Part shown: piece after piece, positions 1-64,000 of the stretch
Numbering within the stretch: position 1 is the stretch's first letter
Layout of the letters: each line of letters starts with the position of its first letter
From: Arthrobacter alpinus
GTDB taxonomy: Bacteria > Actinomycetota > Actinomycetes > Actinomycetales > Micrococcaceae
Assembly: GCF_001294625.1 (NCBI RefSeq)
Contig: NZ_CP012677.1
Location: 1,550,001-1,614,000, forward strand
DNA length: 64,000 nucleotides
Direction of reading: 5' to 3'
Made by a program: the position numbers and the translations under genes
Notes under the pieces: generated by a model
Database searches by the model: none
What the model was told of the DNA's origin: nothing
What the model saw: only the letters and a program-made list of their open reading frames with translations

Positions 1-1
1 C

Positions 2-121
2 GCATACACGCCGGATTCCTTCTTCGTGATTTCCCTGCGCGCAGACAACGACAATGCCCATGTTGACGCCGCTGAAAGCTCACCGGTCAAGAAGAACGGT
101 CTAGTAGGAACCAAACGGTGA
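2..121 (+). CDS. C-terminal end of an unidentified protein (cut by window edge)
   Basis: An open frame enters at base 2 and stops at TGA 119-121, giving 39 residues with a hydrophilic, Lys-rich tail ending in VGTKR. No start lies in the window and no family is recognisable from so short a tail. It could be the 3' end of a plus-strand gene. Chance is a real alternative because only 120 bases are visible. Confidence 0.3.
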   Translation, partial: AYTPDSFFVISLRADNDNAHVDAAESSPVKKNGLVGTKR

Positions 122-434
122 TTGGCTGTGAGGTCAGGGCCAATCTCGATAGATCGTCTGCGTCACGGCAGTGGAGAGGCTGTCAAGACCATGATATTCA
201 GGCCATTTTGTACAAATTATGCACAACAAGATTATGGGATCAGTTCTCCAAAGAACTGATGAGTTGCAATGCGCTAGAGATGGGCAACGTCGAGGCCCAA
301 CTCCTTGGTTTCAATGGCAAAATGTCCTAGCGCCAACAAGTGTACGAACAATTCACCCCTCGACTTTCACTTTCAACAGGTCCTTTCATCGAATCAAGAC
401 CCGAACGGATACGTAACCCGGGTCAGTCCCCAAA
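122..434. other. Non-coding gap
   Basis: No convincing gene, hairpin or repeat is seen here. The short frames present lack a ribosome-binding site and any recognisable motif. The segment separates the partial plus-strand gene at the window edge from the 3' end of the minus-strand ABC transporter gene. Confidence 0.4.
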
Positions 435-2405
435 TCAGTCCCTGATGGCTTGCGCTGGATTCTGTTTAGCAGCGATGAGTGCTGGCACAAGTGCCGAGAT
501 GATCCCGGTGGCGAGTCCGATGGAGGCCGCAGCTGGTAGCCACCACCAGGCAAGGACCGCGGACCAGCCTTGAGCGATGCATATGATGACGATCGCCGAG
601 CTGCCAGCCGCACACCCAAGAAGCCCACCAATTGCGCCCATAAAGCCGCCCTCGAGGAGGAATAGTGAGGCTATGGATGCTTGGCTAGATCCGAGTGCGC
701 GGCGTAGCGCGATTTCTGAAGTCCTAGAGCGTACTGAGACATACATGGTCGTGGCCGCGCTGAGCATTGCTAACAGGAGAAGTATGACCGAGACGCCACC
801 AATGAGGATCGATAGGTCTGAGCGAACTCCTCGGGCGAGGGTCCGGAGGTCTCCAACCGTGTTGATTTTGATGCTGGCCGGGTTTCCTGGTTCGATGGCG
901 CTGGCGAGGACATTACTGAGAGGAGCCGGGTAGCCAGGCTGTGTTCTGACCACGATAGTGGTGTTCGCGTAGCTGGCTTTGGCGACCCCGGGGGAGAGCA
1001 GGATGGCTGATTCAAGAGCTGGGTCTCGAGGGGAATCAGTGAGTATCCCAACGACCGGGATTTCTTGTCCGGAGACCCAAATGGAATTTCCTGTGCTCTT
1101 CGGTTCGATCCCTAGTTTCTCAGCAGCTTGTCTACCAAGGATCGCAGCCTTGGTAGGTGTATCGGTGGCGAAGATGGAGGGAGTTGTTGGGGAAATGGAG
1201 AGGTCATTGGTGCTCAGGAACGTCTGGTCCACCATGACGACGGAAGTGTTGGAGATGGGCAGGGGGCTCAGGCTCAGCGGTGAGAATCGTGAGATTGTCA
1301 TGGCTTTCTCAGGCAACACCGATTTGAATCCCGCCCCGACAACGCCGTCAATGCGGGAGAGGCTGCTTTGGACACCCTCCACCCATTGCAGCACTGGTTC
1401 CAGATCGGGAGAATCGGCCGGTACGGTCTTGGAGAACCGTACTTCATCGAGTGCCGACTGTGAGATCTTCTCTGAGATCTGGGTTGCCGCGCTCTGGCTT
1501 ATGCCAGTGGACGCCACCAGGCCGGCGATGCCGAGCATGAAGGCGACAATCAGAAGGATTGAGCGTCCAAAGGAGGTTGAAATGCCGGTTAAAGCGTCGC
1601 TAATCAGGTCCGACAGCTCTCGCACGGGGCGGCGCTTTCCAAAACGATTGCTCCCTTCCCGTCTCGTCCTTAATTGCTCCGCTTCAGCAATGTGCGGATT
1701 TCCGTCGTGGAGGCTGCCGTCAATCATTCCAACCTGGCGTTTTGCTGCGGCGGCGACCGTGGGATCATGGGTGATTACGATGATCGTGGTCCCTGCAGCG
1801 TTGAGCTGTTTCAGATGATCAATGACCAATTCACTATTGGTCGCGTCGAGATTTCCAGTTGGTTCGTCTGCAAGCAGCAGGAGTGGCCCGGAGGCGACAG
1901 CACGGGCAAGTGCAAGTCGTTGCTTTTCTCCGCCAGAGATTTGCTTGCCGAGGCTACTGGCCCGGTGTCCAAGTCCAAAGTAGTCAAGCCAGTATCCGAC
2001 GATTTCTGGACGCTCCTTGCGTGCTACTCCCTGGATCCTGAGGGATAGAGCCGCGTTGCGGGCCACGGAGTCTCTGCCGATGACATGGGAGGCCTGGAAA
2101 ACAAAGCCCAGGAAAGCTGAGCGAAGTCGATTTCTGGACTTTTCCGTAGCGGAGCTGACATCGATACCATTGAGGTAGAGGTGGCCGGACGTTGGGGTGT
2201 CGAGGAGACCAATGATGTTCAGTAAGGTCGATTTACCCGATCCTGAGGCACCAATGATGGCTAGGAAGTCCCCAGGGTAGACCGTAAGATTGACTTCTTT
2301 GAGGGCGATGGGACCCCCGGACTGCTCGAAGGATCGTTGGATGTGGAATAACTCAACGATGGCCCGAGGGTCAGCACTTTCAGTTTCTTCTTCAGGGACT
2401 GACAA
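435..2405 (-). CDS. MacB-type ABC transporter, fused ATPase and FtsX-like permease
   Basis: A 656-residue protein joining an N-terminal ABC ATPase (about residues 15-240) to an FtsX/MacB-type permease. Walker A is GASGSGKST (52-60), the signature is ISGGEKQR (156-163), and Walker B runs into LLLLADEPTGNLD (about 175-187), followed by an H-loop ITHD. The second half has a TM helix near residue 275, a long extracytoplasmic domain, and three TM helices near the C-terminus. MacB-family proteins do not carry small molecules through a channel; they transmit ATP-driven motion to periplasmic or extracellular partners. It overlaps the adaptor gene by 14 nt, so the two are probably co-translated. Cargo is not evident; the secreted protein upstream is one candidate. 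Confidence 0.88.
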   Translation of the reverse strand: MSVPEEETESADPRAIVELFHIQRSFEQSGGPIALKEVNLTVYPGDFLAIIGASGSGKSTLLNIIGLLDTPTSGHLYLNGIDVSSATEKSRNRLRSAFLGFVFQASHVIGRDSVARNAALSLRIQGVARKERPEIVGYWLDYFGLGHRASSLGKQISGGEKQRLALARAVASGPLLLLADEPTGNLDATNSELVIDHLKQLNAAGTTIIVITHDPTVAAAAKRQVGMIDGSLHDGNPHIAEAEQLRTRREGSNRFGKRRPVRELSDLISDALTGISTSFGRSILLIVAFMLGIAGLVASTGISQSAATQISEKISQSALDEVRFSKTVPADSPDLEPVLQWVEGVQSSLSRIDGVVGAGFKSVLPEKAMTISRFSPLSLSPLPISNTSVVMVDQTFLSTNDLSISPTTPSIFATDTPTKAAILGRQAAEKLGIEPKSTGNSIWVSGQEIPVVGILTDSPRDPALESAILLSPGVAKASYANTTIVVRTQPGYPAPLSNVLASAIEPGNPASIKINTVGDLRTLARGVRSDLSILIGGVSVILLLLAMLSAATTMYVSVRSRTSEIALRRALGSSQASIASLFLLEGGFMGAIGGLLGCAAGSSAIVIICIAQGWSAVLAWWWLPAAASIGLATGIISALVPALIAAKQNPAQAIRD

Positions 2406-3534
2406 GTATCAGCTCGCCCTCTTTGACCGCGGTGGGAGGTTTCAGGAGTACCCATCCCTCCGCTTGGCCCAGAATCTCTACAGGTTCCCTTCTGGTTGCC
2501 GGATTGTCCGCATTGTTTTCTTTGGCCGGTTTAGTGCTTAAGTCGTCGCTCACGAGCAGATATTGACCTTGAGAATCTGCACGAATCCCGGTCAGAGGTA
2601 CTGCAAGTCCCGTTATCTCCGAATCGCTGGTTGACACGGTACCCGTCGCTCCAGGAAGTGCGTCTTTCAGTGTGGCAGGTACGGAGACCGATATATCGAT
2701 ACCCGAAGGTTTGGTTCCATCCCCTTCGATGAAGCCGGTCACCGCAGAAACGGTGCTATCCAATTTGGTGCCGGAGAAATTTAGAACGACCGGTGCCCCA
2801 GACTTGAAGCGTTCCCCGCTCGTAAGGCCAGCTCGGCCAATGATCTGGTCAGGACTTATCTTGATCTGAACGAGCGGGCTGTCTTTCGTGAGTTCTGAAC
2901 CGATTGCAGCTACGGACGTAACCGTTGCCCCGTCGATCGGTAAGTGGACGAATTCTCGCCAGGGAAAGAAAGGAGTGTCCCCTCCAGGCAGGGCGACGCC
3001 TGCGCTTTTGTAGATCGCCCGGAGGACGTTGAAGAAGTTTTCTCCCACGACCCCACTTTGATCGATGTAATAACCCCAGCTGGCAAATTCTGCCTGTAGG
3101 GCTTGGACATCAGGGCCGGTATCTTTCAATTTAAGGTTGCGATAGAGCGGAACGTTGTTGCTAGTCATGAAAAGCGGCCGGCCTGAGACCGTTCCGAGCG
3201 CTATTCCGGGCGTAAGAGTGTCTCCCGGTTTAACGAACACCTGGGTAGCTATTGGCCGGTCGGCGCCCTCGACGGCGGTGACGCTGATTCCAGTGGTTTG
3301 TCCTGCGACGATGGTTGCCTGAATCTGAGTCGCGTTGCTGATGGTCGTGGTTGTGGCTGGCACGGTGATCGGAATTTGGGTATCAGCAACGGTCAGAGCC
3401 ATCTCGTTGGGTGATTTAACAAACAAGCCAAGAACGAAGGAAAGTCCTAGGAAGAGACAGGCTACTAAGATCAGGCTGATAAGCCTCAGCGGGGAGGCAA
3501 CGAAAGAAATTCGGGGGTGAGACCGGTCGCTCAT
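2392..3534 (-). CDS. Membrane adaptor with peptidoglycan-binding domain (MacA/HlyD-like role)
   Basis: About 380 residues. A short basic N-terminus precedes one TM helix (about 17-38), then an extracytoplasmic region. A PG_binding_1-like segment contains KLKDTGPDVQALQAEFASWG. The C-terminal half resembles the beta-barrel part of membrane-fusion adaptors. In Gram-positive bacteria such adaptors sit between a MacB-type ATPase and the cell wall. I used the ATG at 3534; a TTG four codons upstream (3546) is the alternative, and neither has a strong ribosome-binding site. The 3' end overlaps the transporter gene by 14 nt. The family fit is good, but the substrate is unknown. Confidence 0.75.
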   Translation of the reverse strand: MSDRSHPRISFVASPLRLISLILVACLFLGLSFVLGLFVKSPNEMALTVADTQIPITVPATTTTISNATQIQATIVAGQTTGISVTAVEGADRPIATQVFVKPGDTLTPGIALGTVSGRPLFMTSNNVPLYRNLKLKDTGPDVQALQAEFASWGYYIDQSGVVGENFFNVLRAIYKSAGVALPGGDTPFFPWREFVHLPIDGATVTSVAAIGSELTKDSPLVQIKISPDQIIGRAGLTSGERFKSGAPVVLNFSGTKLDSTVSAVTGFIEGDGTKPSGIDISVSVPATLKDALPGATGTVSTSDSEITGLAVPLTGIRADSQGQYLLVSDDLSTKPAKENNADNPATRREPVEILGQAEGWVLLKPPTAVKEGELILVSP

Positions 3535-3582
3535 GACTGTATACAACCCGGCCTAACCTGAGAAGGGCCGCAGAACAACACC

Positions 3583-4473
3583 CTATTTCCCTTCAGCAAT
3601 AATATGCTTGGCTTTTTCAACCGCGGCGTCCTTGTCAGCTTTGATCCTGTTCAGGGCAGACTCGTGCTGACCGATATACGCTGCCTGGAATGTCGCGTCT
3701 ATATCAGCCAGCCGCTTAATGTAGTTGGTCTTTTCCTTACAGTCAATGTCTGTCAGTGCCGTTTTGATCTGGCTCTGCTTGTCAGTCATGGAAACTACAG
3801 GAACCCAGGAATCCGGCTTCCCGGCCGGCATGCTGACACCATTAGCTGATAGACAATTAATCCATTCAGTCCGGGCCGCTTTCCATTCATCAGTTCCTGC
3901 GGCTTGAGACGCTGCTGCCAGAAGACCTTTAGAAACTTCGCTGTCTGTTCCAACCTGATTCGGGGTGAAATCCTTTAACATCTTATCCGCGAGCGTTTTG
4001 CTGCAACCGGTGTATGCCAAGCCGTAGTCCCGGCTTTTTAGGTTGGTTGGCTGTGAACCTGTTGGAACACCGTCCGATGCGCTCCCGGCAGGACCACTCG
4101 GATGTCTTGGGTCAGGCGGCAATTCATAGCCGTAATTCTCGGCATTTACTTTATTCCATATCCCGTAGCGACGATCCTCGGGAAGCGGAGTAGGAATTGC
4201 ATCTGACATGTCAAGCTGTTGACCCTTTGCACTCATGCAAGGGCCTAAAAGCGTAGCATTCGCTGTTTGAATAGCAACATCCTCGTCGTTGTCCACATAA
4301 TAGGGAGTCAGAGGAAGGGTGATGCGAAGATTGACAGGATCGACCTTCGCTTTGACCGAAGAATAGTTTGAGGCATCAAGCTTTTCCTGCTCAGGCGAAC
4401 CGGACGAACATCCCGTAATCGCTACAAGTGTCAGACCGGTCAGAACCCCGACCAAAACATGGATCTTAACCAA
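3583..4473 (-). CDS. Predicted lipoprotein, four conserved-looking cysteines, function unknown
   Basis: I place the start at TTG 4473, preceded by GGGGGAGG four bases upstream; an upstream ATG at 4539 has no such site. The 296-residue product begins with a signal peptide ending in the lipobox ITGC (Cys22), so it should be lipid-anchored outside the cell. The mature part has four more cysteines in the contexts GPCMS, YTGCSK, WINCLS and DIDCKE, enough for two disulfides, and a charged Lys/Ala-rich C-terminal helix. It lies 48 nt upstream of the adaptor gene on the same strand, so it is probably part of the same export module. No enzymatic motif is visible. Confidence 0.72.
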   Translation of the reverse strand: MVKIHVLVGVLTGLTLVAITGCSSGSPEQEKLDASNYSSVKAKVDPVNLRITLPLTPYYVDNDEDVAIQTANATLLGPCMSAKGQQLDMSDAIPTPLPEDRRYGIWNKVNAENYGYELPPDPRHPSGPAGSASDGVPTGSQPTNLKSRDYGLAYTGCSKTLADKMLKDFTPNQVGTDSEVSKGLLAAASQAAGTDEWKAARTEWINCLSANGVSMPAGKPDSWVPVVSMTDKQSQIKTALTDIDCKEKTNYIKRLADIDATFQAAYIGQHESALNRIKADKDAAVEKAKHIIAEGK

Positions 4474-4545
4474 TGTGCCTCCCCCTAGAGTGTTGTCGCC
4501 CCAGATTAGCAGGGATCGATCGTCCCGAAGAGGAGGCACGCTAGG

Positions 4546-4920
4546 CTAAGCGAATCGGCTACTATCGATCCGGTCGCTCCATCCGCCCGCCCAGCTCGGC
4601 CCAAGATCACTGAACTGAGAGTATGGGCCAATATACGTGTTAGCCCCTGTATAGAAGGGGTCATCGTAGACGTAATAACGTCTGCTCATGTCGCTGTCCA
4701 CGGACGTTGCACGATCATGGAAGTTCGACTGTCCCCATTCGTACACGTCCCACGACATGTAGATCGAATCGCCTTGGTAGGTATCATCTGCCCAGAAGCA
4801 AATCTGCCCACCTATATAGCAATAGCCAGAGGCCTGAGCCGCAGGTGCAGAAATTACGGCAGCGCCGGCGGCCATTCCTGCCACCGCTAAGATTGCTGTG
4901 ATTTTTCTTTTGATCTTTAT
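4546..4920 (-). CDS. Secreted peptidase-inhibitor I36 / beta-gamma-crystallin-like small protein, possible ATA start
   Basis: The mature part is aromatic- and Gly-rich, with GQICFWADDTYQGD and a second FW/GP repeat, the pattern of small secreted actinobacterial proteins of the peptidase inhibitor I36 / crystallin-like group. A signal peptide with a KIKRK basic head and an AQASG cleavage region is complete only if translation starts at ATA 4918-4920, six bases after GGGGA. No ATG, GTG or TTG lies between that ATA and the upstream in-frame TGA. The first ATG (4884) would remove the basic head. So either ATA initiates or the start codon is mutated. It lies 72 nt upstream of the lipoprotein gene and may share its function. 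Confidence 0.6.
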   Translation of the reverse strand: MKIKRKITAILAVAGMAAGAAVISAPAAQASGYCYIGGQICFWADDTYQGDSIYMSWDVYEWGQSNFHDRATSVDSDMSRRYYVYDDPFYTGANTYIGPYSQFSDLGPSWAGGWSDRIDSSRFA

Positions 4921-5264
4921 GACTTCCCCTTTACACCGTCATGGAGGCCTTTCCCCCATTGTAAGTAAATCTTGGGGATACCGCTAAGTCAATGGATTCT
5001 TTCAGTGAATCATCAGACAACACACTCCCAGCTGCTCCAGTGGTGGCCGGATGGCCTGACTATTCGGGTTTCGAAGGATCCGAAATTGATTTCTCTTTGC
5101 CATGAAAATTCCTAAATTCAGCGGGCCTCTTATTCCCACCAGCTGGTCGGAATAAAGGGCCAAAACTCAATGAGACAGCCATCCCTACGGTGGTATAGCG
5201 GCTCTCCGCGGTTCGTGTTGAATTCTGGTTTCGTGTCCTTGAACAGAGGTGGCTCGTAGTCCTG
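4921..5264. other. Gap holding only the upstream region of the secreted protein gene
   Basis: The purine-rich ribosome-binding site GGGGAAG of the secreted protein gene lies at 4921-4930 on the minus strand. Beyond it I see no coding signal, repeat or clear hairpin. The frames present have no plausible start and no domain-like composition. Confidence 0.35.
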
Positions 5265-5724
5265 TCAAGAGCCAGATATGGAGTCGTTTTGCTGATAATG
5301 ATGACGTCTAACTTGAGTGCCACAGTCCAAGCCAGTCAGCGTATCGAAGAACGAACCGTTCAACGGGTAGATGCCCCCGGGTATGGCTGTCACGGTTGGG
5401 CTCAGAGCTGGTCCCTGCTCGCCGAAGAGAGCTTCGGTGTAGTCGACGATGTTGTCCTGCCTGTAGAACTCCAGAATCCTTGTTGGCGGGACGATCAACA
5501 ACACCTTCGGGTCGCCGCCCTCGTCGTTATGGATGACTCAAGAATCCAGTGTCAGCCGAGGACTCTGTGATGCGATGTTCAAGAGACTTTCACTGTCCCT
5601 GTTCCCTGGCAGGCCTGCTTCGATGAACTCGGCCAGTTCGGAGAAACTCTGCTGGCTTGCATCAAGATCGAGGTGAGGGCTTTTCCGGTTGGGGGTTGAG
5701 TAGATGCGTGGGCAACATTGGAAT
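5265..5724 (-). pseudogene. Decayed gene of unknown family, 5' end removed at the transposon boundary
   Basis: One minus-strand frame reads from the transposon edge to a stop at 5265, interrupted only by TGA at 5538-5540. Conceptual translation across it runs ...PRLTLDS-stop-VIHNDEGGDPKVLLIVPP... A TGG (Trp) to TGA change is the simplest explanation. Upstream of the stop the sequence is helical and charged (FSELAEFIEAGLPGN). The 5' end is missing because the frame runs into the left terminal repeat of the Tn3-family element. I do not recognise the family. Two short unrelated frames remain possible. Confidence 0.4.
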
Positions 5725-5745
5725 GGAACGGTCAGTGGCGTTAGG
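5725..5745 (+). repeat. Left terminal inverted repeat of the Tn3-family element
   Basis: The 21 bases starting GGAACGGTCAGTGGCG match the reverse complement of 9922-9942 exactly. Similarity ends after base 21, shorter than the usual 38 bp of Tn3 ends. Just outside, CAACATTGGAA at 5713-5723 recurs beside the inner copy at the right end. Confidence 0.85.
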
Positions 5746-5760
5746 TGCTTGGGCTGGGGT

Positions 5761-5872
5761 GTTTCATAGGTGACCACCTGTGAAACGCGGGTGGGGGCGT
5801 GACTGGTTCGGTCTCTATTGTGTTTCATAGGATGTTGCATTTGACCTAATGCGCGAAACGTATCTATGAAAC
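5761..5872 (+). promoter_or_regulatory. Probable resolvase res site
   Basis: The segment just upstream of the resolvase holds repeated half-sites. GTTTCATAGGTG (5761-5772) faces CACCTGTGAAAC (5775-5786) as a near-perfect palindrome. GTTTCATAGGAT (5822-5833) faces GCGCGAAAC (5851-5859), and another inverted half-site, TCTATGAAAC (5863-5872), follows. Pairs of inverted 9-12 bp half-sites over about 110 bp, ending 10 bp before the resolvase gene, fit a serine-resolvase res site that would also autoregulate the gene. The split into subsites is my reading. Confidence 0.6.
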
Positions 5873-5881
5873 AATTCCAGG

Positions 5882-6748
5882 GTGAGTGATGACTACGAGC
5901 TTGTCGAGGGTAACTACTGCCCCATGTCTTCTTGCGCCGTCCCGGCGGGGTCGCCTTGTCGGACGGGTCGGGGGAAAGTTGCGGTCCAGTACCACACGTC
6001 CCGATTCCGGCTTGTGCCGTCATTGGCGAAGGCTTTGAATGTTCCGATATTGCCAGCCCGCCGACCAGGGTCGGTTTGGGTCGAGTTGCCACGCCCGATC
6101 ACAGCTGATGCCGCGCCGGCAGGGCATGTGCGCATCGGGTATGCCCGTGCATCGACTGCGCGGCAGTCACTGGACGCCCAGCTCGACTCGCTTAAGCGGG
6201 CTGGGGTTGCCCGGGTGTTTTCGGAGAAGATCTCAACCAGGGCGACGCAGCGGCCCGAGCTCGAGCGTGCGGTGGCCCTGGCTGGGGAGATGAGGGTTTC
6301 CGGAGTGGAGGCCACCATCGTGGTACACGAGCACAAGCGGCTCGGCCGCGGCCTGGAACTGGCGATGCTCGCCGAGCGGTTGAAGGCCTCCGGCATCGGT
6401 CTGGAGTTCCTCTCCGGGGAGTTGCAGGGCCTGCACGATCCGTCGGGGGTCGTGTTCACGGTGCTTGCGGCATTGTCAGGGATGGAACGTGAGTACATTC
6501 GTACCCGCACCTTGGAGGGGCATGAGTCTGCACGGGCGCGGGGAAAGACGATTGGCGGGGCCTCGGTGACCGACGAGGCGATGCTCGCCCTCGCGTTGTA
6601 CTTGCGTGGGCAGCAGCATAGTCTGCGCGATATCGCAGGCCGGCTGGTCATTGCAAAGGGTAAGAAGAAGGGTGAACACCCTTCGCCGGCGACGGTGCTG
6701 CGTATGCTCCGTGAGTACGACGAGAAGGCCGTGCCATCGCAAGAATGA
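5882..6748 (+). CDS. Tn3-type serine resolvase with N-terminal zinc-finger-like domain
   Basis: 288 residues. The first 45 contain a compact zinc-finger-like motif (CPMSSC, PAGSPC, then QYHTSRF), as in actinobacterial phage-type C2HC fingers. A serine-recombinase catalytic domain starts near residue 80 with IGYARASTARQSLDAQ; the Ser in AST is the nucleophile. The VVHEHKRLGRG and GMEREYIRTRTLEG segments supply the usual Arg residues and the E-helix. A C-terminal helix-turn-helix (LRDIAGRL...SPATVLRML) should bind the adjacent res half-sites. Its role is resolving cointegrates formed by the transposase. ATG 5882 follows AGGGTGAGTG. It is convergent with the transposase gene, 13 nt away. Confidence 0.85.
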   Translation: MSDDYELVEGNYCPMSSCAVPAGSPCRTGRGKVAVQYHTSRFRLVPSLAKALNVPILPARRPGSVWVELPRPITADAAPAGHVRIGYARASTARQSLDAQLDSLKRAGVARVFSEKISTRATQRPELERAVALAGEMRVSGVEATIVVHEHKRLGRGLELAMLAERLKASGIGLEFLSGELQGLHDPSGVVFTVLAALSGMEREYIRTRTLEGHESARARGKTIGGASVTDEAMLALALYLRGQQHSLRDIAGRLVIAKGKKKGEHPSPATVLRMLREYDEKAVPSQE

Positions 6749-6761
6749 ACCACCACCGCGC

Positions 6762-9700
6762 TCATTCGTCGTCTTCGTCGGTGGCTTCCGGGTCCCGCAG
6801 TTCACGGATGGTTCCTGGTTCCATGTCGGGCAGAACAAAGCTGTAGGTTCCAAGCACGCTCAAATGGGTTCGGACGAACGGGGACAATCGGGCCATGTCC
6901 TCCTCCCGTACGGGATAGCCCTGGGCTTTGAGCTGGCGGACGGCGGCGTCGAGATAGACGCTCGTCCACAACACGACGCAATTCAGGACCAGGCCCAAGG
7001 CCCCGAGCTGGTTCTCCAGGCCGCGTTCGTACCGGTGGTACAGCTCCCCCTTGCGTCCGTGGCAGATCCTGCGGGCCAAATCGTGGCGGCCTTCCTGGAG
7101 GTTGCGCACGCTTTTGATGTCGCGGCGGTAGGACTCGTCGACGTCGATATAGGCCAAGATGTGCAGGGATTTGAAGATCCGGCCGTAGGAGGCAATCGCC
7201 TCACCCAGGGCGGTAGGGTGCCCGTCTCGCTGAAGCATCGTCACCACGTCGTAGGCCCTCACGGTGCCGGTATAGATGGAAGCGACCACACGCAGGATGT
7301 CATCCCAGTTCCGGCGGATCTTCTCCAGATCGATGCGGCCCCTCGCGAAGGTGTTCAGCGGGCCGTAGTCGGCCTCGGGACGGATTCTCCAGCCTTTCTG
7401 GTCTGGCAGGTCAGCTAGAGCTGGCCGGTAGGAGATACCGAGCAGTTCGAGCAGCCCTAATACCAGATCCGAGTAGGACCCGGTGTCGGAAACGACGATC
7501 TCGGGCAGATCGCCGCCGTCCAGACCGAAGATGACATCGACCATGTGCAGGGAGTCCCGCACGGTCCCCGCCACGATTTTCGCGCCGCGGCCCATGCCTC
7601 GCTCGCTCATCGCGTTCAGCCACGTCATGCCACGCTTGGGACCAAAGTACTTGCGGTTGGGGCGTGCGAACGCTTCCGGCACCGGGACCACGAAACGCAT
7701 CCCGTCGACCGCGGCGACCATGCCACCACCCCACGCCTGGGCAAGCTCAAGACTGGCCTGCCGGGCGAGCAGCGGGACGTTCGCGGCCGCAAGAGTTTCG
7801 GGGCGCACGTAGTTCTGGAACACATGCGATAAGCGCGAGCGTTCCAGTGCCGGCACGCCCTTCTTCGCGATCGGCCGGTACCCGACGTTCATCGAGTGTG
7901 CTGCCAGACAGGCTGCCAGCGATGTCGGCAAGTCCTCCAGCCGGGACCGTGCCCCAGAGACGGCAGTGAACGCCTCTGCCAGCTCAGGGACCCACGTCAT
8001 GACCTCCAGAATGGCTTCCGGCAGATCGATGCGCGGAAGCATCGCCGTGCTCCTGGTACGCAGGTCAACCAGCGACGGCGGTTCCTCGAGCGCCTTCAGG
8101 CCGGTCAGATGGATCTTCCCGTCATCGTCGATACGGACCTCGTTGTTAACGACCAGGCGGCCGCCGACCTCCCGGTAAGTTTCGTCCAGCGCCTCGGCGT
8201 GCCCGGACAAGAGCACGTCCGGATTCTCGGGCAGACTCAAGGTGGTCAGTACATCGGCACGGACCGCCTCCCACCGGGCACCTTCGAGCAGCTGCGCCTG
8301 CGGGTTGCGCCACTTCGTCGAGGACTCGGCGTAGATTTCGCGGCGCTTCAAGTGCCGCCAGAACTGCTCCAACACACAAAAAGCGTAGGCATGGCGGTTC
8401 ACCACATCGTCCTCGTGGGCGGGAGACCCGAAGACCAAGTGCCGCCAGGGCCCGTTCACCACCTCGGCGTTGATCAGCCGTCCGGGGATCAATGGCACAG
8501 GTAGGCGGCCCCTGTACGCCAACACTTCGGGCAGGGCTTTCATCGCGTCCAACACGGGCGTACCCTCAGCATTCGCCGCGAACTCAATCGTCAGCGGCAA
8601 CATCTTAACAAACCCCGAAATGCTGGTGTATCGCCCCGTCAACTCGGCCCGCCAGTCATCGGGGTCCGGGCCGTTGACCGGCGGAACATCCTCACCCACC
8701 ACGACAAGGGCTGCGCGCAGTTCGGTGCGGGAGACAACCGCTTCGATGGCCTCCCACACCTTCGACACCCGCGGCGGCTCCGATTCCGTCCCGGCCCACT
8801 GATCGGATTCAAACAACGCCGCCACCGCTACCGCCAAACGGGCTGAAGCCCCCGCCAGGCGTGGGTGCTTACGGACCTTCGCCCTGTCCGAAGCAGTATG
8901 AGCCTTGTTCAACAGCTCGGCTGTCATCAACAAATCCAGCAGCTCCAAGGCGTTGTCGACCGACGCGCCCTCCAGATGCCGGACCGTGGCCAACAATGTG
9001 GCCAGCCGACGCCCTGGCGGGTGCCTGTGGATCAGCGAGGCATCCGCGCTCATCCCGTATCTGGCAAGCCCTCCCAGTCGACGCGGCGGGACCAGCTTCT
9101 CAGCGCCAAGGTTCGCCAGTCCCAGGCCCATGATCTCGGATACCTGATCCAAAGCCTTCATGATCACCAGCCCGCTCCCGCGCGGCGGCGGACCCTTACG
9201 CCAACGTTCCAGATCCGAAACCCGTTCTCCTGGCCCGACCTCCAGCAGTCGGTCTAGGGCAAGCCGCTGGCCCGGTGTGAGTAGGAGTTCGAGCTCGTTC
9301 CACAGCCGCTGGTTCGTGTCCTCGCGGACCTTCGCAACCAGCCGCGTCAGCGTCGTCACCCCGGGTAGCAGCACCTTGCGTTCCCTCAGCCACGACACGC
9401 CGTCGTGGAAGATCGCCTTCGGCCCATCTCCGGACGTCCATGACCGGGCCGCGATCCACTCAACGAACTGTTCCTCGACGTCCGCGAAGTCCTTCCACCC
9501 GAACGCCTGCCGGATCTCCCACTGGTGCTCGAACCGGGTTTTCTCCCGCTCCACATACCTTTTCAGGCACGAAGAATCGGACACACCAACCTGCCCGGCA
9601 ACGAAATCGAGGACAGCGGTTGGAACATCCAGGGGATCCTCCAGGAAAGCACCCAGATGACGAACAGTCACAAGCTGGAGTCCAAATCCGAGCTTCATAT

Positions 9701-9839
9701 GCTCGCCTCGACGCCGCCCTACCAGCACCAGATCCGCGTCGTCGAGGAAGAACACCCGATCCAGGTCCGTCTGCGCCACCGGCGCACCGTACCGACCATA
9801 CGCCACAGCCTCAGCATCACTCAGAAAATCCACCGGCAT
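6762..9839 (-). CDS. tnpA: Tn3-family transposase, full length
   Basis: 1025 residues from ATG 9839 (MPVDFLSDAEAV); a GTG six codons upstream is possible. The N-terminal half is the Tn3 DNA-binding region. The catalytic triad is visible as Asp in AAVDGMRF, Asp in IVVSDTGSYSD and Glu in RGLENQLGALG, within otherwise typical Tn3 blocks (DLEKIRRNWDDILRV, VLWTSVYLDAAV). Length matches the family's usual 950-1050 residues and no stop interrupts it, so it could be active. The start lies only 45 bp from an inner copy of the terminal repeat, so transposase binding there could limit its own transcription. Confidence 0.93.
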   Translation of the reverse strand: MPVDFLSDAEAVAYGRYGAPVAQTDLDRVFFLDDADLVLVGRRRGEHMKLGFGLQLVTVRHLGAFLEDPLDVPTAVLDFVAGQVGVSDSSCLKRYVEREKTRFEHQWEIRQAFGWKDFADVEEQFVEWIAARSWTSGDGPKAIFHDGVSWLRERKVLLPGVTTLTRLVAKVREDTNQRLWNELELLLTPGQRLALDRLLEVGPGERVSDLERWRKGPPPRGSGLVIMKALDQVSEIMGLGLANLGAEKLVPPRRLGGLARYGMSADASLIHRHPPGRRLATLLATVRHLEGASVDNALELLDLLMTAELLNKAHTASDRAKVRKHPRLAGASARLAVAVAALFESDQWAGTESEPPRVSKVWEAIEAVVSRTELRAALVVVGEDVPPVNGPDPDDWRAELTGRYTSISGFVKMLPLTIEFAANAEGTPVLDAMKALPEVLAYRGRLPVPLIPGRLINAEVVNGPWRHLVFGSPAHEDDVVNRHAYAFCVLEQFWRHLKRREIYAESSTKWRNPQAQLLEGARWEAVRADVLTTLSLPENPDVLLSGHAEALDETYREVGGRLVVNNEVRIDDDGKIHLTGLKALEEPPSLVDLRTRSTAMLPRIDLPEAILEVMTWVPELAEAFTAVSGARSRLEDLPTSLAACLAAHSMNVGYRPIAKKGVPALERSRLSHVFQNYVRPETLAAANVPLLARQASLELAQAWGGGMVAAVDGMRFVVPVPEAFARPNRKYFGPKRGMTWLNAMSERGMGRGAKIVAGTVRDSLHMVDVIFGLDGGDLPEIVVSDTGSYSDLVLGLLELLGISYRPALADLPDQKGWRIRPEADYGPLNTFARGRIDLEKIRRNWDDILRVVASIYTGTVRAYDVVTMLQRDGHPTALGEAIASYGRIFKSLHILAYIDVDESYRRDIKSVRNLQEGRHDLARRICHGRKGELYHRYERGLENQLGALGLVLNCVVLWTSVYLDAAVRQLKAQGYPVREEDMARLSPFVRTHLSVLGTYSFVLPDMEPGTIRELRDPEATDEDDE

Positions 9840-9883
9840 GAAGCGAGGATACCCCACACAACCCCGAAAAACCCACCAACATT

Positions 9884-9899
9884 GGAACGGTCAGTGGCG
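9884..9899 (+). repeat. Inner, outward-facing copy of the terminal repeat
   Basis: GGAACGGTCAGTGGCG occurs here in the same orientation as the left end, so it forms a 16-bp inverted repeat with the right terminus (9927-9942) across 27 bp. It lies directly upstream of the transposase start. The preceding CAACATTGGAA also matches the left flank at 5713-5723. Confidence 0.8.
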
Positions 9900-9921
9900 C
9901 CAAACAAGCCACTACACCCTC

Positions 9922-9942
9922 CCTAACGCCACTGACCGTTCC
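9922..9942 (-). repeat. Right terminal inverted repeat of the Tn3-family element
   Basis: This is the exact inverted copy of 5725-5745, facing inward. The next base starts the truncated lipoprotein frame. Confidence 0.85.
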
Positions 9943-9943
9943 G

Positions 9944-10375
9944 TTGTTGCTCATGCCCCGCGACGCTGCTGCTGCGGCCGCCCTGGCCACGGCGGGTTCA
10001 CCGCTGGGCACTATTGTGGTCAACGGACAGGGTATGAGCGCGTATGTTTTTGACCACGACACGGCCGGTTCCGGCACGAGTGCTTGCACGGGTCCGTGCC
10101 TGAGCCTCTGGCCGGCCATCACAGCAGCCACCGGCACCCCCGCCGTCAGCGGCGTCACGGGCAAGATTGCCACCAACGCACTCCCAGACGGGAAGTTCCA
10201 GCTCACCTTGAACGGGCTTCCGCTGTATACCTACACGCCCGACACCAAACCAGGCGACACCACGGGGGAGGGTTTTGGCGGCATCCGGTGGGTCGTGGGT
10301 GCCGACGGACACAAGATCACGTCAGCGCCGTCACCGACCCCGAGCAGCAGCGGCTCCTCGGGCTCGGGCTACTGA
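9944..10375 (+). pseudogene. 5'-truncated COG4315-type secreted repeat lipoprotein
   Basis: The frame begins right at the transposon end. Its 143 residues hold two repeats of the secreted YxFxxD class (GMSAYVFDHDTAGSGTSACTGPC and LPLYTYTPDTKPGD), a short Cys pair, and a Ser/Pro/Gly tail. Intact family members have a signal peptide and lipobox before this part; here only LLMPRDAAAAAALATAG precedes the first repeat. The signal part was therefore lost when the transposon arrived. Starts at TTG 9944 or ATG 9953 would give a cytoplasmic remnant at best. Its position next to the sigma/anti-sigma pair suggests it was once regulated by them. Confidence 0.7.
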
Positions 10376-10405
10376 CCGGGCCGTTCCCAACCGGCGGGCC
10401 GTTCC

Positions 10406-11110
10406 TCAGGGTGCGGCCCGCAACAACGCCTGCACCGTTCCAGCCCGGCGGACCTCCAGCGCGGCAATGTCATCCACCGCCACCGTTGTCGTGGCGACAG
10501 GGGTGACTGTCTCCCCGGGGGACGCCTGCCAGCTGCCCACCACCGTACTTTTCCCGTCAGTTGAGCGCAGCACCAGCTCGTACGTGGTGTCGCCTTGGTA
10601 GCCGGTGGCGGCATAGGAGCACGTCCAGGAGATTTGGGTGCCCCACGGCCGTGGCGCCAGGGCGCCCGTGGCTTGCAAGGCCGTCTGTCCTGTCGAGGTG
10701 AAGCGCACGGCAATTCCCGGGCCGTGACTTGTTTGGCTTGTGGCGGGGTCGGCTGCCGTCGGCACACCTGCCCCGGGGAAGGAGCCGTCCAGGGCGGCGG
10801 TCAGTCCCAGCGTGCCGGCGCCCGTGATGAGCACGGCGGCAGCCGCCGCAAGCGCCCACCGGGCACGCCGCCGTCGTACCTTGCGGCCAAAGACCCGGTA
10901 GGCGGGGACGGTCTGCACCTCCGCGGGGTCCTGCTCCGCACCTGCCACAGCCAACAGCCCTGGCAGGGGAGACAACCCGGCCACCCGCGCACGGCATGCG
11001 GCACAGCCGGCCAGGTGGTCTTCATAGGCGCGTCGTTCGGTCGGGGGCAAGGCGCCGAGGATATAGGCAGCATCCCAGGTGGCGAACTCGTCGGGGTTTC
11101 CCTTGCTCAT
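10406..11110 (-). CDS. Zinc-binding anti-sigma factor, RslA-like
   Basis: 234 residues. The N-terminal zinc anti-sigma domain shows HLAGCAAC (about 31-38) preceded by FATWDAAYILGALPPTERRAYED, closely resembling mycobacterial RslA. One TM helix (about 84-106, after a RRRRAR stop-transfer-like stretch) is followed by an external domain of about 125 residues containing GDTTYELVL and VVGSWQASPG. Such proteins hold an ECF sigma factor at the membrane and release it on oxidative or envelope signals. Its start codon overlaps the sigma gene's stop by 4 nt (10406-11110 and 11107-11618), the classic sigma/anti-sigma coupling. The gene itself is intact although the sigma gene is not. Confidence 0.82.
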   Translation of the reverse strand: MSKGNPDEFATWDAAYILGALPPTERRAYEDHLAGCAACRARVAGLSPLPGLLAVAGAEQDPAEVQTVPAYRVFGRKVRRRRARWALAAAAAVLITGAGTLGLTAALDGSFPGAGVPTAADPATSQTSHGPGIAVRFTSTGQTALQATGALAPRPWGTQISWTCSYAATGYQGDTTYELVLRSTDGKSTVVGSWQASPGETVTPVATTTVAVDDIAALEVRRAGTVQALLRAAP

Positions 11111-11618
11111 GGCCTACTCACCCCGACCTCCTGGAGAGCGAGCTTGAGCGCGTGCAGGCCGTAGTGTAGACGGGATTTGACGGTGCCGGCCGGGACGTCC
11201 AGCGCCCGGGCGATCGTGTTCGTGTCCTCGCCGCCAAAATAGGCGCGGATGATGACATCGCGGTGCTCGGCGCTCAGGGTGGCAAGGGCCTCAGAGATCA
11301 GCCAGCTGTCAAGGATCCGTTCGCTTTGATCCGGTTCCGCCCGCTCAGGGAGCTCGGCGCGGGCATGTTCGAGCCGGTGGTGGGCGCTGCGCCAGTCGTC
11401 AATGACCAGATTCCGGGCCACCGTGAAAGCCAGGCGCGCAGGGCGGCTTCGGGGCGTTGGAGCACCTCCTGGTGCGCCCAGGCCCGGAGCAGGGTCTCCT
11501 GCACGACGTCCTGCGCCACCGTCCCTTCCTGCGTGAGCCGCAAGACAAACCGGGTCAGCACGAGCGCATAGTCGCGGTGCAGCGCACGCATCGCCTCCTC
11601 GCGTGTGGGTGATCCCAT
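11107..11618 (-). pseudogene. ECF sigma factor (SigL-like), one-base frameshift
   Basis: The reading frame from ATG 11618 encodes sigma region 2 (DVVQETLLRAWAHQEV), then goes out of frame after RPEAALRAWL. The expected continuation FTVARNLVIDDWRSA and region 4 (LSAEHRDVIIRAYFGG, VPAGTVKSRLHYGLHALKLALQEVGV) lie in the next frame. The join is at about 11424-11431, where the minus strand reads CTTTCACGG; one missing T restores a normal protein of about 170 residues very similar to SigL proteins. ATG 11618 follows AGGTGAAC. This is either a true knock-out, a sequencing error, or less likely recoding at the T run. If real, the anti-sigma gene has lost its partner. Confidence 0.72.
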
Positions 11619-11768
11619 GTTCACCTGTCCCTTCACCGTCCGTCCGCCACGGTACTCCTGTCCGCTAGACGAAACACCGATTGCAAAGGTTCACCTGCGG
11701 TGAACCTTTGAGCGGGCCCGTTCGTCTTGGAGGGCAGGAGCACCCGCCGCCCTTTCAGGAGCCACTCC

Positions 11769-12254
11769 ATGAGCTAAGAATTCAATGGCCTGCCACCGCA
11801 TATTCTCCTCGTGCACGCCGTAATAGTCATGGTCCCGTTGGCGGCCCTGTGCGCGGTGGCCACGCTGCTGTGGCCGGCCGCCCGAAGACGGCTGGGCGCC
11901 GCGACGCCGGTCCTGGGCCTGGCCGCCGTGGTCCTGGTATTTTTCACACAGCAGGCCGGGGACTGGTTGCTGGCCCGTGTGGGGCACATGTCGGCCATCC
12001 TCGCTCATGCAGCGGCCGGTCGAACCCTTTTGCCATGGGCGTGGGGCCTGCTGGGCGCCTCTCTGGCAGCCTGGTTGTGGCACCGGCTGAGCATCTGGGC
12101 CCGCCTAGCGGCTCGCTGGGGAACCGGTTGGGCTGCGGGCGTGGCCTGCGTTTTTATGGCGGCCGTGCTTGCCGTCTGTGTGGGCATCACGGCCAACGTG
12201 GTGGTCATCGGCGAGGCAGGGACACGTGCCGTCTGGGGCGCGGTGTTGGTTTAG
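11769..12254 (+). pseudogene. DUF2231-like membrane protein with stop at codon 3
   Basis: ATG 11769 has a good ribosome-binding site (CAGGAG, 8 bases upstream) but is followed by AGC and then TAA (11775-11777). The frame then continues EFNGLPPHILLVHAVIVMVPLAALC and four hydrophobic helices to a stop at 12254. The LPPHILLVH opening matches DUF2231-type four-helix membrane proteins, which usually begin at this point. A GTG at 11811 could restart translation but would clip the conserved head. Function of the family is unknown. It is divergent from the sigma gene, with a 150-bp shared upstream region, and may be another decayed member of that regulon. Confidence 0.58.
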
Positions 12255-12476
12255 CTCCCCATCCGTTGCGCGTGCAGGTAGGCGATGGCTAAGCGCCTGG
12301 CAGTTCCACCTCCATGACGGTGCCTTGCCTGGCCTGGCCGACCACCTGCACGGCACTGACCGTCAGAGGCCCGCCCGTCAGGCCTGCATCGAGTCGACAT
12401 AGGCATAGCTTTCAATAACTTTTTGAATGCGCTCTACAGCATCTGGGCCCAGGCCATGCGGATCCGGGGCGGAGAC

Positions 12477-12518
12477 AAAAAGAACCCCCCGAAATCCTAA
12501 GATTTCAGGGGGTTCTTA
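12477..12518 (-). terminator. Rho-independent terminator of tRNA-Leu
   Basis: On the minus strand AAGAACCCCCTGAAAT pairs with ATTTCGGGGGGTTCTT and is followed by a short T run. It sits four bases beyond the tRNA 3' end. Confidence 0.85.
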
Positions 12519-12522
12519 TTCG

Positions 12523-12605
12523 TGCGCGAGAAGGGACTTGAACCCTCACCCCGTTTCCAGGACCAGCACCTCAAGCTGGCGCGTCTGCCATTCCGCCACT
12601 CGCGC
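12523..12605 (-). tRNA. tRNA-Leu, anticodon GAG
   Basis: The minus strand folds as a class II tRNA of 83 nt. The acceptor stem is GCGCGAG/CTCGCGC with discriminator A73. The anticodon stem CCAGC/GCTGG encloses loop TTGAGGT, giving anticodon GAG. A long variable arm (TCCTGGAAACGGGGT region) and T-arm GGGTTCAAGTCCC follow. The 3' CCA is not encoded. It should read CUC and CUU codons. Confidence 0.93.
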
Positions 12606-12796
12606 AGGTGATGACGGGAGGCGCATTCTTCCTCTCGGATGAATCGTTGTCTCCCGCAGCAGCGATGAAAACAATAGCACAGCTTTTGCCTCAACCGACA
12701 ATCAGGTAATTCGGCGCCGTGAACGTCACCGTTCTGGGGCATGCCGCGGTGCGGCTGTAGGCTGATGTGAACCCCAAAGCTATAAGGAGTCCGCCC

Positions 12797-14101
12797 GTGA
12801 ACACCCTCAGGCCAGAAGATGAAGTCGCTGGCATTTGTCAGGACCTGATTCGTTTTGACACCAGCAACTTCGCCAACAACGAGGGGCCGGGGGAGCGTGC
12901 GATCGCCGAACACGTAGCGGCCCTGATCTCCGAGGTAGGGCTCGCGCCGGAACTTTTCGAATCCGCGCCTGGGCGTGCCAACGTGGTGACCCGCGTTGAG
13001 GGTTCAAACTCCGCGCTTCCGGCACTGATCGTTCACGGGCATCTGGACGTGGTTCCGGCGCTGGCCCACGAGTGGAGCGTGGACCCCTTTGCCGGTGAGG
13101 AGAAGGACGGCCTGATCTGGGGTCGCGGCGCCGTGGACATGAAGGACATGGACGCCATGATCCTGTCGGTGATGCGTTCCATGGCCCGGGACGGGCGCAA
13201 ACCCGAACGTGACATCGTCTTTGCCTTCTTCGCTGACGAGGAAGCAGGCGGCAGCTACGGGGCACGGTGGGCGGTGGACAACCGGCCCGAGCTCTTCGAC
13301 GGCGTGACGGAGGCCATCTCCGAAGTGGGCGGCTTCTCGGCAGATATCGGCGGCAAACGGGCCTACCTTTTGCAGACGGCGGAAAAGGGCCTGGCCTGGC
13401 TTCGGCTGACGGCCCATGGCCGTGCGGGCCACGGATCGCAAATCAACACCGACAACGCTGTCACCCGCCTGGCCCGCGCCGTCACCAGAATTGGCGATCA
13501 CCAGTGGCCCATTGAATACACGGCCACCACACGTGCGTTCCTTGAGGGGGTCTCCGAGCTGACCGGTGTCGAGTTTGACGAAGGAAACCCCCAGACACTG
13601 CTGGATCAGCTTGGCACGGTGTCGCGTTTTGTGGGCGCAACACTGCAAAACACTGCCAACCCGACGTTCCTGAATGGCGGCTACAAGGCCAATGTGATCC
13701 CCGGCACGGCCGAGGCCATGATCGATGTCCGCACCCTGCCCGGCCAGCACGAGCAGGTGCTGGAACTGATCCGCGACCTGGCCGGGGACGGCATTGAGAT
13801 TTCCACCATCCACAACGACGTTTCCCTGGAGACGCCTTTCACCGGCAATTTGGTGGACGCCATGATCGACGCCTTGCATGCCCAAGACCCGGGTGCCGCT
13901 GTTCTTCCCTACACGCTCTCGGGCGGCACCGACAACAAGTCCCTGAGCCGTCTGGGCATTACCGGCTACGGTTTCGCCCCGCTGCAACTGCCCCCGGAAC
14001 TTGACTTCACTGGCATGTTCCACGGTGTTGACGAACGCGTTCCAGTGGAATCGCTGAAATTTGGCGCCCGCGTCCTTGACCAGCTTCTAAGCAACTACTG
14101 A
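12797..14101 (+). CDS. M20-family metallopeptidase / amidohydrolase
   Basis: 434 residues from GTG 12797, chosen because AAGGAG lies 8 bases upstream; a GTG 30 bases earlier has no site. Metal-binding motifs of the M20 clan are present: HGHLDVVPA (His and Asp), GRGAVDMKD (bridging Asp) and FFADEEAGG (catalytic Glu pair). A lid/dimerisation domain follows (TAHGRAGHGSQINTDN) and a C-terminal metal His is in FHGVDERVP. Such enzymes remove acyl or aminoacyl groups or cleave dipeptides; the exact substrate cannot be told. It is 34 nt upstream of the acyl-CoA dehydrogenase-like gene and may be co-transcribed. Confidence 0.85.
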   Translation: MNTLRPEDEVAGICQDLIRFDTSNFANNEGPGERAIAEHVAALISEVGLAPELFESAPGRANVVTRVEGSNSALPALIVHGHLDVVPALAHEWSVDPFAGEEKDGLIWGRGAVDMKDMDAMILSVMRSMARDGRKPERDIVFAFFADEEAGGSYGARWAVDNRPELFDGVTEAISEVGGFSADIGGKRAYLLQTAEKGLAWLRLTAHGRAGHGSQINTDNAVTRLARAVTRIGDHQWPIEYTATTRAFLEGVSELTGVEFDEGNPQTLLDQLGTVSRFVGATLQNTANPTFLNGGYKANVIPGTAEAMIDVRTLPGQHEQVLELIRDLAGDGIEISTIHNDVSLETPFTGNLVDAMIDALHAQDPGAAVLPYTLSGGTDNKSLSRLGITGYGFAPLQLPPELDFTGMFHGVDERVPVESLKFGARVLDQLLSNY

Positions 14102-14135
14102 CATTTGAGTAACTACTAAGGAGCCCAGCGGACCT

Positions 14136-15287
14136 ATGGATCTGTTCGAACTGCTTCCCGATGACCTCCTGGAACGCTTCAGAGCCCGCGCCAAAGGCTA
14201 TGACGAGCGCAACGAGTTCTTCCATGAGGACCTGGCCGAGCTGAAATCGCAGGGTTACCTGCGAATGTTTGCCACGATCGACGACGGCGGGCTGGGTTTT
14301 GGGCTCCAACAGGTCGCCGCCGCGCAGCGCAGGCTGGCCACGGCGGCCCCCGCCACCGCTTTGGCGATCAACATGCACCTGGTGTGGACCGGCGTCGCCC
14401 ATCTTTTGGCCCGGCGCGGGGACGACTCCTTGCGCTACGTCCTGGCGGAGGCGGTGGCGGGAGAGGTGTTTGCCTTCGGGAACTCGGAGGCCGGCAACGA
14501 TTCAGTACTTTTTGACTCCAACACGGTGGCGGCACCGCTAGGTGACGGCAGCTATTCGTTCACCGGGACGAAGATCTTCACCTCACTGTCCCCGGCCTGG
14601 ACGCGGCTGGGGATTTTCGGCAAGGATTCCACCGGCCAGGAGCCCATGCTGGTGCACGCCTTCATCACCCGGGACACGCCCGGCTACAGCATCAAGGACG
14701 ATTGGAACACCCTGGGTATGCGTGCCAGCCAATCCAACACCACGGTGCTCGACGGCGCCGTGGCTGCCGCGGATCGGGTGTTCCGGAAGCTGCCCGTGGG
14801 GCCGAACGCCGATCCGCTGATCTTTGCCATCTTTGCCTGTTTTGAGACCCTCCTGGCCGCTGTTTACACCGGGCTGGGGGAGCGGGCGCTGCAAATCGGG
14901 GTGGAAACGGTCCACAAACGCCGGTCTAAGAAGACCGGCAAGAGTTATGCCCAGGATCCCGACATCCGTTGGCGCATTGCCGACGCGGCCCTCGCCATGG
15001 ACGGGCTGTATCCTCAAGTCGACGCCGTGGCCCGCGACGTGGACGGGCTGGTCAACCATGGCGGCATGTGGTTCCCTGCGCTGGTGGGCGTGAAGGTCAG
15101 GGCCACCGAAACTGCTCGGACGGTGGTGGATTTGATCATCCGTGTCAGTGGCGGCGGAAGCTACTTTGCCGGCAGCGAGCTGGGCCGCCTGTACAGGGAC
15201 GTGCTGGCGGGCATGTTCCACCCCTCCGACGACGAGTCGGCGCACGCAACCATAGCCACTGCGTGGTTGGGGCCTGTGGAGCAATAG
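14136..15287 (+). CDS. Acyl-CoA dehydrogenase family flavoprotein
   Basis: 383 residues with the acyl-CoA dehydrogenase fold order: an N-terminal helical part (LPDDLLERFRARAKGYDERN), a middle beta domain containing FTGTKIFTSLSPAW and DDWNTLGMRASQSNTTVLDG, and a C-terminal helical bundle with VRATETARTVVDLIIRVSGGGSYF. It should bind FAD and oxidise an acyl-CoA or a related substrate; the more divergent C-terminal bundle also fits monooxygenase-like members. A clear catalytic Glu position cannot be assigned by eye. AAGGAG lies 12 bases before ATG 14136. Confidence 0.8.
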   Translation: MDLFELLPDDLLERFRARAKGYDERNEFFHEDLAELKSQGYLRMFATIDDGGLGFGLQQVAAAQRRLATAAPATALAINMHLVWTGVAHLLARRGDDSLRYVLAEAVAGEVFAFGNSEAGNDSVLFDSNTVAAPLGDGSYSFTGTKIFTSLSPAWTRLGIFGKDSTGQEPMLVHAFITRDTPGYSIKDDWNTLGMRASQSNTTVLDGAVAAADRVFRKLPVGPNADPLIFAIFACFETLLAAVYTGLGERALQIGVETVHKRRSKKTGKSYAQDPDIRWRIADAALAMDGLYPQVDAVARDVDGLVNHGGMWFPALVGVKVRATETARTVVDLIIRVSGGGSYFAGSELGRLYRDVLAGMFHPSDDESAHATIATAWLGPVEQ

Positions 15288-15533
15288 TTAGTGGATCTCC
15301 AGCGTGCGCTCCACACGGAGCACCTTTCGCCGTAGCCAAAACCGGCGGCTGCCGCCGATGTACAACAAGCTGCGTTCGAGTTCCCATTTGCCGTACTCCG
15401 CATGTTCACGCAGGCGCTGATAGGCCAAGGGAGCTGGCTCGTCGGAGCGAACTGACAGGATTAAGTACTCGTACTGCCGTTTCGGTGCACCCTTCGCGGT
15501 GAGCACGCCTTGCAAGGTTTCCCTCATGTCCAT
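15288..15533 (-). CDS. DUF5703-family small protein
   Basis: 81 residues from ATG 15533 (GGAAGGCGG just upstream; an ATG two codons later is possible). The core YEYLILSVR...APLAYQRLREHAEYGKWELERSLLYIGGSRRFWLRRKV matches the actinobacterial DUF5703 pattern of an HAEYG...WEL...WLRRK module. The protein is small, basic and cytoplasmic, with no known activity. It is convergent with the acyl-CoA dehydrogenase-like gene, which ends on the base before this gene's stop codon. Confidence 0.8.
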   Translation of the reverse strand: MDMRETLQGVLTAKGAPKRQYEYLILSVRSDEPAPLAYQRLREHAEYGKWELERSLLYIGGSRRFWLRRKVLRVERTLEIH

Positions 15534-15655
15534 TCCGCCTTCCCTGTCCAGGGCTGAATATACTCTGTGTCCATTCAAGCAGCTTGTGGTCCCGCTGGTG
15601 GTGGCACCGGAAACTGGTCTTTCCACTTCGTTGCCACACTGGTAGCGTCGAACAC

Positions 15656-15925
15656 ATGAGTATTGATCCCCGCGCAGCCTTGAGCGCTTTGACGACGGCA
15701 CTTGAAGAACACTTGATTGCTGCCTCTGCACGTCGCGGCGAAGAAGACCCCCAGGTGGAAGCCACCTTCCTGGGCATCATCGACGCCTTTGAGGTGTACG
15801 AGGAAGCTCTCTTTGACGCCTTCGACGAGGTCACCCCCTTAGTGATTTACGGCGATGACGGCGATGAGGACGAAGAGAATTCCGACGACGACCTCAATGA
15901 CGAGCTGGATCCCATCGAGGACTGA
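15656..15925 (+). CDS. Small acidic protein of unknown function
   Basis: 89 residues from ATG 15656. The N-terminal part is helical (RAALSALTTALEEHLIAASARR, DAFEVYEEALFDAFDEV), and the last 25 residues are almost entirely Asp/Glu with Asn and Ser. Similar short acidic proteins are common in Micrococcaceae, but I know no experimental function. It is divergent from the DUF5703 gene across about 120 bp and convergent with the aldo/keto reductase gene. Confidence 0.7.
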   Translation: MSIDPRAALSALTTALEEHLIAASARRGEEDPQVEATFLGIIDAFEVYEEALFDAFDEVTPLVIYGDDGDEDEENSDDDLNDELDPIED

Positions 15926-15944
15926 CGCCATGCACGCGCCCACC

Positions 15945-16880
15945 TCAGTGGGCGTGAGAGACCTCATTGAGCACGGTGGCAATGGGTTCAGGCAAAGGTT
16001 CCAACGTCGATTGCAAAATCTGGCGAAGCTGTTCGGTGGTGCGTGGGCCAACCACCGCGGCAGCCACAATGTGCTGATCCAGCACCCAGCTCAGCGCAAC
16101 ATCTAACGGGGACCGGCTCAGCCCCTTGGCGGCTGTGACAAGGGCCTCGGTAATTCGGCTCGGGCGTCCCGTAAGGTACGGGTCCACATAGCTGCTCATC
16201 GCTTCGCTGGCCCCACGGGAATCGGCCGGGATCTGGCCCCTGTACTTGCCTGTCAGAACTCCCCTACCCAACGGGGCCCAGCACAGGACACCGGCGCCCA
16301 CGTGTTCCGCTGCGGGAATGGCCTCACGTTCCACTCCACGGGAAAGAAGTGAATACTCCACCTGGTTGGCCACTATCGCCGTCTCGGACAACGTGGCCGC
16401 CCGGGCCAACTGCCAGCCGTTGTAGTTGGAAACTCCGGCATATCTGACCCGTCCCGAGGACACGGCCAGGTCCATGGCACTCAGTGTCTCCTCGAGGGGA
16501 ACGTTTTCATCCCACAAGTGCGCAAGCCATAGGTCAAGATGGTCGGTACCCAGCCGGGCAAGCGAGGCATCCAAGCTTGCCAGCATGGCCCTGCGGGAGG
16601 TGTCCACCATCCGTTTGCCGTTGCGGTGGCTAACTCCTGCCTTGGACACCAGCACAACGTCGCTGCGGGGCACAACGTCGCCGAGCATCTCACCCAGAAT
16701 GGCTTCGCTGCGGCCCTCCACATAGCTGGGGGCCGTGTCCAAAGTGTTGCCGCCAGCGTCGATGAACGTCCGCAACTGCTCCCTAGCGGTGTCCGCGTCG
16801 GTTTCCTTGCCCCAGGTCATGGTGCCCAGCGCCAAGGCCGAAACCCGCAGTCCACTGGTGCCCACAAATCGTTGTTCCAT
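15945..16880 (-). CDS. Aldo/keto reductase
   Basis: 311 residues, a typical AKR TIM barrel. The catalytic tetrad can be followed: Asp and Tyr in NTLDTAPSYVEG, Lys in VLVSKAGVS and His in LWLAHLWDE. The NADPH-binding part near the C-terminus includes APLGRGVLTGKYRG and the GPRTTEQL segment. It should reduce an aldehyde or ketone with NADPH; members of the YghZ/potassium-channel-beta-like group look similar, and substrate cannot be inferred. It stands alone between convergent and divergent neighbours. Confidence 0.88.
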   Translation of the reverse strand: MEQRFVGTSGLRVSALALGTMTWGKETDADTAREQLRTFIDAGGNTLDTAPSYVEGRSEAILGEMLGDVVPRSDVVLVSKAGVSHRNGKRMVDTSRRAMLASLDASLARLGTDHLDLWLAHLWDENVPLEETLSAMDLAVSSGRVRYAGVSNYNGWQLARAATLSETAIVANQVEYSLLSRGVEREAIPAAEHVGAGVLCWAPLGRGVLTGKYRGQIPADSRGASEAMSSYVDPYLTGRPSRITEALVTAAKGLSRSPLDVALSWVLDQHIVAAAVVGPRTTEQLRQILQSTLEPLPEPIATVLNEVSHAH

Positions 16881-16964
16881 ACGTGCAAGCTTACGGGGAA
16901 GATGGCTTCGCTTTTGCGGCGCGGTCAGTCGTGAACGTGCTGTTAAGTGCTCTAGGCTAAACCC

Positions 16965-17801
16965 GTGAACTGGTTAGAAGCGGCCATCTTGGGCCTCATC
17001 CAAGGATTGACGGAATTTCTTCCTATCTCCTCAAGCGCCCACCTCTTTGTCGTCGGCAAGTTTCTGCCCACCGGGGCCGACCCCGGGGCCGCGTTCACCG
17101 CCGTCAGCCAATTGGGTACCGAGACGGCTGTCATCGTCTTCTTCTGGCGCGACATCGTCCGCATCATCACGGCCTGGTTCGGCTCCCTGCGCGGAAAAGT
17201 GCCCCGTAACGATCCAGACGTCCGCATGGGCTGGCTGGTCATCATTGGCAGCCTGCCCATCGCCGCGTTGGGCGTCATCTTCCAAAGCCAGATTGAATCA
17301 ACGCTGCGCAACTTGTGGATAGTGGCCACCACCCTCATCGTGTTTGGCCTGATCCTGGCCGTTGCTGACAATGTTGCCAGCCAGGAACGCGAGCTCAAGG
17401 ACCTCTCGCTCAAACACGGCATCATCTACGGCTTCGCTCAGGCCCTGGCCCTGATCCCCGGCGTTTCTCGCTCCGGAGGAACCATTACCGCAGGGCTGCT
17501 GATGGGCTACACGCGCGAATCAGCCGCAAGGTATTCGTTCCTGCTCGCGATTCCCGCCGTCTTTGGCAGCGGCTTTTACGAGCTGTATAAGATCTTTGCC
17601 AAACACGAGGGCGCCCAGGGCCCGTTTGGTATCGGTGAAATTGCTCTCGCCACCGTCATTGCCTTCGTTGTGGGCTATCTGATCATCGGATGGTTCCTGA
17701 AGTTCATCTCCACCAAAAGCTTCCGGCCCTTCGTCTGGTACCGGATAGCCCTTGGCCTGGCGCTCTACTTACTTCTCGGACTGGGCGTCATCACCGCTTA
17801 G
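16965..17801 (+). CDS. uppP: Undecaprenyl-diphosphatase (UppP/BacA)
   Basis: 278 residues and about eight membrane helices. The two signature stretches are present: [17 protein letters not shown] near the N-terminus and [16 protein letters not shown] in the middle, which together hold the catalytic Glu, Ser, His and Arg. It dephosphorylates undecaprenyl pyrophosphate to recycle the lipid carrier for cell-wall synthesis, and raised dosage gives bacitracin tolerance in other bacteria. The start is GTG 16965. mshC follows after a hairpin-rich spacer. Confidence 0.95.
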
Positions 17802-17818
17802 GCAGCTCGCGGCGGGAC

Positions 17819-17886
17819 CCTCGGAGGTTACCGTGCAACCTCCTCCCCAAACTCGCTTCGCTCGTTTGGGGCCCCTCGGAGGTTAC
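17819..17886. repeat. Hairpin-rich intergenic repeat between uppP and mshC
   Basis: CCTCGGAGGTTAC occurs twice in direct orientation (17819-17831 and 17874-17886). Between them CCCCAAAC (17845-17852) pairs with GTTTGGGG (17864-17871), and GGAGGTT pairs with AACCTCC (17823-17844). The arrangement resembles a REP-like dispersed element; it ends 10 bp before the mshC start, so it is also the leader of that mRNA. Confidence 0.65.
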
Positions 17887-17896
17887 GCTTAGCTAC

Positions 17897-19195
17897 GTGA
17901 AAACATGGAAATCACGTCCCGTTCCAGAATTGCCCGGCACCATGCCGGCCCTTTTCCTCCACGAGACGACAGCGAACTCAGTGTCCGCGCTACCCGACGG
18001 CGATCAGGCCAGCCTTTATGTCTGCGGAATTACCCCCTATGACGCCACCCATATTGGCCACGCAGCCACTTACGTTGCCTTTGATCTGCTTAACCGTGCC
18101 TGGCTCGACGCGGGACGCGCAGTCAACTATGTGCAAAATGTCACAGACATTGACGATCCCCTCCTCGAGCGGGCCACCCGCGATGGCATCGACTGGCGGG
18201 AATTGGCCCAGGAGCAAACCGCCCTGTTCCACGCGGACATGGAAGCCCTGAATGTTGTTGCCCCTGACCATTACATTGGCGCTGTCGAGGCCATCGGGTG
18301 GATCGTGCCCCAAATTCAGACACTCCTGAGCGCCGGGGTCGCCTACGCTGTTCCCGGCCACGACGGGGAGCCCGACGGCGACATTTACTTCTCCGTAGAG
18401 CGCGCCTCATCCGCACAGCACCTCAAAGGCGCCGACGTCCCTTGGTGGCTCGGCCAGGTATCGGGCCTGAGCCAAGAACAGATGCTACCGCTTTTTGCCG
18501 AACGGGGGGGAGACCCCAAGCGCCCTGGCAAGCACCACCCCCTCGATGCGTTGCTGTGGCGTGTGGCCCGCGAAGGCGAACCGTCCTGGGACGGTGCCGC
18601 CTTGGGTGCGGGGCGGCCCGGCTGGCATATCGAGTGCACAGTGATCGCCCAACGCTTCTTGCCCGAACCGTTCACCGTGCAAGGTGGCGGGTCCGATCTG
18701 ATCTTCCCCCACCACGAGATGGGTGCCGGGCACGCCTTCGCTTTGAGCCAGGTGCCCATGGCACAGCACTACGCCCACACAGGCATGGTGGGCCTTGACG
18801 GCGAGAAGATGAGCAAGTCCTTGGGCAATCTGGTGTTGGTGTCCAAACTGCGCGCAGACGGTGTTGAGCCCGCGGCCATCCGCCTAGCCATTTTAAACAA
18901 CCACTACCGTTCCGACTGGAGCTGGACCGACGCCTTGCTGAGCAACGCCACCCAGCAGCTGGCCACCTGGCGCCTAGCCCTGGCTAGCACAGCGCAAGGC
19001 TCGGCCAAACCACTTGTCACGGAGATCCGCAACGCCTTGGCTGCCGACTTGGATGCACCACGCGCCCTCGCCGCCGTCGACCATTGGGCCGCACAAGCCC
19101 TGGCCACTGCCACGGCCAACACTTCGGAAACATCCGAGCGTGACGCCGCCTTGGTTTCCGACGCCATCGAGGCGTTGCTCGGTGTGGAGATCTAA
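17897..19195 (+). CDS. mshC: L-cysteine:1D-myo-inositol 2-amino-2-deoxy-alpha-D-glucopyranoside ligase (mycothiol synthesis)
   Basis: 432 residues from GTG 17897. It is a class I aminoacyl-tRNA-synthetase-like fold related to CysRS: zinc Cys43 in [13 protein letters not shown] motif THIGH (51-55), [10 protein letters not shown] with a second zinc Cys, FPHHEMG with zinc His, and KMSKS at 304-308. It lacks the long anticodon-binding region of true CysRS, and the N-terminus [14 protein letters not shown] is typical of MshC. It activates cysteine with ATP and couples it to GlcN-Ins, the penultimate step of mycothiol synthesis. No in-frame start lies close upstream. Confidence 0.95.
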
Positions 19196-19216
19196 CTCCG
19201 TACCCGGCACCTTAAA

Positions 19217-19252
19217 AGCTGGGCTGCACAAGGACGGTTGTGCAGCTCAGCT
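19217..19252. terminator. Bidirectional terminator hairpin between mshC and the PAC2 gene
   Basis: AGCTGGGCTGCACAA pairs with TTGTGCAGCTCAGCT around a six-base loop, with one G-T wobble. The A run upstream and T-rich sequence downstream suit termination from both convergent genes. Confidence 0.75.
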
Positions 19253-19259
19253 CATTTAC

Positions 19260-20150
19260 TTAAGTCTGCTCTTTGCCGCGGCGGCGCAGATAACGCTCAA
19301 ACTCCTTGGCGATTGACTCACCCGTCGCTTCGGGCAGGTCTTCGGTGTCCTTGGTCTCTTCGAGCTGGCGCACGTACGCGGCTATCTCGGCATCCCCGGC
19401 AGCGAGTTCATTGACCCCGCGTTCCCACGCCTGCGCGTCCTCGGCCAAATCCCCTGTGGGCAGCGGAACCTGCAGGAAATCTTCAAGCTTATTCAAGAGT
19501 GCCAGTTGCGCCTTCGGCGAGGGTGCCTGGGCCACATAGTGGGGTACGGCAGCCCACAGTGAAATAGTGGGCAGGCCTGCCAGCAGCGCCAACTCGTTGA
19601 GCACACCCACAATGCCCACGGGACCTTCGTAGGCGGAGGCTTCCAGATCCAGCCGGCTCCGCAAGTCCTCATCGTCGCAGGTGGCGGTCACGGGTATGGG
19701 CCGTGAATGGGGGACATCGGCGAGCAGGGCACCCACCAGCAGAACATAGTCCACGTTCAGCTCCGCAGCCTTGGCCAGCAGCTCCGCCGTGTAGGCCCGC
19801 CACCTGTAGGAGGGCTCGATCCCGTGAACAAAGATGACGTCCAGGTTCGTTCCGGGCACCGTTACCTTAGCAATCTTGGTCAGTGGCCACTTGATCTTGC
19901 GGGTCCCTGAACCTGTGTAGCGCACTTCGGGGCGGGTGAACTGAAAGTCATAATATTCGTCTGGTTCGATCACGGCCACACGCTTGGCACCCCACAAATG
20001 ATGGAGGTACTTCAGCGCGTCACTGGCCGCCTCACCGGCGTCGTTCCACCCTTCAAACGCCGCAATGAGGACAGTGACGGGTTCGCTACCGCCGGCGGGC
20101 CTAGGCAATCGCTGCAACCCGGCTGATTCCTGATCATTGACTTCACTCAC
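19260..20150 (-). CDS. PAC2-family protein
   Basis: 296 residues with the PAC2 layout: LIAAFEGWNDAGEAASDALKYL near the N-terminus, then FVHGIEPSYRWRAY, ALLADVPHSRP and GLPTISLWAAVPHYVA. The family is named for a eukaryotic proteasome-assembly chaperone, and actinobacterial members occur widely; a direct proteasome role in bacteria is not established. The C-terminal 60 residues are charged and probably helical. The gene lies about 3 kb from the proteasome locus on the opposite strand, which is suggestive only. Confidence 0.85.
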   Translation of the reverse strand: MSEVNDQESAGLQRLPRPAGGSEPVTVLIAAFEGWNDAGEAASDALKYLHHLWGAKRVAVIEPDEYYDFQFTRPEVRYTGSGTRKIKWPLTKIAKVTVPGTNLDVIFVHGIEPSYRWRAYTAELLAKAAELNVDYVLLVGALLADVPHSRPIPVTATCDDEDLRSRLDLEASAYEGPVGIVGVLNELALLAGLPTISLWAAVPHYVAQAPSPKAQLALLNKLEDFLQVPLPTGDLAEDAQAWERGVNELAAGDAEIAAYVRQLEETKDTEDLPEATGESIAKEFERYLRRRGKEQT

Positions 20151-20250
20151 GGCACCAGCCTACGTCGCTGCGAAAATTGTGCAATGCCAACCCACCCTGG
20201 CTGTGCACCGGGCAAATATTATGCGCCAGCAACCCACGTAGACTGTGTGC

Positions 20251-21000
20251 ATGCGTTTATCGACTGCACCAGCCATGCACGCGGAGGCCCTGACCTCCGC
20301 TGATGCCCCGACTGACCTCAAAGCCGCCCTCTGGGACATGGACGGCACACTTGTGGATAGCGAACCGTATTGGATTGCCGCTGAGATGGACCTTGTCGGA
20401 GCACACGGCGGCCACTGGAGTCTTGATCAGTCCTATGCGATGGTCGGCAACGCGCTTGAGACAACGGCAGCCATCCTCCAGGAGGCCGGCGTGGCCCTGC
20501 CTATCCGCGAGATAGTCGACTTCCTCACGGCTTCGGTCACGGCCGCCATCCGGCAGGAGATTCCGTGGCGCCCGGGGGCCAAGGAACTCCTGGCACAGTT
20601 GCACGGCCGCGGTGTGCGCTGCGTCCTTGTCACCATGAGCGAGGCCTCCATGGCGCAGGTGGTTGTGGACGCGTTGGCGGAACCATATTTCGAATTCATG
20701 GTCACCGGGGACCAAGTGGACAACGGCAAGCCCCACCCCGAACCGTATCTGAGGGCCATGGATCTGCTCCGGGCCAGCGATCCTTCCCTGGGTGCCCACC
20801 ACTGCGTGGCCCTTGAGGATTCGGTCCCTGGTGTGGCCTCCGCCCTCGCCGCCCTGGTCCCCACCATCGCCATCCCGCATATTGTTCCCTTGGGCGAGGA
20901 CCCCCGCCGCACCACCTGGGACACGCTCGTGGGCAAGACGCACGACGACGTCGCTGCCGTCTTGTCCGCCAAGCCCACCTTCAACGGGGCGAAGGCATGA
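20251..21000 (+). CDS. HAD-superfamily phosphatase (beta-phosphoglucomutase-like)
   Basis: 249 residues from ATG 20251 (GTG 20245 is also possible). HAD motif I is DMDGTLVD (29-36) with nucleophile Asp29. Motif II is the Thr in VLVTMSEAS, and motif III/IV covers NGKPHPEPYLRA (Lys) and ALEDSVPGVASALAA (Asp). The helical cap between motifs I and II places it in subfamily I, with phosphoglycolate phosphatases and beta-phosphoglucomutases. Substrate is unknown. Its stop overlaps the start of the protease gene by 4 nt. Confidence 0.85.
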   Translation: MRLSTAPAMHAEALTSADAPTDLKAALWDMDGTLVDSEPYWIAAEMDLVGAHGGHWSLDQSYAMVGNALETTAAILQEAGVALPIREIVDFLTASVTAAIRQEIPWRPGAKELLAQLHGRGVRCVLVTMSEASMAQVVVDALAEPYFEFMVTGDQVDNGKPHPEPYLRAMDLLRASDPSLGAHHCVALEDSVPGVASALAALVPTIAIPHIVPLGEDPRRTTWDTLVGKTHDDVAAVLSAKPTFNGAKA

Positions 21001-22151
21001 GCCGGTCAACACCGGCGGCAAGGCCACGGCGCGAAGGCCTGGTGATCGGCTCCGTTCGTGGTACACCCATCATCTTGGCCAATTCGTGGTTTGTCATTGC
21101 AGCTTTCACCGTCCTCGTGTTTGGCCCCCAACTGCAATCGGTGCTGCCGAGCCTTGGCTGGCGTGCCTACCTGGTGGCTTTTGCGTACGCACTGTTGCTG
21201 CTGTTCTCGGTGCTCATCCATGAACTGTCCCACGCCGTCGCAGCCATCATGTACGGCTGGCCCACGCACAAGATTGTCCTAAACCTTTGGGGCGGCCACA
21301 CAGAGTTCGACTTCAACAAGGCCACACCCGGACGTGCCGTGGTGGTTGCCTTTGTTGGCCCCATCTCCAATTTTGTGCTGGCCGGTTTGGGCTGGCTGCT
21401 CCAAACGGTCGTGCCAGTGGACTCCTCCTCGCTGGGCCTTGTGGTGACGCACCTGCTGATCAGCATCTTCATTTGGGCCAACCTGCTCATCGGTGCCTTC
21501 AACGTGCTCCCCGGCCTTCCACTCGACGGAGGGCGCCTCGTGGAATCAATCGTCTGGAAGGCCACCGGAAACCAGGAAAAGGGCACCGTGGCGGCCGGTT
21601 GGGCGGGGAGGGTTATTGTCATCCTCGGCCTGGCCGGCGCTGCCGCACTCAGCTATGCAAACGGCACCCAACCGTCCCTGACAACGGCTTTCATCGTGGT
21701 GTTGTTGGCCGGTTTTTTGTGGATGGGCGCCTCGGCCTCCATCAAGGGGGCCTCGATCCGTCTTCGCCTGCCAGCCATCACCGCCTCAGCCCTGGCCACC
21801 CCGGCAGTGGGGGCATCCATCGATTTCAGCGTGGCACAACTGTGGTCGGTGCGGGCCCAGCACCCCAGCGAACCAATTGTTCTGTGTTCCGCCGACGGCC
21901 GACCGGCGGCACTTGTTGACGAGTACGCGCTGGCCAATGTGCCCCCCAACGTTGCCGCACACACCCTGGCTCCCGCTGTGGCGCGCTCCTTGTCCGCTGG
22001 TGCCTATGTGCCTGCGTCAGCGGCGGGGGCCGAACTTATCCAGTACCTTTCTGCGCTTCCGGACACCGAGTATGCCGTCATCGACGAGCACGGCCGTGTC
22101 ACTGGACTGCTTAGCCAGGCCAAGGTGGTTGCCGCCATCACCGGCAAATAG
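20997..22151 (+). CDS. Site-2-type membrane metalloprotease (M50)
   Basis: 384 residues and six or so membrane helices. The zinc motif is HELSH (75-79), and the third zinc ligand is Asp in NVLPGLPLDGGRLVE, both inside helices, as in intramembrane site-2 proteases. The C-terminal 110 residues after the last helix (ALVDEYALANV, AVIDEHGRVTGLLSQAKVVAAI) look like a CBS-domain pair, which would place it in the SpoIVFB/Rip3-like group. Such enzymes cut membrane-bound regulators; the target is unknown. It is co-transcribed with the HAD gene (4-nt overlap). Confidence 0.87.
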   Translation: MSRSTPAARPRREGLVIGSVRGTPIILANSWFVIAAFTVLVFGPQLQSVLPSLGWRAYLVAFAYALLLLFSVLIHELSHAVAAIMYGWPTHKIVLNLWGGHTEFDFNKATPGRAVVVAFVGPISNFVLAGLGWLLQTVVPVDSSSLGLVVTHLLISIFIWANLLIGAFNVLPGLPLDGGRLVESIVWKATGNQEKGTVAAGWAGRVIVILGLAGAAALSYANGTQPSLTTAFIVVLLAGFLWMGASASIKGASIRLRLPAITASALATPAVGASIDFSVAQLWSVRAQHPSEPIVLCSADGRPAALVDEYALANVPPNVAAHTLAPAVARSLSAGAYVPASAAGAELIQYLSALPDTEYAVIDEHGRVTGLLSQAKVVAAITGK

Positions 22152-22244
22152 TCTTCCGGTGCCACGTCGTCAACGGCACTGATTCAGCCACGAACGCAAA
22201 TTTTTTCCTTTTTACGCACCACCACGCCCGATAGGACACCACGC

Positions 22245-23324
22245 ATGAGCAAGATCGATCCCCACACCGCAGCGTCCGCTGCCAAGGAAACAGCCCTTCC
22301 ACACGGCGCCGCCGCACGCAGGGGGCCGTTCCGGGCAGGCGAGCGGGTACAGCTCACCGACGAGCGGGGGCGCATGAACACCATCACGCTCACGCCGGGA
22401 ACCGCCTACCACACGCACAAGGGCTTCTTGAATCATGACACCTTGATTGGCCAGCCCGAGGGTTCCATGGTTGAAAGCAACGTGGGCCAGCAGTACCAGG
22501 CACTGCGCCCCCTACTCTCTGACTTTGTGCTCTCCATGCCTCGCGGTGCCGCAGTGGTTTATCCCAAGGACGCCGGCCAGATCATCACCATGGGGGACAT
22601 ATACCCCGGTGCGCGCGTTGTGGAAGCCGGCGTCGGTTCCGGCGCCCTGTCCATCTCCTTGCTGCGCGCAGTGGGCGACAGCGGCTACCTGCACTCCTTT
22701 GAGCGACGGGAAGAGTTCGCCGACATTGCCCGCGGCAATGTCGAAACCATCTTCGACGGTCCGCACCCGGCCTGGAAGATCTCCCTGGGCGACTTCCAGG
22801 ACCAGGTGGTGGCTCAGGAGGCCCCCGGCAGCATTGACCGGGTGGTCCTGGACATGCTGGCACCGTGGGAGTGCCTTGACGCCGTGGCCACCGTGCTGGC
22901 CCCAGGCGGGGTGTGGATCAACTACGTGGCCACCGTCACCCAGCTTTCCCGGACGGCCGAAGCCATCCGCGCGGACGGTCGCTTCACCGAACCCGACGCC
23001 TGGGAGTCAATGGTTCGTGGCTGGCATTTGGAGGGGCTTGCCGTTCGCCCGGACCACCGCATGGTGGCCCACACTGGCTTCTTGATGGTGACTCGCCGGC
23101 TTGCCGACGGTGTCACCGGCATGACCTTGAAGCGCCGGGCGTCCAAGACGGACTTTGCCCAGGAGGATCTTGACGCGTGGACTCCCGCGGCAGTGGGCGA
23201 ACGCTCCGTCTCCGATAAGAAGTTGCGCCGGGCCGCCCGCGACGCGTCCTCCACCGTCCAGACGCGGCGCAATATCAGCCAAGCCGAGGCTGATGAGGCG
23301 CACGGCACACTCCCGGAGCACTAA
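22245..23324 (+). CDS. trmI: tRNA (adenine-58-N1)-methyltransferase TrmI
   Basis: 359 residues. An N-terminal small beta domain ([21 protein letters not shown]) precedes a Rossmann methyltransferase core: [36 protein letters not shown] (SAM-binding motif I), and [12 protein letters not shown] (motif IV). The C-terminus carries a basic, probably disordered extension of about 50 residues. It makes m1A58 in the T-loop of tRNAs using SAM as a homotetramer. trmI lies directly upstream of the proteasome ATPase gene in most Actinobacteria, and the spacing here is 44 nt. Confidence 0.93.
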
Positions 23325-23368
23325 GGTCTTTAGTATCACCACAGGTCTCTGCGGAAGGACGGCACAGC

Positions 23369-25126
23369 ATGAGCGAAGCAACTAACTCCACCCCCGGCAC
23401 CTCGGGGGAGGGCGCCCCGGGCTCCCAGGGGGCACCGTATTCGGCGGGCCCAGGACAGCAGGCTGTCCTGGAACGCCAGCTAAACGTTCTCCGGGAGAAG
23501 GCACGCACCCTTGATCGCCAGCTTTCCTCGGCCACGCAAAACAACTCCCGCCTCGTGGCAATGTTGGAGAGCGCAAAGACCGAGATCCTGAAACTGCGCT
23601 CTGCCCTGGAACACGACGGGCAGCCGCCTTACGGGTTCGCCACCATCGTGGCGCTCAACCCGCGGGGATCAACCGTCACCGAGGAAAGTATCGACATCTT
23701 CGCGTCGGGACGCAAAATGCGCGTGGGCCTGAGCCCGTTGCTGCCCATCCGCGAACTGCGTGTGGGACAGGAGGTGCTGCTCAATGAGGCCTTCACGGTC
23801 ATCGCCGGGCTCGGTTTTGAGCGAGTTGGTGAACTTGTCACCGTCAAGGAACTCCTGGGCACCGACCGGGTCCTGGTGACAGGCCGGGCGGATGAGGAAC
23901 GGGTCGTGCGACTCTCCGGGGCCCTGCAGGAGGGCCGCCTTCGTGTGGGCGATGCCCTGACTCTTGACGGGAAAACCGGCTACGCCCTGGAAAAAATTCC
24001 CCGCTCCGAGGTGGAGAACCTGATCCTGGAGGAAGTACCGGATATTTCCTATTCGGACATTGGCGGGTTGACCTCGCAGATCGAACAAATCCGCGACGCC
24101 GTCGAACTGCCGTTCCTGCACCCTGACCTGTACAGGGAGCACGGGCTCAAGGCGCCCAAGGGCATTTTGCTCTATGGTCCCCCCGGCTGCGGCAAGACCC
24201 TGATTGCCAAGGCCGTGGCCAACTCACTGGCCAAACGCGCCGCCGAACGCTCCGGGATCAAGGACCAAAAGAGCTATTTCCTGAACATCAAGGGCCCGGA
24301 GCTTTTGGACAAGTACGTGGGCGAGACCGAACGCCAAATCCGTCTGATCTTCGCCCGGGCCAGGGAAAAAGCGGCCGATGGCAGCGCCGTCGTTGTCTTC
24401 TTCGACGAGATGGACTCGCTGTTCCGTACGCGCGGTACCGGCATCTCCTCAGACGTTGAAACCACCATCGTCCCCCAGCTGCTCAGCGAAATTGACGGTG
24501 TCGAACGGTTGGACAACGTCATTGTCATTGGCGCCTCCAACCGGGAGGACATGATTGACCCTGCCATTTTGCGGCCCGGCCGGCTGGATGTAAAAGTCAA
24601 AATCCACCGCCCCGACGCCGAGGCCGCTGCGGATATCTTTGCCAAATATGTCACCACGGCGCTGCCCTTCCACCACGTTGACGTGGAAGCCAACAACGGC
24701 AGCCTCAGCGACACCGTGGAGGCCATGATCCAGCGCACAGTGGAGGCCATGTACGCCACCGACAAGGCCAACGAGTACCTGGAAGTCACGTACGCCAACG
24801 GCGACACCGAGATGCTGTACTTCAAGGACTTCAACTCCGGGGCCGTGATTCAAAATGTGGTGGACCGGGCCAAGAAATATGCCATCAAGGACCTGCTCCT
24901 CAGCGGTGAAAGGGGCATCAGGATAGAGCACATGCTCAGGGCTGTGGTCGACGAGTTCCGTGAGCACGAGGACATGCCCAACACCACCAACCCCGATGAC
25001 TGGGCGCGGATCTCGGGGAAGAAAGGGGAGCGGATCACGTACATCCGCACCATCGTCCAAAGCAAGGAAGGCCAGGTGCCGGGAAAGAGCCTGGAGACGG
25101 TGACCAACACGGGCCAGTACCTGTGA
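23369..25126 (+). CDS. mpa: Proteasome-associated AAA ATPase (ARC/Mpa)
   Basis: 585 residues. The coiled coil (about 31-82) that captures Pup comes first, then the double OB domain (about 85-220). The AAA module has Walker A GPPGCGKT (270-277), Walker [12 protein letters not shown] and sensor/arginine motifs in [23 protein letters not shown]. The C-terminus ends GQYL, a penultimate-Tyr tail that docks into the proteasome alpha ring. It forms a hexamer that unfolds pupylated proteins and feeds them to PrcAB. An unusually Gly/Pro/Ser-rich stretch of 30 residues precedes the coil. The stop overlaps the dop start by 4 nt. Confidence 0.97.
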
Positions 25127-26718
25127 GCGTCATCCGGGTGATGGGTGCCGAGACCGAATATGGCATCCACACTCCCGGCAGTTCGGCGTTCAACGCCACC
25201 TGGCTTTCCACCCAGGTGGTGCACGCCTATTCCCAAGAGACCGGGCACCGGGCGGCGGCCGGGGGAGAGACCCGCTGGGACTATACGGATGAGGACCCTC
25301 TCGCCGACGCCAGGGGCTGGGTCACCCCGCGCCCGGACGCCCACCCCAGCCAGCTCACAGATGAGGAAACCGAACTGACGGCCGCCCAAATTGCGTTGGA
25401 AGGCGGGGAGGTGCCCGAGCAGTCGGGCCCGCTGATGATGAACATGGTGTTGGGAAACGGGGCCCGGCTCTACGTTGACCATGCCCATCCCGAATACTCT
25501 TCCCCCGAGGTCACCAACCCGCTGGACGCCGTGCGCTGGGATGCTGCCGGGGACCTGGTGGCATTGGCGGCCATCCGCCGTATTGCGGCAACACCGGGGC
25601 TCCCAGCCATCAATCTGTACAAGAACAACACGGACAACAAGTCCGTGTCCTACGGCAGCCATGAAAACTATTTGATGCCCCGGGCGGTCCCCTTTAGCAG
25701 CATCGTGGCCGGACTGACCCCCTTCTTTGTCACCCGGGCGCTGATCTGTGGTGCCGGCCGGGTTGGACGCGGCCAGGATGGTTCCGGGGTCGGTTTTCAA
25801 ATCAGTGCCCGCGCTGACTTCTTCGAGGCCGAGGTGGGGTTGGAGACCACCATTCGCCGCCCCATCATCAACACCCGCGACGAACCCCACGCGGTCGCCG
25901 ACAAATACCGGCGCCTGCACGTGATAATAGGAGATGCAAACCTCAGCCAGGTTTCGAACTATCTCAAGTTCGGCACCACTGCCCTGGTATTGGACATGAT
26001 TGAACACGGCACGGCGCCGCAACTTCGTTTCGCCGATCCTGTGGAGTCCCTGAAGGATGTCAGCTACGACTGGAAACTAGAGCAGACCCATCTGCTCGCC
26101 GACGGGCAGCGGCTCAGCGCACTGGAGGTGCAGTGGCTGTATTTGAAAGCGGCCAAGGCCCATACCTCCGCGAATGGGTCAAGCGACCCCGTTACCGGCG
26201 ACGGGCATACCGAAGCCGTCCTAGCCACGTGGGAAGGAGTGCTGAACGCTTTGGGCACGGATCCCATGAGCCTGTCGGGGCAGGTGGAATGGGTGGCAAA
26301 ACTGAAGCTACTTCAGCAGTACCGTGCCCGGGACGCCATGGAATGGGATGATCCGCGGCTCGGGCTGATCGACCTGCAGTGGTCCGATGTCCGCCCGGAG
26401 AAGGGGTTGTATTACAAGCTGTTGGAGCGCGGACGCATGGAACGGCTTGTCAGCGACGAGTCCATCGCCCACGCAGCCGTGCAGCCGCCCACCGATACCC
26501 GGGCCTACTTCCGGGGTCAGTGTATCCAGCGATTTGGGGCCAATGTGGTGGGTGCCAGCTGGGATTCGGTGATCTTTGAATTACCCCAGCAGCGCAAGCT
26601 CCAACGCGTCGCCACCAAGGAGCCCCTGCGTGGCACCAAAGACTTAACGGGAGAGCTGTTTGAGAACAGCCCCGACGCCGCCACTTTCTTGGCCCGGCTG
26701 CTTTCAGTCACGCACTAG
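25123..26718 (+). CDS. dop: Pup deamidase/depupylase Dop
   Basis: 531 residues from GTG 25123. The glutamine-synthetase-like active site is visible in [24 protein letters not shown] and [17 protein letters not shown]. The loop specific to Dop rather than PafA ([31 protein letters not shown]) lies after the first strand. Dop converts the C-terminal Gln of Pup to Glu and later removes Pup from substrates, using bound ATP as cofactor. It is needed here because the Pup gene ends in Gln. It is translationally coupled to mpa, and pup follows after 95 nt. Confidence 0.95.
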
Positions 26719-26813
26719 CTGCACTCATATTGGCTGGCACGGTTCAGCATATATTGCGCGCTGCCATGGCAGGATGGAAGCTAGGCACCGCTCCACTGGC
26801 AAAAGGACACAAC

Positions 26814-27020
26814 ATGGCTTCGCAGGAACAAAAGAACGTCTCTTCCCGGACCGAGGAAGAACAAGTTGACCAGACACCGCTGCCCACTCCGGCGCCGGGA
26901 TCCGGGGCCGGGCAGGACGCGACCTCGGGTGTCGATGACCTCCTTGATGAGATTGACGGCGTATTGGAATCCAACGCGGAGGAGTTTGTCCGCGGCTTCG
27001 TCCAAAAGGGCGGGCAGTAG
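26814..27020 (+). CDS. pup: Prokaryotic ubiquitin-like protein Pup
   Basis: 68 residues from ATG 26814 (AAAGGA upstream). It is disordered and acidic with the conserved core DDLLDEIDGVLESNAEEFV and C-terminus FVQKGGQ. The final Gln must be deamidated by Dop before PafA attaches it through the gamma-carboxylate to lysines of target proteins. The DDLLDEIDG helix is the part that docks into the Mpa coiled coil. prcB begins 6 nt after the stop. Confidence 0.97.
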   Translation: MASQEQKNVSSRTEEEQVDQTPLPTPAPGSGAGQDATSGVDDLLDEIDGVLESNAEEFVRGFVQKGGQ

Positions 27021-27026
27021 CCTCTC

Positions 27027-27848
27027 ATGGACGCCGAGCAGAGGGGCGCCTGGCCGTCGATAACAGTCTCGGGGGCGTCGTCGTCGTTCCTTGACTATGT
27101 CAGCGCAAGCAACCCTGGGCTCTTGCCGTTTGGGCGCACGCTTCCTGCCGGGACGCTGCCGCCCACACCACACGGCACCACCATCGCGGCCCTGACCTTC
27201 GACGGCGGGGTTCTCATGGCGGGGGACCGGCGCGCCACAATGGGTTCCATGATAGCCAACAGGCACATTGAAAAAGTGTTCCCCGCGGACAGGTTCTCGG
27301 TGCTCGGCATTGCCGGGACGGCCGGGATTGCCATTGACATTGTGCGCTTGTTTCAGGTGGAGCTTGAACACTACGAGAAGATCGAGGGGACCTTACTGAG
27401 CCTTGAGGGCAAGGCCAACAGGCTCGGCGCCATGATCCGCGCCAACCTGCCCATGGCGCTGCAAGGGCTTTCCGTTGTTCCCGTGTTCGCAGGGGTGGAG
27501 GCCGGGGCTTCGGTGGGCAGGCTCTTCTCCTACGACGTCACCGGGGGCCGTTACGAGGAGCTCGAGCACCACAGTGTCGGCTCCGGATCCGTCTTTGCCC
27601 GTGGCGCACTAAAGAAACTGTGGCGCCCTGGCATGGACAAGGACGCCGCCGTCGCCGTAGCCGTGGAGGCGTTGATTGACGCCGCGGACGATGACTGCGC
27701 CACGGGCGGTCCGGACCTAATCCGCAAACTGTGGCCGGTGGTTTACGTTGTCACCGACGACGGCGCCCAACGGGTGAGCTCGGATATATTGGCCGCCGTG
27801 GTGGGTACCGTTGTGGACAGACAGACCACTGAGCGAAGGGAGGCTTAG
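27027..27848 (+). CDS. prcB: 20S proteasome beta subunit
   Basis: 273 residues. The propeptide of 50 residues ends in PTPHG and autocleavage would expose Thr51 ([11 protein letters not shown]), the catalytic nucleophile. Asp in [10 protein letters not shown] and Lys in HIEKVFP complete the active site. [14 protein letters not shown] and [20 protein letters not shown] are typical beta-subunit segments. It assembles with PrcA into the four-ring core that degrades pupylated proteins. The start ATG 27027 is 6 nt after pup, and prcA starts 2 nt after the stop. Confidence 0.97.
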
Positions 27849-27850
27849 AC

Positions 27851-28594
27851 ATGTCACAACAGTTTTATGTTTCCCCTGAACAGATGATGAAGGACCGAGC
27901 CGACTTTGCCCGCAAGGGGATCGCCCGGGGTCGGTCCGTGGTGGTTCTCAGCTACCGGGACGGCATTGCCCTGGTGGCGGAGAACCCATCGGCAACCCTG
28001 CACAAGATCGGTGAGATATACGATCGCATAGCGTTTGCCGCGGTCGGAAAGTACAACGAGTTTGAAAGCTTGCGACAGGCGGGAGTTAGGTACGCGGACG
28101 TCCGCGGATACTCTTACGACAGATCCGATGTCAGCGCCCGTGGCTTGGCAAGCGTCTACGCGCAAAGCCTGGGGACGGTGTTTACGGCCGAACAAAAGCC
28201 CTTCGAGGTGGAGTTGGCCGTTGCCGAGGTTGGCGCCATCCAGGCGCAGGACCATATTTTTCGCCTCACCTTTGACGGCTCCATCGCCGACGAGTCGGGC
28301 TACTTGGCCATGGGCGGCAATGCTGAGCTGGTCCAAGGGCAGCTGCGGGACCTCTGGCAGGTCGGGGCCGGTCTGGAACAGGCACTTGCCTGGGCGGTGG
28401 CCGCCTTGCAAAAGCCCCGGCAGGACATCGCCGGGGCCGGTGGCGGCCCCGGCGCGGACGGTCTCGGTGCCGGTAATTTGGAAGTTGCCGTGCTAGAGCG
28501 AAACGGCCATGAAGTGCGTGGCACACACCGTGCCTTTAAACGGTTGGCACCGGCCGAGGTGGAAAAGATTTTGAGCTCCCAGGGAAAGGCCTAG
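27851..28594 (+). CDS. prcA: 20S proteasome alpha subunit
   Basis: 247 residues, no catalytic Thr, with the alpha-type N-terminus [33 protein letters not shown]. Its N-terminal residues form the gate, and the Lys in the RKGIARG pocket region binds the ATPase tail. A Gly/Pro/Ala-rich loop ([16 protein letters not shown]) lies near the C-terminus, and the last residues [13 protein letters not shown] match other PrcA proteins. It forms the outer rings of the core particle. pafA begins one base after its stop. Confidence 0.97.
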
Positions 28595-28595
28595 A

Positions 28596-29969
28596 GTGGA
28601 TCGGCGTATTTTTGGCATCGAGACTGAGTTTGGCATTGCCTACTCGGCTCCCGGCTCACGTCCCTTATCTCCCGAAGAAGTGGCCCGCTACCTTTTTAGA
28701 AAGGTGGTGAGCTGGGGGCGCTCCTCCAACGTGTTCCTACCCAATGGTTCCCGGCTGTACCTGGATGTGGGATCCCACCCCGAATACGCCACCGCTGAAT
28801 GTGACTCCATTGAGCAGCTTATTGCCCATGACAAGGCAGGGGAACTCATTCTCAACGAACTCGTCTCCGAGGCCCAGTCACGGCTGGCCTTGGAAGGTTA
28901 CACCGGAAAAATCTTCTTGTTCAAGAACAACGTTGACTCTGCAGGGAACTCCTATGGCAGCCACGAAAACTACCTGATCACCCGGCGCGGGGAATTCAGC
29001 AGGTTGGCGGACATCCTGATTCCCTTCCTAGTGACGCGCCAGTTGCTGGCCGGGGCCGGAAAAGTCATGGGCGCCCAACAGGGGGGACGCTTTGCCTTTT
29101 CCCAACGCGCCGATCATATTTGGGAAGGCGTGTCATCGGCCACCACCCGCTCCCGGCCCATCATCAACACCCGGGATGAACCCCACGCCGACGCCGAACT
29201 GTACCGGCGCCTGCACGTGATTGTGGGCGACTCGAACATGAGCGAAACCACCACCATGCTCAAGGTAGGCACCGTGGACTTGCTGCTGCGCATGATCGAG
29301 GCTGGCACCATCATGAGCGATATGCGGATGGAAAACCCGATCCGCAGCATTCGAGAGATTTCCCACGATCTCACGGGCAAGCATGCCGTGAAAATGGCTG
29401 ATGGGCGCACACTGAACGCCCTTGAAATTCAGCGGCACTACTTGGATAAGGTCAGCGCCTTCGTCCGTTCCCACGGGGCACACAACGAGCTGGTCCCACG
29501 TATCTTGGACCTTTGGGGGCGCACCCTGGATGCCGTGGAGGCACAAGACTACTCAAGCATTGACACCGAGATCGACTGGGCTATTAAGCACAAACTGTTG
29601 ACCGCCTACGCGGACCGCCACGGTCTGGACCTTGGCTCGGCCCAGGTGGCACAGCTGGATTTGCGCTATCACGATATTTCCCAGGAGCGTGGCCTGTTCA
29701 ACATGCTTGTGCGCCGTGGGGCGGCGGCCAGGGTCAGCCACAATGAGGCCATCGCACAGGCTGTCGATGTGGCACCATCCACTACTAGGGCTGCGCTGCG
29801 CGGGAGATTCGTCTCCGCCGCCCGTGACTCCGGGCGTGACTACACTGTCGATTGGGTGCACCTGAAGCTCAATGACCGCTCACACCAAACCATCTTGTGT
29901 AAGGATCCCTTTGCCAGCACCGATGAGCGCGTGGACGAGCTGATAGCTTCGTTGCAGCCCGGCTACTAG
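28596..29969 (+). CDS. pafA: Pup ligase PafA
   Basis: 457 residues from GTG 28596. The GS-like fold has ATP/Mg residues in [28 protein letters not shown] and [19 protein letters not shown]; the Asp in LDVGSH is the likely catalytic base. It lacks the extra Dop loop, which separates the two paralogues in this locus. It phosphorylates Pup's C-terminal Glu and joins it to substrate lysines. It closes the tightly packed pup-prcB-prcA-pafA run. Confidence 0.96.
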
Positions 29970-30099
29970 AGCCTCCGGGCAACGGTGGCAGCCAGCCTAT
30001 ACCCAGATAGTGCGGATATGCTTGTTGCGCCTGCGAGTTGCTCCACCATTCGCAGTTCCTTGCAGCATTTCCATCCGTCCCGCCATCGAAAGTGTCTCT

Positions 30100-31071
30100 G
30101 TGCGCCGAATTCTTGCACTGCTCCTGCCCTTACTGCTTCTTTTGAGCGCATGTTCCGGAGCAACCTCTGACCCCAGCTCCAGCGACTCGGCCAGTACCCC
30201 ACCGGCCAATGCGGAGGCCCTGGCCTCCGTGAAGGTGGAAGATCACGGCGCCGGCAAGCCGCCCACTGTCACCTTTGACAAGCCGTTGGCAATCAAAGCC
30301 GAGTCCATCAGGGTAGTCACAGAAGGCACCGGCGCCGAAATCAAGGCCGGCCAGGCAGTGACCCTTCGTGCCATCGGCCTCAACGCCGAGGACGGCACCT
30401 CAGAAGGAAACAACTTTGCCGACCCGGCAGGGGAGCGCATGCTCTTTGACGACACCTTCAAGTCCCAGAACCCGGTCGTCTATAACACCTTTGTCGGCGC
30501 CAAGATCGGCTCCTACGTGGCTTACGCATACCCCGGAACCCCGGCCGTTGCAGGAAGCAGTGCAGCCCCCAGCCAGCCAGCAAAGCCAACCGTTTTGAGC
30601 GTATTTTTCATTGAATCAGCCAGTGACATTGTCAAGCCGCTGACCAAGCCCGAGGGCGAGACGCTCACTCCTCCCGCCGGTCTGCCCACGGTGAAAGAGA
30701 ACGACAAGGGTGTTCCCGCCATCACCATCGGGGATGCCAAGGCACCCACTGAACTCATTGCCCAGGACCTGATCAAGGGCAAGGGCGCCGATGTGAAGTC
30801 CGGTGACACGATCGTCGTGAACTATGCGGGCGCCACGTTCTCCGACGGCAAGGTTTTCGATGAGAGCTACTCCAAGGGACAGACCTTCACCACCCCCATC
30901 GGAGTAGGTAAAGTCATCCCCGGATGGGACAAGGGACTCGTGGGTAAAACCGTGGGGTCCAGGGTTCTGTTAGTCATCCCTAAGGAGTTGGCATATGCCT
31001 CGGCGAACGCCAGCAATGGCCAGCCCATCGGCGACTTGGTCTTTGTTGTTGATATCCTTGGTGTCGAGTAG
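30100..31071 (+). CDS. FKBP-type peptidyl-prolyl isomerase lipoprotein
   Basis: 323 residues from GTG 30100, picked because it gives a normal signal peptide (RRILALLLPLLLLLSAC, lipobox LSAC) whereas earlier starts add a poor 30-residue head. After a Ser-rich linker comes a diverged FKBP-like domain (about 45-185) that has lost most active-site residues. A canonical FKBP domain follows (VKSGDTIVVNYAGATFSDGKVFDES, GKVIPGWDKGLVGKTVGSRVLLVIP). It should help fold exported proteins at the outer face of the membrane. It directly follows pafA and precedes a cytoplasmic FKBP. Confidence 0.85.
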   Translation: MRRILALLLPLLLLLSACSGATSDPSSSDSASTPPANAEALASVKVEDHGAGKPPTVTFDKPLAIKAESIRVVTEGTGAEIKAGQAVTLRAIGLNAEDGTSEGNNFADPAGERMLFDDTFKSQNPVVYNTFVGAKIGSYVAYAYPGTPAVAGSSAAPSQPAKPTVLSVFFIESASDIVKPLTKPEGETLTPPAGLPTVKENDKGVPAITIGDAKAPTELIAQDLIKGKGADVKSGDTIVVNYAGATFSDGKVFDESYSKGQTFTTPIGVGKVIPGWDKGLVGKTVGSRVLLVIPKELAYASANASNGQPIGDLVFVVDILGVE

Positions 31072-31103
31072 TTTCCCCCAGCCTTCTAACAACGAGGAGC
31101 ACC

Positions 31104-31499
31104 ATGTCATTTGGCACCCGCGACTTTGATCGCACCAAACCCGAAATTGAATTCCCCGACCACGCCGTCCCCACCGAACTGGTCATTGAGGACATCGTGG
31201 AAGGAACCGGCACGGAGGTGGTGCGAGGCAGTACAGTCTCCACCCACTATGTGGGCGTCGCGTTCTCCACGGGCGAAGAGTTTGACTCATCCTGGGGCCG
31301 CGGCACGCCGCTTGAATTCAAGGCCGGAATCGGCCAGGTCATCCAGGGCTGGGATCAGGGCTTGCTCGGCATGAAGGTGGGCGGCCGTCGCCGTCTGGAA
31401 ATCCCTTCCGAGCTGGCTTACGGCTCACGAGGCGCCGGTGGAGCAATCGGCCCCAACGAAGCGTTGATCTTTGTGGTTGATCTGGTGGGCGTTCGCTGA
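31104..31499 (+). CDS. Cytoplasmic FKBP-type peptidyl-prolyl isomerase
   Basis: 131 residues, a single FKBP domain. Active-site aromatic and acidic positions are in THYVGVAFSTGEEFDSSW, FKAGIGQVIQGWDQGL and LEIPSELAYGSRGAGG. There is no signal peptide. It isomerises X-Pro bonds and acts as a folding helper. GAGGAG lies just before ATG 31104. A strong terminator follows, so it ends the transcript that includes the lipoprotein FKBP. Confidence 0.93.
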   Translation: MSFGTRDFDRTKPEIEFPDHAVPTELVIEDIVEGTGTEVVRGSTVSTHYVGVAFSTGEEFDSSWGRGTPLEFKAGIGQVIQGWDQGLLGMKVGGRRRLEIPSELAYGSRGAGGAIGPNEALIFVVDLVGVR

Positions 31500-31517
31500 C
31501 CCATCCATGATTTGCCT

Positions 31518-31559
31518 GCGTGTGGCCCCCAAGCAGTGCTTGGGGGCCACACGCTTTTT
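31518..31559 (+). terminator. Strong rho-independent terminator after the FKBP genes
   Basis: GCGTGTGGCCCCCAAGCA pairs with TGCTTGGGGGCCACACGC, an 18-bp stem around a tiny loop, followed by five T residues. Confidence 0.92.
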
Positions 31560-31621
31560 AAACGTCATGCCTGGGTGTCATGATGGCAAGACCGGGTCCC
31601 TGTCCTAGTACTCTTGGGAAC

Positions 31622-33736
31622 GTGTCCACATCAATCGATGCCAGCGAACGCAGGCTCAACCTCGTCATTGCGTTGCTGGGTACCCGGCAGGGCCACAGCA
31701 GGCACTACATTCGCGAACATGTCAACGGGTACGCCCGGATAGCGTCAACAGCCGCCGCGGAAGTTACGGCCGGTGTTGCCTTTGAACGCATGTTTGAACG
31801 GGACAAGGAAACCCTGCGCGAACTGGGCATCCCCATCTCCACAACCGCCACCCACGATCTGGACAGTGCCGAACAGGCCCTGTACCGGATCAAGCCCGGC
31901 GAATACCGTGTCCCCGAGATCCGCCTTGACGAACCAGCCATGACCTTGCTGGCTGTTGCCGCCAACCTGTGGGCCGAGGCAGCCTTCAGCGAGGCGGCCC
32001 AGTCTGCCCTGCGCAAGATCGCCGCCCGTTCCGGATCAAGCTGGTACGACGACGACACCACCGTCCAGTCACGCATCCGCACCCGTGAGCCGGCCTTTGA
32101 ACCCTTGTGGACAGCCCTGCGTCAGGGCAACCCCGTGCGGTTCCACTACAGGGGCGCGGGCACCGAAACCGCCACACCCCGCTTGGTTCACCCGTGGGGC
32201 CTTGGCAGCAAATACGGCGAATGGTATCTCTCGGGCTTGGACCTTCAGAAGTCTGAGCAGCGCAACTTCCGCCTCTCACGGATTCAATCAGAGGTCACCG
32301 TGCTGACTGAGGAACAGCTGACGCGACCGGCCCGGTTCTCCATCGGCACCATCCTGGACGGGCTGGGGAAGCAGGAACCCTACCGGGCAGTGGTGATTGT
32401 ACCCACGGGTTCAACGCACTCCCTGCGCAGCAGGGAAGGAACCACCGTGCTTGACCCACGTGGTCCCGCAGGCACTGACACCTTGTCCATCAGCTACCGT
32501 GAACCGGAGCTGATGGCAGACGATCTGGCTGCCTTGGGCGCCTACGCCACGGTCATGGAACCACGCGATCTGCGGGAAGCCGTTGTCGCCAGGCTCCAGG
32601 CGGCGGCCGCCGCTGCCAGGCAGGCACCACCGGTAACGTATGACCCCGCACGGCCGGCGGAGGCCGGTTTCGGGCCTGTCCTAGCGGCCCCGCGGGGCAA
32701 AAAGAAGGACTCCCGCGATAGATTGCTGCGGTTGCTCTCCATGGTGCCGTTCCTGGTGGCAAACCCCGGCATTGAAGAATCGGAGCTAGCACAGGAATTT
32801 GGCCTGTCAGCGAAACAGCTCAGCAAGGATTTAGCGACCCTGACGGTGTCCGGCCTGCCCGGCTACCTGCACGGAGACCTCATGGATGTCAGCAATGAGG
32901 CCGGCCAAGTGTTCATCCGCGACGCAGAAACTCTCGCCAGTCCACTGCGCCTGACCCAGGAAGAAGCCTGCGCCCTACTGGTGGGAATGGACGCCTTGAC
33001 GGCCATCCCGGGCACCCGTGAGGCGCGGTCCCTGCGCACCGCCATCGACTCGCTCAAGCGGGTGGCGGGCGAGGACGCATGGCTCGCGGACGCCGTCGCC
33101 CTGCAATTGCTCACCAGCGGTGAACTGGCCACGATTGCCCAACTGCAGGCCTTGATCGGTGAAGGCGACGCCGCCGAGATCAGCTACCTTGTCCGCAGCC
33201 GGGACGAACTGACCCAACGTGTCATAGAACCCCGGCGCATCTTTTCCATCGACTCGCAGTGGTACATCCGCGCCTGGTGCAGGCGGGCCGGGGAGATGCG
33301 CAGCTTCCGGGTGGATGGTATTCGTTCCCTACACGCGGCCGGGCCCCAGACTCAGCACGGTGCCAGCCACACCCAGACCGCGCCGGCTTCCTCCAACGGC
33401 GTCTACACCCCGGGCGCCCACGACCAACAGGTCCAATTGGTGGCAGATGCGGCCACCGCCCAACGGCTGGCACCTGCCTATGGCGCCACCTTGCACCAAC
33501 TGCCTCCGGGCGCGGACGGGACCGAACGTTTGGGTGTGCAGATGTTGGTGGGCGAGAGCCGCACCGTCGCCCCCCTCATGGCCCGCCTGGGCGGGCACGC
33601 CCACGTGGTGGCGCCGTTGGCGCTCCGGGAGGAAACTTTCACCTGGCTGACCGCCTCGCTGGCACACTATGGGGCCACTGAAGACGATGACGCTGTGGGC
33701 GAAAGCACTAAGACCACTCCCAGTCAGGACGGCTAG
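31622..33736 (+). CDS. pafBC: Fused PafB-PafC WYL-domain transcription activator
   Basis: 704 residues from GTG 31622. Two similar halves, each with a helix-turn-helix and a WYL domain, are joined by a basic linker (RGKKKDSRDR at about residue 356). The first half starts SERRLNLVIALLGTRQGHS and the second LLRLLSMVPFLVANPGIEESELAQEFG. In most Actinobacteria these are two genes, but fused forms are known in Arthrobacter. PafBC activates the LexA/RecA-independent DNA-damage response; its WYL domains are thought to sense nucleic acid. Position downstream of pafA matches the usual locus, but the terminator at 31518 separates it from the FKBP transcript. Confidence 0.93.
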   Translation: MSTSIDASERRLNLVIALLGTRQGHSRHYIREHVNGYARIASTAAAEVTAGVAFERMFERDKETLRELGIPISTTATHDLDSAEQALYRIKPGEYRVPEIRLDEPAMTLLAVAANLWAEAAFSEAAQSALRKIAARSGSSWYDDDTTVQSRIRTREPAFEPLWTALRQGNPVRFHYRGAGTETATPRLVHPWGLGSKYGEWYLSGLDLQKSEQRNFRLSRIQSEVTVLTEEQLTRPARFSIGTILDGLGKQEPYRAVVIVPTGSTHSLRSREGTTVLDPRGPAGTDTLSISYREPELMADDLAALGAYATVMEPRDLREAVVARLQAAAAAARQAPPVTYDPARPAEAGFGPVLAAPRGKKKDSRDRLLRLLSMVPFLVANPGIEESELAQEFGLSAKQLSKDLATLTVSGLPGYLHGDLMDVSNEAGQVFIRDAETLASPLRLTQEEACALLVGMDALTAIPGTREARSLRTAIDSLKRVAGEDAWLADAVALQLLTSGELATIAQLQALIGEGDAAEISYLVRSRDELTQRVIEPRRIFSIDSQWYIRAWCRRAGEMRSFRVDGIRSLHAAGPQTQHGASHTQTAPASSNGVYTPGAHDQQVQLVADAATAQRLAPAYGATLHQLPPGADGTERLGVQMLVGESRTVAPLMARLGGHAHVVAPLALREETFTWLTASLAHYGATEDDDAVGESTKTTPSQDG

Positions 33737-33745
33737 ACTCAAACA

Positions 33746-34105
33746 ATGCCTTGGTGGTCGTGGATTCTTATATGGGTGGCGCTTGTGGCGCTGGCCCTTC
33801 TCTTTGTGACCGCTTTGGGCTTCAAACTCTGGCGTGAGGCTTCCTTGACCATGCGCTCCATGACGGCGGTCAGTGAACAGCTGACGCAGCGGTGGGAGAC
33901 CAATTCCCAAGCGTTCCAAGAGTCATACGTCACAGAGGAGCGAAATGTTGTTCCTGGCTCCGCCGTTTTTGCAACGCCAGAACAAATGAAGGATGATTAC
34001 CTAGCTGCCAAGGAGGAACGGCGTTTCGCCCGCCTCCAACGGCGCGTCGCCCGCAGGAAAGAACGCGGACAGCTCCAATCCTTGCGCGACATCGAAGCTT
34101 TATAA
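33746..34105 (+). CDS. Small single-pass membrane protein of unknown function
   Basis: 119 residues. One TM helix (about 4-27, WWSWILIWVALVALALLFVTAL) is followed by a helical cytoplasmic part with a basic end (RRFARLQRRVARRKERGQ). Proteins of this form sit between pafBC and tatA in related genomes, but no activity is known. It begins 9 nt after pafBC and precedes tatA by 33 nt, so is probably in the same operon. Confidence 0.75.
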   Translation: MPWWSWILIWVALVALALLFVTALGFKLWREASLTMRSMTAVSEQLTQRWETNSQAFQESYVTEERNVVPGSAVFATPEQMKDDYLAAKEERRFARLQRRVARRKERGQLQSLRDIEAL

Positions 34106-34138
34106 GACGTAGGATGAACCAAAAGGAAAGGTCATACC

Positions 34139-34399
34139 GTGGCAATATTTAGGGAACCGTGGGTTCTTGGCATCATCATTCTCGTAGCGATTCTCCTGTT
34201 CGCAGGGCCGAAGCTGCCGAGCATAGCCCGCAACCTTGGACAGTCAATGCGCATCATCAAATCCGAGGTCAAGGAAATGAAGAACGACGGCAAGGAAGAA
34301 AAGACTGCCGCACCCACACCCGACGCCGAATCACCTGTCGAGGGCAAGATCGTCAACGACCCCACGAAGCCGGGCACCACTGACGGCACCGGCGTCTAG
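34139..34399 (+). CDS. tatA: Sec-independent translocase subunit TatA
   Basis: 86 residues from GTG 34139 with AAAGGAAAGG upstream. The N-terminal TM helix (VLGIIILVAILLFAGPKL) leads into an FGPKLP-like hinge and an amphipathic helix (SIARNLGQSMRIIKSEVKEM), then an acidic Pro/Thr-rich tail. It forms the pore-like assembly of the twin-arginine export system for folded proteins. tatC follows directly; no tatB is seen here, and in Actinobacteria tatB is usually elsewhere. Confidence 0.94.
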   Translation: MAIFREPWVLGIIILVAILLFAGPKLPSIARNLGQSMRIIKSEVKEMKNDGKEEKTAAPTPDAESPVEGKIVNDPTKPGTTDGTGV

Positions 34400-34422
34400 T
34401 CATAGAATCTGCTACTGAGAAC

Positions 34423-35259
34423 GTGAGTGCAGTGAAGGGGCGCAAAGCCAACCCTGACGGTCAGATGTCCCTTAAAGAGCATCTGGTTGAAGCTAGGAAC
34501 AGGCTCTTCAAGAGTGCCTTGGCCATGATTCCCGGGATCGTCATCGGGTGGATTCTCTATGACCCCCTGATGGCAGCCGTGACTGCGCCACTGCGTGACA
34601 TCAGCGCCGAACGGCACATTGTCGCCTCACTTAACTTTGAAGGCGTCACAACCTCGTTTGACCTGAAGCTACAAATATCGCTCATTCTGGGTCTTATTCT
34701 GGCCTCACCTGTCTGGATCTACCAGCTGTGGGCGTTCATCACGCCCGGGCTGACGAAGAAGGAACGCCGTTACACGCTGTCGTACCTGTTTGCCGCGGTT
34801 CCCTTGTTCCTGGCCGGCGTGTACGTTGGCTGGCTGATCTGGCCCAACATTGTTCGGGCCTTGACATCCTTCACACCGGAGGGCGGCTCCAACATCATGA
34901 AGGCCGTCGACTACCTCCAGTTCGTGCTGCAGCTGATGCTGTTTATGGGTGTCGCGTTCTTGGTCCCCGTCCTGCTTTTTGCGTTGAACGCCATCGGCAT
35001 GGTGCGCGGCAAGACGTATTTGAAGGCTTGGCGATTCACCATCTTGGGTGTCACCATCGTCTCGGCTATGGCGGCACCGGGTTCGGATGTCATGTCGATG
35101 TTCTTCTTGGCCGCACCCCTGTTAGTACTGTACTTCGGCGCCATCGGGCTGTGCATTCTCAATGACAAGCGCAGGGATCGGCGCCTGGCCAAACGGGCGA
35201 AGGAAACCGAAGCGAACGCCGACGTTGCCACACCGTCGAAGGACTTGGAAATTCACTGA
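34423..35259 (+). CDS. tatC: Sec-independent translocase subunit TatC
   Basis: 278 residues with six membrane helices. The conserved N-terminal MSLKEHLVEARNRLF (Glu-His-Leu and Arg near the first helix) and the first-loop residues FEGVTTSFDLKLQ mark the signal-peptide-binding site for RR proteins. The C-terminal 40 residues are hydrophilic and charged. The start GTG 34423 leaves a basic head (KGRKANPDGQ). It is the substrate receptor of the Tat system, paired with tatA. Confidence 0.95.
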   Translation: MSAVKGRKANPDGQMSLKEHLVEARNRLFKSALAMIPGIVIGWILYDPLMAAVTAPLRDISAERHIVASLNFEGVTTSFDLKLQISLILGLILASPVWIYQLWAFITPGLTKKERRYTLSYLFAAVPLFLAGVYVGWLIWPNIVRALTSFTPEGGSNIMKAVDYLQFVLQLMLFMGVAFLVPVLLFALNAIGMVRGKTYLKAWRFTILGVTIVSAMAAPGSDVMSMFFLAAPLLVLYFGAIGLCILNDKRRDRRLAKRAKETEANADVATPSKDLEIH

Positions 35260-35288
35260 CTGGCCCCGGCCTCGCGTAGGCTGGTGGT

Positions 35289-38159
35289 ATGCCAATGCCT
35301 GAGCTTCCAACACCCGCCGAACGCTATCTGGCAGCCAGGGACAACGTCGCTGACGCCGCTAGTGACTTTGGCGCTTTCAAGGAAACGCTCGACTTTGATT
35401 TAGATGATTTTCAACTCACCGCGTGCCGGGCCCTTGTGGCCGGCCGCGGTGTTTTAGTTGCCGCCCCCACCGGTGCCGGGAAAACCATTGTGGGAGAATT
35501 TGCCGTCTACCTGGCCCTGTCTCGCGGGCACAAGGCGTTTTACACCACGCCCATCAAGGCCCTGAGCAACCAGAAATACCAGGAGCTGGCCCGCAAATAC
35601 GGCGCGGAAAACGTGGGGCTGCTGACGGGGGACACCAGCATCAACTCAGAGGCCCCCGTGGTGGTGATGACCACGGAGGTGTTGCGCAACATGCTCTACG
35701 CGGATTCGCAAACACTTTCCGGCCTGGCTTACGTGGTGATGGACGAGGTCCACTACCTGGCCGACAGATTCCGTGGCGCCGTGTGGGAGGAAGTGATCAT
35801 CCACCTGCCCAGCGAAGTATCTGTGGTGTCCTTGAGCGCCACCGTGTCCAATGCCGAGGAATTTGGTGCCTGGTTGGGCACTGTGCGCGGCGACACCGCC
35901 GTGGTGGTTTCGGAGCACCGGCCGGTGCCGTTGTGGCAGCACGTGATGGTCCAGCGCGAGATCGTGGACCTTTTTGCCACGCAACAGTCCTTCGACGAGA
36001 TTGCCGCTGACCTGGCCCCGGGCCAGGATCCGCGCTTCAAGGTCAATCCGGAGCTGCTCAAGCTTGCCCGCAGTGAAAACCCCCAGGCCCACCGGGGCCG
36101 GCCGGGGTCACGCCCCGGGCGGCGGGATCACCGCAGCGGTTCCGGCAATGGCGCCGGTGCCTCCAAATATTCTTCACCCTTGAACCGCTCGGCAGCCGGC
36201 ATGGTACAGAAGGCGTCCCGGCCCCAGGTCATCAGGGCACTGGAAAGCGCCAATCTTCTTCCTGCCATCACGTTCATCTTCTCCCGGGCCGCATGTGACG
36301 CAGCGGTCCAGCAGTGCGCCGCCGCCGGCCTGTGGCTCACCACGGCGCAGGAGCAAGCGGAGATTGCCCGCCGCGTTGACGCGGCGTGTGCCGATCTGCC
36401 CGATTCCGACAAGGACATCTTGGGCTACTGGGGTTGGCGGGACGGTTTGCAGCGCGGGCTTGCAGCCCACCACGCAGGCATGCTGCCCAGCTTCAAGGAA
36501 GTCGTGGAGGAACTGTTCGCCGACGGTCTGGTGCAGGCCGTGTTCGCCACAGAAACACTCGCCCTGGGCATCAACATGCCGGCTCGCACAGTGGTTTTGG
36601 AGAAACTTGAAAAATTCAATGGCGAAGCGCACGTGGATATCACAGCGGGGGAGTACACCCAGCTGACCGGCCGGGCAGGGCGCCGCGGCATTGATGTGGA
36701 GGGGCACGCGGTGGTGCTGTGGCAACCAGGCACCGACCCTGCCGCGGTGGCAGGCCTGGCATCCAGGCGCACCTACCCGTTGAACTCTAGCTTCCGGCCC
36801 ACCTACAACATGAGCATCAACCTCATGGCCCAATTTGGCCGCCATCGGACCCGGGACATCCTGGAGTCCTCGTTTGCCCAGTTCCAGGCGGACAGGTCAG
36901 TGGTTGATCTGGCCAAGCAGGTCAGGTCCCGGGAGGAATCCTTGGTGGGCTATGAGAAGGCCATGGCCTGCCATCGGGGGGACTTCAGCGAGTACGCGAG
37001 ACTGCGCCGCGAACTATCCGACCACGAGAGTGGCGCATCGAAGTCCAAGGCGAAACAGCGGCGTACCGCGCTGACTCAGTCACTGTCCGCCCTGAGCCCT
37101 GGGGACGTGATCATGGTTCCGGCCGGACGAACCCCCGGTTACGCCGTCGTACTCGAAGCCGATCCCAGCGCGCGTGAACCTCGCCCCCTGATACTGACTC
37201 TGGAGAAGGAGGTGCGCCGGCTGAGCATCAATGACCTTGCCGGTCCCCCCTCCCAACAGACTCATGTTCGCCTCGGCAAAAACTTCAACGCGAAGGTTCC
37301 CAAGGACCGCAGGAACCTGCTGGAGGCGGTGTCGGATGCGCTCGCCCAAGCCGGGAGCAAGCGGGCAGGCAGAGGCGCCTTTGACATTGCCGATTCGCCG
37401 TACAGCGACACCGAGGCCGTCCAGGCCCTCCGCCGGGCTTTGCATGCCCACCCCTGCCACGATTGCAGCGATCGTGAGGAGCACGCGCGCTGGGCTGAAC
37501 GCTGGTGGAAACTACGGCGCGAGACCGATGTCCTGGCCCGGGCTATCGCGCAACGGACCAACACCATCGCCAAAACCTTTGACAGGGTCACCGATCTGCT
37601 GTCGGCCTACGGTTTCGTGGAGCTGGACGACGCCGGGAACGCACGCCCCAGCGCAGACGGCCAACGCTTGCGCCGGGTTTACGGGGAGAAGGATTTGCTG
37701 ATCGCCATGGCCCTGCGTGAGGGTGCCTTCGAGGACTTGGACGCAGCTGAACTCGCAGCATTCACCACGGCCGTCGTCTACCAGGCCAAGCGTGAGCACG
37801 ACGGGGCCCGGCCGCGGATGCCCAGTGTCAGTTTGGAAACCTCGGTGGAAACCGTGGTGCGGCTGTGGGCGGCATTGGCGGACACTGAGGAAGCCCACCG
37901 CCTGCCGTTGACCAGCGAACCCGAACTGGGCCTTGTCTGGCCCATGTTCAAGTGGGCCACGGGGCGCTCCCTCCAAGACTCGCTGCACGGCACTGAACTG
38001 GCTGCCGGTGACTTTGTCCGCTGGACCAAACAAGTGATTGACCTGCTGGGCCAACTGTCGACGGTGCCGGGAATGCCCGCCCACTTCTCGCGGTTGTGCA
38101 AGTCGGCCATTGATTTGCTACGCCGCGGCGTAGTGGCGTACACCACTGTTGTGGACTAG
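35289..38159 (+). CDS. helY: DEVH-box RNA helicase, HelY/Mtr4-like
   Basis: 956 residues. Walker A APTGAGKT (about 59-66), DEVH at 152-155, SLSATVSN, and motif VI QLTGRAGRRGID place it in the Ski2/Mtr4 superfamily 2 group. A low-complexity Arg/Gly insertion (HRGRPGSRPGRRD) lies near 270, and the C-terminal third contains helical domains (RSLQDSLHG, PGMPAHFSRLCKSAIDLLRRGVV). Homologues are linked to RNA turnover and rRNA processing. It is a constant downstream neighbour of tatC in Actinobacteria, here after 29 nt. Confidence 0.94.
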   Translation: MPMPELPTPAERYLAARDNVADAASDFGAFKETLDFDLDDFQLTACRALVAGRGVLVAAPTGAGKTIVGEFAVYLALSRGHKAFYTTPIKALSNQKYQELARKYGAENVGLLTGDTSINSEAPVVVMTTEVLRNMLYADSQTLSGLAYVVMDEVHYLADRFRGAVWEEVIIHLPSEVSVVSLSATVSNAEEFGAWLGTVRGDTAVVVSEHRPVPLWQHVMVQREIVDLFATQQSFDEIAADLAPGQDPRFKVNPELLKLARSENPQAHRGRPGSRPGRRDHRSGSGNGAGASKYSSPLNRSAAGMVQKASRPQVIRALESANLLPAITFIFSRAACDAAVQQCAAAGLWLTTAQEQAEIARRVDAACADLPDSDKDILGYWGWRDGLQRGLAAHHAGMLPSFKEVVEELFADGLVQAVFATETLALGINMPARTVVLEKLEKFNGEAHVDITAGEYTQLTGRAGRRGIDVEGHAVVLWQPGTDPAAVAGLASRRTYPLNSSFRPTYNMSINLMAQFGRHRTRDILESSFAQFQADRSVVDLAKQVRSREESLVGYEKAMACHRGDFSEYARLRRELSDHESGASKSKAKQRRTALTQSLSALSPGDVIMVPAGRTPGYAVVLEADPSAREPRPLILTLEKEVRRLSINDLAGPPSQQTHVRLGKNFNAKVPKDRRNLLEAVSDALAQAGSKRAGRGAFDIADSPYSDTEAVQALRRALHAHPCHDCSDREEHARWAERWWKLRRETDVLARAIAQRTNTIAKTFDRVTDLLSAYGFVELDDAGNARPSADGQRLRRVYGEKDLLIAMALREGAFEDLDAAELAAFTTAVVYQAKREHDGARPRMPSVSLETSVETVVRLWAALADTEEAHRLPLTSEPELGLVWPMFKWATGRSLQDSLHGTELAAGDFVRWTKQVIDLLGQLSTVPGMPAHFSRLCKSAIDLLRRGVVAYTTVVD

Positions 38160-38268
38160 CCCCAACGCTCCGCTGGCACATTAGCTTCCCACACCTCAGC
38201 AGCTCTTAACACCACAGCCCGGCTACCGGGCGTGTGGGCAGAAAAGTTCTCGAAAGGACTCCACCGCC

Positions 38269-39897
38269 ATGTCTTTGACCATGTACCGCAACGGCTCCGT
38301 CTACAGTGCAGCAGACCCTTTAGCCACAGCGATGCTGGTGGATGGCGACACCGTGGCCTGGGTGGGCTCCGAACACGCAGCCACATCCTTACTTGATGCA
38401 CGCATGCGGCTCGTCGACCTGGCCGGGACCCTCATAACACCCGGCTTCGTGGACTCCCACGTGCACGTGACCGAGACCGGGACGGCCCTGGAGTCGATTG
38501 ACCTTTCCAATACCAGGTCGGTGACACAGGCACTTGCTTTAGTGGCGGCCGCGGCGGCCGCCAACCCTCACGGCATCCTGCAGGGCCACGGCTGGGATGA
38601 GTCCTCCTGGGCGGAGCAGCGCCCGCTGACGGCCGTGGAGCTGGATCGGGCCACTGGGAGCCGTGAGGTCTATTTGGCGCGTGTAGACGTGCACTCAGGG
38701 ACTGTGTCCGGGTCCTTGGCGAAGCGATGCGGGCTGCCCGGTCTTGACGGCTGGCGGGGCGACGGGCTTGTCACCGGCGCCGCCCATGCCTGCGCCCGCG
38801 ACGCCTCACGCCAGCTCTCCACGGCGGACCGCACCAGGATTCAACAGCGCGCCCTGCGCCATGCCGCAGCCAACGGTTACGTCGCCTTGGCAGAAATGAG
38901 TGCCCCGCATGTTGGTTCGGCCCAGGATTTGGCCTCCCTGGCGGCTCTGAGCTCCTTCACTGCTCCGGAGGCCTTTGCCGAGGTCCTGCCCTACTGGGGC
39001 CAGGTGGTTTCCAGCGCCGACGAGGCCCGGCAGGTGCTGGCATCCCTGGGCACACCCGTTCTGGGGCTGGCTGGTGACCTTAACATCGACGGCTCGCTGG
39101 GCTCCCGTTCGGCGTTCTTGCGTGCACCGTATGCGGACGCCCCGGATGGGCGGGGACAGGCCTATCTGACGGCGGCCCAGATCGGCGACCATTTGGCGGC
39201 CACCTCCGAGCTGGGGATCTCCGGCGGCTTCCACATCATTGGCGACGGCGCCATGGACCTGGCGCTGGAAGGCCTCGCTCTCGCCGCGGAGCAGGTGGGC
39301 ATCGAGAAGGTTCGTGCGGCTGGGCATCGATTCGAACACGCCGAGATGGTTGACGACGCTGCCATGGCGGCGTTGGCCCGGCACGCCGTCACCGTCTCGA
39401 TCCAGCCGGTCTTTGATGCTTTCTGGGGCGGGGGGGAGGGCATGTATGCCCAACGCCTTGGCGCGGAACGGGCTGCCCTCCTAAACCCGGTGGCCAGGTT
39501 CTACGAGGCTGGTGTGCCGATCTGCTTTGGCTCGGACTCTCCCGTGACGCCCCTGAACCCGTGGGCAAGCGTCCGCGCAGCCTTGTCGCATCACCAGCCG
39601 GGCCAAAGGATTTCGGCCCGGGCCGCGTTCATTGGCCACACTCGTGCAGGCTGGCGCGCCGCGGGGGCGCAGAATCCCATGCTGGGCCAGTTAGCCCCCG
39701 GCGCCCCCGCCAGCTTTGCCATCTGGGAGGTTGATGAGCTCATGGTGCAGGTGGCTGACGAGCGAGTACAGTCTTGGTCAACGGATCCGCGGGCACGCAC
39801 CCCATTGCTGCCTGCCCTTGACACTGCCAACGACCCTCGCTGTCTGGCGACGGTGCACCGAGGCCGGGAACTGTACACCGCTGCGGACTTCTCCTGA
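38269..39897 (+). CDS. Amidohydrolase, YtcJ-like
   Basis: 542 residues. The metal-dependent hydrolase barrel shows the HxH pair in TPGFVDSHVHV (about 60-68), later His in GGFHIIGDGAMD and AGHRFEHAEMV, and the Asp in CFGSDSPVTPLNPW. N- and C-terminal strands form the composite sandwich domain (GTLITPG; FAIWEVDELMVQ). It belongs to the YtcJ/NfdA-like group, whose members hydrolyse N-formyl, amide or related bonds; substrate is not evident. GAAAGGA precedes ATG 38269. Confidence 0.86.
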   Translation: MSLTMYRNGSVYSAADPLATAMLVDGDTVAWVGSEHAATSLLDARMRLVDLAGTLITPGFVDSHVHVTETGTALESIDLSNTRSVTQALALVAAAAAANPHGILQGHGWDESSWAEQRPLTAVELDRATGSREVYLARVDVHSGTVSGSLAKRCGLPGLDGWRGDGLVTGAAHACARDASRQLSTADRTRIQQRALRHAAANGYVALAEMSAPHVGSAQDLASLAALSSFTAPEAFAEVLPYWGQVVSSADEARQVLASLGTPVLGLAGDLNIDGSLGSRSAFLRAPYADAPDGRGQAYLTAAQIGDHLAATSELGISGGFHIIGDGAMDLALEGLALAAEQVGIEKVRAAGHRFEHAEMVDDAAMAALARHAVTVSIQPVFDAFWGGGEGMYAQRLGAERAALLNPVARFYEAGVPICFGSDSPVTPLNPWASVRAALSHHQPGQRISARAAFIGHTRAGWRAAGAQNPMLGQLAPGAPASFAIWEVDELMVQVADERVQSWSTDPRARTPLLPALDTANDPRCLATVHRGRELYTAADFS

Positions 39898-39927
39898 ACA
39901 GTCTTTGTTTCGCCCCGCCGCAGGCCT

Positions 39928-39961
39928 CTGACCTGCACCAATAGGCGTCGGTGCAGGTCAG
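39928..39961 (+). terminator. Hairpin after the amidohydrolase gene
   Basis: CTGACCTGCACC pairs perfectly with GGTGCAGGTCAG around a ten-base loop, 31 bp after the stop. There is no T run, so termination is likely but not certain. Confidence 0.6.
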
Positions 39962-40076
39962 CAGTGTATTGACAGCGAGGCCGCTGGCCGTTAGTTTTTA
40001 TGGAAGTGGCTTGCCTTTATGGCGATCCCCACCGATGCTTCGCAAGCTGGTCTCGGTGTTAGGGAGATAAGTTCAC

Positions 40077-40145
40077 GTGTCAGTAGAAAACAAACAGATT
40101 TTCCACGTCCTTGATGTGGGTACTGTTTGGCCCGAAGGCGCGTGA
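40077..40145 (+). CDS. Possible 22-residue leader or small protein upstream of ppm1
   Basis: GTG 40077 follows AGGGAGATAAGTTCAC and opens a 22-codon frame (SVENKQIFHVLDVGTVWPEG) ending at TGA 40145. It lies in a 430-bp gap between the amidohydrolase and ppm1. There is no recognisable family and so short a frame could be chance. The remainder of 39962-40329 shows only a TATACT hexamer at 40206-40211 that could be the -10 element for ppm1. Confidence 0.2.
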   Translation: MSVENKQIFHVLDVGTVWPEGA

Positions 40146-40329
40146 GCTTGTCTTTCCTTGTGTGCTTTTCGCCTCACAGTGACGGCCGCCTTCAGCACAT
40201 CCACCTATACTAGGGATTTGGCGCCGCGTGCCCGCTGCCTTCACTGGCCAGCCCTTTGTCCCGCGTGGATGCGTGCCGCACCGAAGATGTGACCTGTTTT
40301 CTCATTTCCACACGGAAAGGCACCAACTG

Positions 40330-41061
40330 TTGCGTGTCCTGACAATAATTCCCACATACAACGAGATTGAGTCCCTGCCCAAGACTCTCAAGCGGCTCCG
40401 CGCCGCTGCCCCTCATGTCGACGTACTCATCGCCGATGACAACAGCCCCGATGGCACGGGCAAGCTTGCCGACGAGTTTGCCGCTGCTGACAGCCAGGTG
40501 CACGTGTTGCACCGCGCAGGCAAGCAAGGGCTGGGCGCGGCGTACCTGGCAGGTTTCGCGTGGGGCCTGGATGCCGGCTATGACGTCCTCGTGGAAATGG
40601 ACGCAGACGGTTCCCACCAGCCCGAACAGTTGCCGCTGCTGCTGGATGCCATCGACCAAGGGGCCGATCTTGTCCTGGGCTCCCGCTGGGTGCCGGGCGG
40701 CAAAGTGGTGAACTGGCCCCTGCATCGCAAGCTGATCTCCACCTGTGGCAGCTTGTACTCGCGTGTCCTGCTCGGGATCTCCATCCGCGACGTCACGGGG
40801 GGCTACCGCGCCTTCCGCCGCACCACGCTGGAGGCACTTGACCTTGAGGCCGTGGATTCGGTGGGTTACGGTTTTCAGGTGGACATGTTGTGGCGCGTCT
40901 GCCAGAAGGGCCTGAAAGTGGTTGAAGTCCCCATCACTTTCGTGGAGCGTGAATTCGGTGCTTCCAAGATGAGCGGCAATATTGTCCAAGAAGCCATCCT
41001 CAACGTCACCAAGTGGGGTCTGAGCGCTCGGTGGAACAAGCTGAGCGGCCGCAACAAGTAA
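40330..41061 (+). CDS. ppm1: Polyprenol monophosphomannose synthase (Ppm1/DPM1-like GT2)
   Basis: 243 residues from TTG 40330 (GAAAGG ten bases upstream). The GT2 fold has [35 protein letters not shown] (DAD metal motif), GSRWVPGG and a C-terminal [16 protein letters not shown]. There are no TM helices, so this is the catalytic domain alone, as in DPM1-type enzymes. It transfers mannose from GDP-mannose to polyprenol phosphate, the donor for lipoglycan and protein mannosylation outside the membrane. A fused apolipoprotein acyltransferase (lnt) domain, seen in some mycobacteria, is absent. Confidence 0.88.
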
Positions 41062-41082
41062 CTGCTCTCAAGGTCTTTTGAA

Positions 41083-41134
41083 CCCACGCAAAAGGCGGGC
41101 GACCCGGTTTCGGGTCGCCCGCCTTTTGCGTGGG
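41083..41134. terminator. Bidirectional terminator between ppm1 and rbpA
   Basis: A long hairpin pairs CCCACGCAAAAGGCGGGCGACC with its inverted copy (stem over 20 bp). The internal A and T runs sit near the base of the stem, and the two flanking genes converge on it. Confidence 0.88.
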
Positions 41135-41158
41135 CAGGAATTTACAGGCTAAGGAACC

Positions 41159-41500
41159 TTAGACCTTTTCGCCACGCTTCTGACGAAGAATGGTCAGGCG
41201 GTCCGCCAAAATGGTTTCCAGTTCCGGAAGCGAGCGGCGTTCCAGCAGCATGTCCCAGTGGGTGCGTACCGGCTTGTCGTTGGAGGTGTCCGGTGCCTCA
41301 CCATTGACGAGCAGGGCTTCCTTGCCGGTCTTGGAAACCCACACTGGGGGGATCTCTGCCTCGGCAGAGAACGTCACAAACACCTGCTCGCCATCCGCGC
41401 AACGGTATTCAATTCGCTGACGGGGAGCGGGCTCCACACCCGACTCCGTCTCCATGCTCTGTGCGCCCAAGCGCATACCGCGCAAGCTACGATCGCTCAT
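41159..41500 (-). CDS. rbpA: RNA polymerase-binding protein RbpA
   Basis: 113 residues, complete. It shows the order MSDRSLRGMRLGAQSMETE (N-terminal tail), RIEYRCADGEQVFVTFSAEAEIPPVWVSKTGKEA (core) and THWDMLLERRSLPELETILADRL (sigma-interaction helix). RbpA binds RNA polymerase and group 1/2 sigma factors and stabilises the open complex in Actinobacteria. Only one of the usual core cysteines is visible, as in many non-zinc RbpA proteins. It is convergent with ppm1. Confidence 0.96.
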   Translation of the reverse strand: MSDRSLRGMRLGAQSMETESGVEPAPRQRIEYRCADGEQVFVTFSAEAEIPPVWVSKTGKEALLVNGEAPDTSNDKPVRTHWDMLLERRSLPELETILADRLTILRQKRGEKV

Positions 41501-41732
41501 GACTTCTCCCTAATATTGTTGCCGAATCTAGTGATTTTCGGCGTTTGGTCTGAGCCGGCCGTATCCAACGTCCGGCCCAATCCACGTTCGTCATTGTTTC
41601 AACGCTTTACCAGGCTACGTTGTTCCACACGCCCAACACTGCGCAAAATAGGCCGCCGAAAACGCCGCGCGGCCAAGCACCCATTATACGTGCTTGACCG
41701 CGAAGTTCCATGCAGCTCGTGCCGCTTCGCCG

Positions 41733-42659
41733 CTAGGGGTCGGTGGCAACGTCGGCGGCGTCATCGGTATCCGCCGTCGTGTTGCCCAGGACGTTACCAA
41801 TTCCCTTTAGCGCCTCGCCGACTTCACTGGGGATAATCCACAGTTTATTGGAGGACCCGGAGGCGATCTTCGGCAGGGTTTGCAGGTACTGGTAGGCCAG
41901 CAGTTTCTGGGTCGGGTTGCCCTTGTGGATGGCACCGAACACCTTCTGGATGGCCTGGGACTCACCGTCGGCACGCAGGATGGCGGCTTTTGCGTCACCC
42001 TCTGCTTTGAGGATGGAGGACTGGCGTTCACCTTCGGCGGTCAAAATGGCCGACTGCTTGGTTCCCTCGGCGGTCAGGATCGCGGCACGACGGTCCCGCT
42101 CGGCACGCATCTGCTTTTCCATGGAATCCTGGATGGACAGGGGCGGGTCGATGGCCTTGAGCTCAACACGGCTGACCCGGATGCCCCAGCGGCCGGTGGC
42201 CTCATCAAGGACGCCACGGAGCTGGCCGTTGATCTGGTCGCGAGAGGTCAGGGCCTCTTCAAGGTTCAAGCCACCCACAACGTTACGCAGTGTTGTAGTG
42301 GTCAACTGCTCCACGGCCTGAATGTAGTTGGCGATCTCGTAGGTGGCAGCCCTCGGATCGGTGACCTGGAAGTACACCACGGTGTCAATGGAGACCACCA
42401 GGTTGTCCTCGGTGATGACCGGTTGCGGGGGGAAGGAGACAACCTGCTCGCGCAAATCCAGCAGCGGCAGCAACCGGTCCACGAAGGGGATCAGTACTGT
42501 CAAGCCGGGGTTAAGTGTCCGCTGGTATTTACCAAGTCGCTCAACAACGCCAGCACGTGCCTGCGGAACAATGCGCACGGACCGGACCAGGACAATGACG
42601 ACGAATATCAGCAAGACCAAAACAACAAAGAGCCAAACCAGTGTGCCTGCGTCTCCCAT
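41733..42659 (-). CDS. SPFH/Band 7 membrane protein (stomatin/QmcA-like)
   Basis: 308 residues from ATG 42659, with AGAGGGGAT six bases upstream; an earlier in-frame start (42713) lacks a site. One N-terminal TM helix (about 5-26) precedes the SPFH domain (VRIVPQARAGVVERLGKYQRTL; DPRAATYEIANYIQAVEQLTTTTLRNVVGGL). A long helical repeat region follows (AILTAEGTKQSAILTAEGERQSSILKAEGDAK). Such proteins form membrane rings and microdomains. The NfeD gene is its immediate upstream partner on the same strand, a conserved pairing. Confidence 0.92.
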   Translation of the reverse strand: MGDAGTLVWLFVVLVLLIFVVIVLVRSVRIVPQARAGVVERLGKYQRTLNPGLTVLIPFVDRLLPLLDLREQVVSFPPQPVITEDNLVVSIDTVVYFQVTDPRAATYEIANYIQAVEQLTTTTLRNVVGGLNLEEALTSRDQINGQLRGVLDEATGRWGIRVSRVELKAIDPPLSIQDSMEKQMRAERDRRAAILTAEGTKQSAILTAEGERQSSILKAEGDAKAAILRADGESQAIQKVFGAIHKGNPTQKLLAYQYLQTLPKIASGSSNKLWIIPSEVGEALKGIGNVLGNTTADTDDAADVATDP

Positions 42660-42750
42660 GAAATCCCCTCTTTTCTGTGTGAAGAATATGTGCTCCTGAA
42701 CGCCATTTGGCACAGGAAAACTCTTTCAACGGACTAGGCGGCTTTTTCGC

Positions 42751-43236
42751 CTAGCCAATTATTGCGGCGGTTCCTGTCGCCTTGTGGACAGTGGGGAAGC
42801 TGATGATGGCAGTGGCACCGTCGATGGCGGCTACTTCAACCTCGGCGCCCATGGGAATCTCCTTGCCATCGCGGATCCGTGCCGTCCACACGTCACCACC
42901 AATTTTGACGAGGCCGCTGTTGGTGCTGACAGGCTCCAACACCACGGCATGGTGCCCGATGAGTCTGTCAACATTGGAGAGTTGGTCTGCCGGGCCGCGC
43001 CGCAAGTGGGCCAGTGCCAGGGGCCTGATTAGCACTGTGGTGGCGAGGGCGACTACGCAGAAGATGACAATCTGCAGCCACAACGGAGCGCCGAACAGGA
43101 ATGCCACCAGCGAGGCCAAGGCACCAACCGACATTAAAATGAAGTACAGATTCAACGTCAGCATCTCGGCAACGGCCAACAGCAGGAACACCGTCAGCCA
43201 GATGATCCAACCAAAGTCATTAATCCATTCGAGCAT
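42751..43236 (-). CDS. NfeD-family membrane protein
   Basis: 161 residues. Three or four TM helices (WIIWLTVFLLLAVAEM, LYFILMSVGALASLVAFLF, LQIVIFCVVALATTVLI) are followed by the NfeD OB-fold domain: GHHAVVLEPVSTNSGLVKIGGDVWTARI ending in GATAIISF. It belongs to the short NfeD1b type without a protease domain. It partners with SPFH proteins in membrane quality control, and the SPFH gene lies 91 nt downstream on the same strand. Confidence 0.9.
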   Translation of the reverse strand: MLEWINDFGWIIWLTVFLLLAVAEMLTLNLYFILMSVGALASLVAFLFGAPLWLQIVIFCVVALATTVLIRPLALAHLRRGPADQLSNVDRLIGHHAVVLEPVSTNSGLVKIGGDVWTARIRDGKEIPMGAEVEVAAIDGATAIISFPTVHKATGTAAIIG

Positions 43237-43302
43237 TGAGTCCCCCTTAGAGACTTATATTGCGTATCTATGAGCCTACTACGAGCGGCTGGGAATATGC
43301 GG

Positions 43303-44712
43303 CTAAATGACCGCCTGAAGTGGCATTCTCAAGGGGTCCGAGCCCACTTGGGAGCTGACACGTGCCAGGATTCGCACGCCGTCGTGCAATTGTTCATCGG
43401 CGTAGCAAAACGGCAGCCGCAAGAAACGCTCAAATGCACCGTCCAGACCAAAACGTGGTCCCGGCACCAAGCCCAGGCCCTCGTTGCGGGCAGCCAGGGC
43501 CAGCGCAGAGGAGGATGTGGTTTCGGTGTTGATCCACAAGGAAAGCCCCCCGTCGGGCACTTTGACATCCCACTGGGGTAGGTGTTCGGCTAGCAATCGC
43601 ACCAGGGTGTCCCGGCCCCGTTGCAGATCCCGGCTGCGGTTGTCGCTCAGCAGCGGCAAGTCCTTGAGCAGGGACGTGGCGACGAGTTGTTCAAACAACG
43701 GCGTCCCCAAGTCCGACGACGGACGGTTGCGCAGGAGCTGTGCGAGGACTTCCCGGGGCCCTCGGATCCAGCCGACCCGCAGCCCTCCCCACGCAATCTT
43801 GCCAAGCGAGCCCAGCGTGATGACGTTCGGGTTGAAGCAGGCAAGCGGCGGCATCGGGCCCCTGTCGATATCCAAAAGTGCCGTAGTTTCATCCACCACC
43901 AGCACGGTGCCCTCGCGTTGGGCTGCTGCGGCAAGGTATTCGCGTTCCGGGACGGTCATGCTCATGCCGGTGGGGTTGTGGAAATCCGGCATGAGGAAGG
44001 CCATGCTGGGTGCGGCCCGCCGGATTTGCAGCAATGCTTCGGCCAGGTCCCAGCCGCCATCTTGGCGTACGGGAAAAGCCAGCAGCCGCGCCCCCACGGA
44101 GCTGAAGGTGTCCAGGGCGTGCGGATACGTGGGTTGTTCCACCATGATCCGTTCACCGGGGGAGTACAGGGTCCGGGTAACGAGGTTCAGCGCGTGCTGG
44201 GCCCCGATGGTGACCATGATCTGCTCAGCTGAGGTGGGCAGGCCCCTGTCCCGGTAGCTTTGGGCGATGGCCTCACGCAGGTCCGGCAAGCCCACCATGT
44301 CGAAACCGTCGTGGGTGAGGTAGCGGGGGATCTCCTGCGCCGCAGCCGTGAAGGCCGCGCCTAGCCCCGGGTAGGCCGGAGCTGTCGCCTTGGTAAAGTC
44401 TAGTGGCAGCCCCTGGTGCAGGGTGTGCTCACCGCGTTCGCGACCCGGCAGTGTCAAGGTGCTGCCGGAGCCGCGCACACTGGCCAGGTAGCCGTCGTCG
44501 CGCAGTTTCGAGTAGGCGGCGGCAACCGTGGTCCTGCTCAGCTCCAGGGCGTTGCTCAGCTCGCGTTCGGCCGGTAGTTTGGCCCCGCTGGCCAGCCGCC
44601 CGTCAATCAACAGGACCCGGATGCGCTCGGCCAAGGCCCTGTAGGCCGGGGCGCTCGAACGCCATTCACCCAGCTCGCGGGCCAGCCGCCGTCCAGTGAC
44701 AAAAGTGTTCAT
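43303..44712 (-). CDS. MocR-type (GntR-aminotransferase) regulator, YczR-like
   Basis: 469 residues. An N-terminal GntR winged helix (ERIRVLLIDGRLASGAKLPAERELSNALELSRTTVAAAYSKLRDDGYL) is joined to a fold-type I PLP-binding domain. GAQHALNLVTRTL, DFHNPTGMSM and TLGSLGKIAWGGLRVGWIRGP (PLP Lys in SLGK) are present. Such regulators sense PLP or amino-acid derivatives. It is divergent from a YczE membrane protein gene 60 bp away, the arrangement used to define the yczR group, so it very likely controls that gene. Confidence 0.87.
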   Translation of the reverse strand: MNTFVTGRRLARELGEWRSSAPAYRALAERIRVLLIDGRLASGAKLPAERELSNALELSRTTVAAAYSKLRDDGYLASVRGSGSTLTLPGRERGEHTLHQGLPLDFTKATAPAYPGLGAAFTAAAQEIPRYLTHDGFDMVGLPDLREAIAQSYRDRGLPTSAEQIMVTIGAQHALNLVTRTLYSPGERIMVEQPTYPHALDTFSSVGARLLAFPVRQDGGWDLAEALLQIRRAAPSMAFLMPDFHNPTGMSMTVPEREYLAAAAQREGTVLVVDETTALLDIDRGPMPPLACFNPNVITLGSLGKIAWGGLRVGWIRGPREVLAQLLRNRPSSDLGTPLFEQLVATSLLKDLPLLSDNRSRDLQRGRDTLVRLLAEHLPQWDVKVPDGGLSLWINTETTSSSALALAARNEGLGLVPGPRFGLDGAFERFLRLPFCYADEQLHDGVRILARVSSQVGSDPLRMPLQAVI

Positions 44713-44759
44713 AAAGCCACCTTAGGCGAATTGGACCTAGTGCATAAGGCCAGTTTGGT

Positions 44760-44765
44760 TAGAAT
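44760..44765 (+). promoter_or_regulatory. -10 element of yczE (probable leaderless transcript)
   Basis: TAGAAT lies six bases before the yczE ATG (44772), so transcription would begin at or next to the start codon and give a leaderless mRNA. No good -35 element is at 17-18 bp, consistent with activation by the divergent MocR protein. CCTAGTGCATAAGG just upstream may be part of its operator. Confidence 0.45.
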
Positions 44766-44771
44766 TGTGTA

Positions 44772-45440
44772 ATGCCACTGTTTCTTTCGACCCAAAACCT
44801 CCCCGCCCGTTTGCTCCGACTCCTGCTGGGCCTGTTGATGTACGGCATCGCCATTGCGTTGATGATCCGTGGCAATATTGGCGCCTCCCCGTGGGACGTC
44901 TTCGCCCAGGGCGCTTCACGAACCACCGGGATTTCTTTTGGACTGTGCACGGTGATCATCAGCGCCATCGTGTTGCTCTTTTGGATCCCGCTGCGGCAAA
45001 AGCCGGGCGTTGGCACCATTGCCAACGCCGTCCTGGTGGGCGTCTTTGCCGATCTTGGCCTCGCCGTGATTCCCCAGGCCAGCCACCCGCTGCTACAGGG
45101 CGCCTCGTTCATGTGCGGACTGTGCCTGCTGGCGTTTGCCACCGCCCTCTACATTGGCGCTGGCTTGGGACCGGGGCCCCGTGACGGGTTGATGACGGGG
45201 TTGGTGCGCGTCACCGGCAGGCCCGTGTGGATGATCCGCACGGGCATTGAACTGAGCGTGGTTGTGGTGGGGTTCTTCATGGGTGGTGTGGTGGGGGCCG
45301 GCACGGCAGCGTTTGCCGTGGGCGTAGGCCCCCTGACGCAGGTGACCCTGCGGTGGCTGGGGGTTAACCTTCACGGCAAGAACCAGAGCTCCGGCGCCGC
45401 CCCGCTGCTGGACGCCGGCACACCCGGCAGTCCTCTTTAG
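44772..45440 (+). CDS. YczE/YitT-family membrane protein
   Basis: 222 residues with five or six membrane helices. The family pattern is NIGASPWDVFAQGAS (GxxPWDV) in the first loop and GLGPGPRDGLMTGL in the middle. The C-terminal 30 residues are hydrophilic. YczE proteins are thought to move a small metabolite or modulate envelope processes, and the family is repeatedly found beside MocR regulators, as here. Substrate is unknown. Confidence 0.86.
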   Translation: MPLFLSTQNLPARLLRLLLGLLMYGIAIALMIRGNIGASPWDVFAQGASRTTGISFGLCTVIISAIVLLFWIPLRQKPGVGTIANAVLVGVFADLGLAVIPQASHPLLQGASFMCGLCLLAFATALYIGAGLGPGPRDGLMTGLVRVTGRPVWMIRTGIELSVVVVGFFMGGVVGAGTAAFAVGVGPLTQVTLRWLGVNLHGKNQSSGAAPLLDAGTPGSPL

Positions 45441-45501
45441 ATAGGCGTTGCCGCTTGCCTGTCAGTATTGCGCGGCGGCTAGTCCGACGCGGCGGCTAGC
45501 A

Positions 45502-46425
45502 TTACGCGGCGGCTAGCTTGCTGAAAATGGAGATTTGAAACTCGGCCTGCACAGCAGTGAACGCGGGCAGTCCCAGCACTGTCCTGGCAAGGTGTTGTGG
45601 GTCCACATGGTGCCCGGCCGGTCCCATGAGGGCCACATTCTGGATGTCGCGCGGGGAAAGTACCAGGGACACGTTCACTTCTCGGCGTTCCTGAAGGTGG
45701 AAGTGGCCTGCCATGGCTTGAACCAGTTCCGCCTCCTTTTGAGGCTGAATGCCCAGCATGCCAGCCAGTTCAGCTATTTGTGCCAGGTGCCCTGGCCTGG
45801 GTGTCACCACCACCAGCTTGCCCCGGGGCGCCAGCACGCGAGCAAACTCGGCGGCGTTTCGCGGGGCGAAAACCACTAGGACCGCATCGGCCCGACCGGC
45901 CTCCACCGGCAAGGGCTGCCACAGGTCCCACACCAGATTTACCGTGCCCGAGTTGCGGCGGGCCGCCCGGCGCAGGGCGAACTTGGAGATGTCCAGCCCG
46001 ATCGAGTCGATGCCGTGTTCACCGCCCGGACCGCTGGCGAGGTTCACTAGAATACGGTCCAGGTAATACCCGGCGCCGGTGCCGGCGTCTAGGACCAGAG
46101 GCCGGGAGACCAGCGGCCGGGACGTTCCGGCGGGTGCGCACTCGGGCCGGGCGTCGCGCACAACCTCGCCCACCACCTCGCCAAGGGCGTCGGCGAGGGG
46201 TGCGTAGTGGCCGGCGTCGAGGAAGTCCTCGCGCGCCGCCACCATCTCCGCGGTGTCCTGGGTGAACTTGGTGCCGCGGCCGCTCAACAGGTTCACATAA
46301 CCTTGGCGAGCAATGTCGAAGCAGTGTCCGTCAATGCACTTCAAGGAATTTTCACCGGGGAGTGTCTCCACGAACTCCAAACCGCAGACGGGGCAGATGA
46401 GGGCGTCGAGCGCACTGTTTTCCAT
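45502..46425 (-). CDS. rlmA: rRNA (guanine-N1)-methyltransferase, RlmA-like
   Basis: 307 residues. The N-terminal zinc knuckle (LICPVCGLEF...LKCIDGHCFD) is followed by QGYVNLLSGR and a class I SAM domain: VLDAGTGAGYYLDRI (motif I), GLDISKFALRRAARR, LVWDLWQPLPVEA and VLVVFAPRNAAEFAR. This zinc-plus-Rossmann layout is characteristic of RlmA-type enzymes that methylate G745 or G748 of 23S rRNA, the latter affecting tylosin binding in actinomycetes. The type I versus type II choice cannot be made by eye. Confidence 0.85.
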   Translation of the reverse strand: MENSALDALICPVCGLEFVETLPGENSLKCIDGHCFDIARQGYVNLLSGRGTKFTQDTAEMVAAREDFLDAGHYAPLADALGEVVGEVVRDARPECAPAGTSRPLVSRPLVLDAGTGAGYYLDRILVNLASGPGGEHGIDSIGLDISKFALRRAARRNSGTVNLVWDLWQPLPVEAGRADAVLVVFAPRNAAEFARVLAPRGKLVVVTPRPGHLAQIAELAGMLGIQPQKEAELVQAMAGHFHLQERREVNVSLVLSPRDIQNVALMGPAGHHVDPQHLARTVLGLPAFTAVQAEFQISIFSKLAAA

Positions 46426-46452
46426 AGTTTTATCCTAGAGGGGCGTGCCGGT

Positions 46453-47103
46453 TTAGAAGTTCAGCTTCGCGCGCGCGTAGGCAACGTCCGGGTGGGCCCA
46501 GTTGGCCGAGTACTCGGCGTTGGAGGCGAGGGATCGCGTGTGGGCCTTGTCAATGTACAAGGTGCCGGCCAGGTGGTCGGTTTCGTGCTGCACGATCCGT
46601 GCCTGCCACCCAGAGAACCGTCGGGTGTGCGCGGTGCCGTGGTCGTCGTCGTACCTCAGCTCGACGGCGATGGCCCGGTCCACCACAGCCTGCCAGCCGG
46701 ACATGGACAGGCAACCTTCATAGTGCGACGCCGTGGCCGTCCCCACGGGCGTGTATCGGGGGTTGAGGATGGCGAGAAAGTCAAGGGGGTGCCGCTCGCG
46801 CGCTGCCGCGTTCTCGGCGCTGACCTCGTACAGGTCTTCCATGACTGCCAACTGCAAGGGCACGCCAATCTGCGGAGCGGCCAGCCCAACGCCGGGGGCC
46901 GCACGCATGACCTCGGTCATCACGGCAATGAGCCCGGCCAGTTCGGTGGCACTGAGCTGACCGGTGAACGGCAGGGCCCGGGCGCGTAGCACCGGGTGCC
47001 CGGCCTGCACGATAGGGGGCAGTTCGCCGCCATCGAGGACGGCCGTGACGGACCGGCGCAGGTCAGCGTCGTCGAAGGGCGCGGGGGCTTTCCACTCAGG
47101 CAT
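46453..47103 (-). CDS. def: Peptide deformylase
   Basis: 216 residues from ATG 47103. Motif 1 is GVGLAAPQIG (71-80), motif 2 is EGCLSM with metal Cys131, and motif 3 is HETDHLAG with metal His173, catalytic Glu174 and His177. It removes the formyl group from new N-termini. An in-frame TTG at 47169 would add 22 poorly ordered residues and has no ribosome-binding site. ATG 47103 overlaps the stop of a short upstream frame that has an excellent site, so coupled translation is probable. The gene is divergent from acnA. Confidence 0.9.
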   Translation of the reverse strand: MPEWKAPAPFDDADLRRSVTAVLDGGELPPIVQAGHPVLRARALPFTGQLSATELAGLIAVMTEVMRAAPGVGLAAPQIGVPLQLAVMEDLYEVSAENAAARERHPLDFLAILNPRYTPVGTATASHYEGCLSMSGWQAVVDRAIAVELRYDDDHGTAHTRRFSGWQARIVQHETDHLAGTLYIDKAHTRSLASNAEYSANWAHPDVAYARAKLNF

Positions 47104-47176
47104 TGCCGTGCTCGATCCGCCGGCCGCCCACGGGGGAGCAGGCGCTGGCCCGGTCAATTTCTTGTACAACTTTCAT
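47096..47176 (-). CDS. 26-codon leader frame coupled to def
   Basis: ATG 47176 has GGAAGG seven bases upstream. It encodes MKVVQEIDRASACSP and 11 further residues, and stops at TGA 47096-47098, whose bases overlap the def start (ATGCCTGA). The def ATG itself has no good site, so ribosomes ending the leader could restart there. It could alternatively be the true def start followed by a frameshift, but the leader has no deformylase-like sequence. Confidence 0.4.
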   Translation of the reverse strand: MKVVQEIDRASACSPVGGRRIEHGNA

Positions 47177-47209
47177 CTGTGTGCCTTCCAAAGAGATTCC
47201 GTCGGCCTC

Positions 47210-47241
47210 TATTGTGCCAAGCATTTATTGTGCCAAGCATT
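47210..47241. repeat. Two perfect tandem copies of a 16-bp unit in the def/acnA spacer
   Basis: TATTGTGCCAAGCATT occurs at 47210-47225 and again, directly abutting, at 47226-47241. The unit contains TTGTGCCAAG, a partly palindromic core. It sits 34 bp upstream of the def leader and 75 bp upstream of acnA, a natural place for an operator or duplicated promoter element. Confidence 0.7.
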
Positions 47242-47288
47242 CTCAAAACCTGCTTGCTATCCGTGGAGTGGGGGTTAGGGTGGCTTAA

Positions 47289-50117
<2,829 letters not shown>

Positions 50118-50168
50118 CCGGGCTCGACCAGGCACAGTGGAGTGCTGCTCAAGAGGCATAATGATCAA

Positions 50169-50702
50169 ATGACAGCACACATCACCACTGATCGCCTTGC
50201 CCTGCGCCCCTGGGAAGACTCCGACGTCGACTTTGTCTACGACCTGTACTCCCGGTGGGTGGTGCAGCGCTTCATCGGCGCCGAACCGGCCGTCATGGCC
50301 AGCCGTTCCGAAGCGGTCGATCGGGTGGAGCGTTTCATGGCGCTGGACCACCCCGTCCACGGCATTTGGGCCGTGACCGGCAAGGAGGACGGATTGCCCG
50401 TTGGCACACTTTTGCTCAAGCCAATCCCAGCCTCAGGTGAGGAGCCGCTGGAACCGTCCTCCGACGTCGAAATTGGCTGGCATTTTCACCCCGACCACTG
50501 GGGCAAGGGCTTTGCCTCCGAGGCTGCCGCGGCGGTGCTTGAACACGCCTTCGCGTCCGGACTTGCGCAGGTCGTAGCCGTGACGAACCCTGCCAATGCG
50601 GCGTCGCAGAGCGTGTGCCGGCGCATTGGCATGGAGCACCAGGGCCGGACCAAAAAATATTACAACGCCGAGTGCGAGTTGTTCGTGATCGGGGCCCCAT
50701 GA
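50169..50702 (+). CDS. GNAT-family acetyltransferase (RimJ/RimL-like)
   Basis: 177 residues from ATG 50169. TDRLALRPWEDSDVDFVYDL is the typical first beta-alpha unit of RimJ-type enzymes. EIGWHFHPDHWGKGFASEAAAAVLEHAF carries the acetyl-CoA loop, followed by NPANAASQSVCRRIGMEHQGRTKKYY. It should acetylate an amine on a peptide or small molecule; the target is unknown. Its stop overlaps the start of the UvrA-like gene by 3 nt, so the pair may act in the same resistance process. Confidence 0.85.
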   Translation: MTAHITTDRLALRPWEDSDVDFVYDLYSRWVVQRFIGAEPAVMASRSEAVDRVERFMALDHPVHGIWAVTGKEDGLPVGTLLLKPIPASGEEPLEPSSDVEIGWHFHPDHWGKGFASEAAAAVLEHAFASGLAQVVAVTNPANAASQSVCRRIGMEHQGRTKKYYNAECELFVIGAP

Positions 50703-53089
50703 GTCCCGAAGCCGCCAGCGAAAGGCACGTTCGCACGCCGCACATTGCCGACAGTCATGAGAAGATCCGGGTCCAGGGCGCCCGGGTAAACAACCTCAAG
50801 AACATCAGCGTTGAGATCCCCAAGCGCCGGTTGACGGTGTTCACCGGCGTGTCCGGCTCCGGCAAGAGCTCCCTGGTCTTTGGCACCATCGCGGCCGAGT
50901 CGCAGCGGATGATCAATGAAACCTACAGCGCCTTTGTGCAGGGCTTCATGCCCACCCTGGCCCGACCGGATGTTGACGTGCTGGAGGGGCTGACAACGGC
51001 GATCCTCGTGGACCAGGAGCGGATAGGCGCCAATCCGCGCTCCACGGTGGGCACCGTGACCGACGCGAACGCTATGCTGCGGATCGTGTTTAGCCGCCTG
51101 GCCCAACCCCACATTGGTTCACCCCAGGCGTACTCCTTCAATGTGGCGTCCATCTCAGGCGCCGGTGCCGTCACCATCGAAAAGGGCGGAGAGAAGATCA
51201 AGGAGCGTCGCAGCTTCTCCATTACCGGCGGCATGTGCCCGCGCTGTGAAGGCATGGGCAGGGTCAACGACTTCAACCTCGAGGCCCTGTTCGACGGCGG
51301 GAAGTCTTTGTCCGAGGGTGCCGTTCTGGTGCCCAACTACAGCATGGACGGCTGGTACGGGCGCATCTTTGCCGGTTCCGGCTTCTTTGACATGGACAAG
51401 AAGTTGGGGAAGTTCACCAAAAAAGAACTCAACGACCTCTTGCACAAGGAGCCCACCAAGATCAAGGTCGAGGGCATCAACCTCACTTATGAAGGCATCA
51501 TCCCCAAGATGCAAAAGTCAATGCTGTCCAAGGACGTTGACGCACTCCAGCCGCACATTCGAGCCTTTGTGGAGCGCGCCGTCGTGTTCACCACCTGCCC
51601 CGAGTGCCAGGGCAGCCGGCTGGCCGCGCATGCTCGCAATTCCAGGATTGACGGCGTGAGCATCGCCGACGCCTGTGCCCTGCAGATCAGCGACCTGGCC
51701 GTCTGGGTCCGCTCCCTGAACGAACCCTCCGTGGCTCCCTTGCTGGGTGCGTTGGGCGAAACCTTGGACTCGTTTGTGAACATTGGGTTGGGATATCTTT
51801 CCCTGGAGCGCCCCTCAGGAACCCTATCCGGCGGTGAGGCGCAGCGCACCAAGATGATCCGTCACCTGGGCTCGTCCCTGACGGATGTCACTTATGTCTT
51901 TGACGAGCCGACTATCGGGCTGCACCCGCACGACATCGCCCGCATGAACGAGTTGCTGCTGCAGTTGCGAGACAAAGGCAACACCGTGCTGGTGGTGGAG
52001 CACAAGCCCGAGGCCATCACCATCGCCGACCACGTTGTTGATCTGGGCCCGCGGGCCGGGGCCCAGGGCGGGCAAGTGGTATTTGAGGGCACCGTCGAGG
52101 GGCTGCGGGCCAGCGGCACCATCACCGGAAAGCACCTGGACGACAGGATCTCCTTGAAGACTGCTCCGCGGGCTGCAGCCGGCACCTTGGAAGTGCGCGG
52201 CGCCACGGAGAACAATCTCCAAAACGTCGACGTCGACATTCCCCTTGGCGTACTGGCTGTCATCACTGGTGTGGCCGGCTCGGGCAAGAGCTCGCTGATC
52301 CACGGCTCGGTGTCCGGGCGCGACGGCGTGGTCACGGTTGACCAGGGCGCCATTCGCGGCTCCCGACGCAGCAACCCCGCCACGTACACGGGCCTCCTGG
52401 AGCCCATCCGTAAAGCTTTCGCAAAGGTGAACGGGGTGAAACCGGCCCTGTTCAGCGCCAACTCCGAGGGCGCCTGCCCCACCTGCAACGGCGCCGGTGT
52501 CATCTACACCGATCTGGGCATGATGGCCGGTGTTTCCACGGTCTGTGAAGAGTGCGAGGGCCGCCGCTTCCAGGCCGCCGTCCTTGATTACCACCTGGGC
52601 GGGCGCAACATTAGCGAGGTCCTGACCATGTCGGTGGACCAGGCCGTGGAATTCTTTGCGGCGGGGGAGGCCAAACTTCCGGCCGCGCACACAATCCTGG
52701 CCCGCATGGCCGACGTCGGGCTTGGCTACCTGACGCTTGGTCAGCCCCTGACAACCCTCTCCGGCGGGGAGCGGCAGCGCATCAAGCTGGCCACGCACCT
52801 GGGGGAGAAGGGTGGAGTTTATGTGCTCGATGAGCCCACCACCGGGCTACACCTGGCCGACGTCCAGAAGCTTCTGGGCCTGCTCGACCGGCTGATCGAC
52901 TCCGGCAAGTCGGTGATCGTGATCGAACACCACCAGGCCGTCATGGCGCATGCCGACTGGATCATCGATATCGGCCCCGGTGCCGGGCACGACGGCGGCA
53001 CGATCGTTTTCGAGGGAACGCCAGCGCAGCTGGTGGCCTCCCGGGAGACGTTGACGGGCCAGCACCTGGCCGCGTACGTGGGCACCTAA
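50699..53089 (+). CDS. Short UvrA-like ABC ATPase (resistance-type)
   Basis: 796 residues from ATG 50699. Two ABC modules have Walker A GVSGSGKSS and GVAGSGKSS, signatures LSGGEAQR and LSGGERQR, and Walker B FDEPTIGLHP and LDEPTTGLHL. Two zinc modules are present (CPRCEGMG with TTCPECQGSR, and CPTCNGAG with CEECEGRR). Compared with true UvrA (about 950 residues) it lacks part of the UvrB-binding region, as in the class III or DrrC-like proteins linked to self-protection against DNA-binding drugs. It may also do damage sensing. The genome's main uvrA is not in this window. Confidence 0.85.
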   Translation: MSPEAASERHVRTPHIADSHEKIRVQGARVNNLKNISVEIPKRRLTVFTGVSGSGKSSLVFGTIAAESQRMINETYSAFVQGFMPTLARPDVDVLEGLTTAILVDQERIGANPRSTVGTVTDANAMLRIVFSRLAQPHIGSPQAYSFNVASISGAGAVTIEKGGEKIKERRSFSITGGMCPRCEGMGRVNDFNLEALFDGGKSLSEGAVLVPNYSMDGWYGRIFAGSGFFDMDKKLGKFTKKELNDLLHKEPTKIKVEGINLTYEGIIPKMQKSMLSKDVDALQPHIRAFVERAVVFTTCPECQGSRLAAHARNSRIDGVSIADACALQISDLAVWVRSLNEPSVAPLLGALGETLDSFVNIGLGYLSLERPSGTLSGGEAQRTKMIRHLGSSLTDVTYVFDEPTIGLHPHDIARMNELLLQLRDKGNTVLVVEHKPEAITIADHVVDLGPRAGAQGGQVVFEGTVEGLRASGTITGKHLDDRISLKTAPRAAAGTLEVRGATENNLQNVDVDIPLGVLAVITGVAGSGKSSLIHGSVSGRDGVVTVDQGAIRGSRRSNPATYTGLLEPIRKAFAKVNGVKPALFSANSEGACPTCNGAGVIYTDLGMMAGVSTVCEECEGRRFQAAVLDYHLGGRNISEVLTMSVDQAVEFFAAGEAKLPAAHTILARMADVGLGYLTLGQPLTTLSGGERQRIKLATHLGEKGGVYVLDEPTTGLHLADVQKLLGLLDRLIDSGKSVIVIEHHQAVMAHADWIIDIGPGAGHDGGTIVFEGTPAQLVASRETLTGQHLAAYVGT

Positions 53090-53742
53090 AATACTCCAAC
53101 GGTGTTCGATTCTCCGCGACGGCAGCAAATGTTCGTATGTGGTGGGCGGCGCCGGGCCAGTTTTCGTATTTTTGCACGTTTGGCGGGGACCCGGGGGAGT
53201 TTGTTCCGACTCACCGGGCGCGGGTGAGTGCCGTGCTCAAGCACCCCGGTAGGGCGTTCTGCGAGGGTAATCCGGTCGCCATCATCACCCAGTGCGCGGA
53301 GGCCTCCTTCCTCGCCGTCGACAACGGCACAGGCTGGCCGGGCATGTCTCCAGAATTACGGACTCCTGCAACGCCAAGATAGCTGCCAAGAAGGATGCGG
53401 ACGTGTGGCAGGTCCTTGACCTACTGGCACGGCAGCCCGTCATGTGTATCTAGTTGAAGGTGAAGATCTGATCATCATGCAGGTTCGATTCCACTACAAA
53501 TAGGCGAACAATAGTCAACTTTCAACAAGGCATCCATTGCGCCGATAATCTATATTATGTCAACTAGATGGAATTGGACGCTGCTCGTGCAGACTGCCGC
53601 AGACCTGTTGTCCTGTCTCATCTAAAGTGGACCAATCTCACTACGCATGGCCCTCCGACTAATCCGGACTGACGTTCTGGACTTCTTCGCCATAGCCTCC
53701 GACGGCCCATGAATGGTGATCGACGTCTACCTGACAACCACA
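53090..53742. other. Gene-poor transition into the accessory region
   Basis: No gene can be supported. One 81-codon plus-strand frame (53137-53382) has no ribosome-binding site or domain. The segment includes an AT-rich stretch (53480-53580), unlike the flanking GC-rich genes, and marks the boundary between conserved chromosome and accessory DNA. Confidence 0.45.
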
Positions 53743-54621
53743 TCACTGGCCCATGACCGCATGGCATTTTCCGTGAGGACATGAACTGCCGGTCCGTGGG
53801 CTGGGGGCGACCTGAGCGTAGGGTAATACCCCGCTCCCCCGCCGCCCTACGATGAACCAGAGCCGAGTTGGGCCATACCAGCCACCTCCACCCTGCACAA
53901 TTTGCGGTGCTACCTTCCCCTTGGATACAGTCACGCACCAAAGGGGAGCCAAGTTATCCCTCTCCCCAGTAAATGTTGCTGAAGTGGCGTTCATGACTCT
54001 GCTCCAGCGCACCGTTTTTTGAGAATCAGGCGCAGCTTTGAAAGTTGCGCTCCATTGGCGGCAAACCGTGCGCCCATTCAAAGTGGACGCTGGCCAACAC
54101 CACGGTGTGATGTCCATTTCTCGCAAAAACGCCTGATCCAACCGGATACACTCTAGTCCGCCTATGCCACCGTCTGCCGTCTGCCGTCTTTTCATGGGCA
54201 GCCTGCCCCTGGTGGACATCCATGCCGCCGTCACACCAAACAATGGAACCAGCACCAGCAGCACCCCGAATTGTAGCCACGGGACAACGATGGGCGTGCC
54301 CCGGGAAAAGGATAACAAGACGACGACCGGCACGGCGCCTGCGAACAACCCCATCACCGTGCCAAGGAATGCCGTCAAGAACGTCTGCGAACCAGATAGG
54401 GCTTTTCGGAGCCGAATATCGGCCCCCACACTGGCAAGCGTGGCGTGGTCGCTGCGCCCGTCGGCCAGGGCCAGGCCGGCCCGTTATGCCTGCGGCGCTG
54501 AGCGTGAGGAGTGCGGCACCAATGACGACCATCCACAAGATGCTGGCGATGTCGGTGGTCGGCTCGTTTTGCACCTGGTACTCCTGGAGCTGTCCCCAGG
54601 TGACAAGTAGCATGGGGACAG
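53743..54621 (-). pseudogene. C-terminal remnant of an FtsX-like ABC permease, frameshifted
   Basis: From the right edge the frame reads TTDIASILWMVVIGAALLTLSAAGITG, then switches frame at about 54480 into LALADGRSDHATLASVGADIRLRKALSGSQTFLTAFLG and a TM helix pair ending near STRGRLPMKRR. This is the terminal part of an FtsX-family permease; the first several hundred residues are missing because the sequence begins at a Tn3-like repeat (54622). The last 120 codons before the stop at 53743 do not resemble the family and may be out-of-frame sequence. Confidence 0.65.
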
Positions 54622-54659
54622 CTCGAGGCTTGTGAAAAAATGAAATGTCCGACGGCAGG
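54622..54659 (+). repeat. Degenerate Tn3-type terminal repeat at the FtsX break
   Basis: The core GGCTTGTGAAAAA...TCCGACG (54627-54654) matches 24 of 28 bases of the intact 38-bp repeat at 63582-63619, in the same orientation. The GGGG tip and the terminal TAAG are not conserved here. Just to the left, GAGCTGTCCCC (54587-54597) and GGGGACAGCTC (54614-54624) form an 11-bp inverted repeat. Confidence 0.55.
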
Positions 54660-54895
54660 TTGAAGCGGCCAGATTTTCCGCACTGCTGACGGTCACCATG
54701 ATGAAGTGTTCGGCGCATCGCAAAGGGGGGGTGCGCGCTACGTTGGTGCCTACACGGCAACTGTTACCCATTGGATCTTTGTATTTGCTGACCTGGATGA
54801 GATCCCGGCCAGAGTCTCGCGAACGATCGTTGCCGAATTTTTTGCGGGCCGAGCGTTCGATATTTGTGGAATGCAAAAAAAGACACGGCCCTAAT

Positions 54896-55084
54896 TCACT
54901 GACGCCTTCGATTTGTAGTGAGCACCGCTGTCAGTATTACAGCACCTACCGCGCCGCCAATAATTCCAACTATCAAACCGCGGGATGAGTAGCCAACAAA
55001 AATTGTGATTAGTACCACAATAATAACGAACGTCGCTCCAGCTACAAGTAGGCGCAAAGGCCACGTAAATTCTCTTCTATTCAC
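54896..55084 (-). CDS. Small two-helix membrane protein paired with the RHS gene (candidate immunity protein)
   Basis: 62 residues from GTG 55084. A basic head (NRREFTWPLR) precedes two TM helices, LLVAGATFVIIVVLITIFV and GLIVGIIGGAVGAVILTAV, and the end is basic (TTNRRRQ). Its start lies inside the last codons of the RHS gene: the 8-nt overlap GTGAATAG contains both this start and the RHS stop. That tight coupling suggests joint production with the RHS protein, as for toxin/immunity pairs. No homologue is recognised, and a role in export of the RHS protein is an alternative. Confidence 0.6.
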   Translation of the reverse strand: MNRREFTWPLRLLVAGATFVIIVVLITIFVGYSSRGLIVGIIGGAVGAVILTAVLTTNRRRQ

Positions 55085-58000
55085 AGATAATCAGCCCCCC
55101 GATGGTCGTAGCAACCCCTACTGAAACAGCTCCGATTAGTACTGCCGGCCCTACAGTAATTATTGGTGCTTCCGGTCCTAAAACAGCGGTAAGCAACCCG
55201 CCGAAGAATCCGCCAGCGGCACCTCCGAGAACACCGCCAATTGCACTTTTTGCCACACAACTCCCGCAGCTATACCCCGTGGGGTCTGTGAGGTTGATGG
55301 GGTTGTTGGCTGCGTAGGCGTAGCGGTTGGCGTTGGCGGGGTCCAGGGGTTGGTCGAGGGTGTCCTGTTGGGTCCAGCGTCCGGTGGTGGGTTGGTAGTA
55401 GCGGGCCCCGTATTTGATCCATCCGGTGGTGCGGTCTTGTATCCCGTTTTTGAAGGTGTAGGGGTTTTGGACGCTCGCGTTGCCTCCGGCATCTTTGGTG
55501 ATGGTTTGCACGCCGTAGGGGTCGTAGCTGGTGGCGAGGGCGACGTAGTTCCCGGAGGTGATCAGGGCGGCGGGGTTCCCTGTCCCATCGGTAATGTAGA
55601 GCGATTGCATGCCGGTTGAAGTCCGGAGCATGAGGGGTTCCCCGGTGACGGGGTCGTGTTCGATGTAGGCGGTGGAGTTGTCCCGGTTGAGTTGTTCTAT
55701 CACGGGTTGTCCCTGGGCGTCGGTTCGCCCGTACGTGTATTTGTAGTATCCATTCGGGGTTGATTGGGCCAGGAGCTCATTGTTGGAGGCCCCCGCATAG
55801 CTGTAGTTGTACGTGGTCCCGGACTTCGTCGCCTGGGTCAGTTGGGAGGCCCCGTTGTAGCTGTAGGTCCCAGCCGGGTCTGCGGTGAGGTTTCCTGTCC
55901 CGTCGTAGCTGTACCCGGTGGTGCTGATCTGGTTTGCCGGGTTCGCGGTCAACGTTTGGGAAGTCGTGGTGGCGCCTGTGGTGGTGGCCGTGAGCCGGTT
56001 CCCGCGGACATCGTAGGAGTAGTTGTAGGTGATCGCGGGTGTGGTGCCGCCGGTGATGGCAGCCTGGGTGAGCCGGTTCGCCCCGTCATAGCTGTAGGCG
56101 GTCACGGAACCGGTGAGGTTGTCCTTCACCCATTGAATATTGGCCCGGTCCGCACTCGTGTTGGTGGGGCAAGTGGGGGCGACGGAGCCGGCGGCGTGGC
56201 AGTAAGAGATATCCATGACGGGCCGGTTGTCACTGTCCCCGGTGCCTACCTGGGCGGTGGTGCGGGTCACGCGGCCGGTGGTGTCGTAGTCGGTGTGGGT
56301 GTGTGCGGCCCAGGTGGTGTGGGCGGGGTTGGTATCCATCCAGGTATCGGTGCGCCGGCCCCTGTCATCGGTGGCGAACGCGAGGACATGGTTGCCACCG
56401 TTGTACTGGTACGTCAAGGACGTCGGCACCCCTGAGGCGTCAAAAGCATACGTTGTCGTCCCGCGCGTATCGGTGGTGGAGGCCAGGTTCGAGGCCCTGT
56501 CGTAGCCGTAACTGATGGTCCCCCCGCCTGCGGTGTTGGTTCGGGAGGTTAGCCGTCCCATCTGGTCATAGGCGTAGCTGGTTGTCCCGGCCCCATCGGT
56601 GCGGGTGAGGGTTTGTCCGTTGGTGTTGTAGGTGTACGCGATGGAGTGTGTGGTGTCGGAGAAGCTGGTCCCGGCCAGCCGGCCGACCCCGTCGTAGGAG
56701 TACGTCAAGGTCGTCCCGGCCCCGGTCGTCTGGGTCAACAGTCGCCCCCACACGTCATACGTCCTGGATTGGGCGGTCAGGGAAGACCCCGTGACCGGGG
56801 TCACCGTGGTCAGTTCATGATTGCTGTTGTACGTGTAGGAGGTTTTGTTGCTCCCGTTACCTGGTGCCAGGGCGGTCGCGACGGTCCCGTCCGTGTTGTG
56901 CGTCAGGGACGCGGTCGCGGCCAAGGCATCCGAAGCGGTGAGCGCGTTCCCGGCCCCGTCGAAAGTGAAAAGAGATTCGTTTCCAGCGCCACTGGTGGCC
57001 GAGGTGGGTAGATATTTGGTCGAGGCCGCCGTGTTGGCGTAGGCGAGTTGTGAGCTCGCCCCGCCCGGTGCCGTGGTCTGGGTCAGGGACTGGCCCATGT
57101 TCGCCCCGAAGGTGTTCGTGGTGGTTCCGGCGGTGGTCCCGGTTCCTTGGGTAGCCGTCAACGTGTCGAAGTCTGCTGTGTAGGTGCTCGAGCGTGCCCG
57201 GCCCATCGGATCGGTGACCGAAGCAACGCGTCCGGTGGTGGTGAGCGTGTAGGTGGTGTGGGGGCCGGTCGCGACCGCCACGGCCTGATCCGTGTTCGGG
57301 CCGGCCAACAGGGTCTGGGTGCTGGAGGGGTAGGCCAGGCGGGTGATGGAATTTCCTGGGGAACCAGTGGTGGTGTTGACTTGCTCGACCCTGGTCACCC
57401 GGCCGGTGGCGTCATAGCTGAAATTTGTCACCCCACCAGCCGGGGAGATCACCTGGGTGACCCGGTTGGCGGTGTAGCCAAAGGTCGTGGTCTTTCCGGC
57501 CAGATCCGTGAATCCTGTCAGATTCCCATAAGGGTCATGGGTGAAGGACACCGAGCGGGAAGATGCCCCGGAAATTTGAGATATGGAATTCAGCAACCCG
57601 GTGTAGGAATCGTAGGCCAGGGTTGCGGTCCGGGCCCCTGCCACACCGCGGGTTGAGAGGACCGTCGTGAGCTTCCCGGAGGTCCACGTCAGCGCGGTGG
57701 GGTTATTATTCCGATCGGTGACCTTCGTCGTTTTCCCATCCGTATTGAACGTCACCACCGACGCGGACGTCCGTGAAGTCAACACCCAGCCCGTCGAGCC
57801 GGTCTTCACCAGATCAGCCTTCACCCCGGCCGGGGACGTGTAGGCCGTCGAGGAACCAGTCACCGGGGTAAAGAGGGCCGAGTACCCATCCCCGGATGTA
57901 AACAACACCCCCGTCGGGGCCGTGGAAAGAGTCCCCGCCGAGTCGGCCGCCAGGGTCCACCGCGGTGCCACTATCCCGGCACTCGTATCCGTGGAAAGGG

Positions 58001-58400
58001 AATTGAAGCTCATTCCCAACCCCACATTGCTGCTAACACCAGGCAAGGAGAGGGCATTGACGCTGAGGGAGAGATTGCCGGTACCGACATCAATGGAGCC
58101 GCTGACTTGGTCACTGATCTGTACTGGAAACCGGGTCGCACCCGGGCGGGAACCCAACAACCCCAACGTTGACACATCCCCAGACGGCAACGCCGCAAAC
58201 GACGGGGCCGCAGCCCCCAAACCCACCGCGAACACCAACCCCAGGGTCACGGTCCCGGCAAGGGACGCCCGTCCCACCGAGCTTCCCCAGTGTTCCCTGA
58301 CAGCAAAATGGCTGGCGCGTAGTTTTCGTAGACATCGTCGTCCCCCGAAGCGAAGCGATAGTGATGGGCTATGTCTACTCCTGCCCAGACCAGAAGACAA
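55077..58400 (-). CDS. RHS/YD-repeat protein with short glycine-zipper C-terminal tip (putative polymorphic toxin)
   Basis: 1107 residues. A signal peptide follows a 40-residue basic head (LAGTVTLGLVFAVGLGAAAPSFA). Then come a beta-rich N-domain (GSIDVGTGNLSLSVNALSLPG) and many YD repeats (YSYDGVGRLAGT, YAYDQMGRLTSRT). The RHS core ends YGARYYQPTTGRWTQQDTLD...NPINLTDPTGY. The variable tip is only about 65 residues (1043-1107), with Cys at 1045, 1048 and 1106, and glycine-rich hydrophobic sequence (GGVLGGAAGGFFGGLL). No nuclease or other known enzyme motif is visible. It overlaps a small membrane gene. It may be a membrane-active toxin or an orphan RHS shell with a lost effector. Confidence 0.88.
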   Translation of the reverse strand: MSSGLGRSRHSPSLSLRFGGRRCLRKLRASHFAVREHWGSSVGRASLAGTVTLGLVFAVGLGAAAPSFAALPSGDVSTLGLLGSRPGATRFPVQISDQVSGSIDVGTGNLSLSVNALSLPGVSSNVGLGMSFNSLSTDTSAGIVAPRWTLAADSAGTLSTAPTGVLFTSGDGYSALFTPVTGSSTAYTSPAGVKADLVKTGSTGWVLTSRTSASVVTFNTDGKTTKVTDRNNNPTALTWTSGKLTTVLSTRGVAGARTATLAYDSYTGLLNSISQISGASSRSVSFTHDPYGNLTGFTDLAGKTTTFGYTANRVTQVISPAGGVTNFSYDATGRVTRVEQVNTTTGSPGNSITRLAYPSSTQTLLAGPNTDQAVAVATGPHTTYTLTTTGRVASVTDPMGRARSSTYTADFDTLTATQGTGTTAGTTTNTFGANMGQSLTQTTAPGGASSQLAYANTAASTKYLPTSATSGAGNESLFTFDGAGNALTASDALAATASLTHNTDGTVATALAPGNGSNKTSYTYNSNHELTTVTPVTGSSLTAQSRTYDVWGRLLTQTTGAGTTLTYSYDGVGRLAGTSFSDTTHSIAYTYNTNGQTLTRTDGAGTTSYAYDQMGRLTSRTNTAGGGTISYGYDRASNLASTTDTRGTTTYAFDASGVPTSLTYQYNGGNHVLAFATDDRGRRTDTWMDTNPAHTTWAAHTHTDYDTTGRVTRTTAQVGTGDSDNRPVMDISYCHAAGSVAPTCPTNTSADRANIQWVKDNLTGSVTAYSYDGANRLTQAAITGGTTPAITYNYSYDVRGNRLTATTTGATTTSQTLTANPANQISTTGYSYDGTGNLTADPAGTYSYNGASQLTQATKSGTTYNYSYAGASNNELLAQSTPNGYYKYTYGRTDAQGQPVIEQLNRDNSTAYIEHDPVTGEPLMLRTSTGMQSLYITDGTGNPAALITSGNYVALATSYDPYGVQTITKDAGGNASVQNPYTFKNGIQDRTTGWIKYGARYYQPTTGRWTQQDTLDQPLDPANANRYAYAANNPINLTDPTGYSCGSCVAKSAIGGVLGGAAGGFFGGLLTAVLGPEAPIITVGPAVLIGAVSVGVATTIGGLIICE

Positions 58401-58484
58401 GGGAAAACTACGAAATACGGGGTCTTGGTAGTAAATGGAACGAAATTACACGATAGGGCGCGCATGGGCTCGATAATTTTAGTC

Positions 58485-59090
58485 TTAGTCGCTTGTTACG
58501 GGACTGTTGGCAGCATGGCGATAGTAGGTGGCGCGGGACCAGCCAACCAGTCGTGCGGCCTCCTGCGCTGTTCGTCCCTTCGCGCGTGCGTCCTTCACGA
58601 TCGCGAGCTTTTCGGCGACCACCGCGGGATCGGAAAGCGGCCGTCCAAAACTAGTGCCACTTTGACGTGCCGCCGCGATCCCGGCATTCACACGTTCAAC
58701 GATCAGCTCACGCTCATACTCGGCCAAGGACGCCAGCATGTTCAGCATCATCCGGCCGGTCGAGGTCGCCGGGTCGATCCCATCCGAAATGGATTGGACG
58801 AGCACGCCGCGTTCACGCATCAAGTTGACAGTGTTCAGGACATCGAGCAATGAACGACCGAGCCGGTCGACCCGCCAGACAACGACGGTGTCCCCGGCCT
58901 CGGCGTATTCAAGCAGCTTCTTCATCCCGGGCCGCTCGATCGCTGTCCGGCTTCCGGAAGTGACGTCGGCGAATACATCGCGTTTTTGCACTCCGGCGGT
59001 GACCAGCGCATCAAGTTGCAACGTCGCGTCCTGACTCGAAGTGCTCACGCGCGTATATCCCAAATGTCTCACATCATCATTTTGACTCAT
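58485..59090 (-). CDS. Serine recombinase (resolvase/invertase family)
   Basis: 201 residues from ATG 59090. The catalytic domain starts HLGYTRVSTSSQDATLQLDAL with Ser16, and continues with VVWRVDRLGRSLLDVL, ASLAEYERELIVERV and a C-terminal Hin-like HTH (AQEAARLVGWSRATYYRHA). It is complete. It begins only 30 bp inside a 38-bp-type transposon end, leaving no room for a usual res site of about 110 bp upstream. It could be a resolvase that lost its site or an invertase-like enzyme acting elsewhere. It precedes the RHS gene by 84 nt on the same strand. Confidence 0.92.
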   Translation of the reverse strand: MSQNDDVRHLGYTRVSTSSQDATLQLDALVTAGVQKRDVFADVTSGSRTAIERPGMKKLLEYAEAGDTVVVWRVDRLGRSLLDVLNTVNLMRERGVLVQSISDGIDPATSTGRMMLNMLASLAEYERELIVERVNAGIAAARQSGTSFGRPLSDPAVVAEKLAIVKDARAKGRTAQEAARLVGWSRATYYRHAANSPVTSD

Positions 59091-59119
59091 AAAGCCCTAC
59101 CGAGCAACAGACTAAGACA

Positions 59120-59157
59120 CTTTATGGCGGGATGACTTTTCGAGACATAAGGTCCCC
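59120..59157 (-). repeat. 38-bp-type Tn3 terminal repeat facing the recombinase
   Basis: Read on the minus strand, 38 bases start GGGGACCTTATGTCTCG and end CCGCCATAAAG, close to the Tn3 pattern of GGGG at the tip and an (ACG)xTAAG-like end. The interior lies towards the recombinase and RHS genes. I found no matching inverted partner, so only one end is supported. Confidence 0.5.
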
Positions 59158-59520
59158 CTCCATGACAATGTAGACAACCAAGCCGGAGAGGCTCATGCGA
59201 ACGTCTCAAAAATCTGAAGGTTTCCAAGACGCTTCTGTTTCAGGACTCCTTGGATTCTGGAGTGAATACTTTTTCACGGTTGGCATTGATCCTGGCGTGA
59301 TCGAAGTATTCGGGGTCGAAGCGTTCTCCTCTACCGGATCGTTGAGTGGTCCCTTGCGCCCATTCGCGGAGGCCTTGGCGTGTTCGTGCTCCTTTCCTGG
59401 ACCTGGCCGCGGTGGCCCCCCGCCCGATGTGTTCGGGTTCGTCCCAGGCGTGTGATTTTTCCTTGGATTAGTTTCCCTTTACTTCGGGGAGTTCCCCTAC
59501 CGGAGCGGGGAGGGATTCAC
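59158..59520. other. Intergenic segment without a supported gene
   Basis: One 86-codon plus-strand frame (59195-59455) follows GGAGAGG, but its Gly/Pro/Ser-rich sequence has no recognisable domain and its C-terminal half looks like chance translation. I do not count it as a gene. No terminal repeat for the adjacent transposase fragment was found. Confidence 0.4.
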
Positions 59521-60120
59521 TCATGTCACAACCTCCTCTTTCTTTGACGGTGTGGTCTCTGGAGAGCTAACGGGATACCGCTCTGAGCTCAGGCCCAAGT
59601 GGGTGTCCATATCGAGTGTGAAACGTCCGTAGGGGTTGATGTGGGTCCAGAACAACGGGCTCAACCCGCGCCAGTCCTCAGGCGTCAGTAGGTCATGAAA
59701 GGTCGGATCTTCAAGGACTTCCTGCAACATCAGGGTGTTGACTAGGACCAAGGACGATTGGAGGAGGTGGAGGGCTAGCATGGAAACCTCAGTCGTTTCC
59801 CTATCCGGGCCGGTGAGGTCTCGGTTCTTGCCGTAGAAAACGACGTCGTTGCCGCTATTCCAGTTCTCCACCACCTGCAACCCAGAATTTATCTCTCGTC
59901 GGAGAGCTTCACTAGCGAGGTAGTCGGCGGCGAAGATCGTGCGAACCGCCCGGCCGAGTTCTTCCAGAGCCTGGTACGTGGAGTGTTTCGGTCCGCCCCG
60001 GGTGAAACGGCGCAGAATCGTCTCCGATTCGGCTGTGCCAAGCTTCAATGCTGTGGCGTATTTGATCATCTGGTCGTATTGCTGAGCGATGATCTCCCAA
60101 TTAATAGCCCTCGACATCAC
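59521..60120 (-). pseudogene. Tn3-family transposase, C-terminal fragment
   Basis: 199 residues. [36 protein letters not shown] and [28 protein letters not shown] are Tn3 transposase C-terminal blocks, the second carrying the catalytic Glu. [28 protein letters not shown] is the usual end. About 800 N-terminal residues are missing; similarity stops at 60120. It is of a different lineage from both other transposases in this window, so a separate element once inserted here. Confidence 0.88.
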
Positions 60121-60277
60121 CGGGGGGTCTGCCTAAGGTCTCGTTGTCAGATATCGCTTGCTCTATCCACGGGAGACGAGCGCAGCTCCATCCCGTAGAA
60201 GGTTCCCGCAACGGGCACGGCTCTGAGACTCGTGCTGTCGTCTTCTGAAAACGCCACCGGGCCAAGACAGTATGAAT

Positions 60278-60799
60278 TTAGTGCGTGTTGATCCAGTAGC
60301 GGCGCTTACCGTTACGGCTGTCTTCATAGACGCCACTATTCTTTTCGATAGTGGCACGGGAACCGGCATTGTCCTCATCGCAGGTGACGAGAACCCTGGA
60401 AATACCCAGCTCGCGGGCAACAGGCAACGCGTCATTCAACGCCTTGGAGGCGTGACCGCGTCGGCGCGCGGATGGCCGCACACTATATCCAATGTGCCCG
60501 CCTTAATTCAGCCCGAAATCATTGAGTTCGTGGCGGATGGCAAGAGAACCAAGGACCACATCCCCCTCAACGATCCACAGATAGGTGCACGTCACATAAC
60601 CCGGCTTCCGTGGGCTTTCCGGTAGCGCAGCAGCAACAAGTTCGTCAACAAACCGGCCAAAGTCCAGCGGATCCCGGAGGTCTTCCAATGACCAATCCTC
60701 CCCTCCGCCACCATCCCGGTGGGCTCCACCAAATTCAACGGCAGCTTCTAGCCAGGAGGATTGAAAAAATACATTGGGGGTCAAGAGGGTAGCCATCAA
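60278..60799 (-). pseudogene. GNAT acetyltransferase interrupted by an in-frame TAA
   Basis: One frame runs from ATG 60799 to a stop at 60278, with a single TAA at 60500-60502. Before it: YVTCTYLWIVEGDVVLGSLAIRHELNDFGLN. After it: GGHIGYSVRPSARRRGHASKALNDALPVARELGISRVLVTCDEDNAGS, a classic GNAT acetyl-CoA motif (RRRGHA) and following helix. The stop falls just before GGHIGYSVRPS, which in intact homologues follows directly. So the gene looks dead by one nonsense change. Confidence 0.72.
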
Positions 60800-60932
60800 A
60801 AGATCCTAGCCTGCTACTTTGCTCTTTCTGACACCGCTCAGGAGCGTCCCATTCGAGGGCCCGAAAGCCTTCGCCTTCCAGATGCCGAACCTATCGCTCG
60901 CCCACCGGTGGACTCGCCCGTAAAATCGACCC

Positions 60933-61334
60933 ATGGATGAATCTTGCGTGCATCAGGTGTCGTGCGGAATGCTTATCTGCGCGGGGCGGGTGCTTCTTGT
61001 ACACCGGTCGTCGTCGAAGGCACGATATCCGAATGTTTGGGACTTCCCGGGAGGTCACCTTGAACGGGGCGAAAATAGTCGTCAAGCGCTTGTGCGGGAG
61101 CTTCGAGAAGAGTTGGGCGTAGAAATCACTCCGCCGACTGGGCACTCGCTGCTGACCCGCCGGGATGCTGAGATATTCCAAGAAATATGGAAGGTTGAAG
61201 CGTGGGAAGGTGCGATCATCAATGCTGCACCCGATGAACACGACGCCATCGGATGGTTCAGGTTGGACGAGGCAATGTCCTTAGACCTAGCCGATGACGG
61301 CTACCCAGCACTCTTCAATCAGGTGCTGCCCTGA
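60933..61334 (+). CDS. Nudix hydrolase, copy 1
   Basis: 133 residues from ATG 60933. The Nudix box is GGHLERGENSRQALVRELREELGV, with the catalytic Glu pair in REEL. SCGMLICAGRVLLVHRSSSKARYPNVWDFPGG precedes it, as in MutT/8-oxo-dGTP or NDP-sugar type enzymes. It hydrolyses a nucleoside diphosphate linked to another moiety; the substrate is unknown. A second copy lies 1.2 kb downstream, and I count 99 of 133 identical residues. Confidence 0.9.
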   Translation: MDESCVHQVSCGMLICAGRVLLVHRSSSKARYPNVWDFPGGHLERGENSRQALVRELREELGVEITPPTGHSLLTRRDAEIFQEIWKVEAWEGAIINAAPDEHDAIGWFRLDEAMSLDLADDGYPALFNQVLP

Positions 61335-61410
61335 TTTCTGACCGGAACAGGTGGTGTTCGGGCAATTGTTTCCTCCGATATGGTGGGACTCAATTAATAG
61401 CTAATACAAA

Positions 61411-61833
61411 ATGAGGACAAGCATGCGGCAGCCTTTGGTCACACTTATTCGGTCTGAAGAACTCTCCGATGTTGCTGAGTATGCTTACGCGGCGACCGCT
61501 CCAAGCAACGCACGCCTCATTTTTTTGGCAGGGTCTTGCCCGTTGAACCAGGATGGATCGACTGCTGGGGTCGGCGATTACCGCGTACAAGCCGCCAAAG
61601 CTGTTGAGAACATGCGCATTGCCCTAGAAGCCGCAGGCGCTAGCGTGGATAACGTCATCAGTACACGTGTCCTTGTTGCCTCCTCAGACCAGGCAGACCT
61701 CGTAGCAGCATGGGAAGTGGTTCGTGCAGCATTCGGTGACCACGACGTTCCGAGCACCCTAATGGGCGTCACTGTTCTCGGCTACACGAACCAGCTCGTA
61801 GAAATTGAAGCCGTCGCGGCTGTTATTGACTAA
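61411..61833 (+). CDS. RidA/YjgF-family protein
   Basis: 140 residues; ATG 61423 (four codons on) is an equally good start. AYAATAPSNARLIFLAGSCPLNQDGSTAGVGDYRVQAAKAVENMRIALEAAGASVDNVISTRVLVA and PSTLMGVTVLGYTNQLVEIEAVAA cover the whole RidA fold, a trimer with active sites between subunits. RidA proteins hydrolyse reactive enamines/imines from PLP enzymes; the usual catalytic Arg around GNPxxR-type positions is not clear here, so this member may do something else. It lies between the Nudix copies. Confidence 0.85.
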   Translation: MRTSMRQPLVTLIRSEELSDVAEYAYAATAPSNARLIFLAGSCPLNQDGSTAGVGDYRVQAAKAVENMRIALEAAGASVDNVISTRVLVASSDQADLVAAWEVVRAAFGDHDVPSTLMGVTVLGYTNQLVEIEAVAAVID

Positions 61834-61887
61834 GCATCTGAATGCCCCGTCAAGATGCTGTAGTGATCAGATTGGACGATCCCGAAG

Positions 61888-62454
61888 TTGAATGAGCCAG
61901 TAATACCGTTAGGCGACTTTGCCCGGCGGAAACAGCCCGTCCTAGAAGTCGATGACCTAGTGCTCCGGCCATGGGACCTCGTTGACGTTCCCGTAGTGGT
62001 GCAGGCCTACCAAGACCCGGCAATCATGCAATGGCATGGAAAGACCATGACCATCGATGACGCCAAGGAATGGGTGCTCCACTGGATCGCCCGCTGGCAA
62101 GACGAGTCCGGTGCGGGCTGGGCAATAACTCGCGGCGGGGAAGCGATTGGACAGATCAGTCTACGTCGCATCGACCTAGAGAACGGTTCCGGTGAATTTT
62201 CTTACTGGATTCTTCCTGAAGGCCGCGGCGCCAACGTGGCACCTTTAGCGCTAAGCAAGTTGTCTGCATGGGCCTTCGGTCGTGCAGGCTTCCACACACT
62301 TGAGCTCGCGCACTCCGTTAACAACCCTGCTTCATGCAGGGTCGCCCAAAAGAGCGGTTACCCCGCGGAAGGTGTGAAGCGTCAACAGGTGCACCATGCA
62401 GACGGATGGCATGACATGCATACGCACGCTCGCTTGGCATCAGATCCGGGCTAG
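61888..62454 (+). CDS. GNAT-family acetyltransferase
   Basis: 188 residues from TTG 61888 (a weak start with no good site; a later start would clip the fold). LEVDDLVLRPWDLVDVPVVVQAYQDP opens the RimJ-like fold. SGEFSYWILPEGRGANVAPLALSKLSAWAFGRAGFHTLELAHSVNNPASCRVAQKSGY carries the acetyl-CoA site and following helix. Substrate is unknown. It sits between RidA and the second Nudix gene. Confidence 0.82.
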   Translation: MNEPVIPLGDFARRKQPVLEVDDLVLRPWDLVDVPVVVQAYQDPAIMQWHGKTMTIDDAKEWVLHWIARWQDESGAGWAITRGGEAIGQISLRRIDLENGSGEFSYWILPEGRGANVAPLALSKLSAWAFGRAGFHTLELAHSVNNPASCRVAQKSGYPAEGVKRQQVHHADGWHDMHTHARLASDPG

Positions 62455-62558
62455 ATAACCTGACACCGCCAGCAGGCCGGCGACTGTCCCGTAGGAGGTT
62501 CGGCTTACGGGCGATGGTTCTGGGACCCGCCGCGTTGGATCGTAAGTAGACTCCTCCC

Positions 62559-62960
62559 ATGGAAGAACCTTTGATGCACTACGTTTCGTGCGGAATGCTC
62601 GTACGCGCGGGACGCGTGTTTCTCGTACACCGATCATCATCGAAGGCACGGTATCCCAACGTCTGGGACTTCCCGGGAGGCCACCTCGAGCTGGACGAAA
62701 ACGGCCAACAAGCTCTTGTACGTGAACTTCGAGAAGAGTTGAGTGTGAAGATTAGTCCGCCTGCTGGGAAAGCGATACTGACACGGCAAGACGCTGAAAT
62801 GTTCAAGGAAGTATGGCTAGTTGAAAAATGGGATGGTGACATCGTCAATGCCGCACCCGATGAGCATGACGCCATTGGATGGTTCAGTTTGGACGAGGCA
62901 ATATCTCTGGATCTAGCTGATGCTGACTATCCAGCGCTCTTCAAGCAGGTCCTGACTTAA
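62559..62960 (+). CDS. Nudix hydrolase, copy 2
   Basis: 133 residues from ATG 62559, paralogue of copy 1 with the same length. Its Nudix box is GGHLELDENGQQALVRELREELSV; the box Gly of the ...REELG position is Ser here, a small deviation from the consensus. Differences from copy 1 are scattered, mostly conservative, so both copies look maintained. It ends 40 bp before the transposase fragment. Confidence 0.88.
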   Translation: MEEPLMHYVSCGMLVRAGRVFLVHRSSSKARYPNVWDFPGGHLELDENGQQALVRELREELSVKISPPAGKAILTRQDAEMFKEVWLVEKWDGDIVNAAPDEHDAIGWFSLDEAISLDLADADYPALFKQVLT

Positions 62961-63000
62961 ATCCAGTTCGGTGGGAGTTATCCCGGTGAACGGGTTACGT

Positions 63001-63581
63001 TCAGGCCTCCTGATCTTCATTGGGATTCCGGAAGGGTCGTAGCTGCGTTTCTGCAGGAGTGACGGTGAAGGTGTATCTGCCTAGCATGTTGATGTGTTCT
63101 GATACCAGCGGAGACAACCGTTGTACGTCTTCGTCGGCGACAGCAACACCTTGGTCACGGAGCTCGGTGAGCGCCGCGTCCAGGTAGCGGGTGTTCCACA
63201 GGATGACGGCGTTCAGGACCAGGCCAAGAGCTCCGAGTTGGTCTTCCTGCCCTTCCCGGTAGGACTGGCGTATCTGGCCCCTCCTGCCGTGGAAGATGAG
63301 TCTGGCCAGGGCGTGGCGGGACTCCTGCAGTGTCAACTGCGTATGAATTTGGCGTCGGTAGCCCTCGTCAACATCGATGAAGTCCAGCAGGTGCTCGGTT
63401 TTGGCTATTCTGCCGTACTCCGCCAACGCTTTTCCAAGCAGGGTTGCTGTCCCACCGCCCTGGGTGACTCTCAGGATTTCCGAGGCACGCACGGTCCCAG
63501 CAGTCAATGAGCCCGCAAGGCGGAGCATGTCCGGCCAGTTGGCCGTGATGAGGTCTATGTTGATTCGGTTGCGGCCTGCTA
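63001..63581 (-). pseudogene. Tn3-family transposase C-terminal fragment, cut by a second transposon
   Basis: About 193 residues, from AGRNRINIDLITANWPDMLRLAGSLTAG to the stop at 63001. ASEILRVTQGGGTATLLGKALAEYGRIAKTEHLLDFIDVDEGYRR and EGQEDQLGALGLVLNAVILWNTRYLDAAL match the C-terminal quarter of Tn3 transposases, including the catalytic Glu region. The upstream part is missing at exactly the tip of a 38-bp terminal repeat (63582), so insertion of another Tn3-family element disrupted it. Confidence 0.88.
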
Positions 63582-63619
63582 GGGGTGGCTTGTGAAAAAG
63601 TTGAATATCCGACGCTAAG
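63582..63619 (+). repeat. Intact 38-bp Tn3-type terminal repeat
   Basis: Exactly 38 bases start GGGGTGGCTTGTG and end CCGACGCTAAG, the canonical Tn3 layout (GGGG tip, ACGxTAAG inner end). It points right, so its element extends beyond the window edge. The degenerate repeat at 54622 shares its core. Confidence 0.85.
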
Positions 63620-63744
63620 GTTTTGTCGAGCGTCGTAGTGGCCTGCATTTGCCGGCCGTCCAAAGGATCCTGCTTCAAGGGGCTGGGTTGTGATCTTGCC
63701 CGGAGGCACGACCTTGGACGCCCACAAACCGGACCCGCACTTCT

Positions 63745-64000
63745 TCAACAGCCGTCTGCGCCAAGTCCGAGCAACGGGACGGCAACTGCTTCGGGGTCCC
63801 TGGCCGGAACCCAGCGGTACAGCGTGGGCGTCGAAACTCCGAGGCTGGCAACAAATTCCCTGGGCGGTGCGCCTTGGCTGAGGACCCTTCGTGCGGAGCG
63901 GATTTTGGAGTCCGTCATGACGCGCTTGCGGCCGCCGACCCTTCCTGTTCGCGGGCAGCCTGTAGGCCTGCTTTGGGTGCGTCCGACCCTTTATAGGCAC
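63745..64000 (-). pseudogene. Serine resolvase C-terminal part, frameshifted and cut by window edge
   Basis: From the window edge one frame gives APKAGLQAAREQ and then runs out. Inserting one G at about 63940 continues as GRVGGRKRVMTDSKIRSARRVLSQGAPPREFVASLGVSTPTLYRW, the hinge and HTH of Tn3/Hin-like resolvases, and ends at TGA 63745-63747. The one-base loss would disable it unless the sequence has an error there. Confidence 0.65.

Follow-up and report, generated by a model that had tools for sequence, protein, structure and literature searches.

A short hydrophobic tip on a Micrococcales RHS protein and its two-helix partner gene: a candidate polymorphic toxin/immunity module

The window, which is the whole stretch of 64,000 nucleotides analysed here, carries an RHS gene whose end is overlapped by a small membrane protein gene. 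Their features are listed in Table 1. The open frame of the RHS gene extends over 55077-58400 on the minus strand and would encode 1107 aa from a TTG start. The length of the database protein P0002 (1066 aa) is consistent with the GTG start at 58277 instead, and this start leaves the RHS protein with a clean signal peptide. By a simple rule, 24 of 32 full-length RHS proteins have a signal-peptide-like score. RHS repeats and the Rhs-associated core domain are both present (PF05593, 95.8 bits with a cut-off of 22; TIGR03696, 69.4 bits with a cut-off of 32.5). A phage origin is not supported, as searching the phage collection gave nothing at 1e-20.

Table 1. Features of the RHS locus in the window.
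Feature	Coordinates	Strand	Description and basis
Two-helix membrane protein gene, predicted immunity protein	54896..55084	minus	62 aa; two hydrophobic segments; 8-nt overlap with the RHS gene
RHS protein CDS	55077..58277	minus	1066 aa, GTG start; PF05593 and TIGR03696 above cut-off
C-terminal tip	55080..55274	minus	65 aa, hydrophobic, Gly-rich, Cys 3/6/64; predicted helical hairpin (sequence, low-confidence AlphaFold2)
RHS shell (beta cocoon)	55275..58193	minus	Residues 29-1001, conserved Cys pair 693/703 (AlphaFold2 and Foldseek)
Putative Rhs aspartyl autoprotease motif, ahead of the tip	55275..55376	minus	WTQQD(972)...D(998)PTG (conservation, alignment)
Sec-type signal peptide	58194..58277	minus	Residues 1-28 (...AAAPSFA|ALP); read from sequence

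AlphaFold2 models the RHS protein as a beta structure with a pLDDT of at least 50 over residues 28-972, with the exception of residues 433-454. Past residue 979, a part that includes D998 and the tip, the full-length model has no resolved structure. The best Foldseek matches of the shell are T6SS Rhs cores, which supports an Rhs cocoon fold; E-values go down to 2.3e-47, but the structural agreement is modest, with TM-scores of 0.28-0.45 among the top 13 matches and a large rmsd. The PDB match to Tse5 (8cp6) falls in the shell. The core pair listed in Table 1 accounts for all cysteines outside the tip. The WTQQD...DPTG motif aligns with QQD...DPTG of RhsP, a solved Rhs protein, and among 42 cores D972 is nearly invariant and D998 invariant. 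The catalytic pair of Tse5 is described as D1141 and D1164 (PMC10684867). Judging from its conservation, the motif would free the tip from the RHS shell.

Exactly 65 residues are left after DPTG. The tip is as originally predicted, Gly-rich and hydrophobic with three cysteines, and the overlapping two-helix gene was found as described, its GTG start falling 8 nt before the end of the RHS stop. Modelled by AlphaFold2, the tip forms helices at residues 3-31 and 41-62, with low confidence (pLDDT 57).

Neither the tip nor its partner matched a Pfam or NCBIfam family at an E-value of 0.01, and the partner had no match in a PADLOC scan. In 295 genomes of the family the pair drew only weak matches, no better than 2.4e-4 for the partner and 3.9e-5 for the tip, and these lay mostly within long open frames. 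One relative of the partner, P0001, is 69% identical to it. When 68 other database hits were inspected by eye, none had a tip resembling that of the window.

A second RHS gene of this genome, about 6 kb away, shows the same layout with another pair: neither its tip of 61 aa nor the two-helix gene behind it (62 aa) is related to the pair described above. This second pair is found again in another genus, in a tandem array, with 59 of 61 aligned tip residues and 59 of 62 aligned partner residues identical. Among 100 non-redundant short tips from Micrococcales and some relatives, a set that leaves out tips below 45 aa and exact duplicates, the downstream ORF has at least two TM segments, called by Kyte-Doolittle alone, in 83 cases and at least one in 93. 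The discovery set gave at least two TM segments for 57 of 73 short tips, leaving out L010 (a copy of L009), C-termini without a stop or with less than 300 nt behind them, and 5 of 94 whose core ends differently. A hold-out set, read from 30 places that yielded a locus and new by exact tip sequence only, so that close relatives of discovery tips can occur in it, gave 22 of 26 after removal of 48 duplicates, 7 loci by motif, 6 with a short flank and 4 without a stop. None of 16 long-tipped RHS proteins was followed by an ORF with two or more TM segments, and one was followed by an ORF with a single segment. The stops of other long ORFs, which are mechanical six-frame ORFs unchecked as genes, gave 5 of 650 (1 of 378 for those of at least 400 aa). 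Dinucleotide shuffles yielded none in 2000 and the reverse strand none in 100. A two-helix ORF arising by chance is ruled out by these controls. The layout seen in the window is no isolated case.

Four of the seven tips without a TM partner (L025, L036, L043, L091) show a membrane ORF just beyond the limits applied; L058 and L121 have no membrane ORF near the tip, and the entry L018, at 11945, probably stems from reading out of frame. The same short tip on many RHS proteins lacking a two-helix gene was not seen, a case for which the window tip itself offers hardly any test because it has no close relative in the family genomes searched. Tandem cassettes, each a core fragment with a tip and a membrane gene, were observed at L032, L038, L045 and L058. 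Annotation may overlook such small partners: a gene table, incomplete by design, held the partner for one of five plasmid copies. Among the other tips and partners, the Pfam and NCBIfam scans (100 tips, 93 partners) and the PADLOC scan (partners) gave scattered matches, with at most four members per family among those listed, which cover 25 of the 42 Pfam families matched by partners. One partner matches DUF4190 at 9.6e-12 and may be a non-cognate ORF.

The 100 different tips range from 45 to 130 aa, mostly 50-110. The number of cysteines is even in 95 of them, compared with a mean of 51 and a maximum of 68 in 5000 simulations that treat the tips as mutually independent; the three cysteines of the window tip are a number seen in just four. 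Glycine was a further point of the original prediction, which proposed a glycine zipper. The window tip is indeed Gly-rich, but its ladder is no more regular than its own composition gives (GxxxGxxxGxxxG in 1786 of 20000 shuffles). Over the whole set GxxxGxxxG occurs in 50 tips (shuffled mean 34.9, maximum 46), and by the literature definition 80 of the 100 have a glycine zipper (shuffled mean 68.3, maximum 80). What exceeds chance is the linkage to a two-helix gene across relatives, unlike the regularity of the Gly ladder in the window tip.

An average tip has a GRAVY of 0.83, 38% G+A and 8% charged residues. A less hydrophobic minority (L022, L038, L059, L091 and L141 with four cysteines each, L028 with two) may act by other means. 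Many class II bacteriocins act via a membrane receptor or a membrane-bound enzyme, and the tips could likewise be antibacterial peptides that need such a target and form no self-sufficient pore, with the two-helix protein shielding the receptor. The genomic linkage speaks equally for this and for a pore-forming toxin, the wide variety of tips and partners would suit many receptors, and less hydrophobic tips do occur. We nevertheless regard it as unlikely, since most tips are hydrophobic and Gly/Ala-rich and since the comparable toxins carried by Rhs and CDI scaffolds are membrane depolarisers. An alignment of the 100 tips has no nearly invariant column, so that no common receptor site is visible.

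Tips and partners vary on a conserved core. Of 125 pairs of loci with like cores, 119 have unlike tips and unlike partners. The tip classes look randomly distributed on the core tree (33 changes needed on 86 cores, shuffled mean 29), a tree of poor resolution in which 19 of 83 inner branches have good support. Where tips are closest, their partners are related. Over 82 pairs, tip and partner similarity correlate with an r of 0.30 (0 of 2000 permutations; the same with the core allowed for). This correlation leans on a few close pairs; at tip scores under about 0.5, most partners are no more alike than background. A variable tip on a conserved core with an adjacent cognate gene is the organisation of Rhs/YD polymorphic toxins. 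The topology of the partners is mixed: K+R residues are more numerous in the tails in 56 of 79 and in the loop in the other 23, and a uniform topology across partners was not found.

Diverged homologous pairs have a dS that is either saturated or no lower than 1.9. Two such pairs have a dN of 0.31-0.65 (tip and partner), and a third has 0.49 for the tip and 1.01 for the partner. This is consistent with purifying selection on tip and partner alike. In near-identical pairs, where changes are few, the tips show little sign of constraint. The original prediction had also allowed for an inert remnant. If the tip were what is left of a lost toxin, its shortness and lack of a family match would fit. 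This reading, already disfavoured, is not supported and strikes us as scarcely credible in view of so many different tips with even cysteine numbers, a dN below dS in the diverged pairs, and a linked TM gene retained in 93 of the 100.

Tip and partner are both hydrophobic and linked, and a secreted Gram-positive RHS protein may need retention in the envelope. The two could therefore be a membrane anchor or export module that keeps the RHS shell on the surface of its own cell. We consider this improbable: an anchor has no need of the diversification seen between like cores, the conserved autoprotease site would sever it, and the tandem cassettes suit toxin displacement instead.

The original prediction is borne out in part. 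A toxin plus immunity organisation, its core, is strongly supported by the linkage with its controls, the hold-out set, the diversification on a conserved core and the autoprotease motif. The part of that prediction concerning membrane action is suggested by the composition of the tip, the two-helix partners and analogy with Tse5/Tsi5.

Among known systems, secreted Gram-positive RHS/YD proteins such as WapA of Bacillus resemble the window locus in having a variable tip and an adjacent immunity gene, which is predicted in the window; the tips known from WapA are enzymes of larger size. PMC10684867, a paper that also names WapA, and PMC9637101 describe Tse5/Tsi5 of Pseudomonas aeruginosa. This pair has in common with our locus an Rhs cocoon, a motif for aspartyl autocleavage after DPxG and, as predicted for the window, a membrane-inserting tip and an immunity protein with two predicted TM regions; Tse5-CT forms pores (PMC9637101). 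Tse5 is delivered by the T6SS and has a PAAR-like N-terminus, whereas the window RHS protein has a Sec-type signal peptide, and the Tse5 tip is longer, at 149 aa (PMC9637101). Paired cysteines and about 100 versions set the Micrococcales tips apart from Tse5. The tip, once released, could instead be a peptide signal for kin recognition without killing, with the two-helix protein as its receptor. A variable secreted peptide with a variable membrane partner would agree with such a role, which we hold to be very improbable, as a protein of two short helices with hardly any soluble part is ill suited as a receptor and the layout matches toxin/immunity pairs such as Tse5/Tsi5.

CDI ionophores likewise combine polymorphic tips, which depolarise membranes, with small immunity proteins, two-helix hairpins of 72-100 aa, and CdiI varies even more than the toxins (PMC11630599). 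Their ionophore domain has five helices, follows an entry domain and sits on a CdiA scaffold. The window protein is built on RHS, and its complete tip measures 65 aa with about two helices. The W-TIP toxin domain, like the window tip, is small and hydrophobic with two predicted membrane helices. It has conserved RxxR (helix 1) and W-TIP (helix 2) motifs and is described as restricted to proteobacteria (PMC3482391), while the window tip contains neither Arg nor Trp and falls outside this domain. The Gram-positive toxins EsxX, TelE and TspA have depolarising glycine-zipper C-termini, with membrane-bound immunity for EsxX and TspA, and are delivered by the T7SS rather than by an RHS cocoon; the main text of PMC12744356 makes no mention of disulfides. 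Among the matches listed from the open-access literature, membrane-peptide RHS tips of Micrococcales were not found.

Taken together, the locus is probably a polymorphic toxin/immunity module that belongs to an RHS lineage of Micrococcales, in which a membrane-permeabilising hairpin is released from a cocoon and countered by a two-helix immunity protein. The RHS protein would be exported by Sec and its beta cocoon would fold around the hydrophobic tip. The aspartyl autoprotease would then cleave just past DPTG, and the loose tip would stay in the cocoon. Once a susceptible bacterium is contacted, the tip would enter its cytoplasmic membrane as a two-helix hairpin whose ends are probably joined by a disulfide, and there it may oligomerise and dissipate ion gradients. 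In the producer membrane, the co-encoded two-helix protein would keep its cognate tip, and no other, from inserting or assembling.

A wider reading has, in our estimate, about an even chance of being right. It holds that this lineage turned the cocoon into a carrier of minimal bacteriocin-like membrane peptides, hairpins of 50-100 residues that are often disulfide-clasped end to end, each with a two-helix antidote, in at least 100 forms re-invented or swapped, and outside the known toxin/immunity families. The disulfide between the tip ends would keep both at the outer side of the membrane under attack.

Gram-positive RHS proteins are best known for tips that are enzymes. In the abstract of a 2012 survey on polymorphic toxins, a single pore-forming domain is named (PMC3482391). 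The actinobacterial RHS lineage described here seems to rely almost entirely on small membrane peptides paired with two-helix proteins, and the dozens of unrelated versions of the pair in relatives look like an unrecognised family of antibacterial membrane toxins. Such a lineage would supply candidate toxin/immunity pairs, some 80 to 100 in number and short enough to be synthesised, together with a direct test case for the carriage of hydrophobic peptides by a soluble cocoon, and a set for studying the specificity of two-helix immunity proteins.

The C-terminus of the window RHS protein bore out the original prediction of a core ending at a DPTGY boundary and a tip of about 65 residues with three cysteines: NPINLTDPTG is followed by 65 residues with Cys at tip positions 3, 6 and 64. 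The downstream gene with two TM helices, predicted to overlap by 8 nt, was also found; it starts 8 nt ahead of the end of the RHS stop, and its 62-aa product has two hydrophobic segments. GC content is 63% over the final kb of the core, 54% in the tip and 47% in the partner gene, a drop expected of an acquired tip. On the same minus strand, at 53743-54760 of the window, two overlapping frames jointly resemble, by eye, a broken permease-like membrane protein.

The database copy of the RHS protein (P0002) has 1066 aa, compatible with a GTG start at 58277, and in this form a signal peptide ending in AAAPSFA before ALP is read from the sequence. A signal-peptide-like start was found by a simple rule in 24 of 32 full-length RHS proteins. 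Scores were well above cut-off for the RHS repeats of Pfam (95.8 bits) and for the Rhs-associated core of NCBIfam (69.4 bits). The AlphaFold2 model of the full-length protein shows beta structure, for the most part confident, between residues 28 and 972 (433–454 excepted) and no resolved structure beyond residue 979. By structure it matches T6SS Rhs cocoons best, with modest TM-scores. D972 (nearly invariant in 42 cores) and D998 (invariant) match the paired aspartates of the Rhs aspartyl autoprotease, described as D1141 and D1164 in Tse5, the Rhs pore-forming toxin of Pseudomonas aeruginosa (PMC10684867). The spacing is 26 versus 23 in Tse5, which agrees with a net three-residue difference in the Tse5 match.

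The same genome has this layout of RHS gene, short tip and two-helix gene a second time (locus L010), about 6 kb from the first RHS gene, the tips lying 12 kb apart. The second tip is Gly-rich with two Cys and, by eye, unlike the window tip. The decayed RHS stretch behind this pair is the kind of footprint expected where an incoming tip has displaced its predecessor. The pair also occurs in another genus (genome G571), where the tip is identical at 59 of 61 residues and the partner at 59 of 62 aligned residues. Neighbours of the second RHS gene include a resolvase, a 988-aa ORF resembling a whole Tn3 transposase and a further apparent transposase end; several other RHS loci contain relatives of the resolvase. 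Two Nudix-like ORFs, starting about 1.6 kb apart, both lie between the two RHS genes.

Coordinates of features in the window and in the numbered RHS loci
Feature	Coordinates	Strand	Remarks
RHS gene open frame	window 55077-58400	minus	
Window partner gene	window 54896-55084	minus	
Second RHS gene	L010 3307-6687	opposite to window RHS gene	ends in 61-aa tip
Second partner gene	L010 6688-6876		62 aa, two-helix, differs from window partner; no gap after RHS gene
Decayed RHS core stretch	L010 6939-7370		directly behind second pair; PF05593 match at C1:1617988-1618089 (own-genome contig)
Tn3-family resolvase and transposase end	window 58485-59090 and 59521-60120		beside first RHS gene
Tn3-family parts	L010 2001-2678, 7391-7963, 8039-11005		beside second RHS gene; read from sequence
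Two similar Nudix-like ORFs	window 60933-61334 and L010 1559-1960		by eye
Less hydrophobic tip class	L022 6127-6423, L028 8974-9297, L038 9085-9417 and 10189-10560, L059 8974-9312, L091 1201-1500, L141 1831-2163		99-124 aa

For a first set, 28 homologues were aligned and genomes scanned for the conserved core, giving 72 loci; each RHS C-terminus matched by the core pattern in these and in the own genome was read. A partner was defined as an ORF of 40–130 aa with its start between −60 and +130 nt relative to the RHS stop, having at least two (or at least one) TM segments by hydropathy calls alone and a mechanically picked start codon. Of the 94 C-termini with enough flank, 73 combined the usual core ending with a tip no longer than 130 aa; 57 of these 73 had a neighbour with at least two TM segments and 65 one with at least one. 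Among 16 longer tips, none had a two-TM neighbour and one had a one-segment neighbour. Control stops, those of other ORFs from 300 aa upward in these loci, gave 5 of 650 (21 of 1295 from 200 aa, 1 of 378 from 400 aa).

A second set was drawn with a core-only profile under criteria fixed beforehand. It covered 396 genomes from the order, 395 from the own family and 349 and 221 from two additional families, with some genomes shared between draws. Its 26 new tips with a strong core, possibly from close relatives of first-set genomes, were all short; 22 had a two-TM neighbour and 25 at least one TM segment. In other RHS lineages (n = 12) a two-TM neighbour accompanied four of five short and none of seven long tips. 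Pooled, 100 non-redundant tips of 45–130 aa, including the two own tips and the five short ones from other lineages, had a two-TM neighbour in 83 cases and at least one TM segment in 93; the two-TM count was 0/2000 for these stretches after dinucleotide shuffling and 0/100 on the reverse strand. For four of the seven remaining tips a membrane ORF lies just beyond the positional limits. All five Micrococcales plasmid RHS genes have a two-TM neighbour, with only two pairs new (two share tip and partner, two duplicate second-set pairs). The lineage is sporadic, found at E 1e-25 in 17/395 genomes of the own family and 17/349 and 13/221 of two others.

An alignment of the 100 tips has no nearly invariant column, and 119 of 125 pairs with very similar cores are unlike in both tip and partner. 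Over 82 pairs, tip and partner similarity correlate (r 0.30; 0/2000 permutations), also after allowing for the core. The closest pairs carry this correlation: four tip pairs scoring above 0.5 (normalised) have partner scores of 0.95, 0.73, 0.32 and 0.25 (median over all pairs 0.09), and at lower tip scores partner likeness is mostly background. A quick tree of 86 cores gives 33 changes of the main tip class versus 29 under shuffling: tip class shows no visible trace of the core, though the tree is poorly resolved (14 changes are required by its well-supported branches alone). Three homologous pairs have diverged to saturated synonymous sites or a dS of at least 1.9; two of them have dN of 0.31–0.65, and the third 0.49 for the tip and 1.01 for the partner. 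Three near-identical pairs differ by few changes, and in two of these dN and dS of the tip are roughly equal. These values are, at most, compatible with translation and retention of both parts. Loci L032, L038, L045 and L058 contain core fragment, tip and membrane gene as tandem cassettes, the last L058 cassette having no membrane gene. The less hydrophobic tips have a CxxxCxxFG-like start and four Cys (two in L028); five of seven have a two-TM neighbour within limits and L022 a one-TM neighbour.

Cysteines number two in 77 of the 100 tips, four in 12, none in six, three in four and one in one. An even number thus occurs in 95, whereas 5000 binomial draws that take tips as independent averaged 50.8 and never exceeded 68. 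In 35 of the 77 two-Cys tips both Cys are near the ends, the first up to about 12 residues from the start and the last no more than 12 from the end; 32 aligned tips picked for terminal Cys show, by eye, two hydrophobic stretches between them. AlphaFold2 places helices at 3–31 and 41–62 of the window tip, at low confidence (pLDDT 57). We infer a helical hairpin whose ends would be linked by a putative disulfide, a model that leaves the third Cys of the window tip unexplained. Core Cys 693 and 703, invariant as a pair in 28 aligned homologues, and the tip Cys are the only ones in the window protein.

The tip is probably membrane-permeabilising and its partner probably the cognate immunity protein, both by prediction. 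An antibacterial peptide dependent on a receptor would have identical genetics; we consider it unlikely. The remaining probability falls to an anchor, a signal, a remnant or something else. Membrane permeabilisation has parallels in known systems: Tse5-CT (149 aa) is described as inserting into membranes and depolarising cells, and its immunity protein Tsi5 as having two predicted TM regions (PMC9637101). The window pair resembles Tse5/Tsi5 in combining an Rhs tip, here of predicted membrane activity, with a two-TM partner, and resembles CDI ionophores, whose two-helix immunity proteins of 72–100 aa are described as more variable than the toxins (PMC11630599), in its two-helix partner. EsxX of Gram-positive bacteria is reported to have a glycine-zipper tip with a membrane immunity protein (PMC12744356). 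A 2012 survey describes W-TIP, a toxin domain of two helices, solely from proteobacteria, along with some immunity families that have two TM segments (PMC3482391). In profile searches of Pfam and NCBIfam, window tip and partner matched no family, and other tips and partners only scattered ones.

The literature searched gave no match for a form with many unrelated minimal tips, paired Cys and Sec-type export, nor did the searches show an RHS lineage using little besides minimal tips. Taken together, the likeness to Tse5, CDI and EsxX and the lack of family matches for the window pair point to a weapon of known kind, an RHS toxin with its immunity protein as predicted here, in a form not seen in the literature searched.
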